Assembly: GCF_000003815.2 (NCBI RefSeq)
Contig: NC_049991.1
Span: 20,698,549-20,762,548 of the forward strand
DNA length: 64,000 bases
Reading direction: 5' to 3'
From: Branchiostoma floridae
Taxonomy: Eukaryota > Chordata > Leptocardii > Amphioxiformes > Branchiostomatidae
A model generated the notes under the pieces. That model was not told where the DNA came from. It worked only from the letters and a program-made list of their open reading frames with translations, and did no database searches. The number at the start of each line of letters is the position of its first letter. Positions within the stretch are counted from its first letter, which is position 1. A program made the position numbers and the translations under genes. Positions 1-64,000 of the stretch are shown here, in pieces.

Positions 1-95
1 CCACACACACACGCACAAACACACACACACACACACACACATGCATACAGTAATCGCCGCCATACACTCACACAAACACACACACACATACCTAA
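1..95. repeat. (CA)n microsatellite with interruptions
   Basis: Alternating CA repeats with a few GC or AT interruptions occupy the left edge of the window, so the tract may continue outside it. Confidence 0.9.
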
Positions 96-870
96 GCATT
101 TATATACGATACTGAACCGTATATTAGTGCGACAAGTGCTGGAACTTTTGGGTGTTCGCATTTAAACTTAAACATAAGTATGCTTAAGCTGCTGTGGTAA
201 GGACGTTAATGATATCGCAACAATAGCATGCTACGAGTTCCCGTAATATCGCACATCATATAGTAACATTGCCGCTCTCCTGTTTACGTTTCTCTTTTAA
301 AATTGCTCTTCTGTTACGGGAAGTGCAATGCTACGACACAGGCGAAGGCCAGGTACTCAGGCATAAAGCAATGGGAGTTGAGAACAAAGAACATTGCTGA
401 CCCAGCGCGAAAGGCTACTTCCCTGCCGTTTTCCACCACATTCGACACAACTAGTGACACTCTTTCAATGTCCAATCCACAGAACCCCGCTGGTTCAAAC
501 CGGGAGTTAGACAGGCTATATACGAGAATGTACAATCCCACCCTTAACAGCAAATGAGGCCTAAGTATCAAACTTTAAGGCACTTGGGACATGGCGCTCC
601 CATCCCAGTGAAAGGACAAAATTAGGTCCTTTACTTCCTTTGCGGGAAGATACTTTACTATATTGCAACAATCTTGTTTTGACCTTCTATTACTTTTTTT
701 CCTAATATTCTTGAGGTTGCATAAAAACATAACGAGGAAATGTCGATAAATGCAGTGTTACATTTGAGTTTCCGTACATTGAACGGTAAATCAAGGGCAA
801 GAGCATTGTGGTTCACACCCACCCACTTCGTCAATATGGAAGCTCTATATATTATGTTATAACCATAAAC
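96..870. other. Non-coding stretch 3' of the lectin gene; contains a dispersed-repeat fragment
   Basis: No exon could be recognised. On the minus strand, about 505-600 matches sequence at about 7985-8065 (shared cttgggacatgg / gtgggattgtacattc-type blocks), so this part is a dispersed repeat. If the lectin transcript ends at 871, the 3' UTR would lie here. Confidence 0.5.
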
Positions 871-1351
871 TCATTCTGGTAAAGTCTTACCGGGAAATAC
901 TTGGACTTCGCACAGGGTCAGTATTTGGGAGGATCCGGGAAGACGGACGGCCACGAAGCGTCCCCGCATCCCCGGACAGGAGACAGGAATGGACGGCTGG
1001 GTCAGGGCGATTCGATGGTCACCTCCACACTGGGGGTTCGTGCTGACCTGGTCGGACTTCGGCCCGGAATCCCCGATGTGGATGTTGAAGGGGTTGAGTC
1101 GTTCCGGAACTTTATCCTGGCGGTTAAAGATGACCACTCTGTAGATATTGGAGACAGGGCAATCAATATGACAGTTGAGTTCTATGCATATTGTACGTTC
1201 CGATGGATGTCCCTATCAAACACCACGTAATACTTTGATATATATCCACAGTCGCAAAAATACATATGCATGGCATTTGATGCTTATGCTTATAATCATT
1301 CTACACAAACACTCGCACGCACGCACGCACACACACACACACTCACTCACT

Positions 1352-1383
<32 letters not shown>

Positions 1384-3326
1384 CACACACACACACATCA
1401 ACCCATATGAAAGATTCATTGTCAAGTCAAACAGAACTCTTGATGTTTGTTTATTCGAAAAACAAAAACAAAATCTGACGGATTACTGAAAAGAGGCCAC
1501 GATGCATAGGTGGCCTTTAAGAAGAGGTAGTATTAGTTGTGTGTCTCTTTGTGAGTGAACGTAAATTACGTTCGCACATTTTCTGTAATGACTGGTAAAT
1601 GAACCTATTGTGAATGTATATGTACATACCTATCAACCACATACGATTGGCCGAGATCCACCCACCAGGTGGGATTAGCCTCTTTCGGATCGCCTGTGGT
1701 GTGTGTACAGGAACCATGGTACCAGTTGGTATCGGTGTTCCCGTCCACGGCACGGCTGGCAGCCCCACCATGGACGGTGCTGGTTTGAAACGCTGTCTTC
1801 CCCAGGGCAACATTGACACCTAACTCAAGCGAGAAGACTTATCAATAAGATAAACAAAAGATGAATATCCTATTCTTATCTACACACTAAGTCAAACTAC
1901 GCCACCAGCCGCCATCATCAATATTATTTAACTTCATCACTTATCGTCTGGGATGGTCTCGTTTGCTATGTGACATATTACCAAGTTTTCAACGATATAC
2001 TTTTTTCAAACTGGCAATAACGCACATCACTGAGAAATGTATCTAAAGAATTATTTAGATACATTTTTAACGTAGCTTGAAAGAGTTTAAATCGTCGAAG
2101 TTAAAAAAATGATCATGTAGTGTCTTGTTTGGTCTTCCCGCCAAACGCTGTATGATAGCAACGCACATAGATTTTCTTTCAAACATGCAATAACACTCAG
2201 CACTTTAAAATGTATCTAAAGATTTGTTTAGTTACATTATTAACGTAGCCAGAAAGGTTTTAAAACGTCGCTGTTATAAAATGATCATGTAGTGTCTTGT
2301 TTGATCTTCCGGCCCAACATTGTATCATAGCAACGCACGCTGATGCAGCATGTGACTACTACATGTACTACATGCGCAGTACGAATAAAGCCATTGAGGG
2401 AATTTTAATATATTTCATAATTCGCAAGAAACATGCGATTGTGGCCCGATGCTGCATGTTGATTTCAATTTTCACGAGTTATGCTCTGCGTTGAGGACTT
2501 AGATACTAGGAATATTTGTATTCCAACAACGATGCAATGGCCAATGCTGTAGAAATAAAAGCCTAGATCGCGTGGTAACATCCAGTACAGGAAATTAGCA
2601 GGTGTCATTAAAGTAGCCCCCGACCATTGTAACCACAAGCCACCATCATAAATATTTCAAACTTCATTACTTAACTCTAATTCTTTAGACCCCTTGTGTT
2701 ACAGGTGCCTATACTACGGCCTGTGAGAAGAAGAATCTTACTTCTGACTTCTGACACAGAGAGCTGTCTTATTTTTCTGTGTATAAGAAGAAACAAGACA
2801 AATAATAAAGTACATTTTTAATAGTGTGTGTGCATCCAAATGGTTGTTTCCTGGTTGGCAATGTAACAATATAATTTACCACAGGAAGCATATTTATCGA
2901 TAACTTCACTTAGGCCCCCTTTCCACTGGACGGCGATCGCGAGACGCGCTCAATGTGACCTAAATATGATATGTGTATCCTATGATTTCATACTGGCTAC
3001 ATCATACAGCATGTTAAAGCGTGACTGAGATGACAACAAAACACACAAAGTGTAAAAAGAGTAGTTTCTTTCCCATACAATTCGCTGAGTGATATGTCAA
3101 ATTTCAGGTCACACAGAGAGCGCGACGAGAGCGCCGTCCTAGTGGAGAGGGAGCATTAGCAATTTTGGGTTGAACTTCATTATCAATACTTTGTCATCGA
3201 GTCTGTTTATTTATGCAGCTTAAAGCTAGCCATCGAACAAGAACACTACTCACCTTGTGCCGTTGTTATCGCGATGAGACAGGCACTGAAGATGGTGACA
3301 AAAATATCCAGTTTGAGCAGTGTCAT
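871..3326 (-). CDS. Secreted F-type lectin (fucolectin / FTP domain), 3 exons
   Basis: Exons on the minus strand are 3326-3254, 1819-1630 and 1138-891. All junctions are GT-AG and the phases match (1, 2, then 1 at the last donor). Exon 1 encodes a 24-residue signal peptide starting MTLLKLDIF. An in-frame ATG 30 nt upstream (3356) is a possible alternative start. Residues 27-169 form one F-type lectin domain: N-terminal NVALGK, a WWVDLG core at 76-81, and CEVQVF at 164-169. The fucose motif RxDx4R is present (R94, D96, R101), with H64 two residues after C62 as in the eel agglutinin. C62/C164 and C125/C142 match the two conserved long-range disulfides, but the family's adjacent Cys pair is Lys97-Val98 here. 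The role expected from the family is extracellular binding of fucosylated glycans, often in innate immunity. After P170 there is either a donor (gtaaga at 890) leading to an exon outside the window, or read-through to TGA at 873-871 giving 176 residues, the usual single-domain size. Confidence 0.85.
1305..1397. repeat. (CA)n microsatellite in lectin intron 2
   Basis: CA repeats with CGCA and CTCA variants lie inside the intron between the two lectin-domain exons. Confidence 0.9.
1903..2685 (-). repeat. Degenerate ~0.5-kb repeat, inverted copy (one and a half units)
   Basis: This is the reverse complement of the units at 3.9-6.2 kb. Shared blocks include the 'gccatcatcaatatt' end, 'ttaccaagttttcaacgat', 'tgatcatgtagtgtcttgtt' and the 'aaagtagcccccgaccattg' end. 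The unit is partly repeated inside, with 'tgatcatgtagtgtcttgtt' occurring near 2110 and near 2281. It lies in intron 1 of the lectin gene. Confidence 0.7.
2913..3155. mobile_element. MITE family A, copy 1 (TTA-flanked, Harbinger-like)
   Basis: Terminal inverted repeats begin GCCCCCTTTCCACTGGACGG and end with the complementary cgccgtcctagtggagagg. The element is flanked by TTA on both sides (2910-2912, 3156-3158). A TTA target duplication is typical of PIF/Harbinger-type elements. No transposase is encoded. Confidence 0.8.
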
Positions 3327-3382
3327 CTTCCCTCCTGTTTGATCCAAACGAAACATCCTAGATAGAAATGGAGAAACGAAGA

Positions 3383-3397
3383 GGGGGGGGGGGGGGG
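3383..3397. repeat. Poly-G run (one of several)
   Basis: 15 G. Other runs of 11-15 G or C lie at 7969-7983, 17023-17035, 19208-19221, 44947-44960, 46721-46733 and 50014-50024. Confidence 0.9.
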
Positions 3398-3898
3398 TGC
3401 ACCTAAGGCGCGCCCCCAGAGCAAACTGTACAGCCTGCTTTGACTTTTTCCTACTTACAGTTGTCCTGGCAGTTTAAACAAGTAGCAAAACACCTTTTCA
3501 AAAAACCTAACGAAGCTCAAAACAGCTCCGGTGAACCGTGTTTTCCGCTCACACAGACATTTTTGCCTACGAGAAAAACATGACCACACCTAACTGCTTC
3601 TAACGCTAAATAGAGAGCCGCTGGGAGAAATTACTTCTAGGGAGAGGATATCCAGGACGCGTCCATTACATGATGGGTAGTCAAAATTTTGAAAATAATC
3701 AGCAGCAAAGTCGAGAACAATTATCCAACTTAAGAATTTGTACCATCATAAGAACAAAGGGTTGGTAAACACTAGGAAGTTATCCAGAACTAGTTTTAAG
3801 AACGTCATTCTTGTATCTAAAAGTCATTTTAACTTTACCACCCCTCATACAGATTTATTTCCTATCAGCCAATTAATATACAGTAGAGGCACCTACAA

Positions 3899-6200
3899 CA
3901 CAGGGAGGTCTAAAGTATTAGTGTTAAGTGATGAAATTTTGAAATATTCATGATGTCGGCTGGTGACTACAATGGTCGGGGATTACTTTAATTACATCAA
4001 TTAAATTCCTGTACATGGTACGAAGTGTATTCCCACGCAAGCTAGGCTTTTAATCCTACAACATGTTGCATCAGTGCCGGAATGCAACAATATTCTCAAT
4101 TTCAACTTCGCAACGAAGGGCATAACTCGTGAAAATTGCAATCAATATGCAGCATCAGATCATAATCACCATTTTCCTGGGAATAATAAGACATATTATG
4201 ATTTTTTCAATGATTTTATTCGTATTACGCCTGTAGTACATGTAGTAATCACATGCTGCATCAGCATGCGTTGCGAAGATACAATGTTTGGCGGGGAGAT
4301 CAAACAAGACACTACATGATCATTTCGGAACAGCCACGTTTTGAACCTTTTTTGGCTATATCAAAAATTTTACAATGGTGTTTGTTTTAACATGATAATA
4401 TCGTTGAAAACTTGGTAACATGTCACATAGCAGACGAGACCACCCCAGACATTAAAAATATTGATGATGGCGGTTGGTGGCAACAATGGTCGGGGATTAC
4501 TTTAATGGCACCTACTAATTTCCTGTACACAGCACCGTGTGTATTCACACGCGAGCTAGGTTTATATTCGTAGGTCATGTTGCATAAAAATGTTCTTAAT
4601 TTTAAGTGCGCAACGCAGGACATAACACGTGAACATTGAAATCAATATGCAGCATCAGATCATAATCACCGTTTTTCTTGCGAATAATAAAATATATCAT
4701 AATTCTCTCAGTCACTTTATGCGTACTACGCCTGCAGTGCATGTATAGTTGCGTCATCAGCGTGCGTTGCCATGATACCATATTTGGCGGGAAGATCAAA
4801 CGAGACATTACATGCTCATTTAACAACAGCGACGTTTTAAACTTTTTTTTGTGCTATATCAAAAATGTAATTCAGCGATTTTATAATGGTGTGCGTCATT
4901 GTTTGAAAAAAAAATATCGTTGGAAGCTTGTCACATTGCAGACGAGACCATCCCAGACGTTAAAAATATTGATGATGGCGGTTGGTGGCAACAATGGTCG
5001 GGGATTACTTTAATGGCACCTGCTTATTTCCTGTACACAGTACCTCATAAAAGCGCCCGTTTAAAGCATTTTTTTTGGCTACGTGAAATGTATAACTTAG
5101 CAATTTTCTTTAGATACATTTTTCAATGGTGTGTATCATTGTCTGTTTGAAAAAATAATTACATGGTTAAAAACTTGGCAACATGTCACATAGCAAAAGA
5201 GCCCATCCCAGACGTTAAGTAGGTGATGACAGAAGCTGATGGTCGACTGTAACACAGGGAGGTCCAAAGTATTAGAGTTAAGTAATGAAGTTTAAAATAT
5301 TGATGATGGCGGCTGGTGACTACAATGGTTGGGGATTACTTTAATGGCATCAATTAATTCCCTGTACATGGTACGAGGTATATTCCCACGCGAGCTTAGT
5401 TTTATCGGTATACGTACAACATGTTGCATCAGTGTCGGAACACCAAAAAAAATATTCTGCGAAACGCAGTACATGTACACGTAAAAATTAAAATCAATTC
5501 AGATAACAATCACTGTGTTCATTGCGAATTATAGAATATATTATAATTCTCTCAACGGCTTTATGCGTACTACACCAGTAGTGCAATGTAGTAGTCGCAT
5601 GCTGCATCAGCGTACGTTGATATGATACAATGTTTGGCGGAAAGATCAGACAAGACACTACATAATCATTTCATAACAGTGACGTTTGAACCTTTTTTCT
5701 GGCTACTTTAGAAATTTAACTAAACATTTCTTTAGATACATTTTACAATGCGTGTGCGTTCCTGTCTGTTTGAAAAAAAATCATATCATTGAAAAGTTGG
5801 TAACATGTCACATGGCAAAAGAGACCATATGCATCCCAGACGTTAAGTGATGAAGGCCACAATGGCTGGTGGCCACAATGCTTGGGGATTACCTTAATGG
5901 CATCTGTTGATTGGCACCTGTGCACAGCGCAATGTACATCACGCGAGCTAGGCTTTTATTCGTACAACATGTTACGTCAGTGTTGGAATACAATGATATA
6001 CTTAATATATAAGAACACAACGTAGTATATCATTCGTGAAAATTAAAACCGATATGTAGCAATAAATAATATTAAACATCTTTATTATAAACAATGAAAT
6101 ATGTCAGATTTCATACATTGTTTCTATCCGTACCACATGTTACCTCAGCCAACCGTTGCTATGGTACAGTATTTGGCGGGAAAAACAAACAATAGAGAAA
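3899..6200 (+). repeat. Five direct degenerate copies of the ~0.5-kb repeat
   Basis: The marker 'cggggattac' or its variants recur with the gattac core near 3981, 4495, 5003, 5335 and 5887, giving periods of 514, 508, 332 and 552 bp. Each unit carries, in order, the 'gatgatggcgg' block, 'ctgtacac', 'acgcgagctagg', 'caacatgttgcatcagtg', 'gcagcatcagatcataat', 'tttggcgggaagatcaaac' and 'ggtaacatgtcacatagca'. The third unit is shortened. More eroded copies follow near 6470 and 7060-7170. No protein-coding potential was recognised. Confidence 0.75.
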
Positions 6201-7641
6201 GATGCCGCTTGTACAGTTTCTTTGTCGCAAGTCACACCATGTGGCAAACTGCCTAGGAAGTTGATTTTACTTTATCATTGTGCATTAAACTTGACACTGA
6301 TCTAAAATCTTGTTTTTTTTCTATAAAGAAATGTCGTAAATGTTCTTAGACACACATCGAGCAATATGGAAATGTCGAAAGAATAAAAAGAAAGTGGCGT
6401 TGATATACGAGTATTTCCCTAGCGTCACTGCCATGAACTCCTGTCGCCATGGTGACGAGAAGACACCTGAAACATCAACCGGAGTTAAGTGATTCAATTT
6501 CAAATATCAAAGATAAGGGCAACACCCGCCGCACGTTCAATATATCCGTACGTTTTTTATGAGGCCACGTCCGCCACGTATTTCTGAGAACGTTCAGGCT
6601 GTACAGGGCAGGCGCGTCACCCGTGCTTACTGACACGCACGGCGGGCGAATCCGCAGCCCGATGGCAGACAAAGTTTTGGCTCCACGTTAAGTTCGACGA
6701 CGTGTCTGCGTGCTGTAAATTCGACGGATTCCCTACGTGTCTGTACGGAGGCGGTACGTACCACTTACAGATCTCACAAGATTACCCACGTTTTGGCACG
6801 TAGACAGCACGCACTTGCACGTACGGCGGGTTGTGCCCTTGGCTTAACGAACGACCTTTCCTACGTTTTTTGTCAGTATGTACCCTAACATGGTCGCCAT
6901 ATACACTGTATACGACGGACTGAACACATGTCCAGGACTGTACATTTTTTTTACAAGTAACGTTATAACCGTTACCTATGGCTATTTCTATCATATTGCC
7001 GTCATGTTTTCAACAAGTAATTGTCAATCATCCCTTTCACCATGAGAACGAAAAGACACCAGCAACACCAACCGGAGTTAAGTAATGAAATTTGCAATAT
7101 TAATGACAGTCCCTCCACAGTATAATGCACGGGGTTACGTTAATGTAATGAGTGCCTATTTCCAAGTGAGCGGCACAATGGGCCGGGATGATTAGACGCA
7201 CCATTATGATGACGTCGTGACGCACCTGACAATGTGATGTTGCAACATTCCCTGCAACACTTTTTAAATTGTTTCTACTGTTTTCCTGGGTGCATCGACG
7301 AATATTGCATCATATTTGCTATTCTTACAACCCAATATTTGTGTAGGTAATTTTTTAGAAAAGGGTCACAGGGAAATATCCTCATATACCAACATATCAT
7401 TTTAGTGACTAAATTGCGTTGTATTCATATATATAATACATATACATACACACACAGCATAGTTCTTACCGCTTCATAGTTTCTCCTACTTTGTTGAAAG
7501 CGCAGAAATGCAGCATAAAAGTGTTAAAACGCATAACGTAGCTCATATCTATAAAATACAAGAATTTAGATTAGAGTGCATTTTATGTCCCAAGGACACC
7601 AAGGTCTCTTTGTTGTTCAAAATGACTAACTCCATTCATAC

Positions 7642-8277
7642 GCCAAAAATGGTTACTCAAGCAACTGGATATGGTTTTGAAACGGTGAGACGTTTCGGAT
7701 AGAATCCACTATCCTTCGTCAGTGACACTGAAGAGATCTGGAAGAAACAGGTCCTTTATACTCTAACTATGAATGAAGACAATTTCAGATGTCCAATAGG
7801 AAAGGTTGTAAGACAATTCAGACTGAAGACAATTTGGATTGCAAAGAAAACAAAGCTAAGCCAAAGTCAAGCTGAAGACAATTTGGATTTTAAAGGATAG
7901 CAAGGCTGAGACACAGTTAATGCAAATGAGTCGTTGTTTTAGTTACAGGAGCTAAAAGTTTTGTTGGCGGGGGGGGGGGGGGGTAGTGCTATGTCCCAAG
8001 TGCCGGAAAGTTCCATACGTAGCCCCCCTTTTCTGTTGAGGATGGGATTGTATATTCTTTCATATATGGCCCCTCTAAATCCAAATTGTCTTCAGTCTGA
8101 ATTGTCTTACAACCTTTCCTATTGGACATCTGAAATTGTCTTCATTCATAGTTAGAGTATAAAAGACCTGTTTCTTCCAGATCTCTTCAGTGTCACTGAC
8201 GAAGGATAGTGGATTATATCCGAAACGTCTGACCGTTTCAAAACCATATCCAGTTGCTTGAGTAACCATTTTTGGCG
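7642..8277. mobile_element. Foldback pair of repeat family E with poly-G between the arms
   Basis: The arms 7642-7830 and 8088-8277 are inverted copies of each other ('gttactcaagcaactggata' ... 'gacaattcagactgaagaca' and their complements), about 185 bp long. The left copy continues to 7968 and ends at a 15-G run (7969-7983). Related copies are at 26491-26605, 50014-50362 and 51300-51520. Confidence 0.7.
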
Positions 8278-9187
8278 TTATTACCTATTATCTCATTACC
8301 TGGATGTCTAACCTACATCGACGTAACTCTATTCATTTTTGTTCAGGCAAGGTTCATATTCTAGATTACCCGGCCAGGGGCGTTCCTGCATGAGACCAAC
8401 ACGTGTATACACCGACTTGCCTAACTGTGCAACGGCAACCGTCTTCTCAATACAATTAGCGAGAGGTGAGGATGGGACTGTCACTCTTAATTGAATCACC
8501 TTTCAAACTTGATGTTTTCTACATGATTAAGAGGACACTCAAAAGTATTGAGGACCCCAGCTGTACCATTAACATTCGTTTTGAGTTATATGTTACAATC
8601 TGCGAAGCGTAAAATCATTTCTAAAACATACAATCATAACTTGCTATAAGCTTATGAGCTTACAGTAAAGATTTGAAGACCAATAAAAATTGACATAACA
8701 ATGAGGACTAATACAAGTCTTTGATATAGTGTTACAATCGGGTTGGGCTAATCATGAGTTTCGGTATTCTTCCTAATAGCAAAGCAGTCTTTGATGTATT
8801 TGCCTATCTTTGCATTATGAGAGTTGTGACATCTAATAAATAAAGATATGTGCAAATTTGTCTGTAGCATTGAGTCTCTTTAAAAAAAAATTATGTATTC
8901 TAGTCGAGAAATTTGAATAGCTCACTACGCAAAATATTGTATTTAGAACATTCCGGTAATATATACATGCTTCAAAACTCGCTGGTTGAGTATGCTCTGA
9001 TGACGATGGACCTTCCACGAAATCAATTTGCCCCACTTTTACCGAAGCGGCGCGTGAAATGATATTTTGCAGTGATCCATGACGACCCCACCGACCTAAC
9101 CTTCTTCATCTCGTAGAGTGTGCGCCATTTCCCTTGGGATTTGGAATGGCTTTTTGCTGGGCTGCATCGCTCTGAGTTTTACCAACT

Positions 9188-9601
9188 AAGGCCACGTTGA
9201 TTTGTCTATAATACTATATGGATGACATCCGCGCTTGCAACAATTTTCGTCCGTTTACAAAAGTAGAATAAAAATGTTTTAACCATGCTTTAAATCGCAC
9301 AAATTAGCTGCAAAAGGAGCATATATATGCTGTAGATTAAAAGAAAAAAGTATATCGGGAAACAGACGCTAATGTCAACGTCATTTCCAAAGTCAAAGAA
9401 GAAGACTGAAAACAAAAAGGAAGACAATATTGTTCGGTATACAATACTCCGTGATTTTCATTGTTCAACCTTCCAGACCATTTACATTTCATAATGAAGG
9501 CAACCTTTTTGGGCCAAACATCTTATTTTATTTGCACGCTCGCATCAGGTTTGGGATTCCAAAACGGTGTCATCTATATAATGAAATCAACATATTGGCC
9601 T
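9188..9601. mobile_element. MITE family B, copy 1
   Basis: Inverted ends: aggccacgttgattt with 'atatggatgacatcc' on the left, and 'gtcatctatataatgaaatc' through 'ttggcct' on the right. No coding capacity. Confidence 0.65.
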
Positions 9602-9719
9602 GATGCAAGAGGCCACGTAGGTGGTGAGCCTGTCACTAAGGTATTGGTTGAAAGGTGAAGCCGCCCACGGTACGGAGAACAGTCATGTAGTAGGATTCCA
9701 AATTACTCCCGGTCTGTTT

Positions 9720-11030
9720 ATAATTGGCCGATGGTTGTGAGTGAAGCCTCTGTCACACATAGCCGACCATCGCCTCCCAACCTTCTCCAGACCATGGTTG
9801 GGAGTTAAGCCCCGCCACACATAGCCGACCATGGCCTCCCAACCTTCTCCAAACCATGGTTGGTAGTTAAGATCGTGTCACACATAGCCGACCATGGCCT
9901 CCCAAACCTTCTCCAGACCATGGTTGGGAGTTAACCCCTGTCACACATAGCCGACCATGGCCTCCCAACCTTCTCCAGACCATGGTTGGTAGTTAAGATC
10001 GTGTCACACATAGCCGACCATGGCCTCCCAAACCTTCTCCAGACCATGGTTGGGAGTTATTAAGGACCTGTCACACATAGCCGACCATGGCCTCCCGACC
10101 TTTTCCAGACCATGGTTGGGAGTTATTAAGGACCTGTCACACATAGCCGACCATGGACTCTCAACCTTCTACAGACCATGGTTGGGAGTTAAGCCCCTGT
10201 CACACATAGCCGACCATGGCCTCCCAACCTTCTCCAGACCATGGTTGGTAGTTAAGTCCATGTCACACATAGCCGACCATGGCCTCCCAACCTTCTCCAG
10301 ACCATGGTTGGGAGTTAAGCCCCTGTCACACATAGCCGACCATGGCCTCCCAACCTTCTCCAGACCATTGTTGGGAGTTAAGTCCATGTCACACATAGCC
10401 GACCATGGACCCTCAACCTTCTACAGACCATGGTTGGGAGTTATTAAGGACCTGTCACACATAGCCGACCATGGACTCTCAACCTTCTACAGACCATGGT
10501 TGGGAGTTAAGCCCCTGTCACACATAGCCGACCATGGCCTCCCAACCTTCTCCAGACCATGGTTGGTAGTTAAGTCCATGTCACACATAGCCGACCATGG
10601 CCTCCCAACCTTCTCCAGACCATGGTTGGGAGTTAAGCCCCTGTCACACATAGCCGACCATGGCCTCCCAACCTTCTCCAGACCATTGTTGGGAGTTAAG
10701 TCCATGTCACACATAGCCGACCATGGACCCTCAACCTTCTACAGACCATGGTTGGGAGTTATGTAGCACCTGCCACACATAAATGAATAAATGAATAGCC
10801 TACAATGGCCTCCAGACCATGATTGGGAGTTACGCCCCTGTCATGCATAGCCAACCATGGTCAGCCATTGTCTTGTCTAAACCGTGGTTTGTAGTTGGAC
10901 TAGCAATGGCCTCCCCACCTTCTCCAGACCATTGTTGATTGTTACACGCATGTCAATTATAGCTGAGAATGGCCTCCCCTGCCGACCTTCTCCAGACCAT
11001 GGTGTGGAGTTAATCTTGGGCAAGTTTATG
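9720..11030. repeat. ~63-bp tandem array with a 318-bp higher-order repeat
   Basis: The block 'cacacatagccgaccatgg' recurs at 9754, 9816, 9877, 9942, 10005, 10072, 10138, 10201, 10264, 10327, 10390, 10456, 10519, 10582, 10645, 10708 and 10774, with decayed copies to about 11030. Each unit contains two CCATGG palindromes and the inverted pair ccaacc / ggttgg. From 10138 the spacings cycle 63, 63, 63, 63, 66, and the 318-bp block 10138-10455 is repeated at 10456-10773. From 10072 the spacings are multiples of three, which leaves long open frames on both strands; these are by-products of the array. Confidence 0.92.
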
Positions 11031-12540
11031 TATAGTTAGAAGTTGGCCGGCAGGGTTACCTTAGTCATTGAAATACGGTCTATTAAATGATTGAAAATCA
11101 AAGTCAAGAAAGTCTTCTTCTGTTTGCATGCGATCAGAACATCCAACCTAGTGCAGACCTTTGTTGAGGAATTGTCTTGAATAAAGATTGAAGAAGAAAG
11201 ACTGAAGAGGATTCGAGACCGTTTGTACTTGTAGGAAGGTCCTAAAATTAGTACAAATGTTTGAATTGGTTAACCAGTTACATACTAGCTTTACTTGATG
11301 ATGACGAAAGCGGTCCTCGTCGACTCGACGGACGAACAACAACAGCTTTACTTGTGATGGAAGGTAACCATGCATGTACTTGTGCCTCTGTGTACAGCCT
11401 TCAGTTAATGAAGAAACCTAGGAAACTGTCTAAACCATTACCATTTGTCGCAGCGAGCCGTTTGGATACTTAACCACCATTTTCCATCGCTTACTTAAAG
11501 TCACCTGTCGATTTCTCTAAATTTTCTAGGTTTACAGTCAGTTAGACTCGAGAGGAACACGTTTCCATTTCAAGCACAATCACGTATAGTACATCAATGA
11601 TCGTTACCTTAATATCTGTTTAAGTTAGTTACAGCTTTTAGCTTTTGTGTCTAGGAGATTCATGGACTGTCGCTGTTGACTTTAATTTGAACCTTGCGGA
11701 GTCACGATTCTGTCTTGACGACCCGACGTAAAGCGTAAGACGCCTTATTACTCTCATCAATCACCTTGAGGGTAATGTCTCGTTAATGCAGCGTCTTGTA
11801 ATGAGGTTTCGCGTCTTACATTTAATTCATTGCATACCTGCCTATATAGATGTACATTAAATTTAGATGTCTTTATTTGTAGTTCATGACAAGGAGTAAA
11901 CAGACTCTTCATTTTAGGATATCAAGGGAAGGCAGTGATATGGCGTTCTTGCCATGTCATTCAACGCTTTCCAATGTCAGTATTTCGTGTTGTTATGTTG
12001 TTTATACAGAAGGACATGGTAGTATTTTTCTTCACCGACTGAAGTCAAATACCCATCTTTACACCTGGGTGAAGTGGGGATGGTCGTGTTAAGTGCCTTT
12101 CGTTAGGACACGGCGAGTATGGAACATTTCGAACTCGAGACCTCTAGTTGTTATGTTATTACCTATGGTAATCACAGTTGAGAGCCATCGGGACTAGCAA
12201 CATTTCTGAAGGACATTTTTTGGTGCGTAATCGACGTAATGATGTGCAATCGATGTATCATGCGATGAAGGAAGCGAGGTCGTTACAGAAATACAATGAC
12301 TTATTTCTCTACAAGTTTATTCCTTTCGGATACATGCAGCTACAGCACTGTCACTCCCTGACTCCCTGATGAATCCTTGATTGTTGCACTTTTTCAATAC
12401 TTTGAATAAAGTATTCTTTGAATATAGAGCTTGCTTAAACTTTCTTTTTCCTCTTAATCATAATCGATGCGTACTTGCTGTGATACGATGCCAGGGATGG
12501 GGTGATAGCAGCAACTAGGTTGGGTACCGGTACAGAAAAT

Positions 12541-12595
12541 TCAGGTCCAGGTCCGGTTCAGGTCCAGAGGATCAGGTCCAGGTCCAGATTCAGTG
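12541..12595. repeat. 'ggtcca' minisatellite
   Basis: Imperfect hexamers caggtccaggtccgg / ttcaggtccagagg. A related short hairpin (aggtccgg ... ctggaccggtcc) lies at 12862-12890. Confidence 0.75.
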
Positions 12596-12940
12596 AGAAC
12601 TTGTCAATGGACAATACTTAAAACAATGGTCCATTTGCAACAAATTTATGTCTTGTGGAGTATTCGACTCCCGCTGGCGTTTTAATAGCCTACTGCCTCT
12701 GTACGATTGACTGTAAAACTTGGTGGAAATGACTATAGACTTTACTATACTTCGCTATTGTCATTTTCCTCGATCGCTATGCCCCGAAACGTGTGAATGC
12801 CTGATCATGTAATCTGTTCATTTTCCAATAGGTCCAACATCCGGTCATCCTAATTTTTTTAGGTCCGGTTTTTCTGGACCGGTCCAATAAGAAAAACGGT
12901 TTAGTACCCACCCAGAGCAGCAACACATTCGGTTGTTTAC

Positions 12941-13740
12941 GGCTCACGGAGTCACGTTCTACTTCTGACTCGGTAATGATAACTACCACAGCTCTGTCAC
13001 ACCTGGACTTGGTAATACTTAATTGTTGCACTTTTTCGATACTGATTGTTTATGATAAGGAACTTGCTTAAAATCAAAGTTTCTTTTGTGTGTGATTTGC
13101 AATTGATTTACTATTAATGATACGTACTTGCCAGCTGCGATACAATGATAGGGAAGGGGCCGTTACAGCAACAACGCATCCAGTTAACGGCTCATGGAGT
13201 CACGTTTTACTTCTGACTCGGTAAGGATAGCTACCACAGCTCTGTCACACCTGGACATGGTAATCCTTACTTGTTGCATTTTTTTTTCAATACTGATTGT
13301 GAAGAACTTGCTTAAAATCAAAGTTTCTTTTGTGTGTGATTTGCAATTGATTTACTATTAATGATACGTACTTGTCAGCTGTGATACAATGATAGGGAAG
13401 GGGTCGTTACAGCAACAACGCATCCAGTTGATAACGGCTCATGGAGTCACGTTTTACTTCTGACTCGGTAAGGATAGCTATCACAGCTCTGTCACACCTG
13501 GACATGGTAATCCTTAATTGTTGCATTTTTTTTCAATACTGATTGTGAAGAACTTGCAATTGCTTAAAATCAAAGTTCCTTTTGCGTGTGATTTGCAATT
13601 GATTTACTACTAATGATACGTCCTTAATGTGATACGATATCAGGGATGGGGTAATAACAGCATCACATCCAGTTGTTAACGGCTCACGGAGTCACGTTGT
13701 ACTTCTGTCTCAGTAATAACAACGACTAAAGCCCTGTCAG
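12941..13740. repeat. ~247-bp tandem repeat, about 3.3 copies
   Basis: 'ggctcayggagtcacgtt' recurs at 12941, 13189, 13436 and 13681 (periods 248, 247, 245). Each unit then has 'actcggta', 'gctctgtcacacctggac', 'aacttgcttaaaatcaaag' and 'tgatacgtacttg'. An older copy can be traced upstream at 12420-12500. Confidence 0.85.
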
Positions 13741-15797
13741 GCCCTGACTGCCAAGTCCTCGACCATAAACTAAAACAAACGAATTGGATGATATCACAGG
13801 ATCGGTGCCTGGTCATTGATCCTGCGGGTTTAACTGCTTCCTAATGGCGAGGATATCCGGAAATGGACATCCCCGCGCCAGTTAGACTCAATAAAACCCG
13901 CGAGGAACGCCGCTTCCGATGTGATGGGCGATTTTACTTCTGGCGGATGTCGTTAAACAGCGCCGTAATGGTTCCAACCAGCCCATAAACGTCAAGCTGT
14001 TTTATGTGATGCTGATCAGGGAGACGGATAGCACTATGGTAGGCAGTTGACTACGTATATTGAGTTGGTAGTTCTTTCGTTCTGTCGTGGAGACATTCCT
14101 ACTAGATCGCTTCAAACAACGCTTTAACAGCTAGACGTGCAAAGGGTAGGTGTGACGAGCTGTTAAGTGTAAAGAACCAGCTACTGTCGTGTCTAGTGTG
14201 TTACATTACAGATACAGCATCGAGGACTAATTATCTCGACTAATTTGCTACAAATCAAGCCAAGAAACAGAAGGAGTGGTGATATGCAGACGAAGATAAA
14301 TGGTGACATAGATTTCACTATTAGACACATGGAGGGATAAAAGACACAACCCCCTAACAGAAGGTTCATTTCTCTCATAGTCATAACGTTGTACAGCTAC
14401 AGATGCCCATGTAAACTAAGGTCTAAAATGCTCTGCAGGGAATGTCTAATCAGACTGACGGAGGTACCGCGTATTTCAAAGAGCTTAACAGTTGTTCAGA
14501 GTTTCTCATTGGAGGCACATTTATAGGGATGATGGAACGAAATCCGGCAGCAATCAAACCGAGAGCTGATTTGTCGGATGACATCAATCACTGTAGGGAG
14601 CAGATGAATCGCGAAAAGTGATAAACATGAAATAAAACCTTTTTATTGGAATTCTGAACTAATGAAAGCCATCTATAAGACCCTACACCAGGATCCAGTA
14701 ATGTTGACATGCAAATTGATAGACATATTCGTACACCCCTGTTTTCTTTTGGCAACAGTGTCATATATGTAGAAACGTTCAACATTTTTTTTCATTTGCT
14801 TTGCATAGAAGACTACTTCTGTGTAATTATTTTTATATGTCTATTTCATTTTTTCAAAAGCATCAAACCAAACCTACCGCCCTAGTTCTAGGCATTTCCT
14901 TCAGTGTTTGTAGGTCCAGCTCTATGCATACATAGGCGGACAACTACTCCGACTGTGGTGGCCACTTTTACATTCTCCAGACGCGGGTCTCCTCAAATGT
15001 TGGGCTTCTGACTTACACGTAAGAAACCCAGTCAGATAGTAAGTAAACTAGGCCTCATAACAACAGCTATCCGCTTGAGTAATCCATAGTTTGTGCTGAA
15101 GAATCGATCGCTACCAAGGGCCTATTGCCAACCCCCCACCCACCCAAGCGCCACCCGGCCACCCCTTACCATACACACACACCACCACATGATATACAAG
15201 ATGAGAAGTACCAAGAGGAGCTGAGGTGTCTTTACACAATTTAAAAAAAACAGCCATCACAGCCGCCGCCAACACCATTGGAACAGATATTTCCCTGTCT
15301 GGCAATGATTGTTCCATATATGCAAATCAACGTGAATGTGACAACAACAACAACAACGCTCTTGTGGTCTGGCCAGTACAAGCGTGATTCAGTCAGGCCA
15401 GTGCGGCGTGGCAATTCCCCATTGTAAATGACCAAGACAAGTCACGCTCTCCATTTCACCGTGAAGCTGTATGAAGTAGCTGACATTCAGTTGATGGTTA
15501 TCGCCAAAGCGGGCCCTAATGGACACGTGACGCGTCTCCTAACCGAACCCCGGGCTTAAACCGTGCCTCATCTCATGCAAATAAAACGCGGAAGTAGCCA
15601 TCAAGGAAATGTCATGGAGGTCACAATGAAGGGCAAGCAATGCTTCCGCACCGTTGGGCCTTCTCCTTATGAAAACTCTGTCTCATCTTAATGATAGAAC
15701 ATACAGAGACTAGACTAATACTCTCAAACCTTTAAGAGTTACGTACTACCAAACCTACAAATGGTCGAATTTACAGATTATTTTCTTCATTTGGGAA
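13741..15797. other. No gene recognised
   Basis: Open frames here are short and lack recognisable domains. The only notable local feature is a small CAA repeat near 15343-15358. The block 13850-13980 is relatively CpG-rich. Confidence 0.5.
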
Positions 15798-15984
15798 TAG
15801 GTTACATTTCCAAACCGGGACCCGGTCGGAATGTTTTAAGAAACGAAAAATATATACATAGAAACTACACAACATCATGCCGATTAATCTTATTTTAAAA
15901 TGTTGTGTGTTTCGATGTCTTTTATATCATTTATGTCGATGCCGAAAGCTGCCCGGCCGGGACCTGGTTTGGAAATATTACCTA
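15798..15984. mobile_element. MITE family D, copy 1
   Basis: The ends are 'taggttacatttccaaaccg' and 'ctggtttggaaatattacct', each with a gggacccggtc / ggccgggacc inner block. The interior is A/T-rich and holds no ORF. Confidence 0.75.
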
Positions 15985-16311
15985 AGTCTAACCCAAGTAT
16001 TACATAGCCACCTGGCTATTATAGCCATTTTCCCAGTTCCTTGAGTGGTCGCTGTAGAGAGGAAGGACTGTATGTTGAGTTTCTTGGCTTCACTACTGTA
16101 TATTACATGTCTATGCTTGTACAAAATATATTCCTCTATTTCGTACACTTAAGTTCTGTAGAAACTAAATCATATGTAGTAAATGAAACTAGTAGACAAA
16201 ATATTGTTATTTTATCTTCATCATGATAGAAAAGCGAGGAAAAGTTGATTTTATATCGTAAACGTTTTATCTTGAATCTGTGAAATGTGTTTCTTCAACA
16301 TGTCTTATTGT

Positions 16312-16366
16312 GACCTGTATTTAGCCTGGTCTGCCAAAAATGTGCAATAAAGGTCTTCATTCAATT
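16312..16366 (+). mobile_element. LINE 3'-end fragment
   Basis: 'tgacctgtatttagcctgg', 'gccaaaaatgtgcaataaag' and 'gtcttcattcaatt' match the 3' tail of the LINE at 58362-59572 (minus strand), including the CATT-type end. Confidence 0.65.
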
Positions 16367-16615
16367 AGAGGAAGCCCACTTTGCAAGTACGGATTTGACA
16401 TCTTCAGAGGTTCCTTGTGATGTCAATGCGTTGGTTTAGAAGAGAGATCCATTAGATCCTTTCGCCGGCGTACCAACAGTACGCAAGTTAAGTCCTGGCT
16501 AGATGAAGACGCCCTTGAATAAGTGAAACGCATTTGGCAAAGCCAAAGGGGTAATAGGCGTGCTGTGTGCGCGCACACGTGTCTACATCTCCAGGAGCTG
16601 AGATGAGGTTCTAAT

Positions 16616-16851
16616 CTAAGGCCCCCTTTCCACTAGACGGTGATCGCGCTGCGCTCTCACTGCGACCTACAACGGATGTGTGTATCCTTCGTTTTCAAGC
16701 TGGATGTACACATTAAACTAAATGTAAAAGTGTGAATGAAGAGACCCAAAAAAAACACGCAAAACATAAAAAAATTCTATACTATTCGTTAAGCCGTCTG
16801 TCAAATTCTAGGTCGCAGAGAGAGCGCCGCGAGAACGCCGTCCTAGGGGAG
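16616..16851. mobile_element. MITE family A, copy 2
   Basis: The left end is GCCCCCTTTCCACTAGACGG and the right end gagaacgccgtcctagggga, with the same internal blocks as the copy at 2913. A 13-bp direct repeat, gatgaggttctaa, flanks it, which is longer than the TTA seen at the other copies. Confidence 0.75.
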
Positions 16852-17035
16852 ATGAGGTTCTAAAGACGCCCAAACAAATTTCTTTCCTGTCGATTTGGCG
16901 CGCCCGGAGAGAATCCCCGCTGAAGGTCGTGAGAGGAATAAGGAGTAATCGAGTTTACCGCCACATTACCGGGCTGCTGGCGGGGAAGGGCACCTTCAGG
17001 CAGGGGATTACCCGCGGGTTTAGGGGGGGGGGGGG

Positions 17036-18126
17036 CTGACGGGGTTTGTGTTCTTTCTGAGAGCATCCGGAACTTAAGACACTTGGGTAGATTATTAGTC
17101 ATGGAAACAACTTAAGGAGGACGCGGAAGCCATAATACATTCTAATAAGAAATATGGGCCATAACACATTTAGATAAGACGAGGTTTATATTCCTTCGGC
17201 GGGGAACTCAAGACATTCGGTAAATCAGTAGTCAAATCAACGACTAGATTAGGACGCTGTCAAAGCCATCACACTTAGTTATTTTAGAAGAAAATGCACA
17301 CTTAGACAACATTTATTTCGTCTAACGAGAAATGCTTACAAGCATGAACTGGTCTGAGCATTCAGGTCATTGAAACAGGAAATCAGTAGTGAAAGCAAAA
17401 ACTAATTTAGTCTTGCTTTTCGATATTGGAATTGGCACGTCTGATCACCTATCAGTTCCTTGCGGACAGGGTTAACAAACATTCAGAGTGGACTTCAAGG
17501 CATTGCCGTGTCGTTGATGATGACGATGACCATACTTTGAGCATACTATAAAAACCCACCACACTTATCCGACCGATGATTAGACTGTGTATGTGTACGC
17601 CTGATTTGCAACGGACAAACGCCCATCAGTTCCAAATATAGGTAGGATTTGGAAACATCTAAAAGGGGACTTCAAGGCATTGCTGCGTTATCAGTGATGA
17701 CCATGCCTTGACCATGTCATAAAACCGTCTAGCCGTGCCGATAAAAGTTTGTTTGAACCTTTATTTATTCATGGGAAGCTCAAATCAGCCTACAGGCTAC
17801 TTTCCAAGGTAGCACAGGTAGGATCGGATCCACAGTTGCCAGAAAGAGATTGTGCTATTTCAAATAATACTAGGATGATCTTCAGAGAAAGCTGTGCCCG
17901 TGAGCTAAATATGAATGAGAATTAAAGGATGCTTCCTATCGGTCCGCATCGATACCTGTCTGCCCCGTTGATTGTGATTTATCTTGTATCGGATTCCGTT
18001 ATTCTGATTCTCGCGCGAGTTCATTAACACTTCGCACCGTGTTGCAGGGGTTATTTGGGGCGATAAAAGACAGCGTCTTGTGCGGATCGTATCTGACACC
18101 GCTGCCATTAACGCTGTCGTGTTGGT
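17036..18126. other. No gene recognised; LINE-tail-like fragment at ~17755-17830
   Basis: 'cctttatttattcatgggaa' and 'gctcaaatcagcctacaggc' (minus strand) resemble the tails at 21190-21262 (plus) and 56640-56685 (minus), which share the 'gcctgttggctgatgtgagc' type block. The two segments near 17480-17530 and 17660-17710 are a diverged duplication ('gacttcaaggcattgc', 'gatgacgatgaccat'). Confidence 0.45.
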
Positions 18127-18275
18127 TTAGGGCTGCGTCACATTTTCAAACCGATGATGATATAAAAGATACCAAACTACACAAGACGTCGTGGCATTAT
18201 TTTCATATTTTTACGTAAGTATTTCTATCATTCGTTTCTACAAACCCCCCGGTTTGGAAATGTGACGTTAACCTT
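18127..18275. mobile_element. MITE family D, divergent copy
   Basis: 'ctgcgtcacattttcaaacc' at the left and 'ccggtttggaaatgtgacgt' at the right are inverted. The inner sequence is shorter than in the copies at 15798 and 38563. Confidence 0.55.
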
Positions 18276-19195
18276 ACAGGAACTCAGCATCAGTTGACTT
18301 CGGCATCCCCTAACGTGTGTAAAACCCCTGCAGGAATACCTTATGGTGCACCTACTTGGTGTTTTATATTCTTCTCGTTACACAGTCTTCAATGCGGTAG
18401 CATTTTCCAACAGTATCTCTCTGTTCCTGTTACGGTACTACTTGTTTGGCTACAAGGCGCACTGATCAATCTCTGATTTCATATTATAGTATTACTTTAC
18501 ATGTTTCATTGATGATTTTATTTATGCTATATTTATGTACATCAAGTTGTATTATGCATATAATAGGTACTTTAAACTGTTAATTTTTGTTTGTTATGTG
18601 CAGACACTAGCAAGACTGAGTAGTTATCGATATTGTCTCCATCTCGATTTATTTGGTAAAGCCTAATAAAGAAATGAATGATATGCGATGGAATGAAAGT
18701 TAAGACCTTGAACCACTGCAATGTGATGCTTATCAACGTCTCCTTCAGTGCAGACCTTAAAAGCAATTTCTCGCAGATACCAAGATGCAGAGGACTCGGC
18801 TTTGCTGATTGGCTGAACTGGAGATCACGTGCTAACGACGTCACGCCACCGTTCGCGATTTGCCAGAGCCTGTCTCTCGTCTCACCGTCCAGTGCCCCAA
18901 GTTCCTCAAGAGTGAAGATCATGGAGTGAGCACCAAGACTGGCGACAAGGTACTCCTTAACATATAATCAAGTACACTGTATTCATATGATGTTGCGCCT
19001 TACTTATCTAGCCTTAATATACTTAGAGACTACCTCTGATACTCTAAGGAAGTGAATGAAAAGCTATACCTATGTCTAAGTTAGGTGTAGCCTTTGGATG
19101 CTTTTCATGCTTTAAACATCGAGTTACGCAGAAGCTGTTTGTGTTTCCTAGTGAGGATGTTTTTGTGCAGTGGTATCATGTATTCTTAGGGCGCG

Positions 19196-19429
19196 GTCAC
19201 ATTGGCCGGGGGGGGGGGGGGTTTGAGGCGATCGCCGTACAGTTTTGGTGCTATAAGGTTTTCAAGCAGGTTGCGAAAGAACCAACCACCTACATGGATC
19301 CGAAACAGCTTTTGGTGTACTACCAGGGCAGTTGCACTTTGCTGGAGACGTACGTTTTAGTCCTCCAGAAGAATGCCCAAAGTTGGCGATCGTACGATGA
19401 TCGCACGACCCATGTCGCCACTCCCTTAT
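19196..19429. mobile_element. MITE family C, copy 1, interrupted by poly-G
   Basis: The left end is 'ttagggcgcggtcacattgg' and the right end 'gatcgcacgacccatgtcgc' through 'ctccctta'. Internal markers are 'acatggatccgaaacagc' and 'agacgtacgttttagtcctc'. A 14-G run (19208-19221) lies just inside the left end. Confidence 0.7.
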
Positions 19430-19724
19430 TTGCTATGGCAAAGGTAAAGATAAATGTCAAACAGTCGTCGTGGAAGCTATAAGGGGCCAAGAGAATTGGT
19501 TTTCCCATATCTGAGAGTGAACCGCGGATTTAACGGCCACTCCACGGCTCGTTAGGCAACTGTATTTTTTCTTGTTTTCTTAATTGTGTACTTCCATTGC
19601 TTCTACCACTCTGTCTTCCTTTATGCGAGCTTTTGTATCCTTACGTAGAAACGTTTAATTTTCAAAGTTGCTAAAAAATAGAGTGATCAAACAGTTTCAT
19701 ACCAAATTCCCGCTTCCTGGTTCA

Positions 19725-20110
19725 AGGCGCTGAAAATTATTCTGAGATGTTAGGCTATACTTATTGGTCTTTTCTGAATTGTGAATATCTTTTATAGCAC
19801 ACAGTGCATGTAAAAAATGCTAATACCTATCTGCTCTTTTTTCGTTGTGGATCCATTGCGTCTGATATATAGTAAGCCCCGTTATGATGTAAAAGAAAAG
19901 AAACTATGAATTCTACTGAAAATCATTTTGAGATATAAGCTATGCACCTTGTTTTTTGTTCCGACTTGACGCATTTCTGCTATGGAGGCCTTAGCTCACA
20001 GCGAGCCTGACGCATGTAGAAAATGCTAAGTCCTATCATTTCCTTTTCGCTGTGGATCCATTGCGTCAGAGTAAGCCCCGCTATGATGTTAAAGAAAAGA
20101 ACCTATAAAT
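19725..20110. repeat. ~204-bp tandem duplication
   Basis: 'gtggatccattgcgtc' occurs at 19848 and 20052, each followed by 'agtaagccccg' and 'taaagaaaagaa' and preceded by 'aaaatgctaa'. Confidence 0.75.
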
Positions 20111-20336
20111 TTAGGCCAAGAAATTTGACCGTGAGGCGCTAGTTCAGCCCACAACGGCCAGGCCCCATTACGTCTGCTTTTGAACCAGACTAGAAGTAAC
20201 GAATACATCACCACAGTCCTGCACTCAGTGCGGTTGTCTCGCGTAGATATACCGGTCCATTGGGGACCGCCGTGGCGAGAGAGGGGGGCGACCCCGGCTT
20301 TTAAAGGCGGTGACACAGCCTTCTCGGTTACTATTA

Positions 20337-20577
20337 ATGCCCCCTATCCACTAGACTGCGATCGCACTGCGCTCTCACTGCGAGCTAAACAGGATATGTG
20401 TATCCTTCGCTTTTACATTGGGTATATCATACAATACGTAAAAGTGTGACTAAGAAGACAACAAAACACACAAAGTGTAAAAAGATTCGTTTCTTTTCTA
20501 TAGAATGCGTTGAGCGATATGTCAAGTTTTATGCCACAGAGAGAGCGCGGCGAGAGCGCCGTCATAGTTTAAAGGGG
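20337..20577. mobile_element. MITE family A, copy 3
   Basis: The ends are gccccctatccactagactg and gagcgccgtcatagtttaaa, and the middle (tgtgtatccttcg, acaaaacacacaaagtgtaa) matches copy 1. Confidence 0.75.
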
Positions 20578-20746
20578 TATAAGGAATGGTTATAGCCTTC
20601 ACTATAACCATATTGCTCTGGGATACTAATAAATATAGGTCCCTTTGGGAACGCCATGGCAACCTTGGTTGTCCCGAGTGTCGATGGAAGTTTGTGGTGC
20701 CGTTTATCACAACAGTGGCGCGCAAAGCCGTTACGTTGCCACGTCT

Positions 20747-21262
20747 GTGGGACCGCATAGCGCAGCGGGACCGTGCTCGGCCCGTGACCGAGAGGTTTCG
20801 GGTTCGAATCCGGCTGCCATGCTACCGATCTTGTGCCCTTGGGAAAGGCACTTTACACGACTTTCCTCACTCAGGTAAAAATGCTTCGGCTAGGGCCGTC
20901 CTTCGGATAGGACGTAAAATGGAGGTCCCGTGTCTGGGTAGAGCCATACCCCAGGCACGTTAAGAAACCCACACGTGCGATGGTGCGATGTGCGATGGTG
21001 CAAAATCCTTCCGTCTAGAATTGGTGATTCTCTACAAATCACCCGGATTCCAGGAAGAATAGTGACATATCTATCACTAATGGAGATCTGTATAACCAAT
21101 CCAAACCAGACAGAACGTCCTGGTCTTTCATTGGCAATGATGTCTTTCGTAACGTAAGTGTAGCTTGCACCTACAAAGGGCTATTGCACTACATTACACT
21201 GTTACTTCAGCCTGTTGGCTGATGTGAGCTACCCATGATTAAACAATGGTTCAAAAAAAAAA
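20747..21262 (+). mobile_element. tRNA-derived SINE
   Basis: The head has a tRNA-like A box (tagcgcagcgg) and a perfect B box (ggttcgaatcc at ~20798-20808), followed by 'cttgggaaaggcactttaca' and 'ctcactcaggtaaaaatg'. A body block 'gtcccgtgtctggg...agagccatacc' follows, and the element ends near an A-rich tract at 21253-21262. It is not a functional tRNA because it lacks a proper acceptor stem. Confidence 0.7.
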
Positions 21263-23783
21263 TAAAACAGAGTTTGCACCTATAGTTTACAAGATTGTTT
21301 CATCATAGCTAGAATGAAACGGTGCGGTCACATTAATCATATGTTGTGGTACGATTTTGATGCCTTTCTACTAGCAGCCTATGGATCCTCATAAGGACTT
21401 AAATGTATACGTACGTGTGAAACCGGCTTAAGATTGTATGTTTGTTGTACAAGACACATGCACGACTGTCGCACGACGTACGTAATCGAGCCCAAATATT
21501 GCACTTACTATATATGCCTGTTTTTAGGATTGCAATATCCTCACACCAGTGCGGCCTATTGACAAATGCCTCCCGCATGTAACAGTGATTTGTGGCGCCG
21601 CAATTTTTATTGCTAGGTCCGGACCTGCCCTTGAGCCTTTACAGATAACGCATTTTCTTGGGAGAAGGTTGGGGGCGCGTCTCGACTTATTCATCACTGA
21701 CAAGCTCCGTCCTTTAGGCACAATTTTCCACTATACGGCAACCACTGAACGACCCATTGAAATCTTTGAAAGCTTAAGTTTACTACTTCGCAGATTTGAA
21801 ACAGCAAAGACTAAATTATGATTGTATTTACATACTTGTGCACATCTTACGGGAGAACTACTCTAAAACTTAGAACCAGTTAAAAAGAATTTGTTAAAAC
21901 CCTGCTAAAATATGACAGCATGTAAAATTTGAAAATTGAAAAAAAATGGATTTGACCAACTATAAAATCTTTTATTGATATGTATACCAAAAGTAATTTT
22001 AAGTATTTTCAAGGTGTTAAAGCCAGGAAAATTTGCAAAATGTTTTTGAACATACTTATGAAATTCGTTGGGTTATCTGGGAAAATCTTCAATCACTCAT
22101 TAGTCGCCTTGGAAATGGGGTGTAAGCCGGAACACTGGCGTACAGCACTGTAGAATTACACAACCTATGATGAGTGAAGGACAAAACTGCAGAAATGATC
22201 TATGGCACTACCGATTTCTCCCCTTTGCTCAGAAGGAGCCCCTCCCTGAAGTATTTACTTATAACGTCTTTACGTAGGCGAAGGTCGGGCGAACGTCTTA
22301 GGGAATTTGTCACTGCCAACTTCAGTAGCTACGGTTTGAAGGCCTTAAAGAGTGGTGACTGGGACGTTTTAGGGGTGTATTTAGTGTTATGAGAGAAGAG
22401 AGTAGCATACTGTGGGTGTTGATTAAAGCTTGCCATCGTAGAATATCGTTGCGGTTTTTTCCAGACAACAGTAATGCAGCCTCCTAGTATCATGGATGGT
22501 GTAAAGCTGTGCACATTTTGTAGAAAAGGCCTTTTTCTGAATGCGTTCCTGGCACGGTTTGAGACACGACACTGGAAACTATTCAACCATCCGTTTGTTT
22601 TCTCTCTGCAAAAAAAGACGTGCAACGATTTAAAAACACACATAAACATGAGGCTTACATAGCCTACAAAATAAACTACAGAGTTATAAATACACCATGG
22701 AATAGATAGACAAACCATAGACAAAGAAATTTGTGACATGTCGGCACCAGAGGCGTGAGTTCCAGCCTCCGGGGGACCCGATACCCTTAAGACTCACCTG
22801 TCCACGGGCGTAATCCACACCCCCATGCCCCGCGGCAACGCTCTTGTCTAAAGTAGATTTATGATTGTCCCAGACTCGCGGCTCCATCCCGAAACTCCCA
22901 GTGCCCCTGTGGGACTCACTGGTGGCAGGCAGTGTTACCTTACGTTAATAAAACACGTTACGTACCTGATTCTTAGGCGCGACCGGCGTAAGTTGCAGCA
23001 ATAACCTCTATGATCTCAAGGCTACAAAAACAAATTAATGGCGACACTGTATGCAGGGCTCCAACGTGAAGCATCCAGTGTCCGCTTGCGACATTGTAAG
23101 TCTAAACAAGGCGACCTGCCACGGATTTGACTTTATTTCAGTTAATTGCACTATAACTTTCTTCATTCTCGTTTTTTTTAAAAAACTTCTATCGTCTCAA
23201 GGCTACGCGTTTTGTGGACAAAAATCTTAATATGAGACTGCATACAGGGATCTGACGTGTTTTTGTACCTTCAGCACACCAGCCTTCAGGATGAAAATAT
23301 TTTAGCTATCTTTTGCGATGGCAACTTGAAGCATCTGCTTTGGCCATTGTAATTTTAATTGCACACACGGCGTTACCTCTTATCAAGGCTTTTGTGGTTT
23401 CGACGTTTTGATTTTACACTTTTTCGCTGTTATCAGTCTGTCTATGTACATATTTGCTTAGTTACTATAATTGAATATTTTATTTAGACGTGGCCATGTG
23501 TGAAGTCGTAGTCTCCAAATGGCATCTCTTTCCGTAATAAAGGACATCAATACCTACATAAATGGCACCTAAGGCTTTTTTAGTTTCACACAGTCTGCTC
23601 ATATCCTGTGATAAACGTGCCGGAACGACCTGTCACGGAGGGAGTTTATTACCACAGTTAGTAGTCTCAGGATTATGCTTCGCCGTGTGCGAAATACTTC
23701 TCTGAGTTTTACGTGTTAAGTACATGGTGTATATAGACGTCATGCGTGTCTGTGCCTGGCCTTCGTAATGCTTTATTACATTT
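21263..23783. other. No gene recognised
   Basis: Two weakly similar blocks (21640-21700 and 22240-22320, sharing 'tttac..ataacg' and 'gtcactg') suggest an old duplication. 23040-23400 also contains a loosely duplicated segment ('gaagcatc', 'cattgtaa'). Neither encodes a recognisable product. Confidence 0.4.
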
Positions 23784-24121
23784 AGGTCAGATTGATTTGA
23801 TTATATGGATGACATCCTCGGATATTTCAAAACCTGATGCGAGCTTGCGAATAAAAACAGTCAGAAAACTTAAAGAAATGAGTGAAGACACGGGGTATAG
23901 TGTACCGAACAATAGATTCTTCATTTTTGATCTTTTATATCTGCTTTGACTATGTAATGTTCCATGACAATAGTATGCGTTTTCCGATATTCATTTTTGC
24001 ATTTGCTTATTTTAAAACTGTTTTGAACGATTTAGAGAATGGTTGAAACCTTTTTATTTTATTTTCAGAAAATTGATGCGCGCACGGATGTCATCCATAT
24101 AATCAAATCAACATGGCCCTA
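23784..24121. mobile_element. MITE family B, copy 2
   Basis: The left end is 'gattgatttgattatatgg' with 'atgacatcc'. The right end is 'ggatgtcatccatataatc' through 'aacatggcccta'. These are near-perfect terminal inverted repeats of the same family as 9188 and 25227. Confidence 0.7.
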
Positions 24122-24718
24122 TATTTACTACAGTTTCGCCCACGACTCTCCTGTTGCAGACGACTAGAGGTTCAAGTTATAATTGGATGAATGCCAACTC
24201 TTGGTCATACCCTGGAAGTAATTTTCGGCTGTGCTGTAAATTATCCCAAGTAGCTGGCAAGAAAACGACATTGTAAAAAAAATCAGTGGCCGGGGTCACT
24301 CGGAGTGTCAAAGAGGTTAGGGATGTGTCGTCGTTCAATCATTTAAGTGGGATACAAAGGAGAAAGAAAAGAAAAGATGAAAGAAGAAAAGAAAAAAAGT
24401 AGAAAGGAAAAATGTAATTATTTTTAGAGTGTACGTAGTACAAACTAAGGTGAACCTGATTAGCAGACAAGGGTATTGATAAAGCATAACTGTAACATAA
24501 AATCTCCGTCCCTTGCATGTAACGGCATAAAACAAATCATTAACTTTGAATTCAAATCCGAAAAATCGAATAAATCTTCACTTTTGTGAGTCCAGTCTTT
24601 CAAAATTTTTGGTGATAAATACGTCCAAATGTATCCGTCTTGTGTGTTCAAGTTAATGCACTGTTTTGCAATGACTTAAACTTGGATGAGAATGCTAATC
24701 ATGCAATGTTGTCGCTGC

Positions 24719-25099
24719 TAAGGGCGCGATCACATAGGTCGTGCTATTGTCGTACGATTTTGATGCCAAAGGATTTTCACGCAGGCTGTGACAGACCATA
24801 CCACTGACATGGATCCAAAACAGCATTCTGTGTACAAAGACAGTTGAACTTTGCAGGAGACGTACATTTTTGTCCTCCAAAATGCCCGAAATTTTCGATC
24901 GTACGACGATCAGTATCTGTAGTTGTATCTATATAGCCGGTATAACCGCCCTTTGGCGGAACACATCAGATTCGCAGGCACCCGACGCGGCAGCAGCTGG
25001 TTATATCTATCTGCAAGTGTTGTTCAAAACTATCCAGAGAAGATGCCTCTCTTCTGCTTGGTAAAAATCGATCGCACGACCTATGCGACTACACCCTTA
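24719..25099. mobile_element. MITE family C, copy 2, split by a ~155-bp insertion
   Basis: The left part (24719-24910) runs 'agggcgcgatcacataggtc' to 'ttcgatcgtacgacgatc'. The right end (25065-25099) is 'atcgatcgcacgacctatgc' through 'cccttaa'. The insert (about 24911-25064) begins with a block shared with 36405-36470 in reverse orientation ('ccggtataaccgcccttt'). Confidence 0.65.
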
Positions 25100-25226
25100 A
25101 TAACTTCACAGTCTCCCTTTCTAGACTATCCAGAGAATCCTGACAGTAAGTGTTAACAAGCTGAGCACGTTGTCAGGCAGGAGTAATCAGCGCCGCTGTG
25201 GGTCGCTGCCCGGACTGATTTGGTTA

Positions 25227-25585
25227 GGCCATGGTGATTTGATTATATGGACATCATCCAAGTGTGAATCAATTTTCGGTCGCTTCCAAAAAGAGTTTTC
25301 AACCATGCTGAAAATCGTACAAAGCAGGTGCAAAATGAGAACGTATGTGCCATAGTTTTAAAGAAAATACATAGAAAAACATGTGTCATAGAATGCAAAT
25401 TCGACTCGAAGGTCAAAGAAAAAGAAGGAAAAATAGAATTAAGAAGCTATTGTTTGGTATTCTAGTCTCCGTGTGTTTGGTCATGTCTTCAACATACCTA
25501 GCCAACTCTTTTTTATTTGCACGCTCGCACCAATTTTCAGAGTCCAAGTGTATGTCATCTATATAATCAAATCGGCACATAGGCC
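25227..25585. mobile_element. MITE family B, copy 3
   Basis: The left end is 'ggccatggtgatttgattat' and the right end 'tgtcatctatataatcaaat' through 'ataggcc'. It sits between 'tta' and 'taa', in keeping with a short TA-rich target. Confidence 0.7.
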
Positions 25586-25814
25586 TAATATGGGACCCTG
25601 TTATAAGCACGGTGGTGACAAATTGCGCGTGAAACACGCGCCAATGACGCGTCTGGCAGCGGGACGCTGATTAGTCCCGGCCGGCGAATAGCCGCTATTA
25701 CCCCGCTGGGCTTTTAATGAATCACCCGGGGTCCTGTAGGATCTACCTATTTAGCATGACCTGATTCTGGGGGGAAAACTTGAGGCCCGGGCCGGCGAAT
25801 AGTCGCAATCACAC

Positions 25815-26036
25815 TAATCTCCAAGCAGAGTAAATTGGCCACGCGAAGCAGATCTTGCGTGGCATAAGAAAGTATCATAAGCTGGGGAAAAGAAGAAAAA
25901 CAAATCCCCAAATGTCACAGGAAACACAATTCCGTTCTGTCGCGTGACCAATTTACTCCTCTGTCGGCTAAACTTAACTCCTTCCCCAGCTTATGTTACT
26001 GTCTTATGCCACGCAGGATCTGCATGGAGATTACTA
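25815..26036. repeat. Complex inverted repeat
   Basis: 'taatctccaagcag', 'ttgcgtggcataagaaagta' and 'cataagctgggga' at the left reappear inverted at 25975-26036. A second inverted pair, 'agtaaattggccacgcga' / 'tcgcgtgaccaatttact', lies in a shuffled order, so the fold is not a simple hairpin. Confidence 0.7.
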
Positions 26037-26490
26037 TCACCCGCTAATATTTCAATAAATCACCGTGGGTCCTGAAGTACCAATCTAATCAGCGCCATCT
26101 AACTCCGGAGGGGGAGGTAACGACTTGGTCTGCATTTTTCCTGGCCCTATTAGACGCTTTACTCTCTCCGGCATTTACGCAAGGCCTTCAGCAAGGCGAT
26201 AGATACGTATAAAGTAAAGGTTAAACTAAAGAATTGAACGATGGAGAATACAAACATAATTATTCAACGGCACAGACTGTGTCACTTATCTTAGAGTTGT
26301 AATCAGAGACGATTTACTCATATCCAGAATCCACTAAAACCTTCAGAAAACGGTAGATGCACATGGTTAAGAATTCAACGGTAAAAAATTCAACTATATT
26401 TGACGGAAAAGACTGTATTACCTAATTTCAGAGTTGCAAATAGAGATACAAAGTACATCAAGAGCCGATATAGGTAAAAAATGACAAAAT

Positions 26491-26605
26491 ACTGAAGCAA
26501 CTGGATATGATTCTCAAAGCGGTCAGACGTTTCAGATAACATCCATTATCTTTTGGCAGTGACACTGAAGAGATCTCGGAAGAGCAGGTTTGATATCCTG
26601 ACTAT
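26491..26605. mobile_element. Repeat family E, diverged fragment
   Basis: 'gaagcaactggatatgattc', 'tcagacgtttcagata' and 'cactgaagagatct' match family E in the orientation of 7642. Confidence 0.55.
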
Positions 26606-28872
26606 GATACGTAAAGGAGTTGAATACAGGGTTTAGATAGTAGCTGCTTTTAATATCTTAAGTGACTGTCATTTGTTATATCCACTCACCCGCACGTCTA
26701 ACCTTCATGGACACAGTTTTCCACAGTCTTACACAAGATTTCTGCAAATGAGTTCTGTAAATAATAGCCTCATTTCTCTCGCCCATCAGCGAGCGCAGTC
26801 AGGGGAATAGTTAGCAGAAATCACCAACCTCCCTATGAACTCATTACTCTTTACAACCGCAGGCCTTCTGTTCGAAGCTATATTAGCACTACTACAGTAT
26901 CTTAGCACCTTGGACAGCACCATGACGGCGTGATACTAGTGCCCACCAGTGGTGGTGGTTTGGCGCTCTTATCTCTATCAGCGGAGCTGCAGTCTCCACA
27001 TATTGTAGTTCCGTACTACCTAATGTCCCCTAAATGTCATATTACGTATTTTCCTAACGTTTTGTTGCTGCTCTTGTCAAAACATGTTAGCGTCTCATTT
27101 AAAGACGTGCAAACTCGCAGACAACGCGCGGCTTCGGTTCTAAAAACAATGTCTTGAAGTTTGACGTGAGCAATGTGTTGGTAGTCGGTAGCCGTGCCCG
27201 TCTTGCTTTACACTTTCTGAAAGTGACATACATGGTATAATCGGGCATGACGAAGATTCCAGTAACGACTAGACTTTGGTGCAATTCAGTTCAGTTCAGT
27301 CCATCAATAAAATACGACCGTGACCATCCACAAATTCCTCAAAGTCATTCTTGACAGACGTAAGATTGCCATTTCCCAAACCAACAGACTTCTTAATCTA
27401 TTCTTTTACGATGTGACCCCATTACGTCTGTAGTCTGGTCGCTAGAAATGAACCTTTAGAGACATCCCTCATAGCATCCGACACGGCAACCACGTAATGA
27501 ACTAGGGAGAATGTACAAGATGGTCTATTACAGCTGTTTTAGTCATTTGAAAAGCACCCTTTACTGTTTCGTCGATTCGGGTGCTTTCATCGCGCAAACC
27601 AATCACTTTGGTGGCAAATTAGTTTGCCGGAAATGGGGAACCGATGGATTTTTCGTGTCTTGTGAGCAATCATTCTACAACTAACAAAGGGTCCACAATT
27701 TTACCCAGGATTGCTAAGAAATGCAGACTTTTTGTACAGAATTGTTAGGATCAATAACCCCATTTTAGGTATGAAAAATATCAGCATTATTTACTTTTAC
27801 ATTAAAAGACATCTCGAGCCATGTATATATTAAGTTGATTCAAATTAGACTTTTTAGAGAGGAGACAAACTCTCGTACACTTCGTATTACAATCAGAATA
27901 TGAAAGTTTCTGGCATGACTTTCTCTCTAAGTTCAAAATTATGTTGTTGAGTGATTTGTCATGAACGGGAAGTGTGACAGTCTAAATGCTCATATAAGCC
28001 TTCCTCGCAATGCTCCCGGATATACCCAGTTTGATCCACATCATACATCATAATACAGATAATGGAGACATACACACGCCGCTTTAGCGCACGGGAACAC
28101 AACTTTTGTCATCACCGTACAACATAATTGTTTATTCAGGAATGTGTGGTCTAGAGATCGGTATACTTTGTTTTGTACTAAGAGGTTTGGACTTTTGCTT
28201 TCCACACATGTTGTGAATCCTACTATCACGTTTGGCATTCCTTAGGATGGGACGATAACAATAAAACAACTATTGCCAACTGCAAATTGGTATAAAACCT
28301 ACAAAAGTTAGCAAACTCCCCAAAAGAGCTTTAAAAGGGTTCCCGATTACATCAGCCACATACCTGGCTTTGCGTTTCTCTTTCTACGTGCGTAGACACG
28401 AACGGTACCAGTTTATCTTGAAGTTGTTTGAATATCCATCTTTACAGACTGTGCACTATCTAAAGAGAGAACCGCCCCGTAAGGCGCACAGGATTGCCTG
28501 TGATGTATATGTGCAGTAATGCCTGCTGACCGAGCTGCCCCTCGCCTCAGCCCTGTAGGGGAGGCTGGCGCACCCACTTACGGACACCTATCAATCATTC
28601 TGACGTCATAGCTCTATCCTGAGGCAACATTGTGATACTGTTGTCAGAAAAAGGTTGCGTTAAAGGAACGACAAAATAACAGCGATATTGCAAAGGATAT
28701 GCAATCAATTATGCAACTAACCTAGATTTGATATACTTTTTTTTACTTTAATGTGCAACAAATTTTGTAGAAATCGGACACCTAAAGGTATGGCAAATAA
28801 GACAGCTGCACATTACAGTGTATTGTGTCCAGTTATTTTCAGCAATATATCTTATTAATAGTATAGAACAGG
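26606..28872. other. No gene recognised
   Basis: Short frames only. A ttcag microrepeat lies near 27283-27298, and 28495-28575 is a GC-richer patch. No exon with flanking splice sites and a recognisable domain was found. Confidence 0.45.
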
Positions 28873-28886
28873 TATATCTTTCAATT

Positions 28887-29682
28887 TTTTTATTTTTTTA
28901 TTTTTTTATTATTGAACAACAAAGTACAGACAGGACAGAGAGGTAATGCACTCTAGCAGTAAGCTAATATTCACATCACCTCTCAAAAAAGGATGACTGA
29001 CAAGAGGAAATAAAGTGACAATATCGAAACAAACAATTCACAGCTATTTACATATAAGTCAGGTTACAAGGTAGTTGCAAAACGTTTGGTATGTACAATA
29101 TATGACTGGGTTAATTTTAAGATACTGCAGTTTGTATGATATGACAGAAAAGTTGAACCCCTTAAAAGTAAATGGATACGGGCTGATTCAGATAAACTAT
29201 TGAAATCAAGAGAATTGCCTAGCAGGTTTTGAAGATTGTCGAAAAAAATGGTTCTGTATTGTTGATAGGTAGGGCAGTATAACAAAAAATGCACAACACC
29301 TTCACATCGACACCCACAGTTACAGGCTGGACTAGAAGCTAAATTTCGGATAAATAAATTTTGGTTTAGACTGCAGGTACCTATGCGAAGGCGTGTAAGG
29401 AGTGCGCAGGTGTACCGAGGACCGTAGCTACAATGTCTATTGATGGAGGGGCGTACTAATTTCATTAAATGTTTTTTATAGAGTGAAAAGCTAAGTGAAC
29501 GAACAGCAGTGTCAAGACCATTCCAGTGTTGTGTTGCATAAGGAATAAAAGACTTTTGGTATCGACTTGTAGTGCAAATCGGTACCCGTAGGTTGTGTTT
29601 GTTGCGGAGATTATGAGAAGTAAAAACAGAAACTACGGGAGGGATCAAGTCCTTAAGATACTGGCGAGTATGGCCGTTCACA
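28887..29682 (-). mobile_element. 5'-truncated non-LTR retrotransposon (LINE) with target-site duplication
   Basis: The minus strand is open from the 5' break at 29682 to a stop at 29064-29066 (about 205 codons). The product is the region after the reverse-transcriptase core: 'NLRVPICTTSRYQKSF', 'ATQHWNGL' and a CxCxCx-type motif ending 'GVVHFLLYCPTYQQYR', typical of LINE C-termini. The 3' end is an A-rich (TTTTTTTA complement) tail at 28887-28912. An 11-bp direct repeat, atctttcaatt, flanks it at 28876-28886 and 29683-29693. 5' truncation plus A-rich tail plus duplication indicate target-primed reverse transcription. Confidence 0.85.
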
Positions 29683-29908
29683 ATCTTTCAATTCAATTTA
29701 GAGGTACACTATATACAGATACGTAAGTCTATTATCGGATGATTCATTGTTTTTCATCTACCACGAAAATTGATATTGTTCGGGCACCGTTTGATTATAA
29801 TCATGGCGCCGGCTATGAGTTTCCCTAATCCGCCTGTGTCACCCGGGCATTGCCCTATATCTTAGCCTTACTGCTGTGGTACGGCTATATATAGCATTGG
29901 GTGGAGCC

Positions 29909-30165
29909 TTAAGGTGGTATCTCACTGCACTTGGGGCACCGGTGTGGCACTGCAGGGTTCGTAGATGACTAAGAGAATTTCAGAGATAAAGAACTAATTT
30001 TCTTCCGTTTTGTCTATTTTGTTGTCTTCTATGTCATGCTTTTACGTATTACACAATATCTAGATCATTAAAAATCGCGAAAATAACAAAACAGTCCACA
30101 GTGAACGAACGACCTCTCACTGCACTTACAGTGCCGCAAGTGCAGTGAGAGCTCAACTTTAGGTA
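29909..30165. mobile_element. MITE with 'tctcactgcactt' inverted ends
   Basis: The left end 'aaggtggtatctcactgcac' is mirrored by 'gtgcagtgagagctcaactt' at the right. The right end itself contains a perfect 14-bp hairpin, ctctcactgcactt / aagtgcagtgagag (30113-30150). Confidence 0.7.
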
Positions 30166-32550
30166 GGCAATTATCCGTTTGTTTAAACCGCATCATCTCT
30201 TTAAGTCGTGCTAGAAGAATAAGAAGAGGGTCTTGCTTTGAGTCGCATTTTAGGCCCTAATTTCTCATTTTGTGCTGAGTTTTAAAATGATACTACGGCC
30301 AAGTAGCCTGTGTCTACATAGCTTCTCGCTGACAATTTTTATACTTTAAAGAAGGATAGAAGGACGTGCATGGTATTAGCTGTTAAGTGTAGTTTTGTTC
30401 CTGTCACATTTTACTTGACCCGAATCTTAGAAAATATGAGTAGGTACACATCATATAGTTAAGACATTAACGCTTCTTCCCTTATAATTATCGATAGATA
30501 ATATAGCCGTTGCCAGCCCCATGTAATACAAATGGCCTTGCGCTAGTCGGGCGGTCCTAGCTGTGCATGCTGAACAGCGAAACCGATAGGCTTTTGAATC
30601 TAATCAGACACGCCCGTAGCTGACACTGCTGGAACTAAGGCGTCTGAATCCAGTCATCTTGCCTCCAGCGGTAAGATGCAGGCTGTGTTATTCCCGTCAA
30701 GATTACGTACTTATCGGAGAGTTTTACTGACTCAGCATACAGGGTTGGACGTTCTCAGTCCAATGACGGATGACGATGTCTCTGTTTTTGGCTTGTGAGC
30801 TTCTGTAGCTTCGAGCGTTCCTTCAAGTCGCCTGTACCTCTCCAAGGTGCCATTTATCACATGAGAACAAGATGAAGACACGTCCAAAGACACTGCTAAT
30901 GTTGCTTGCGGAAACCGTGTAAGACTTAGGTCTGGTGAGGCTCCGAAGCCACAAATTTGTCCCGATTGACTTCCAGGTAAGGGGGTGGGGGTCGGGGACG
31001 CTTCGGTGTTCTCCATGGCTAAGTCATGGTATCTATTTGTTACCGGGTCCCGTGTTCATTTTAAGTACGACTTAAATTGAACCCAATGCCTGACCGGGCC
31101 CAACAATATGCCAGGAGCCGCAAAGTGCTCCTCGGGGGCACGTCAGGAAGTACCGGCAGAACTACTTTTTCCGATTCAATTGAGACCTAAGCTTGAAACG
31201 TCCTGCCATCTAAGCTGGGCACAACGAGATGTATCATGGATAGTTAATCTGTTTTCAAATTGCACTTGAAATTTCAGCTGACTTAGCCGTCTGGACCAAA
31301 GACTGTTGACACTCGACATCCTTGACATTTGGTCAGATGTTGTAGTAAGTCTATATCGCCTCCCGTCTCGGAGGAGAGATGGTAGCCTGGATGCAAATGG
31401 CCTCTTCTAATGACCTGTCACCGTACCGGTGCAATGACCGAGTGGGTAGAGTGTTCACCCTGCATTCGGTAGGTTCAAACCCCGGCCGAGCCATACCGAG
31501 GACTTCACAAACGATAACTGTAAATGCCGTTTTTTCTGCTTATTAGACCTCTTAGCATTTTGAAAAGAATTATAGTTGAACACCCACCGCTACTAGTTGA
31601 TTAGCTGAAGAAGAAGATTAGTTTCACTACAAGAGTAAATCTCAATTGATTTTCTTTTTTTACACCTCTTGGGGATTGAAGATTTCAACTCCATGTATTT
31701 CTTTCCATCTCGATAATTGATACGCTGTGGTACGATGTTGCTCCTGCCTTGAAAATTCTGACATAGGAATACCGGCAAAATGTAACATTTCTTACAGCAT
31801 TGCTGCCCATATCATTGGTTAGACGTTTCGTTTCGCCTGACAGGATAAGAAGTGCACGATTGACCCGACCGGAGTTTAATGTAACCCGGAAGCCAGCATT
31901 ACCCCACGGTGCTCCTCACAAATGGAAGGAGACGTGATCTTAATGAGAATCTATGTTCGGAGCTGCGCCAAGTAATGATGTGTCAGAACGGCTCAGGGTA
32001 ACGCGAGCCGTGAAGTTTGGGATTTGTATTTTTTTTGGAGTAGTCAGCGAATTGCTGCAAACATCCAGTTTGTTTGGCCCTACTTCTACTGAACATCAAT
32101 TGGTCATTTAAAGTTCAGTAAAAGATAGTTTAAAACCTCGAAAATGACAAATTCAAAATCTCAAACACCACTAGTAAGAACTGTACAGCGATGTTTCAAC
32201 GTACCAAAATCAAAATCCGTTAGGAACAAAATGATGCTGAAAAAGGTAAGGGAACACAATCATCAGACGTTAACCTTATACATTTATTTTGTTTTTCAGG
32301 AAGGAATCGGCGACGAAGTGGAGTTGCATTGTGAGGACTGGCTGACTGATCCTTTACACGCCATCCACGAGGGAGCAGCTTTTCAACTTTCTTGAAGAAA
32401 CCCCTGCAGCACTGGTGGTTGACATAGAGTGCTTTTCTTAGTTCAGATGTGGAGCACAGGGAGACTGGCATCTATTATAGGCGCTAATGGACGCCAAAGC
32501 TTCTAAGACGATTTGAAGCACATGTCTTGGAGCGACAATGTCTCAGACTG
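30166..32550. other. No gene recognised apart from the SINE head
   Basis: A 94-codon minus-strand frame (30732-31016) starts with ATG and is rich in Pro, Ser and Thr but has no domain or clear splice partner. An AG-ended pyrimidine tract at ~32287-32300 precedes an open stretch to 32393, but no matching upstream exon was found. Confidence 0.4.
31430..31520 (+). mobile_element. tRNA-derived SINE head, truncated
   Basis: 'gaccgagtgggtagag' (A box) and 'ggttcaaaccc' (B box) followed by 'ggccgagccataccgagg' are typical of a tRNA-derived SINE head. Little of the body remains. Confidence 0.6.
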
Positions 32551-32554
32551 AGCC

Positions 32555-33110
32555 TTGAGTAACGACAGGGTTTGAAAGAGATTTCAGGTATGATATCAGT
32601 GCTTTAAACACGTCTCTGGAGATATTGAAGAAAGAAAGGGACCTGAATGCTCTGGAAAGCTACACAGTCCTTCATGTCCTTTGTATAATTCAAAAATGCT
32701 GTTATAGTGCCTGGCTCCCTCTTCTACGCAAACGTAAGTCTATCAAAGCAACTATGAAGATCGCTTTCACTTGTACCTATTGAAGCACTGAAAGACTTCG
32801 CTTGTTCCTTGTATGTACGCGTGTCAGCCGTCTAGAAAGTGAACTTGCTGTTTCTATTACTCAAAGTTCATGTTTAACGATGGGAGTAACGACAGGGTTT
32901 AAAAGAGATTCAGTCAGGTATGATATCAGTGCTTTAACACGTCTCTAGAGATCTTGAAGAAAGGCAGGGACCTGAATGCTTTGGAAAGCTATACAGTCCT
33001 TCATGTTCTTTGTATAATAGTGCCTGGCTCCCTCTTCTACGCAAACGTAAGTCTATCAAAACAACTATGACGTTCTCTTTTACTTGTATCAATTGAAGAA
33101 GACCATCAGG
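32555..33110. repeat. ~327-bp tandem duplication
   Basis: 'aacgacagggttt' occurs at 32561 and 32888, followed in both copies by 'tatgatatcagtgctttaa', 'gggacctgaatgct', 'cagtccttcatgt' and 'tagtgcctggctccctct'. Confidence 0.85.
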
Positions 33111-33539
33111 AACTGACTGTTTCTGTTACTCTCAGTCCATTCCGATCAACGAATGATAGTAGACAGAGTATCGCCAATATTCTAGGTCAGCGGAAACAGA
33201 GAAAAACGATTAATCAATAAGGACAAAGGTGTTTTCTTTCACTTTCTAGAGGAAGAAATATAGAACATGCAAAATAGCAGGTTGCTGGAGTTACCAACAC
33301 ATTATTCCTAGAACTCTCGTACAGTGAAAGTCTTATGCTCAGCAAATTTTAAACAACATTTGCCTATAGCTAGTATAATATATAAACAGCCATCGTAGAG
33401 TGCCTGCCGAGTTGAAGGTCGGTTATACCAAAGCGCTTATATGCAATATGACTGAATGTACCTCCGAACTTTTCACGAACTGGAGAAAATTGTCATATCA
33501 GATGGGCAAATGTACTCAAAGAGAGCGTCTGGCTTGGAT

Positions 33540-34347
33540 CAGCCGCGTTGATCGGTTCTAAAGTGCAGCCATTCCGATCCATCCTCTCACCCAATAACCA
33601 TTCCCATCAACTGTTTTACAGACAACTCTCTCAGCTGAACCAACAGAGATGGCAGGAATGGAATGCTGAAAACTCAAGTCTTGATAGTTTGCCGATAAGA
33701 CGGTGAAAGCGGTATCGTGCCGTCCATCGGCGGTTGGCGGGAATCTGACGGCCTCACGTGGCAACGCCAGGCTTATCAGCCCCATCAGGCCCGCAGCCGG
33801 CGTGACGGGTTACAGCCAGACGGATGGAGGGCTAATTTCTCGTCATCCCTAAAGAGCTCTGGCGCGAATCTCTCTCCTGTGTGAGGTTGAATATTGCCGC
33901 AGGCGGCCATTCGGGGTTTCGGAGGAATGCCTTTGACCAATAGCATCGGCATAATGGAGCTCGTGGAGGGAAGAGTGATGCTTCCATCCTGCTGAAGCTC
34001 GTGGAAAGAATCGGCGATCAAACCGAAGTCGACATTTCGGTGTCAATGTCCGAGCATCTGCTGCGTGGAGGCTGTCTGCGCTGCTCGATATGAGCGCGGC
34101 CAACTCGGGATGACGAACGGTTCTGACGTTTCTATCGTTCGGCTTGCTCTGCTAGAATCTGCCTCGGTGAAGAGTTTCGCAGATTGTGAGCTTGCAAATT
34201 CGCTCACCTCACCTCTCTTCGGTAACGTTTGGTGATTCTTCTTCAGAAAGGGGATCTACTCTATTTTCCCATTGCTATTGTATGGAGGAAGCTTTGCGTT
34301 AGAGACATCGTTGGTTTGGAAGGACCTCAGCACAAGCTACAAAGGAA
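33540..34347 (+). promoter_or_regulatory. CpG-rich upstream region of the folate-receptor-like gene
   Basis: Sequence from about 33700 to 34150 is visibly richer in CG dinucleotides than its surroundings and ends about 200 bp before the first coding exon. This is a reasonable place for a promoter and 5' UTR. No TATA element was identified. Confidence 0.35.
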
Positions 34348-37300
34348 ATGTGGCACGAACTTCACCAACGGAGAACTGTAGTCACAGATGGAGGTTTGCT
34401 GCTGCTGCTGTCCGCCTTTATTGCTGTCCTGGTGGTTGGGTCAGGTACGTTGTATTGTGTAATCAGCTTGTAATGAAATAAGTGTGTAATGCTGTTTACT
34501 GAAGTAAAGCAGAATGCTCCTGTTTATACGCATTCTTCTGATAGTGTACTAAACTAGAGTTCGGGGACCTCATACCTCCATGAAATATTTATTGCTTTTT
34601 TTGTGGATGGTATGTATGTTTATAGTCGGTTGTATTTGAGAGTAATTGTTATAAATGTTATGGGAAAGTAGTGGTGTATTTATTTAATGACACAGAGGAT
34701 GTCCATCTGATTAGTAATTATTAAAATGTAACCCTTAATTGTGTAATGTGCGTTTAAGAGGTCGACGGCATATGGTAGCGTGGTGTTCCTTAAGCTTGAT
34801 GTTTGGCATTTAAACTGTCTAAGGTTGTCAGCATTATTGAGGTTCGACTATGTGCCTCAGAGCGGTGTGGTGGGAGGAAGTTGGGAAACTCAGAAAGAAG
34901 AAGGGATGTGGCCAACTTTAGTCAGATGGTGATTTGATTTTCCACCAATATGTCATAACATCAGCTGTTCACACGGTACAAAAATGAGATGCACACTTTC
35001 CTCTGATAGCCCTACATCAACGGTAAGATGAATACTTGGCGCCAACCCCTTCTGCTAAAAAACAAGTACCATTGGCTACGAAAGAGACAACTAACAACTG
35101 TCCCTTATCGTAACGAAATCAGAACATCTGTATCGCCCATAAAACTTCTGACACCCAACCCATCTAAGATGAGAGGACCTAATGGCATTTTAATCACCAT
35201 GTCACTCAAATCAGCAGTACAGTATGTGAGACATCCATACCTGTTAAGCATTACCGTTAAATGTACCTCAACTTCTTACAATCATACTTACGCTTCACAT
35301 CTCCATGATATCCTAAGCAGACATAAATAAAACTAATTATCATATTAAAAAAACTCGGGGTTCCCCAAACAGCTGTCATACAAATCACCTCACTATCTGC
35401 TTGGAGCTAAGCCCATTTACAAACACTTAAAGCACGATGCCTGTTCCAATATATGGCAGATATAGGGGTGATGTCTGATATTATTACATCAATTATAACG
35501 ACAGATACGGCTCCCAAGATCTCATCGATTCGAGCTTTCATCACAGCCCACCAACACAACAAGTATGAAACCAATCCATCCAGCCGTTCTTGAGTAATCA
35601 TCTACACAGACAGAGACACATAACAGAAAATATAACCTCCATTCCATGACATTTCATGGAGGTAAATATGTCACTTAAGTATTGTAGCAGTGTTGGCATA
35701 AAGTTGTTCTTTTGACTTCCTCGCCTATGTGTACCGTTAAACATTTACATCTCAACGTGTTTTCTAGGAATAAGTCCGATACAGCAATAAGACGCATAAA
35801 ATGTAGATATTTATGACCCATGGAATTCGTTAAGGCACTAGTCAGACATTTCAATATTTGATCTTTCAGCGGTCGTTCTGTGGTGGCTTGTCCGTTGCAG
35901 CTTCAAGCTAAAAAAAAGGCCTTCTTATATGTGGGGCTTTATCAAATGCAAACCCTAACTAGGCTCCATGTCGTTAAGCCGTTGCCTGATTCAAAATTCA
36001 AAGACTTAAAGCCGCTGTCAGCATAATCTTTTATCCTCTCTGAGAATCTGTCATTCGATAAATCCCCAGGATTAGAGGTCTTTATTCCTGCCACAAAACG
36101 TTCCGCCAATGTTTGACAGCTTGATTCGCATCAGCGGCGTTAGATGACAATGATATGCTCAATGAATTGGACACGGTGAAAGGCATGATTAACCCTTAAA
36201 CCACCGTACCTTTTTTACGACTAATCGTACCGTATGGGGTCAAAACCATAACGTTTTGTACAAACTCATTTTTGTGTGACTCTTTTTGTGATTTGTAAAT
36301 ATGTATAGTTTCATTAATCTATGTGGGACAGATTGACATGGTTAGGTGTGAATAGCTCAGGTCATTATCATAATTCCTGCAAAAGATTATAAGGATCGAA
36401 GCTGTTGTGTTACGCCGAAGGGCGGTTATACCGGCTATATGGACACAGATACAAACTACTACTAACCCTATTCAGACCAGGGAAGAGGTTTTTGATTTTT
36501 TTTTTTGATATCAACTTAAATGTCGCATAGCTCCTAGGTTTACCCTAGGGCCACCAAACTTGGCATCTTTTCAGAAAATGTTGATAGCAAACATTTTAAG
36601 GGGATAAAGGAAGTTCGCCATTTTTCATGTTGCCATGGCAGCGGATTTCTGACAGGCATATCATTAACAAAATTTGCTAATTTGGCTTTAAACACCAACG
36701 GTTTAGGGTTTTCTTGGCAAAAAAATACTTTTTAATGACAGATCATGAAATTCAACGTAAGTTCCATGATTCAATATTCATAATTTATCTAAATTTAATG
36801 ACGTCATTGGTTTAATCCAAGATGGCGGCCCATCTTAGCTAGATGACGTCATAATGTCGTCATATAATATTGTAATGACACAAAAGTTGTTACCATAATT
36901 TCGTTTTATATGTAAATCGTTGTCTGACAATTTCATAATCATACGATAAGTAGTTTAGGTATGGGTCTTAAAAGTGTGTTTTAAAAGATGCACATGTTGC
37001 TGGGGTTAATTTTAGCCCCACTGGACCATGCATAAACTTCCTAGGATAACTTGATGAACAACGAGCCAATCTTGATAAAAAAAACGTAGGAGAAGTTATA
37101 AGACATATATACAATTAAACTCATAAGAAGAATTTTTGATTCGATCATAAATGTCACAAAAGCACATATTGATATACGGCTGGGGTTAGTTTTGACCCTC
37201 TACGGTTGTTTGAGGGTTAAGATGCTGCCGTGGCTAAGAAACATTGTCTAGGCAGCTCTTAGAATAATCTGAGAATAAAAGCCTGTTAAAACGCACCGAT

Positions 37301-40300
37301 GACATAGTCTTTCAAAGGATTCAACGCATCTCCCCATCTGTTACACCTCGTGTAAAGCATCTTGCGCTGTTGAAGGTCGTAAACCCGGCGTCATATCGTT
37401 ATTCTGGCGACCTAAGACAAATAACACGTCGTAGCGTATCGGCAACGCTGCCTCTAAATGTAAAGACTTTCAATTCAGCTGCTTCCTGTACTGTATTCTA
37501 CTTACATATTTGCCTCCTCTGAAAAACTGGGCTTGGAAAAATAATTTAAAGTCTTTAACTTTCTCACATTAGGTCTTTAACATGCCAGTTGAAGGAATAT
37601 TAGTTTATGATTCAGTTTTTTCAAACAATAAACCCATCTTAATGGTTGAAACTTGCGGCGGTGTTGTCGGTACGCTATTGACATGGGCCCCTCCCAAGGG
37701 TGGTGATTACATGGTGATGAATCCCTGCTCCTGGGCGGTGTGACAGGCTATACCTGCCGCCGGGACAGACATGTGTCTCCGTTAGCTGCGCCTCTGGTAA
37801 TGAACCGGGTAGAAAATGGGTCAAACCATCCCGAGGGGGGAACATTAGTCTCCGGAGTCGTGTTAGTGCACCTCGTTATTGGTAATGGGTAATGAGGTGG
37901 ATATGTCTTGTTGATTTATGTTGGTTAAGCTTCAAAAAGGAAACATTCGCTGATAACCACCTCCGCCAAGAAAATTAACTTTTTTTAATGAATGGTGCGT
38001 TTACAATCTTATGTGTATAAATTCTTTCTTCTATACCCTTCCTTATTCCTCCTTTCCTATCTTCGTATTCTTTTTTCTCTCAATTCCTTTCAATATCTCC
38101 CGATTTTCTCTAAACTCTTTTCTCATTCCTCGTTTTCCTCTATCCTTTCTTCCTTCCTTCCTTCTGTCATTTCATTTCTTTTTACATTTCCCTCCCTCCT
38201 TCCTTCCTTCTTCAAGTTTACATTCTTTTGTCATTCCTTTCAATGCCATCATTTCTTCGAATTCTTTTTTCATTCTTCCGTCTCTCTTCTTAAGCTTCAT
38301 TTCCTCATTAATTCACTCTATTCCCTCCAGGTGGCTCGGACCTGCTCCCGGAAGACGATACAGAGGTGACGGAGGACGCTCCTGGCGGCCCGTTGCCGTA
38401 CTGCAGCCTGTTCACGAACCGCGCGCCGCACCCGGAGCACAAGCTGGTCAAGTGTTCCTGGTTTCACAACGACGCCTGCTGCTATCAGGAGGAGGTGGAC
38501 AGGTGTGTAGAATTATGCATATATGTTTATCTGACAGACTGCATGTCTACCTGCGTAAGGCTTAGGTCCCAATTCACAAACCGGGGCCCGGTCGGAAAGC
38601 TTTCGGAAACGAAAAATATTATATAAAAGGCAACGAAACACACAGAACGTAAAGAAAATAGTCATGAGCATAATTAATGTATATTCCTAAACACTTATTT
38701 TTTGTTTCCCCAAACATCCCGGCCTAGGTACGGCCGGGTTGGAAATGGGACCTAGGCATAATAAGTGCTTAAGCCAATGACCTTTCTCTGATCCTCTCCG
38801 TCAAGTACCTCCAAGTCGCATGGTCCTGTGTGCTAGTTTCGTGTCAACTATTCTAAAAACACGCGGTTTCCAGATGAAGGGGTGAGTCTTATTTTACCTA
38901 CAAGCTGAGAAATATGTGTGCAACCATTTCAACAACAAATATTACTTCCACGGTCTCATACCTTCGCCAAATGATGTCAAAAATTACTGACGTGTTATAA
39001 ATGTTTATTTCGCTTCCGCAGATAAGATCCTCATTTGTATACATAACGTCAGTTGATAATGATCTCAAATACAAATTGCATTGCCAAATCCATCCAGGAC
39101 TTGTGGAATTATGCTGTCTACAACGTACACAAACGGCACTGTAGTAACGTGTGTAGCGGATAGTGACCCTGCCTCTCTGGACTATGAGAAGTTTTCATTT
39201 TCGTGTTTAGAAGGATATGATAACTGATATCTAGCCCTTTGAAACCATATTGAAGTAAAAACCAAGTGTACGGATGGCTCATGCGTTCTCTTGTCGTATC
39301 AGGATATTCCCGACAGTGGTTCCCCCTCGCGGAGCTAACCAGAACTGCACGGACCACCTGTACTACCTGATGTGTTACATCTGCTCGCCGCGCCAGCATC
39401 TCTTCTACAGGGACGAGGTCGTCACCATCTGTGAAGAGCTCTGCAACCGGTGAGAAGATATTCAATCTTCTGATCCATTGTTGAGAAAACAACTTTAAGT
39501 ATTGCTGGGATCGGGTCCCAATTCACAACGGTACAGTTGTGCTATCTCCAACAGATATTTGGAGTGAAAAAGTTTTGACAGGCAGTTTTTTTTGGTGACA
39601 GACCGCTGCCTCAATATAAGGAATATAAAGAACACAGTGGACTACTACTAATGGTAAACTTTCAAGTTCGTTTTCAAATTCATGCTTCTACTTTTATTGT
39701 GCATGATTGTGTTTTGTCATCTAACAAATTAGCCTGGGTACCATCCGGAAAGTAGTTCGCTCTGGCGTTCATTATTTACTATATACAGTCGCTTCTAGCT
39801 CTGACATTCATTATACACTATATACAGTCGCTTCTCTGTGTTTCCGTCTGGGAACGCGGACCATCTAAACGTCTGGAATCGTCCAAATTTTGGACGCAGG
39901 CGCTGATTGGTCCCCAAATATGAGCGAATTATGGAATGGGTTCAAGCGATCGTCCGAACAGGCGTTCCAACACCGGACAAGCTCTCCGTCTGCGGGAGGA
40001 CCTGTTGTCATCAACGAGCGCTCTAGAATCTATTCCTTGATTCGCTCATTAACTGACGTTAGCACCAGACGGTTTGAATGCGCACGTCTCCAGACGGATA
40101 GCAGAAGCGAACATAGGAGCGAACTACTATCCGGATGGTACCCAGGCTACTAACAAATAGTTCTAGAGTGTAATATCAAGGACTTTGAATTTATCTCTCT
40201 CATACCTTTCTCTAATGTCCTCTCGTTATCTCTCTTATACCTTTCTCTTATGTCCTATCATTATAGTTTTTTATTCTTTTATTTTGTTCCTTAAATAACT

Positions 40301-40821
40301 GTGGTAACTTGTGTTAATCTTCCAGATTGTAGTCTCCTTCACCGACCTCTCTGGGGGCATTGGCGTAAGTTGTTGGGGGAGGGGGGTGGGGAGGGGGTGG
40401 GGAGTACAAGCTTCCTGGCATATATTCCTTTCCTGGCATTTTCCCTTTCAGTTCAAAATCATGAATCCCCCCTCCCCCCAACAATTTACGCTAATGCCCC
40501 CAGAAAGGCCGGTGAAGGAGGCTACCAGATTGTCCCTTTTTCTTCTTTCTCTGTCGACATGTCCGCAGCCTGTTCGAGGCCTGTGCGAACGCCACGCTGA
40601 AGGGGCAGCGGATCGGCGAGCAGTACTCCTCGGGCAGGGACTACTGCGTCAGCCGCAAGTTCCGCGTGGACCGGCAGAGCAGCGGCAGCTGTTACTCACA
40701 CAACTTCTCCATCGTGGAGGACATCGAGCCGCCCACCTCCCACCAAGATGGCGCCGGAGGTTCCGCGTCGCTCTTGCTCGTGACCTTGATAATTACAAGG
40801 ACGTTAACTACGACGTTATGA
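34348..40821 (+). CDS. Folate-receptor-like cysteine-rich GPI-type surface protein, 4 exons
   Basis: Exons 34348-34444, 38331-38502, 39303-39449 and 40569-40821 (TGA 40819-40821) join in matching phases into 222 residues. The ATG is the first one after an in-frame TAG. Residues 15-31 are a Leu/Val-rich signal-peptide core. Residues 57-180 carry 12 cysteines: 57, 74, a CC pair at 82-83, 105, 114, 117, 133, 137, 144, 165, 180. The spacing and the signatures NDACC, CYICSP and CNRLFEACANA resemble the folate receptor / riboflavin-binding / HHIP N-terminal domain family (Pfam Folate_rec type). NxS/T sites occur at N104, N146 and N184. The C-terminus (about 200-222, small residues then LLLVTLII) looks like a GPI-attachment signal. 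Ligand unknown: the motifs support the fold, not folate binding. Intron 1 (3.9 kb) contains a piggyBac-like element, intron 2 a MITE, and intron 3 an inverted-repeat element. The LRR gene follows 0.8 kb downstream on the same strand. Confidence 0.86.
35020..35670. repeat. Dispersed-repeat-like segment in intron 1 of the folate-receptor-like gene
   Basis: It ends in a 'cttgagtaatcatctacaca' + gacagagacaca block and 'ataacctcc' facing 'catggaggtaa', a small inverted terminus. A similar 'accttcgccaagaaggttat' block occurs in the LRR gene intron at ~42631 next to a TG microsatellite. Confidence 0.4.
36193..37216. mobile_element. piggyBac-like non-autonomous element in intron 1 of the folate-receptor-like gene
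   Basis: The ends are CCCTTAAACCACCGTA (left) and, inverted, CCCTCAAACAACCGTA (right), with TTAA exactly on both sides (36189-36192 and 37217-37220). CCCT-starting inverted repeats and TTAA targets are the hallmark of piggyBac. A subterminal 'ggggtcaaaacc' / 'ggggttagttttgacc' pair is inverted. The interior is A/T-rich with no transposase. Confidence 0.8.
38010..38328 (+). repeat. Long pyrimidine-rich (TTCC/CTTT) tract before exon 2 of the folate-receptor-like gene
   Basis: Over 300 bp of the sense strand is almost only T and C, with repeated ttcctt, and it runs directly into the AG acceptor at 38329-38330. It acts as an unusually long polypyrimidine tract. Confidence 0.8.
38563..38755. mobile_element. 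MITE family D copy in intron 2 of the folate-receptor-like gene
   Basis: The left end is 'taggtcccaattcacaaacc' with ggggcccggtc. The right end is 'cggccgggttggaaatggga' with cctagg. It begins 60 bp after the exon 2 donor. A solo end of similar type ('cgggtcccaattcacaac') lies at about 39511. Confidence 0.7.
40335..40524. mobile_element. Inverted-repeat element in intron 3 of the folate-receptor-like gene
   Basis: Arms of about 53 bp: 'ttcaccgacctctctggggg' through 'aagttgttggggga' on the left, and the complement 'tccccccaacaatttacgct' through 'aggccggtgaagga' on the right. The G-rich (left) and C-rich (right) inner arms could pair. It ends about 45 bp before the exon 4 acceptor. Confidence 0.75.
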
Positions 40822-41597
40822 CGAAACTATTAGATCTGTAAATGTTGTAAATATAAATTCGCTCACGTTTAGCTTTTTTTCGTCGTTTTAGTGACCTTTG
40901 ACCTGTCCACCAACATTGTGGCTTGTCGCTATTGGTCACCTTGATCTTGACCTCGACAATCGCAAAAGGACGCTTATAACGGTGTCATGACGTAACTGAT
41001 ACTGTGTTCGTCATACGTCAGTAAAAAACTTTGACCTCTTCACTAACGTGGCGCGAGTGGCCGCGACCTTGATCATTACAAGGTCATTTATCCTACGATA
41101 ATCACACAATCATGCTGTACATATCAAATTGTCTCGCTTAAGTTCGTGCTCATCAAAAGACATATGAAGAAGCTAAAGATTCCTATTAAGACGGAGCCAA
41201 GACTTCTTTTGTCTCTTGTTGTCATGACCTTGGTAATCACAAGGACGTTTATCACTCTGTCACGCCACGGTCGTCTGAACAAGCCTGTTCACAAGTTAGG
41301 GACCCTCACCTTTGACATATTACCCAGAATATATCTCGCTGTGTAAGCGTAGTTGGAACAATACACCGGTTCATCACACCCGTTGCAGGTACCCAACAGA
41401 TTTTACGTAAGGTCTACACTGTACGCATGTCAGGTCAATGCAGGTCAACAGTACGTTAACGCCTTGTGTTAATCATTACCCTCAGCACCAACACACCGGC
41501 TTATCAAGATAACGGCTTTCTTTACTCTGGGGCGTCTCAGATCGGTCCTGCAAGACGTCGTTACATTCTTAAAACTGCGATACTTCGTGAAGACTGT

Positions 41598-41605
41598 TAT
41601 TTAAG
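41598..41605 (+). promoter_or_regulatory. Possible TATA-like box of the LRR gene
   Basis: TATTTAAG lies 45-52 bp before the start codon at 41650, which would put transcription start around 41630 and leave a very short 5' UTR. This rests on position and motif only; an unseen 5' non-coding exon would remove the argument. Confidence 0.3.
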
Positions 41606-41649
41606 ACGTAGATGATAAGAAACCAAGTAGCTTCAGATCTTAAGAAGCG

Positions 41650-44600
41650 ATGAGCTGGTGTGTGGTGACCCTTGCTGTCTGCACGTTAGTGCTGCTGGGA
41701 GGAGTGGCCGGACAAACCGACTGCCCCAGCGTCTGTACATGTTCTACAGGTAAGAACATAGCTATATACGACTTCCGTAAAGGCTACCCGAGCCGCCTTT
41801 GTGACCTTAATATTCCTGTTAAGTCAGTTATTCATCACTCTTTGTGATCAGTTGAGCTGGTCTCAATCATGATATTTCTGACTTAGGGAGAAGAGACACT
41901 GTTTCATTCGTTTCCATGTAAGTTTTAACCACCAAATACGTTCAGTGCCCAGTGGTCTCTTGGTCATGCACTGAGCAAGAAAAGGAACACAAAACAAACG
42001 AAGAAACATACATGTAAAGGGGTCTGAGGATTTATTAGCTTCAGTTTACCGCTCCACCGCGCAATAACTGTCTCCCGTAACTTTTTTGATTTTCACCTAC
42101 GAACTCCTGCCCCACTCAGACCACAATGCTTTATTAAGGGAACAGCTCGAAACACTATGCTTAGCCTATATTTGCAAACTTCTTCTAACTGTCCGTACTT
42201 TTATTGCTTTGAAGTGTTGTCGAGTTATGTTTACTTGCACATTATAGCCTAGGAAAAGGAAAGTGATCATATACACACAACAGGACGGGATGTGTATTTT
42301 GGAGATAAGAAAACCAAATAGGTACAGAACTGTTGTCGTAAATTCAAATAAGAACCAAGTAATTGATAATAAGCCACAAAAGGGGACAGTAGATTATATA
42401 TTGACAAGGATTTATGTGCGCTTGTCAAAATGTTCGATACTAGCTAAAGGCTAAGAGAGGACCTTTTGCAATCTTAAACTTGAATACAAACGAATTACAT
42501 GAGGTATAACCGCCACTTGTAACGTAGCAACCGATACATACGTACACAGTCCATTGACAAACAATGTCCTCGGTTAATCGCTAGGTGGCGTATTGAAACA
42601 CAGGGTCGCAAAGATGCGTCTTTTGATCATTACCTTCGCCAAGAAGGTTATATTTTCGGTAGCGTTTGTATGTATGTGTGTGTGTGTGTGTGTCTGTGTG
42701 TGTCTGTGTGTGTGTGTGTGTGTGTCTGTGTGTCTGTCTCTATGTGTGTGTTTATGTGTGTTTGTCTGTGTGTGTTTATATGTGTGTGTCTGTGTGTGTG
42801 TGTGCAGCGGAACTTCCTGTTTGGATATGTCGTGTTCTGGACATGCTGCAGTAATGATATTTGAACGATAGATAGTTCTTGGAGCTGAAAGTAAGTGGTG
42901 TAAGTCCGGGCCCCCTAGCAACTTCCTACTACTAACCTATAACACTTTGTTATATTTACTTCTCCAGGACAGTTCAAGACGGTGGACTGTGACGCCAGAA
43001 ACCTGACCAGCATTCCCGGTCCGTTGCCTAGCGACGCCATCAACATCTTTCTTGGAAACAACAACATCCAGGAAATCCCGACAGGTTTGTAACTATGGAA
43101 ACACTTTTGAGGTCCATTCAAATAAGAAACTTATTCAGTTGGTAAGAATAAGTGTCCTGCTAGACTTTTGAACATGTTTTCTATATCAACAAAGTGATTT
43201 TCAGTGTATACTTTAATATGCAAATTTTAATTATGTTCTTCCCGACTCCCTAGATGCCTTTAACAGCCTGTCCTCCGTGGTGAACCTGTACCTGAATAAC
43301 AACCCGCTAACTAGTCTCCCACTCGACGCCTTCCGAGGCCTGACCACGCTGCAGAAGTTAGACCTGGGGGAGTGTCAGATCAGCACCATAGAGGACAACG
43401 CTTTCCGCGGACTCACCGAGCTCACGGACCTCACGCTCGACACCAACCAGGTAAGGATTATTCAGGTGTTAGACACTAACCAGGTAAGGGTCAACCAGGT
43501 GTTAGACATCAACCAGGTAAGGGTCAGATCAGCACCATAGAGAACAACGCTTTCCGCGGACTCACCGAGCTCACGGACCTCACTCTCGACACCAACCAGG
43601 TAAGGGTTAACAAGATGTTCTACACTAACCAGGTAAGGGTTAACCAGATGTTGTACACTAACCAGGTAAGGGTCAACCAGGTGTTAGACACCAACCAGGT
43701 AAGGGTTAACCAGATGTTGTACACTAACCAGGTAAGGGTCAACCAGGTGTTAGACACCAACCAGGTAAGGGTCAGATCAGCACCATAGAGGACAACGCCT
43801 TCCGCGGACTCACCGAGCTCACGGACCTCACTCTCGACACCAACCAGGTAAGGGTTATTCAGGTGTTAGACACCAACCAGGTAAGGGTTATTCAGGTGTT
43901 AGACACCAACCAGGTAAGGGTTAACAAGATGTTCTACACCAACCAGGTAAGGGTCAAATCAGCACCATAGAGGACAACGCTTTCCGCGGACTCACCGAGC
44001 TCACGGACCTCACATTTGACACTAACCAGGTAAGGGTCAACCAGGTGCTCTACACCAACCAGGTAAGGGTCGGGAGTAGAACCAACCAGGTAAGGGTCAG
44101 ATCAGCACCATAGAGGACAACGCGTTCCGCGGACTCACCGAGCTCACGGACCTCACTCTCGACACCAACCAGGTAAGGGTCAGATCAGCACCATAGAGGA
44201 CAACGCGTTCCGCGGACTCACCGAGCTCACGGACCTCACGTTCGACACCAACCAGGTAAAAGTTTGGTAGACTAGACCCCTGACTCCCAAGTTCCAAACA
44301 TATACATCAAGTTTAACTTATGTTTTATTCAAGAACGTTTTTCTTCAGACCTCATCATGCTGTTACAAGTATAGTAAAAAAAGCCAGCTCTGCTAAAGTC
44401 AAGCCGGAACAGTTTTTGATTTGTTTGTTTGTTTGTTTGTTTGTTTCACAGATCAAAAGTGTGTCCTTGTCAACATTCCAAGGCCTGCGCAGCCTCAACG
44501 TCCTGAACCTGAGAATGAACCAGCTGACGTCACTTCCGGCGGATGTGTTCGAGTCGACCCTTAACCTCCAGAGCCTGTACATGTCCGATAACCCGTGGGA

Positions 44601-45540
44601 CTGCTCCGACTGCGCTCTCGCCTGGCTTCCAAGGTACGTGCATGGTGCTTCTTCCTTCCTTCTTTCTTCCTCCCTCTTATCCTTCCTTCCTCTTGTCCTT
44701 CCTTCGTTCGTTTCTTCCTTACTTCCAGATTCCTTCCTTCTTTCCCTCCTTCTTTCTTTGTTTCCTTCCATCTTCCCTTCCTTCCTTCCTTCTTTCCCTC
44801 ATTCCCTTTCCTTTTTCCTTTGCTCTTTTAACCTTCAGAGTTCCTTTATTTATTTCTTCTTTCACGACTTCCTAATTTCCCCACCTCCATTTCCTCGTTA
44901 ACTTACATTATAAAGGTCAAGTATCCATCGTTGGTTCTATGAATAAGGGGGGGGGGGGGGCTGAGCACAACCAGTTGATACTCTTGCTTACGTTTCGAGG
45001 TCTATCAGATATCTTCTTCAGAGCTTCTGGCTGGAGTTCTGCTTCTCTGTATTAACAAACCTAGCGACCTTTGGGATTGTGTTCTCGCCGCAAAAACACC
45101 ACCTTCATTGGCTACATATAGCGGCGAGAAGCAGAACTCTAGTTGGAAGCTCTGAGGAAGGTGTTTCATAGACATCGAAACGTAAGCAAGAGTGTGTATT
45201 AATTGGTTGTGTTTAAGATTCCTCGTATATACTTTATTCTACCAACCTGGTGAAATTTTTTCTCGGGAGGATCATGTGTTTCAATATACATGGAAAACTT
45301 TATGAAGAGCCAACGAAGCCTCCTAATGCAGTTCCCTATTCTACCGCCAGGTGGCTCTCGCTGACAGGAGTCTCCCTGGACGCCTCGCGGTGCGCCACCC
45401 CCTCTCTGTCCCAGGGCAGTCTGGTGCGGAACGTCCTGGTCACGGAGTGCCCTGGTCTCGTCAGCTCGGCAGTTACCATGGCAACGCCCTCCACAGCCGT
45501 CATGACGATGTTTCTCACAGTGTTCTTCTTCTTGCTGTGA
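41650..45540 (+). CDS. VLR-like GPI-type leucine-rich-repeat protein, 5 exons
   Basis: Exons 41650-41749, 42968-43084, 43254-43450, 44452-44633 and 45351-45540 (TGA 45538-45540) join in matching phases into 261 residues. Residues 1-21 are a signal peptide. C25, C29, C31 and C41 form an LRRNT cap. Residues 53-187 hold about five to six LRRs of 24 residues (for example [19 protein letters not shown]). NPWDC at 185-189 opens an LRRCT with C189, C192, C213 and C232. The tail (233-261) ends in a hydrophobic stretch ([10 protein letters not shown]), typical of GPI attachment. This is the layout of agnathan variable lymphocyte receptors and of the VLR-like LRR proteins described in amphioxus. A recognition or adhesion role at the cell surface is inferred. 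Exon 3 ends in phase 0 at an LRR boundary, and its last 77 nt plus donor are multiplied in intron 3 (see repeat entry). The acceptor of exon 4 uses a (TTTG)n tract as its pyrimidine-rich region. Confidence 0.88.
42668..42804 (+). repeat. (TG)n microsatellite in LRR intron 1
   Basis: TGTG repeats with TCTG and TATG variants, preceded by the dispersed 'accttcgccaagaaggttat' block. Confidence 0.9.
43374..44255 (+). repeat. Exon-derived minisatellite: tandem splice donors and LRR modules in intron 3
   Basis: Starting at the exon 3 donor, CAG|GT recurs with GT at 43451, 43484, 43517, 43600, 43633, 43666, 43699, 43732, 43765, 43848, 43881, 43914, 43947, 44030, 44063, 44090, 44173 and 44256. Spacings are 33 bp (eleven times), 83 bp (five times) and 27 bp (once). 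The 83-bp unit is the last 77 nt of exon 3 plus gtaagg. It contains an uninterrupted 72-nt, 24-residue LRR module ([10 protein letters not shown]... ending DTNQ). Copies lie at 43528-43599, 43776-43847, 43958-44029, 44101-44172 and 44184-44255; the source is 43379-43450. The 33-bp unit is the last 12 nt of the exon plus 21 nt of the intron. Each module except the third is preceded by a CAG that could in principle act as an acceptor, but no pyrimidine tract lies before it. Confidence 0.95.
44640..44830 (+). repeat. (CTTC/CTTT)n pyrimidine-rich tract in LRR intron 4
   Basis: Nearly pure pyrimidine on the sense strand begins a few bases after the exon 4 donor. It parallels the tract before exon 2 of the upstream gene. 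Confidence 0.85.
44972..45190. mobile_element. Foldback element in LRR intron 4
   Basis: Inverted arms of about 70 bp ('actcttgcttacgtttcgag' ... 'gagttctgcttctc' and its complement) surround a ~75-bp spacer. A 14-G run (44947-44960) lies just outside the left arm. Confidence 0.8.
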
Positions 45541-47229
45541 AATCTGAATCGCTCAGAGTCAAATAAGCCAAGTTTTAGAGTTCGATATAATTCAAGACAT
45601 TGATCAACATCTTATAAGTCTTTGTTTCTTCGATACTGTAGAATACTGGCTTTAAGAGTGCATGGCTACTTTTTCGTTGGACGTTAATGTGAATATAACG
45701 TAAGACACATTAATATTATAATGGTATTCGTGTAATGATGAATAGTAAATTCTTCGCAGAACCTTTTATTGTCTTTGTTTGAAGTAATTGAATGTTGTAA
45801 ACATGAAATATTAGTAAAATACATGTAGCTAAAAGCATTGTTATCCATAACTTTTTGACGTTGCACATTGTGTCGGGATGAATTAAGTTCGTACCGTCTC
45901 TTCTCAATTTGTCTCACACTGGGGTTCCGTATTATACCATTTGTCTCACACCGGGGTTCCACAGATGTTTGTGCACGATTAAACATGATGACATTTACAG
46001 CGTCCATTTGTCATGGAACAATTCACGCGATAAATTTGCTGACCGGTACATTAATTTGTTTCGGTGGAGAATAGTGAAGTCTGGAAGTTTGCTGATAAGT
46101 CGTCGAAATTGACTTTTCTATTTCTGTTTGTTTGTCAAATGTACAAATTCCAGATTCAATTCTCCAACTGCTATGGCAGCCTTTTAGAGCAATATATCAT
46201 GAAGAATGGATTGTCACATATTATAACTCCCGTTGTTTGAGGCTATCTACTACTTTAGATAATATTCTTACTTAGAAAAAAACCCAACCTCATGCCCTCT
46301 GGCTGAATTGCAAATTCCACAAACGTTGAGTGCAAAAAATTCAGTAATACATTATCATTATACCACAGAGTTAGAAGTGATTCTGCTGTCATGCTTTCAC
46401 ATATTGATCTTGGGTTGATACATTGATACATTGCTTTTTTTGTGTGTTCTGCTTTCTCACCTCACCAAGAAAGTTTGACAATACTTTCGGTCTCGTTTGT
46501 GCTCTTGTCTGTGAACAACATAACTAGAGAAGCTGTGGATGGATCAAGATGGTTGGTGGATACGATTTCGAGAAAGGGACCCCTATCGGCTTTCTACGGT
46601 ACTGCAATGTGTTCTGTACAATTGCTATGGTCCTGCATGATTTTATAGTGTTATAATATATGATTCTTGCAGCACAGTGTGAGTGGTGTAAGTTTGAGCC
46701 CATTGTCGAGACAATTAAAAGGGGGGGGGGGGGTTGTAGGAAACTTGGAAGGAGAGTAACTAAAGTAAAGAGTTGACGGAACTTTTTTGATTTTGTGTAA
46801 TAGCTCAAGTAATGACTTTTATGATTAATTACTAAGTCAGTTAATTTGCATGATTGTTCTTTCTATTTTTTGTTCTTCAAAATGCGTGACTCTGTAAGTT
46901 TTAAATCAGTTGGTCATGGTCACAGATTTTCCCCATTGTTTCCCCTTAAAACTTGATGGATGCAAATGGGTTTTAGAATTTACCGCACCATCAATAATAC
47001 AGCAATATTTCTGCCATTAGAATCTTTTTGTCCATCGATTTTAGCCTGCCTCCCCTACCGCAGGGTGAGGAGCTTTAGTCCGCAGGAATCCACGGCGGCA
47101 GAGATTGCGGAAAAACTAAGGAATCAGCATTAATCATTACACGGGACCTAATGGGGAAATATTTCAGACTCTCGCGTCATGCTGTTTCCGACTTTGCCAC
47201 TTAAAAGCTGCATGATAATAGGCAATACT
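45541..47229. other. LRR gene 3' UTR and intergenic, no further gene recognised
   Basis: No AATAAA was found close to the stop; ATTAAA at about 45979 is a candidate poly(A) signal. A near-duplicate of 'tctcacac..ggggttcc' lies at 45911-45961. A 13-G run lies at 46721-46733. Confidence 0.4.
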
Positions 47230-47239
47230 AGTATTTAAT

Positions 47240-47437
47240 TTGCTTAGCTTGCTGAAAGCATACCTAAAGCGTAGAGGCCGAGTCCTTCCTACAACAGCAA
47301 AGAAACTCCAGGAGCTAAGGAAGCTTTCAGGATGCAAAGCACAGAGGAAAAAGATGAAGAAAGACTGAATGCAGCTATAGGGCTTTTCCAAGACTATAGA
47401 TACAGAATGCAGTGAATGATGATGATGATGATGACTA
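47240..47437 (+). mobile_element. Retroelement 3'-terminal fragment with GAT tail
   Basis: An open stretch reading ...LPTTAKKLQELRKLSGC and ending at a TGA near 47367 is followed by 'tgcagtgaatgatgatgatg'. The same 3' end occurs on the minus strand at 55963-56040. Confidence 0.5.
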
Positions 47438-47483
47438 GTATTCTGATGATCCGACCTTGACCATAAACAATGAAATACACGTG

Positions 47484-47670
47484 TGGCGTCGTGTGTGGCG
47501 AAACTGGCATATGTAGAGTGTTGAGTTGGCAACCTAGAGGTCCCGAGTTCGATACCCGCCGTGCCCCCGACGTGAACCCCTGGGAAAGGCATTATACCCG
47601 ACATTCCCCACCCAGGTGTAAAAATGGGTACCTGACTTCGGTTGGGGGATAAAAGACAACTTGACCATCT
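47484..47670 (+). mobile_element. tRNA-derived SINE
   Basis: 'tagagtgttgagttggca', a B-box-like 'gagttcgatacc', then 'ctgggaaaggcattatac', 'cacccaggtgtaaaaatggg' and 'tacctgacttcggttggg' show the same organisation as the 20747 SINE. Confidence 0.65.
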
Positions 47671-48559
47671 CTCTGTAACTTGTATGTGGCTCTGTTGAAA
47701 ACGATTGTAAGTCCAGATTTTGTTATAAGTTTTTTGTATAATATGTCGGTGTGATGAGTATAAGTTATATTGTGCGTTTACTATCTTACGCGAGGGATCA
47801 ACAATCAGCATCTATGTATCCACAAAGGTTTTCATTGATTTCCTCTCGAGTGCTTTATCTAAAATTGTACCAGTAAGTGGATATAGAGATACAAGTACTG
47901 ATTAGATTACATTTACGATATCGACTAATTTTAAGATGGTTGTCCATGACGTCACAGTCGGTATGTCACGTGGTTGAACCTGGAGGAACCAGAGCTATGA
48001 TTATGTTCATGATTTGATGAGTGTGATGGCGTATACAAATCCAATCTTCAACCTTTAACCATCCAACACGACGGCAATACTTACTTTAAAGTCACGTGAG
48101 TGGAAACACTATAAGGTTTGTAACGCTAGTTCACCTTTATCCGCGGGGTAACCTATATCTGCTGTACTTAGAAACAGGGTATTTATGGATATCAATTCGA
48201 CGGACGGTGCTTGCAAATTGTGATACCTTCAAAGAATTGTACTTTAAAGTCGCTGTCGCCGTCAACTTCAAATTTCTAAATAACAGGCTACCCGATATAG
48301 GCTACCCGTCGGGAAAAAAGTTTGACTGACGTTAACTTTCGGGAAAAACGTTTCACGACAACGACAACGACAACGTTTCAAACAAAGTTTCACGAGAGCT
48401 ACCAGTACATGTGTTTAAATCATAAGTTTTTGTTGCTCTTGGGAAAAGACGCTTCTCCATCTGTCTTACATTTTTAAAATCATCATTCATGCAGGGAAGC
48501 TGCGAAGATGAAAGTTGTTAAAAGGTGTAGTGGGTAGCTTCTTGGACCTTTATACTTTT

Positions 48560-49145
48560 AGTTTCCGCAGTACCTGTCTGACAGGCGCACTTCATGTGAT
48601 GTTTAAATTCTCTTGTGTTCTCTTGTCTGCAATTTTCTGTTTGAAAAATCGTTCATAAATGACAACACCTTAACCTAGTACTTGTTGAAATGTACCAGCG
48701 TGTGGCGTTCTAGAACTATAATCCGTTCAGTTGAATGCCCCGGCCACAGGCATTTTTTAGTATCCACATTACCTGTCTGATAGGCGCACTTCATGTGATG
48801 TTTAAATTCTCTTGGGTCCCTTTGTCTGCAGTTTTCATTAAAAAAAAACGTTCATCAACGACGCACCTTAACCTAGTACTTGTTAAAATGTACCAGCGTG
48901 TGGTGTTTTGGAACTTTTATACGTTTAGATGAATGCCCCGACCACGGGCGCCGTTTACATGTTGCATCCATAGTACTTGTCTGACAGGCGCACTTCGTGT
49001 GGTGTGTGAATTCTCTTGTGTTCTCTTGTCTGCAATTTTCGGTTTGAAAAATCGTTCATCAACGACAACACCTTAACCTAGCATTTGTTAAAATGTACCA
49101 GCGTGTGGTGTTTTAGAACTTTTGTCAGTGCAGATGAATGCTCCG
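48560..49145. repeat. ~200-bp tandem repeat, three copies
   Basis: 'acctgtctgayaggcgcact' recurs at 48572, 48771 and (as acttgtctg) 48975. Each copy continues 'gtgtttaaattctcttg' (or a variant), 'ccttaacctag' and 'aaatgtaccagcgtgtgg'. Confidence 0.85.
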
Positions 49146-49214
49146 GCCACAGGCACTGCTCGTCCCCCATGCACCAGCCGCTGTTACGCGCCGGAGCGGG
49201 ATCCATCCATCCTC

Positions 49215-49475
49215 CTACCCAGGGACATCCAACAGCCAAACCGCCTGTCTGAATGTGCCCTGCTCTTTCAACTGTCGCCCTTTGTTCCTGACCACCCTGC
49301 TTATAAATATTAATGAGGTTACCCTATACATGCGAGACGGAAAGCCTATTCTCTGATTGGCTGACAGCTGGTTTGGGGGGAGGGGGACGTCCACAGGAAC
49401 TAAGAGTGACGGTTGAAAGAGCAGGCACATCCAGACAGGCAGTTTGGCTGTTGGATATCCCTGCTTAGGAGAATG
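49215..49475. mobile_element. Inverted-repeat element
   Basis: 'gggacatccaacagccaaac' through 'gccctgctctttcaact' at the left and its complement at 49405-49465 ('gaaagagcaggcacatccag' ... 'ttggctgttggatatccctg') form arms of about 57 bp. Confidence 0.75.
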
Positions 49476-49512
49476 GATCCATCATTCGTTATTATAACAC
49501 TCAGCTGTGCAT

Positions 49513-49845
49513 TAGGCCATGCTGATTTCACTACATGTATGATATCCAAAAACTGATGCGAGCGTGCGAATAAAAGAAAGTTTTACCCCAAAAATGCATT
49601 ATAAAATCTAACTGGTCAGGAAGGTTGAACAAAAAACACACTGAATATAGTATACCGAATAATAGATTTTTCATTTTTGTTTTCACATCTTCTTTGACCT
49701 CGTAACGTTCTATGACATTAGTATACGTTTTCCGTTTCTATATTCGCAATCTACGGCGTATTTTTGCTTATTTTGAAGCTGCTTTTTTTCCTTACTAACG
49801 TGAACGTAGGGAGCGACACATTTAGACAGGCGGTCCGAAAAGGTG
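49513..49845. mobile_element. MITE family B, copy 4 (one end only)
   Basis: The left end 'aggccatgctgatttcact' and 'aactgatgcgagcgtgcgaa' match the family, as does interior sequence (bgcgtttccg-type AT-rich part near 49725 resembles copy 2). The right terminus was not found, so the end coordinate is approximate. Confidence 0.5.
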
Positions 49846-49871
49846 GCTACGTTGAGTAGTATGAATGTAGA

Positions 49872-50013
49872 AACTTTCGCGCTGGTTTAATGTTCGCGGT
49901 TTTTACGGTGGCCACTTAACCGCGAATTTAAAACCACCGCGAACATTTTTCCATGGCAGTAAAAGACTACAGTGCATGGTGCTACCGCGAGCTGAAAACC
50001 ACCGCAAAAAAGT
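49872..50013. mobile_element. 'ttcgcggt' inverted-repeat element
   Basis: 'taatgttcgcggttttta' and 'aaaaccaccgcgaacat' are inverted, followed by a 'gcatggtgctaccgcgag' block. It is the same family as 63150-63285. Confidence 0.7.
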
Positions 50014-50362
50014 CCCCCCCCCCCGCAACAATCTTTTAGCTCCTGCAACTTAAGCAACAGGAGCTAATTGACTCATTTGCATTAACTGTGTCTTAGCCTT
50101 GCTATCCTTTGAAATACAAATTGTCTTCAGCTTGACTTTGACTTACCTTTGTTTTCTTTGGAATCCAAATTGTCTTCAGTCTGAATTGTCTTACAACGTT
50201 TCCTATTGCACATCTGAAATTGTCTTCATTCACTGAGTTACAGTATAAAACACCTGTTTCTTCCAGATCACTTCAGTGTCACTGACGAAGGATAGTGGAT
50301 TCTATCCGAAACGTCTGACCGTTTCAAAACCATATCCAGTTGCTGGAGTAACTATTTTTGGT
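50014..50362. mobile_element. Repeat family E, single full-length copy starting at a poly-C run
   Basis: It starts at an 11-C run (50014-50024), followed by 'ttttagctcctgcaac', several 'attgtcttcag' blocks and 'actgacgaaggatagtgg', and ends 'ccagttgctggagtaac'. This is the reverse complement of the 7642-7983 copy, including the homopolymer end. Confidence 0.7.
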
Positions 50363-50904
50363 GAATCTGACACAGCGTGGTAATAAATATTTATATAGCA
50401 ACTGTGACCAAATAAGTAAGAGTAAGACCTCAAATTATCCCCAATTTTAGTTATCCCAGTCCTATCAACTGCAGTAGTTTTATTTCTTGGAGAGTAGTTC
50501 AAAGGCTGTAACACAACAATCCCGTACATTGCAGTAGTTGTATCGCTCTCAACAAAAGAGCCGGCATATTCGCCATCGCGGACAAAAGCAAGACGAATAG
50601 ATTTCCTCGCAGATCGGACAATTTCACGTCAATCTGCCGCCGGCCGTGACGTCCCCTCAAATTGTCAGAATAATCCGGGTAAAGCCCTTGATACATCGGA
50701 GCGCTGTCGGCTCGCGCGAGGCTCGGGAGGGGGGGTCCTCATTCTGGTCATCTGAAGTGTCTAGAACTTGCCGTTGCCATTCTTCAGGTTTAGGATATAA
50801 TCCAAACGCCGCAGAGACCGTCTGATTATAGCCGACGAAGGACGGTTGTGGGTTTTATGGTCTATCCATTACAAAACTTCTCACAATTTGGACCCAGCTG
50901 CTTA

Positions 50905-51136
50905 TACTCCCTTTTCACCTGGACGGCGCTCTCTGCGCTCTCTCTGCGACCTAAGATTTGACATATGGCTCGACGAATTGTATAGAAAGGAAACGAATAT
51001 TTATACACTTTCTGTTTTTTGCTGTCACACCTTTATGTTATGTGTGATATACCAAGTGTGAAAGCGAAGGTTACACATATGCTGAACAGGTCGCAGTGAG
51101 AGCGGAGCGCTATCGTCTTCTAGTGGAAAGGGGGCA
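50905..51136. mobile_element. MITE family A, copy 4
   Basis: This copy runs opposite to copy 1 internally. It has 'cacctggacggcgctctctg' at one end and 'cttctagtggaaagggggca' at the other, with TTA at 50902-50904 and 51137-51139. Confidence 0.75.
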
Positions 51137-51299
51137 TTAGAGGCAGAGTAGTCGGCCCAAACAATTTGAACAATAACAACAATAGCTAAAGGTGTTCTTC
51201 TGACGCAATCTTCAATTATTACAGGGGCTTCCATGTGCCAGAAACTGTTAAATGCATGTATAAAATCAGTGCATCTCTTCTGAATACGATGACATGGAA

Positions 51300-51520
51300 T
51301 CTAAAATTGTCTTCAGCTTGACTTTGTTTTGCCTTGTTTTGCTATTGACCATCCAAGATTGTCTTCAGCTCTTTTGCGTTCGAGCATATAAAACAATTTG
51401 TTTTTTTTTTCTTCACATATTTTCAGTGTAAATGGCGAAAAGTAGTGGATGCTATCTGGAATGTCTGACCGTTTCCAAAATCATATCTAGTTGCTTGAGT
51501 AGATAACTGATTTTTGGCAT
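51300..51520. mobile_element. Repeat family E, diverged copy
   Basis: 'aaaattgtcttcagcttgac', 'gtctgaccgtttccaaaatc' and 'tagttgcttgagtaga' match family E in the orientation of 50014. Confidence 0.55.
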
Positions 51521-53059
51521 GACATGGCTGCAATTCAAGTATACAAAAATAATGGCAGCTTTCCCTATCTTTACATCAGTAAGTTGTAATGAATGTTGGC
51601 ACAACTCACGGTGCCCACGCACTGCCCCCTGCTGCATGTGGGCAGGTGGTGATTGATGGAGTGGAGGAGGAGGGAGTCTTCCCAGGTCGTCAGAGCTTCT
51701 CATAGAGACTTTTGACTGACACGTCCTTAGAGGAAGGTAGGTTATAATGTTATTCTAGACTGCAGTAATATCTTTGTATTTATTCCACTTATCAATTTCA
51801 TAATTATCATATTAGTACGTGTATTAGGACGAATAATATCCATTAGGTTTAAAGGAGGAGGGATTTGTATAAGCCTTGTAGGCTTATTCCCTCCTCTCCA
51901 ACATATTTCTTTCACATATGTTTAATTCTCTGCATATTCCTTTCTGTGTGAATAAATAGATAAAAATGATTGATGCTGCATGGGTCCTTTTGATTGTTAA
52001 TTAAGCATAACAAAATAAAGAAAGAAAAAAGAACCGAATTTCTATAAGACAATTTAGGGATGACGCAATGGTTTCCTGAATTGAATAATGCTTTTAAAAG
52101 CTCGTCGACTGCTTTTGTTTGCTTTATCTTTGTGAAGCTGTAACCCCTTTCCACGGCTTTAGCCTTGTGACACGAAGCAAAAGTACCCTTACGACCAGCC
52201 TTACTAACGTTGTGTTCTCAATGGCAAAAGCATTAGTGGCGCAAACAAAACCCATTAACGATGCCCTTAGCACTCTTTATGCCGTTTACTTTTACATTAG
52301 CCTGAGTTAGGATTAAGCAGTTGTGACAAGAGATGATGCTGTACTAATTGATGGGTTCCTCTGGGGGCCGCCTGTTATTGCTGTGTGTCGAACTTTGTTA
52401 GACATGAGTGGGAAGATGGGGATCACAGAAGAGGTGGGATTCTGGCTTTGATAGTGAATTTTTTAATATCTGCATGAAAAACGGAGGTATAGTTTTGATT
52501 ATGTCTGTCTGTGCTTCAGTATCTGTTTCCTCATAGTTGCAGTCAACATCAAGTCTACGTGAAAAGACACAGATTACCATTCTTGTACATTGTAAGAAAA
52601 TTAAAAACATATAAGGAAAACTTGCTTCTGTGTGTCCACAGTAGTACATAAAACCAAATTACCTCCATGTTCACATTAAAAGTAATACCTGTTTGAATAA
52701 ACAATAACATTAAATAAGATAATATAATATATACATGTAAAGGAAACATAGCTGTATCTTTACATCAACGGTAGAATCATTTTTACAACAAGATCATTAA
52801 GCAAACGTGAAAGCTCTTAATTGGGACTAATTACGCCCTAATAGCCTCAACACGAAGATAGGCAGATTGATGGCATGAGTAATTATAAATTAGAAGCACT
52901 ATCATGAGTCATTAGCCACATGTCTTTATTTTGATACAGTTCGTTTTGAAGTAAATGTGGCAGTCATGTTACCTACAATATCCCAAGGTAAGGTCACCAA
53001 CACTATATAATACAATTATGCGAATATATACTATAGATATCATATAAGATTTTGGGTCG
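51521..53059. other. No gene recognised
   Basis: A/T-rich sequence with short frames. 52805-52940 contains several TAAT/ATTA cores (ggactaattacgcc, gagtaattataaatt), as homeodomain-binding enhancers do, but this is not specific. Confidence 0.35.
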
Positions 53060-53480
53060 AAATCTTGACAAAAACCTATTATAGAAAATTGCACTGGCTC
53101 ACAAATTTCCCTGCTAATGTCAGACGATTCTGAGTCACCGAATGAGTCAGACGGCAGTTTGGCGGAAGGAGAAGTATATCTAAAGTAGGATATAACATAT
53201 CAAAAGTACACAAAATCTACCAAAAGCTGTTCAAGACCGGAACATTTTTAATCATCATACACTTTAATGTTTCGCTGCCGTAACAAATGTCCATCTGCTA
53301 GTGCCAGACGATTCTGAGTCACTAAGTTCGCAACATATAATTCAGACAGCAGTGTTTGAGAAAAAAAGTATTTTTAAAGACAACAAAACACACAAAATGT
53401 ACCAACAGCTATCCCAAACCAGAACATCTGCATTTTTCAATTAGCATACATTTTGACTCTTCGTTCGAGGATGAACTGAA
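53060..53480. repeat. ~185-bp duplication
   Basis: 'cagacgattctgagtcac' occurs near 53120 and 53306. Both copies continue with 'cagacrgcagt', 'acaaaatctac'/'acaaaatgtac' and 'aagaccgga'/'aaaccaga'. Confidence 0.65.
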
Positions 53481-54808
53481 CTGAACCGTTTCTGTAACCA
53501 GCCCACCCGGCCCCAGATGGGAAAAGTGATCCAAGCATTTAAAGTGGATCTCGTGATGGCTCATATCTGTATCAATCATACGCGTAATGTGACTTTATCA
53601 CCACTCTAACCACACATACACGAGCTGAGCAATCATTGTAGCAAGTAATCACTAGGAAAAATAGTTTTATATCCCTGCTTGAGACAAAATTGGATGAACA
53701 ACTGACGAGGGTTCGTCCTTGTGTCAAGTTCGTCTGATTTTATATCCAAGTTCAGGATCCAGTCTTGTGACATGGGTGGCCGATGCGCAATTACGTAGAG
53801 GCATTTTGTTCACTTTTGGTAGCAAATTGATGAAAGTAATCCATTAGGCTAGCGTAACTACGAGGGCTTGTCCAGGAAACAGTCCAAATTGACACTTATG
53901 GTGCTACGAGATCAGTTCAATATGTATTGCGCATGAACCGCGTGTACTACTTACTAATGTATAGAGCTGATACTGTACATGTGTAACAATCACGATAATA
54001 AACGTTAGTATCAGCCGCGTGCTTTTTTCCTTTTTGAACTTAATTTTTTTTTTTTCACAGCGGCTTAGTTGGGGTGAAGTCTTGTACTGTAGCAAATTGA
54101 GTTCAGAGTAATTGTGGGGTGCTCAATATGCGGTGTGTTCATAAAGGTTTCAGTAGACAAAGTCTGCATTGACGAAATAGAGACGAAACCCAACATGCAG
54201 CTACCTGACTGTGTCTTTGACATGCTTAACACTGTAACCGGATGCAGTTTAAGCGAAGTAAACACCCATTTTAAAGAGATGAGAATACCAGCTCGCATCG
54301 ATAACGTTACTGCGGGACCAAACCGTAAAATAAAAGGCAGATAGTGGGAATATTTCGACACAAATATGAAGAAAAAGTTTCAAGACGAGAGAACAACAAA
54401 TTTCGTCAACCATTGACTCTGAAACTGGCGTCTTCACAAAGCGTTCGATTCTATTCCCAAACCGATGTCCAAACCTGAGGTCATTGACTTCGTCAGGCAG
54501 ATCAAGTGTCTATGAAATAACTTTCAGGAAGGGGGTGTTGGCCTGTAATACTGTGTCACAGTACATAGAAATACTGATTGGGGGTCCAAAGCCCACATAT
54601 TTCTTTGGGACCAGAATAAACTTATATCTATATGTATATTCATCCATATTTAACAAAACTAGCCTGAGTTATGTAGATTCCAACAGACATACACAAAACA
54701 AATATCCCGGGGAAGGTGAACTTTCCCAGTGGCCATGGAGATTTGTAAAAGAAATATTCTTCCTATAAATCCAAGGAAGACAATGGAAGACTAGGAAGAC
54801 TATAAAGA

Positions 54809-54900
54809 CAATGGATGTCCCGTGTCTGGGGAGAGCCATACCACAGGCACGTTAAAAAACCCGCCACACGTGCGATGGTAAGGTGTGAGTGGTTCAAAAC
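54809..54900 (+). mobile_element. SINE body fragment
   Basis: 'gtcccgtgtctggggagagc' and 'acacgtgcgatggta' match the body of the SINE at 20922-21010. Confidence 0.6.
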
Positions 54901-55962
54901 CTACAGTACCATGGCCGCACCTCGGGCAATTACTGTCGTATTGAGGTCACCTGAGTGGCGCCGAACGGCAGCTCGCTCCAGACCCTTGCGATTTAGCCCT
55001 GCCTATTGTAAGCTCCGCGCAATTCAGCCCCTGGCTCTGAAGAGTGAGTAGTCGGCTCACCCAAATGACAACAAGGGGAAGGCCGCGCGACGGGTCGATA
55101 TATTCCGTGTATCTCCCGCACGTCACGGTTAGGCCGGCTAAGCTGGGTTTGCGGTGTGTTTCGGACTAGGCGGCGGGAAATTGTATTGGAAGTTCAGAGG
55201 CGCTTAGACCTCACCATTCGATATCTATCATGAATAATTTTTTATGCTGTGCTTAGATGCAACATGTCACATTAAGCCTGTCTGTATCCTGCAGTATCTG
55301 TGTGGAATCCATCACAAGCCAGCGTTCTTGCTTCAAGTGAAACATTCGGTAATTCATGGACTTTTTTTACTTTCCAAGCAGAAGTCCGGCTCCGACGGGG
55401 TTGTTGCGTATATTCATGTCATTTTTATCAGCCTTTCTATTTTGTCACTGTTAAAGTTTGTCACCCAGCAAAAAGAAACTCTAATATAAACTACCTAAAA
55501 TACATGAACGTCAAAAGACCTCCGTAGTCAGACTTTCGATTGCTTGTCTCTTCTTGCCATCTTAGCATGATATTTGTATGTGTCAGCAAACAACATAATA
55601 AACAGAGGGCTTACTGACTACACACTTTACAAAGCAGTACTTGGATTATGTAAGTCCCGATTCATCCCAATTTTGGTCATATGAAGTGTAGTCAGCCGGC
55701 CATTTGTTCTTATTTTGAATTCTTGTTCTGGTTATCTGGAGAGATTCTGTCTGCATCACAGGCAGATGTCGTTATGATTAGGTCATTCGTTACAAGATAC
55801 CTTTTGAATCCACTCCCTCCCAAATGACTTGAACGTAACAACCAGACCAGACGAGCTCCGAGAGAGATGCCCGTTCTAAAGGTTCCTAAGGGGAGCTTGG
55901 TGACGATTGATAACATTGCACTGTTGCAGTTGCCGTGGTTTCATCAAGTTAAACCGCGTACC

Positions 55963-56040
55963 GCCATCATCATCATTCACTGTGGTCTGCATCTGCAGTT
56001 TTTGAAAAGTCCTGCGGCTGCATTTAGTCTTTCTTCATAA
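55963..56040 (-). mobile_element. Retroelement 3'-terminal fragment with GAT tail
   Basis: Its complement reads 'gaagaaagactaaatgcagc', 'gcagatgcagaccacagtga', then atgatgatga, matching 47360-47437. Confidence 0.55.
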
Positions 56041-57313
56041 ACCACATAGTCAAGAGAAAAATAAGACTTTCACTCAGGTTTACACATCATTGAAACTGTC
56101 TAAAGTCTTTGCAACATAAAACATTCTGGTTCACCGTTCCTTGTAAGGGTACGACGTATGCCCACTCTCTGATAACCTAATGAAAAAAAAATGGCCCAGA
56201 ATTTATGACGGAAAAGTTTGAAATGTGCCCGGCTGCCACACAGAGCATGGAAAGCTGGGGCTTACCTGTGTGTAATATTTACATCAATCTGCCTACCTAT
56301 GTATGTACATATATTTCTACAGAGAGATGGGGAGGGGAAAAGAAGATTAACTTATTTTCTGAGAGTCAGCTAGAAAGATTGATGAAGTGGTGAAGAAAAG
56401 GGAAGGCAGGATTAGGAGTTGATAGCAACATGAGGTCGTATGTCACCAACACATAGATCTTTGTAAGGGAACCTTTTAGTTCTTTCTGTGTTATTTATGG
56501 TACCTGTCTCTGAGGGATCGTCAGATGTGCGCGAGGAAAGTTACTGCTTTTCAAAAATGTAGAATCTTAGCGTTAAATTCATCGGTGAATTTGTGAGCAT
56601 GAGAATGGCAAGATTCTGCGTCAAAGCTGTAGAAGGTTTCATTCATGAAAGCTCAAATCGGCCTGCAGGCCGCTTTTCATTGAGGTCATGAGTGAAGAGG
56701 CAAGGGTCAGCCAACGTACATAACAAACTGAGATACAGTTGACATAATTTCTAAATGTATTTTAGAATGTGATAAAACCCCTAGCCTAACTTTGAAAAGC
56801 ATACCATAGGCATCAGGGAATAATTACTTGTCAGCTTTTCACTTAGACTTACATTGATTGAACCAGGTGATGGATGTCTAAAAGATGTGTTTCAAAGCTG
56901 GCCATGTCTCATCGGCTCAGTTCTAATGTAGATATTATTCTCCTGGGACGATCCTTAAGGAATGGTAGCATCTTGTCAGCACAAAGACAACCAAGCAATC
57001 AGTTCTATCCCGGTCCAAGACGTTAAGTGTTTCTGATTGATTCCTTCATCAACCAGCGGCGCTCCTTGAGAGGAAATTTGTCTCGTCTTGAGACGGGACG
57101 TCCGACACTTGTCTTAATAACCACCGACCAGGTTCTCGTCATTTGCAGCTGGAAGCGATGTTCCATTACTGCAGACCGCGGTAAGGATGGTACTTAGTGA
57201 CACCTCAAGGGGATTACAAGGTAATACAAATGTTAGACTTCTCCATAAGTAACACATCAATCGAAAACCTCTGTACTTGTAAGAAAAGTTATATACTAGT
57301 ATTATATATCTAA

Positions 57314-58272
57314 CCCTCAAACACCCGAGTGGGGTCCATTTGGACCCCAGGCGTAAATTTTGATGTGCCATTTGAACATTTTTAATCTGAAGAAAAAATC
57401 CTTCCGTGACTTTGTTGACCAATATCTTCTACACCTTTTCCAAAGTTTTTACGAAGATTGGTTAAATATTGTGGAAATTATAAAGAAAGTCCGTGTTCAG
57501 TCCGTCTGGGGTCCAAACGGACCCCAGCAAAAAAGTGCAGTTTTTAAAACAAACTTTTGAGACTAACTCCTTAACTACTCATCGTATGACCACCAAACTT
57601 ATAGAGAATGATAAATATATAAAACTAAATCATCGTAGAAACATTTATGTCATTAATATGAAATATGACGACATTATGACGTAATTTAGATAATAAGGGC
57701 GGCCATGTTGGATTTTGACTGATGACGTCATGAAATTAGCATAAATTATAATTTTTTAATCATGAAAATAACATTGAATTTCCTAGAATTTATTTGTTGT
57801 TAGAAAACAAGTGTAGTTAACCAAGAAAACCTTGTTTCGAAATTGACAATTTTCTGCAAAAATATGCCTTTTAGAATTCCGTTGCCATGGCAACCCCAAA
57901 AATTATAAACTTACTTTATTGACTAAAAATGTTTTCTAACTATGTTTTGTGATATATTACAAAGTTTTGTAGCTTTAGCACAAGCCGTTCATGAGTTATG
58001 CGACAGAAACCTTGCTGAGGGCCTCAAAATTCCCCTCTCTGGTCAGAATAGGTTTAGTGCAAAACGTGGTCCTTCTGATCTTTTGCATAAATTATGATGA
58101 TGAGCTGGAATTTGCAAAACTTTAACGTGTCAAAATATTCCTCTTATATTGACGAAGAAATATATGTACAATGATGACCGATAAGAATTGGAACTGCGAT
58201 TTTATGAAGAAAACATTTTGGGGTCCGTTTGGACCCCACTCGGTCACTCGGTCACTCGGTCATGCTTGAGGG
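57314..58272. mobile_element. piggyBac-like non-autonomous element
   Basis: The left end CCCTCAAACACCCGAGTGG and the right end (inverted) CCCTCAAGCATGACCGAGTG are flanked by CTAA (57310-57313) and TTAA (58273-58276). Subterminal palindromes tggggtccatttggacccca and ggggtccgtttggacccc face each other. An internal 'ggggtccaaacggacccc' palindrome lies at ~57509. Interior blocks such as 'gatgacgtcat' beside a 'ggcggccat' motif resemble those of the element at 36193, in the opposite orientation. Confidence 0.78.
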
Positions 58273-58361
58273 TTAAACCGTACCCATTGCATATTGATGT
58301 CTCAGCAGAATTATTTTGAGTGAAAGTCTTAATTCTTCTTGATTCTTTTTTTTTCATTGCA

Positions 58362-59572
58362 ATAAATGAATGAATGAATGAAGACTTTCATTGCACATTT
58401 TTGCCCCACTGGGCTAAGTACAGGTCACATGGTAAGAATCACATATATTTAACAATGGAAACAATCATACACATCTATATATGCAGATGTGCGTCTAATC
58501 TATTCTAGGACATTCGACTTCCTCTCGCTTTTTGGTAATTGTGTAAATGTAGCTAGCTGTATGGTTGGTTAGAGTTGGTTTATCAAAGTAAATATCCCCT
58601 TTTAGATATTTGAATAGTAAAGAGAAATTTATATTCCTGACAGCTTTTAAGCTGTCAGGAATATAAATTTCTCTTTACTATTCAAGTATCTAAAGTGGGG
58701 ATATTTACTTAAAACATAATCAAATAAAATCCTCCTATCGCTATCATACAAAGGACAATCCATAGTAAAATGTACTTCATCTTCTACTTTCCCTAAACTA
58801 CAAAATTGGCATATTCTTTGCTCTAGAGGAGTGTGGTTATGTCTTCCTGATTCGATTCGTAATTTGTGGCAACTGATTCTTAGTTTTGTGATGGTAGATC
58901 TGTGACGTACATTGGCAATCCTAAGATATTCTTCTTCTTTATAAGATTGTTTTAATAGTCTGTATGTTCGTAGTTTGTTTTTCGCAGTCGCAACTCTTTT
59001 ATCGTTGTGGATTTTAGATAGAAAATTCTGGAAATAAATATCTTTTAAACGTTGATAGATTGATGAAATAATTTGAGGTGTACTTGAGACTGTTGACTGG
59101 GCGTTTTGCCAGACAAAAGCATAGCCACATTTTTCTAGAGTGTTGCGTACATCAGAAGCCCAACATTTAGCACCTGATGCTTCTAAATCCATTTGGCACA
59201 AGAGAGCATCTGCTTGAAGGTTGTCAGCTGGCACGTTCTTGCTAAGTCGAATGAAATACTTGATTGTATTTAGGGAGGCCTCCAGATGAATGGGGTACCT
59301 CCCTAGTTCTGCCTGTGCTGCGAGATTACTAGCTGTTTTGGGGATATTGAGTGAGTGTTTACAATATTTTAGGTGTACAGATTCAATGGGACAATTTTTG
59401 GGACTTTTGAGAGTTCCCCATATTTCGGACCCATAAAGTAATATAGGTTTAATACAAGAGTCGAAAAGCTTGTTTTTAACAGCTAGTGAACAATCGGCTT
59501 TGTCAAGTGATTGCCTGATGCTAAACAAAGATTTTAGACCCTTGTTTCTTAGATGTTTGTTGTTGGCCTTGA
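58362..59572 (-). mobile_element. 5'-truncated LINE with a fold-back 3' end
   Basis: The minus strand is open from about 59570 to a TAA just before 58647 (about 300 codons). The product is the part of a LINE ORF2 following the reverse-transcriptase active site: 'CIKPILLYGSEIWGTL', 'AQAELGRYPIHLEAS', and the C-terminal 'CQFCSLGKVEDEVHF' + TMDCPLY motif. The frame stops in the centre of a palindrome (58587-58711). The 3' tail of the family ('tgacctgtacttagcc', 'tgcaatgaaagtcttc', then (CATT)n) follows at 58450-58362. Stop codons interrupt the frame upstream, so it is inactive. Confidence 0.82.
58587..58711. repeat. ~125-bp near-perfect palindrome at the LINE coding end
   Basis: The arms 'agtaaatatcccc' ... 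'aattcctgacagctt'-like are mirrored around 58648. Inner 48 bp on each side are nearly identical, with 'ggaatataaatttctctttac' split between arms as complements. A few mismatches lie only in the outer part. Confidence 0.88.
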
Positions 59573-59579
59573 ATCAACA

Positions 59580-62480
59580 TCACGGCAAACAGGCCTGGTC
59601 TACTTAAATGTTGCTGACTTCACAATAGTTTCGTTGGGTAATACACAATACATTACAAGGACATGACACATAATCATAACGTAAAAAATGGTGATCAGGA
59701 ATTCTCCATTCTCCCGGATGCTAACTTGCTAGGATGTATCCTTGTAACACTGTGCATGCTGATGAAATCTAACTGGCACATTTCTCTGTGACAAATGTGC
59801 ACTTCCAACTTGCTTATCCTGAAACGCCGCTTCCATACTTCGGTATCCTTCGAGGCCTTTTCACAAAACCAACGCATTTGTCCAAGCATAATCCCCTGCA
59901 AATTCTCATAACCCGGCATGAGTAATGTGATCCATTTGTTCGGTTCTAGCCGCGTTATGGATGCGTCTCTATCGTAGAATGCATTGCCTTCACGTTTCTA
60001 ACCACGTATCTGTAGGACACGTCTGAATCTGATATGATGTTCTCTTCTGTCCGGGAGGCCTGTCTTTGTTTCCTTTCTAAAGCGACAATACTTTTGACGA
60101 ACTAGAAATGTAACATTTATCAGCAAATACATAATTTTTACCTTTACATCGTACTGCTCTGCATAGCTATATGTTGTGGTAATCAAAGAATTATTCAAAC
60201 AGCATGAATACCCAAAAGGCATCTGTACTACTGCATTAAGCTGAAGAACTCAACTCGACCTCTCTATGATGCTGAGCTAGCTACAGCGTACTATATAATC
60301 AAGGAATTTTTGCATTTGCGATTTATCTTATTTTCACGGTCTTAGTTGTAACTTTGCCACTATTAAGGTTTGCAATTCAAGGGCATTGTCACTGTACTAG
60401 TGAACTAATTCAACCTCAACCATAAAACACAGCAAAAAAAAAAAACACCCTCATTCCCTTCTTCCGCGAAATTGACTCCGCGCGAAATCAAATGTATTTA
60501 CTGTATCTTTAGTTAACTAAATAAAGCCGTTGCCTGTGCCCTGCGACGCATGAAGAATCGGCGTCGTTAGCTCGGCGTGTTGATTTGTGGCAGATATTAT
60601 CGGTTCTCACATGCAGAACGCAGATAAGGCCCCGCCGATATGTCTTCATCCTGCCCGCAGTGAGACTTCCGGGCGGGCATTCCTCGCTGTGGAGGGACAC
60701 TTGAGGTTTAAACCGCATTGTCTCTTTGTCGCTCAGTTAGGGCGTGGTCGTGCGATCGTCGTACGATGTTGCTGAACCAACCACCAACATGGATCCATAA
60801 CAGCATTTTGTGTTCCAAGACAGTTGAAGTTTGTAGGCGCATTCCTCGCTTCAGAGGAAGACTCGTTGTTTGTCTATAAATCAACAAAAGAATGTACAGG
60901 ACACAGAAGTGATGCACACTTATAGTTAGCTAGAGTATTAGCTGATTTCTAACCTCACCTCTGGACGTTTACAGTTGACAGAGACAGACGTAATAAGTTA
61001 CTGTAACAGTAACAGAGGAATTATCGTTTGCTCTTCGTCTTCTTTGTCGCTCAATTAAGCTCATTCCACAAGACGGCGACCCTAGAACGATTGATCTTTG
61101 AGCGACAAAAGAAGGGCCATTGGGTTTATTATTGGTAAGTGCTGCGAAATTATGTCAAAGCATGATTTGAAGGACAAACAACACACACAAATTCTATGAC
61201 GATTTTTTGTTTGTCCACTGAATGTGTAAATTTGCCTTTTATTATACAAACTTTTTGTTCGCTAATCGGTCGTATTCTATAGTAAAAACTTTAGAAGTGT
61301 GTACAATAGTAAACGAAAGTTTAACTATTCTTTTTTCTGTGCCAGGGGATGGCATGTCAAAACTTAATGCTACACGGTCAGCCTTTTCCAAATCAGTTCA
61401 GTACTTACGTCTGTGCAGACGACAGTTTGTCACTATTATAACGCCACGCGAGGAAGATGTTTAATGGCGGAACCAGACAGATATGAAAGCCGCGAAGCAC
61501 AAATCGGTCCCCGCGGAGGGTTCCAAGCCTGACAAGCCCGCGGAATAAAACCATTAAGCAGTCTACAAGGCAATTTAGACTGACCTCTCAGATGCCTTCA
61601 GTATCGGATAAGCCATAAGTATAGTGTAAAAAATGCCAACATGCTTACTGTAATTTGTAAGCGGCCAAGAGAAACTAGCTTTGAACTCTTCTTGATAATG
61701 GGTTCCTTAGGAATGCTTTTTGACTGGAAGCTGTTTTTTTAATAAGTTGTTCAATTATCAGTACCGGAGTTTAAGCCTTGCTATAAGCTAAATAGAATCC
61801 CTGTGTTAGTTAAGTTTATTAGAAAAATGATAACAAATTAAGTATGAAAAAGCACCAAAAAATCAAATATTCTGGATCGACTGCAAAGAGAGTGTAACTT
61901 GGCTTCACAGTTTACAACGTAAAACATGTAACTGTTTCCCTTCCTTATAATCAAAGACCTAGCCTGTCTCTGAATGTGTTCAGCTCTCTCGATTCAGGTT
62001 GGGACTCATCGGTAGCCTTCATCCGGCGTATGCTCATCCATTGGTATCGCTTCTTTGGCTTCGTTCGCATCACATTTGGATCTTCAATACAAGCAATTCA
62101 TAAACTTTTGCCGAATCTGTCTGGCCGAAAGTATCACGTTGTCAGTCGTCTACGAATAGCTCATAGTGGGACAGCTGCAATCTGCAAGCACAAAGAGATT
62201 CAACCACAGTCGGTGTTAGTAACATATCGGGCTCCGGTGATGCATTGGTGTTTGTCTCCACATTAAGCCCGTATAAAGCCGCCTGCCATGCACGAATATG
62301 TCAGGCGGCCGCGCGTAGCTTTAGTAGTGGGATCCGAATCTTACCGCTGCGGCGCTCAGGTGCACAAGCTACTGGGTATCTGTCATGATGCGCCTGGAAT
62401 GAGAACTGGAAGGTATAATACTTTAGATCCGAAGGATATTGGGATGTGTTTCTTGTCCAGGTTTTAGTGCGTGTTCAAGT
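59580..62480. other. No gene recognised
   Basis: Only short frames. 61030-61110 holds an eroded piece resembling MITE family A ('cattccacaagacggcgacc'). 60430-60500 holds a fragment of the 'ttcgcggt' family. Confidence 0.35.
60737..60842. mobile_element. MITE family C, truncated copies (here and at ~21320-21385)
   Basis: 'ttagggcgtggtcgtgcgat' followed by 'accaacatggatccataaca' matches the left half of the family. The piece at 21320-21385 carries 'gtgcggtcacatt', 'ggtacgattttgatgcc' and 'tatggatcc'. Confidence 0.5.
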
Positions 62481-62486
62481 ATGCGC

Positions 62487-62488
<2 letters not shown>

Positions 62489-62550
<62 letters not shown>

Positions 62551-62566
62551 AGGAGAGAGAGAGAGA
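62489..62566 (+). repeat. (GA)n microsatellite
   Basis: Almost pure GAGA with a few AAAG and GGAG interruptions. Confidence 0.92.
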
Positions 62567-62929
62567 TGTATAGATATTGCCGTCCCCGATCCCTTCTTAC
62601 ATCGTAAAAATGGCCATGAACGGCCTGATTACCTTCCAGTTGTGATGCGTTTTTATTCATCTCAGGTGGTGGAATACAGATAGATTACTACGTGCTAATA
62701 ACACAAGGCAGGCTCTGATGTAACGGTACGTCTGCCCCGGGTGGTTGAAAAGAACTGACAGCTCTCTCAGGGGCTTTCATTTTTGATCATCAAGAAACTA
62801 AAAGATGGTATAAAAAGATGATATTTTGTATATTTGATGAGTTATTTACAGCATGAAAAGTACCTGCTGAGATTATTCTGTTCTGGTCCTATATTGGGCC
62901 TGAATTCTTAAAAGCAGTGATTGAAGTAA

Positions 62930-63850
62930 TTGACGAGTAAATCCGCGCGTGGCAGGCTATCCTTAATACCCCGTAAAAGCGAATATAGGTTACCCCTCGG
63001 TTAAAGGTGAGCTAGCGTTACAGTCGATATAAAAAGTTCGTGTCTGTTTTGACGACGAGCTGTAATTATTACCGTGGACCCCACCGGCAAACTTGCCCAC
63101 CGCAGAGAGACGAGTAAATTCTTGAGTGGCGGATTTTCCTTAATACTGTAAATGCAGAAATGTTCGCGGTGGATTAATGTTCGCGGTTTTCGTGTTGACC
63201 GCTTCACCGCGAACTAAAAAACCACCGCGAACATTATTCAATCATGGTATTAGACTGCAGTCTATGGTGTTACCGCGAACAGTACCCCGTAAAATCGGAT
63301 ATAGGTTACCCCTCGGTTAAAGGTGAGCTAGCGTTACAGTCGATGTAAAAAGTTCGTGTCTGTTTTGACGGCGAGCTGTAATTATAAGAAGTTTATTTGC
63401 AAGTTCGTGCCCGAGGGCTAATTGCAAGTACATGGTATAAACATAGTAGATATACAAGTGACAATGCACAGTTATGAACAATATCCTACTGTAATACTAG
63501 AGTTGGCTATTTCTAAACAGGTTGGGTTTAACTTCTTTTTGGAAGCAAAGCAATTATAAACGCGGAGCACTCCAGCAAACCTCCCCGCAGTGGAGTGACG
63601 AGTAAATCGTGAGGGGAGCTAGCCGGTAAAAATCCCGACCTCTACTTTCTCCACGACCAACCTCCGCTTGTAGAATATAACATCGATACAGTCGATGTGA
63701 AGAGTTCAGATCTGTTTTGACGGCGAACTAACGGCGAGCTGTAATAATTAACGCAGAACCTCCAGCAAACCTGCACGCCGTGCGCAGAGTGACGAGTAAA
63801 TCCTTGCGTGGCGGATTGATAGGGCGGGAGATGAGCCGTGAATCCGGGTC
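62930..63850. repeat. Array of ~0.3-kb repeats
   Basis: 'ttacagtcgat' + 'gtaaaaagttc' + 'tctgttttgacg' blocks occur near 63018, 63336 and 63688. 'gacgagtaaat' followed by a 'gtggcgg' variant occurs near 62935, 63110, 63596 and 63789. The spacing is irregular because other elements have inserted between units. Confidence 0.7.
63150..63285. mobile_element. 'ttcgcggt' inverted-repeat element inside the array
   Basis: 'gaaatgttcgcggtggatta' is mirrored by 'aaaccaccgcgaacattatt', followed by 'tctatggtgttaccgcgaac'. It interrupts the 0.3-kb repeat array. Confidence 0.7.
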
Positions 63851-64000
63851 TAAATCCAGACGAACGGCGGGAGGGAAACGGCCAAGCCGCGCCGCAGGAC
63901 GGAATTTATATAACTGTACCATTCCTTAATAACTTTTGACGGATATTATGTCGCTAGTAGCATAGAAATATTCAATCTGATGTATGTCATAGTTCCCTTT

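Follow-up and report, generated by a model that had tools for sequence, protein, structure and literature searches.

Background

Minisatellite-like tandem duplications of exon-intron boundaries have been described in the globin genes of amphioxus, under the name of "mirages", which was first given in the amphioxus Adh3 gene (PMC3087553). According to the sections of the two papers on which we draw here, the globin genes concerned are BflGb6/BflGb9 (PMC3087553, PMC3902484), further mirages are present in TnC and PGBD5 (PMC3902484), and the units measure 10-72 bp in Adh3, 60 and 108 bp in PGBD5, and 150-160 and 157 bp in the globins (PMC3087553, PMC3902484). The same sections report somatic instability at the Adh3 mirage and one gene with 6 units in one haplotype and 3 in the other; the Adh3 data, together with RT-PCR of the globins, are taken there to suggest that mirages leave regular splicing undisturbed (PMC3087553).

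Here we report on a window of 64,000 nucleotides of the Branchiostoma floridae genome (the whole stretch of DNA that was analysed, in whose numbering positions are given), where a gene of LRR receptor-like type harbours a well-formed mirage. Contrary to an earlier note on this DNA, according to which no named system has such a layout, the kind is already known from amphioxus, as the mirages described in the cited parts of PMC3087553 and PMC3902484 demonstrate. In addition, donor arrays are common in the B. floridae genome, beyond the genes of the two mirage papers; a literature search covering titles and the openings of abstracts brought no genome-wide survey of donor arrays to our notice.

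Structure of the array and its host gene

The array comprises 18 CAGGTAA words, with the donor G located first at 43451 and last at 44256, as counted by a script. The spacing from donor to donor is 33, 33, 83, 33, 33, 33, 33, 33, 83, 33, 33, 33, 83, 33, 27, 83 and 83 bp, and the span is 805 bp, in exact agreement with the 18 CAG|GT donors and the 33/83-bp order that the earlier note had reported. All donors but the last, which reads GTAAAA, continue as GTAAGG, and 17 of the 18 are free of any difference from -3 to +6; among the 25 CAGGT words in 43374-44300, 7 lack the following AA. Tandem Repeats Finder assigns to the array or its parts periods of 33, 66, 99, 149, 182 and 248, among others, so that the array is far beyond chance. 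The nesting of these periods is the pattern expected when units and multi-unit blocks are copied together, and it fits the proposal, made at the outset, that the order of the units is a record of unequal exchange.

The units have a clear make-up. Each 83-bp unit consists of GTAAGGGTCAG (11 nt; GTAAGGGTCAA instead in one of the five units) followed by a 72-nt copy that corresponds to exactly one 24-residue LRR; no copy has more than one residue changed. The 33-bp unit, as judged by eye, starts with the first bases of the intron and closes with a diverged copy of the 15 nt in which the exon ends. Thus, the array consists of boundary sequence, and the array words and the gene model bear out the claim that the end of LRR exon 3, together with its donor, forms the repeat unit. 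Three of the properties by which a mirage is recognized are present here: a minisatellite-like tandem repeat inside a gene, a unit that spans an exon-intron boundary together with its splice signal, and origin from amphioxus, in this case Branchiostoma floridae.

Given this, the array is very probably a long mirage produced by tandem duplication and unequal exchange, with donor 1 doing the work. The end of exon 3 (72 nt in the 83-bp units and about 15 nt in the 33-bp units) would have been duplicated in tandem along with the first bases of intron 3, and the copies of the boundary would have been multiplied by unequal exchange, as the unit order and the nested periods suggest. The predicted pairing with the U1 end amounts to -11.5 kcal/mol for CAGGUAAGG, -8.3 kcal/mol for the last donor, and -6.7 kcal/mol for the in-between word CAGGUGUUA; the last donor is perhaps the ancestral one.

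An origin of the array length in faulty assembly, with copies collapsed or expanded, appears most improbable. In a DNA search, the 883-base array stretch has a single match in the 513,431,437-base assembly, where a second haplotype was not found, and one globin mirage was apparently misassembled in the genome draft, as stated in the cited part of PMC3087553; against this, the units differ by base changes in irregular order, which simple assembly stutter would not yield, and such arrays occur at many loci.

The five exons of the host gene (Table 1), when joined via donor 1, yield a clean 786-nt frame with a terminal stop and 261 residues. In the Pfam search, the protein matches LRR_8 in 3 stretches (E 5.1e-35), its LRRNT scores 25.3 bits, just under the cut-off of 25.8, and by eye only one recognizes a stretch that resembles an LRRCT and a tail of hydrophobic residues that may be a GPI signal. 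The top-scoring PDB chains are IGFALS, LRRC15, LRIG1, an LGR4-VLR fusion and VLR A, with no near-identical solved chain among the best 60 of 324 PDB matches. A protein search of the genome returned at least 216 matches; among those listed, the next best after the gene itself belong to other LRR genes and are 33% and 38% identical, so that none offers a sister gene by which the array could be dated.

Table 1. Features of the host gene and of the donor array, in window coordinates
Feature	Position	Strand	Basis
Exon 1; signal-peptide-like start, start of LRRNT (by eye)	41650..41749	+	gene model
Exon 2	42968..43084	+	gene model
Exon 3; end ...LDTNQ, phase 0	43254..43450	+	gene model, ORF list
72-nt exon core, source of the 83-bp units	43379..43450	+	
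Minisatellite ("mirage"), 17 units between 18 donors	43451..44255	+	
Donor 1, GTAAGG; yields the 261-aa ORF	43451..43456	+	
Donor 2, in frame, +11 aa	43484..43489	+	
Donor 3, in frame, +22 aa	43517..43522	+	
83-bp unit 1, GTAAGGGTCAG + 72-nt LRR copy	43517..43599	+	
83-bp unit 2	43765..43847	+	
83-bp unit 3, acceptor-like AG lost (GTCAA)	43947..44029	+	
27-bp unit	44063..44089	+	
83-bp unit 4	44090..44172	+	
83-bp unit 5	44173..44255	+	
Donor 18, GTAAAA; adjoins unique intron sequence, weaker predicted U1 pairing	44256..44261	+	
Exon 4; LRR, LRRCT start by eye; pyrimidine-rich acceptor	44452..44633	+	gene model
Exon 5; rest of LRRCT by eye, hydrophobic C-terminus, stop	45351..45540	+	gene model

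The window contains other tandem repeats as well. Tandem Repeats Finder reports a 63-bp repeat with 16 copies and a 318-bp higher-order period at 9731-10761 and a 199-bp repeat with 2.9 copies at 48564-49150, and at 12935-13716 there are 3.2 copies of a 244-bp unit, with CTCGGTAAGGATAG in two of them; beside this last, GGTAAGG-bearing array no coding exon is evident by eye. In the assembly at large, an mNeonGreen query hits 68 places with GFP-type exons, the best of which are 77-88% identical; for one such exon, the best PDB matches are the lanFP10A and blFP proteins of lancelets, in keeping with an amphioxus genome.

Coding consequences and donor use

When computed as simple extensions of exon 3, the first three donors lead to complete proteins (261, 272 and 283 residues, in that order), whereas donors 4-18 all lead to a stop after residue 167. 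The use of donor 2 or 3 would thus add 11 or 22 residues in frame, and the use of any of donors 4-18 in this manner would produce a premature stop and, probably, decay of the message. Since the copies sit on the intron side of the real exon end, the gene would work via splicing from donor 1 to exon 4: the joining of donor 1 (43451) to the exon 4 acceptor (44452) would be the working splice, and the remaining array would leave with the intron. In older splicing experiments with equal donors, the one nearest to the acceptor was often favoured, a preference that predicts a later donor, contrary to the donor 1 reading.

The 83-bp units could also be envisaged as a cassette array, that is, as phase 0-0 exons of one 24-residue LRR each, so that the number of LRRs would be varied by splicing or by copy number. 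Each of the five copies has 72 nt, an open frame and a GT behind it, and an AG precedes four of them; the gaps before the five copies, taken as introns, would measure 77, 176, 110, 71 and 11 nt, and a further 196 nt would separate the last copy from exon 4. Alternative splicing is stated, in the part of PMC10045472 that we cite, to vary a VLR gene of a crab. Yet the putative acceptors are poor (6-8 pyrimidines in 20 positions, compared to 14-16 in 20 in the four real acceptors of the gene), the AG is lost in one copy, and the 11-nt gap is below spliceable length. A further argument in favour of cassettes comes from the changes in the 6 copies, of which 6 are synonymous and 2 non-synonymous although only 50 of the 216 possible changes are synonymous (P 0.003, or P 0.008 with transition bias allowed for), an excess not called for if the array were an entirely passive part of the intron. 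These counts are, however, small, the test was devised after the data had been seen, exchange with the real exon would produce an equal synonymous signal, and in the 18 nt of exon tail that precede 17 of the 18 donors, with 2 synonymous and 9 non-synonymous changes for an expected synonymous share of 0.13, there is no clear excess. We therefore consider the cassette interpretation improbable and retain the long mirage, in which donor 1 would be the site in use.

Donor arrays across the genome

Triples of CAGGTAAG (12-42 bases apart) give 664 matches in the genome versus 9 for the reversed word, and triples of CAGGTGAG give 1160 versus 10. The single CAGGTAAG words number 27,256 compared to 17,430 for the reversed word, a 1.56-fold difference, or 9,826 more. 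Triples of the permuted word CAGTGAAG number 30 and those of its reverse 149; the latter figure, obtained with an unrelated word, indicates that other words reach high counts too, perhaps on account of a repeated family. For the acceptor-type word TTTTGCAG, the triples number 34 versus 18 for the reversed word, and the contrast between donors and acceptors is provisional inasmuch as it is drawn from the triple counts of a single acceptor word.

Because triple matches overlap, there are fewer arrays than matches. By count, 100 of the 664 CAGGTAAG matches make up 18 arrays in some 80 Mb of sequence, which comprises C1, C2 and C3 up to 9.7 Mb, and 100 of the 1160 CAGGTGAG matches make up 14 arrays that all lie between the start of C1 and 5.9 Mb; genome-wide, CAGTGAAG forms about 10 arrays, five of which are one family on C9, and TTTTGCAG forms 11. 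Extended to the whole genome, 18 CAGGTAAG arrays per 80 Mb correspond, roughly, to some 115, so that the excess at the level of arrays is nearer ten-fold than seventy-fold, and about 115 arrays set against the 9,826 surplus single words make, again roughly, about one percent.

Several other donor arrays in the genome also come after coding exons. For 18 arrays (L032, L035, L040, L043, L046 and L068-L080), the stretch before the first perfect donor was translated, and 10 of the 18 upstream ORFs were submitted to Pfam; in the other eight the upstream sequence consisted of N, was truncated, belonged to the array or was unconvincing. Six of the ten matched a family: Aldedh and Ephrin with scores slightly short of the Pfam cut-off, and AAA_8 of dynein, TMEM237, Ephrin_rec_like and HNF-1_N. 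The remaining four had no Pfam match; as the ten had been picked by eye, the proportion of six in ten is no rate. The TMEM237 and Ephrin matches reach within one residue of the ORF end at the donor, the Aldedh match stops about one unit before the donor, and the Ephrin_rec_like match 18 residues before it.

As a tentative generalization, which we regard as possible rather than probable, donors could seed minisatellites genome-wide and acceptors not, be it through the DNA itself, the U1-bound nascent RNA or the duplication-prone GGTRAG word. Roughly a percent of strong donors would then precede arrays of competing copies, and the LRR array would be one example, the modules of which could become exons. 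The genome-wide argument is built entirely on word counts.

A few loci may be mentioned separately. The start of C1 appears to be crowded with arrays (14 of CAGGTGAG and 6 of CAGGTAAG in the first 5.9 Mb), perhaps owing to a subtelomeric excess, C1 having been unevenly compared. A very large donor array, L046 (within G000:C1:1834489-1836634), has 43 perfect CAGGTAAG words in the 3,078 bases analysed, with spacings of mostly 34-35 bp. L073 (G000:C2:9774431) and L077 (G000:C3:58890) have a nearly identical unit, with 35+16 spacing in both, and, as they are located on different contigs, the unit may be dispersed by mobile or duplicated sequence.

Conservation within arrays

Within the window array, divergence among the six 72-nt cores, one of which belongs to exon 3 itself, is 4.2%; the eleven 33-bp units differ on average by 2.3% in the first 8 bases, 22.5% in the middle 16 and 7.7% in the last 9. 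The low divergence of the first 8 bases relative to the middle, as well as the donor columns, which are free of mismatches in 13 interior units versus 0.172 elsewhere, would be expected if the many equal donors were kept by selection as a means of buffering or tuning splicing, with a ladder of +0/+11/+22 residues and with the later donors feeding decay. The comparison across arrays gives little encouragement to this idea. The donor is below the rest in 12 of 18 arrays (1 tie, P 0.017), but compared with the nearest 16 bases it is lower in no more than 8 of the 18 (P 0.28), L043 being dropped from both as having too few units; in the other phasing, 7 of 19 arrays are lower (P 0.087 in the opposite direction, with edge effects possible), and the finding of arrays by perfect donors skews the test towards conservation. 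Regulation by donor choice thus seems quite unlikely to us. Selection on donors across arrays is not claimed, since the two phasings disagree.

In the exon-derived parts of eight arrays, 18 of 52 changes are synonymous versus 10.6 expected (P 0.015), an excess that is only a hint because the test is post hoc and does not allow for transitions; without the window array, the figures are 16 of 41 versus 9.1 (P 0.014). Copies with more than 25% mismatch had been dropped from this codon-position test (2 of 12 in L035, 5 of 13 in L069 and 1 of 18 in the window array). Taken together, the conservation of the units and the synonymous bias hint that the copies have exchanged sequence with the real exon or are used now and then, and fall short of proof of selection.

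Implications and comparison with known systems

The locus is a natural test of the choice of 5' splice sites, inasmuch as one transcript would contain 17 donors that are identical from -3 to +6. The genome-wide excess of donor arrays, in turn, converts an anecdote of a few genes into a measurable quantity and makes it testable what starts minisatellites at amphioxus 5' splice sites and whether such arrays contribute to the origin of new introns and exons.

In comparison to the published mirages, the array described here interleaves units of mainly two lengths (33 and 83 bp), has identical donors from -3 to +6 in 17 of 18 cases, and holds one whole LRR module in its long unit. As in the AGGT model of intron gain, at least in the outline considered here (PMC4974935), a coding sequence with AG|GT is duplicated in tandem and provides raw material for an intron or exon; unlike in that model, the array repeats an existing boundary. 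The host protein, with its caps assigned partly by eye, appears to share the signal peptide, LRRNT, 24-residue LRRs, LRRCT and hydrophobic end with the VLRs and with the amphioxus VLR-like Bf66946, as the latter is presented in the cited part of PMC4731796. In contrast to the somatic assembly of VLRs, variation at the host gene would be a matter of DNA copy number or splicing.
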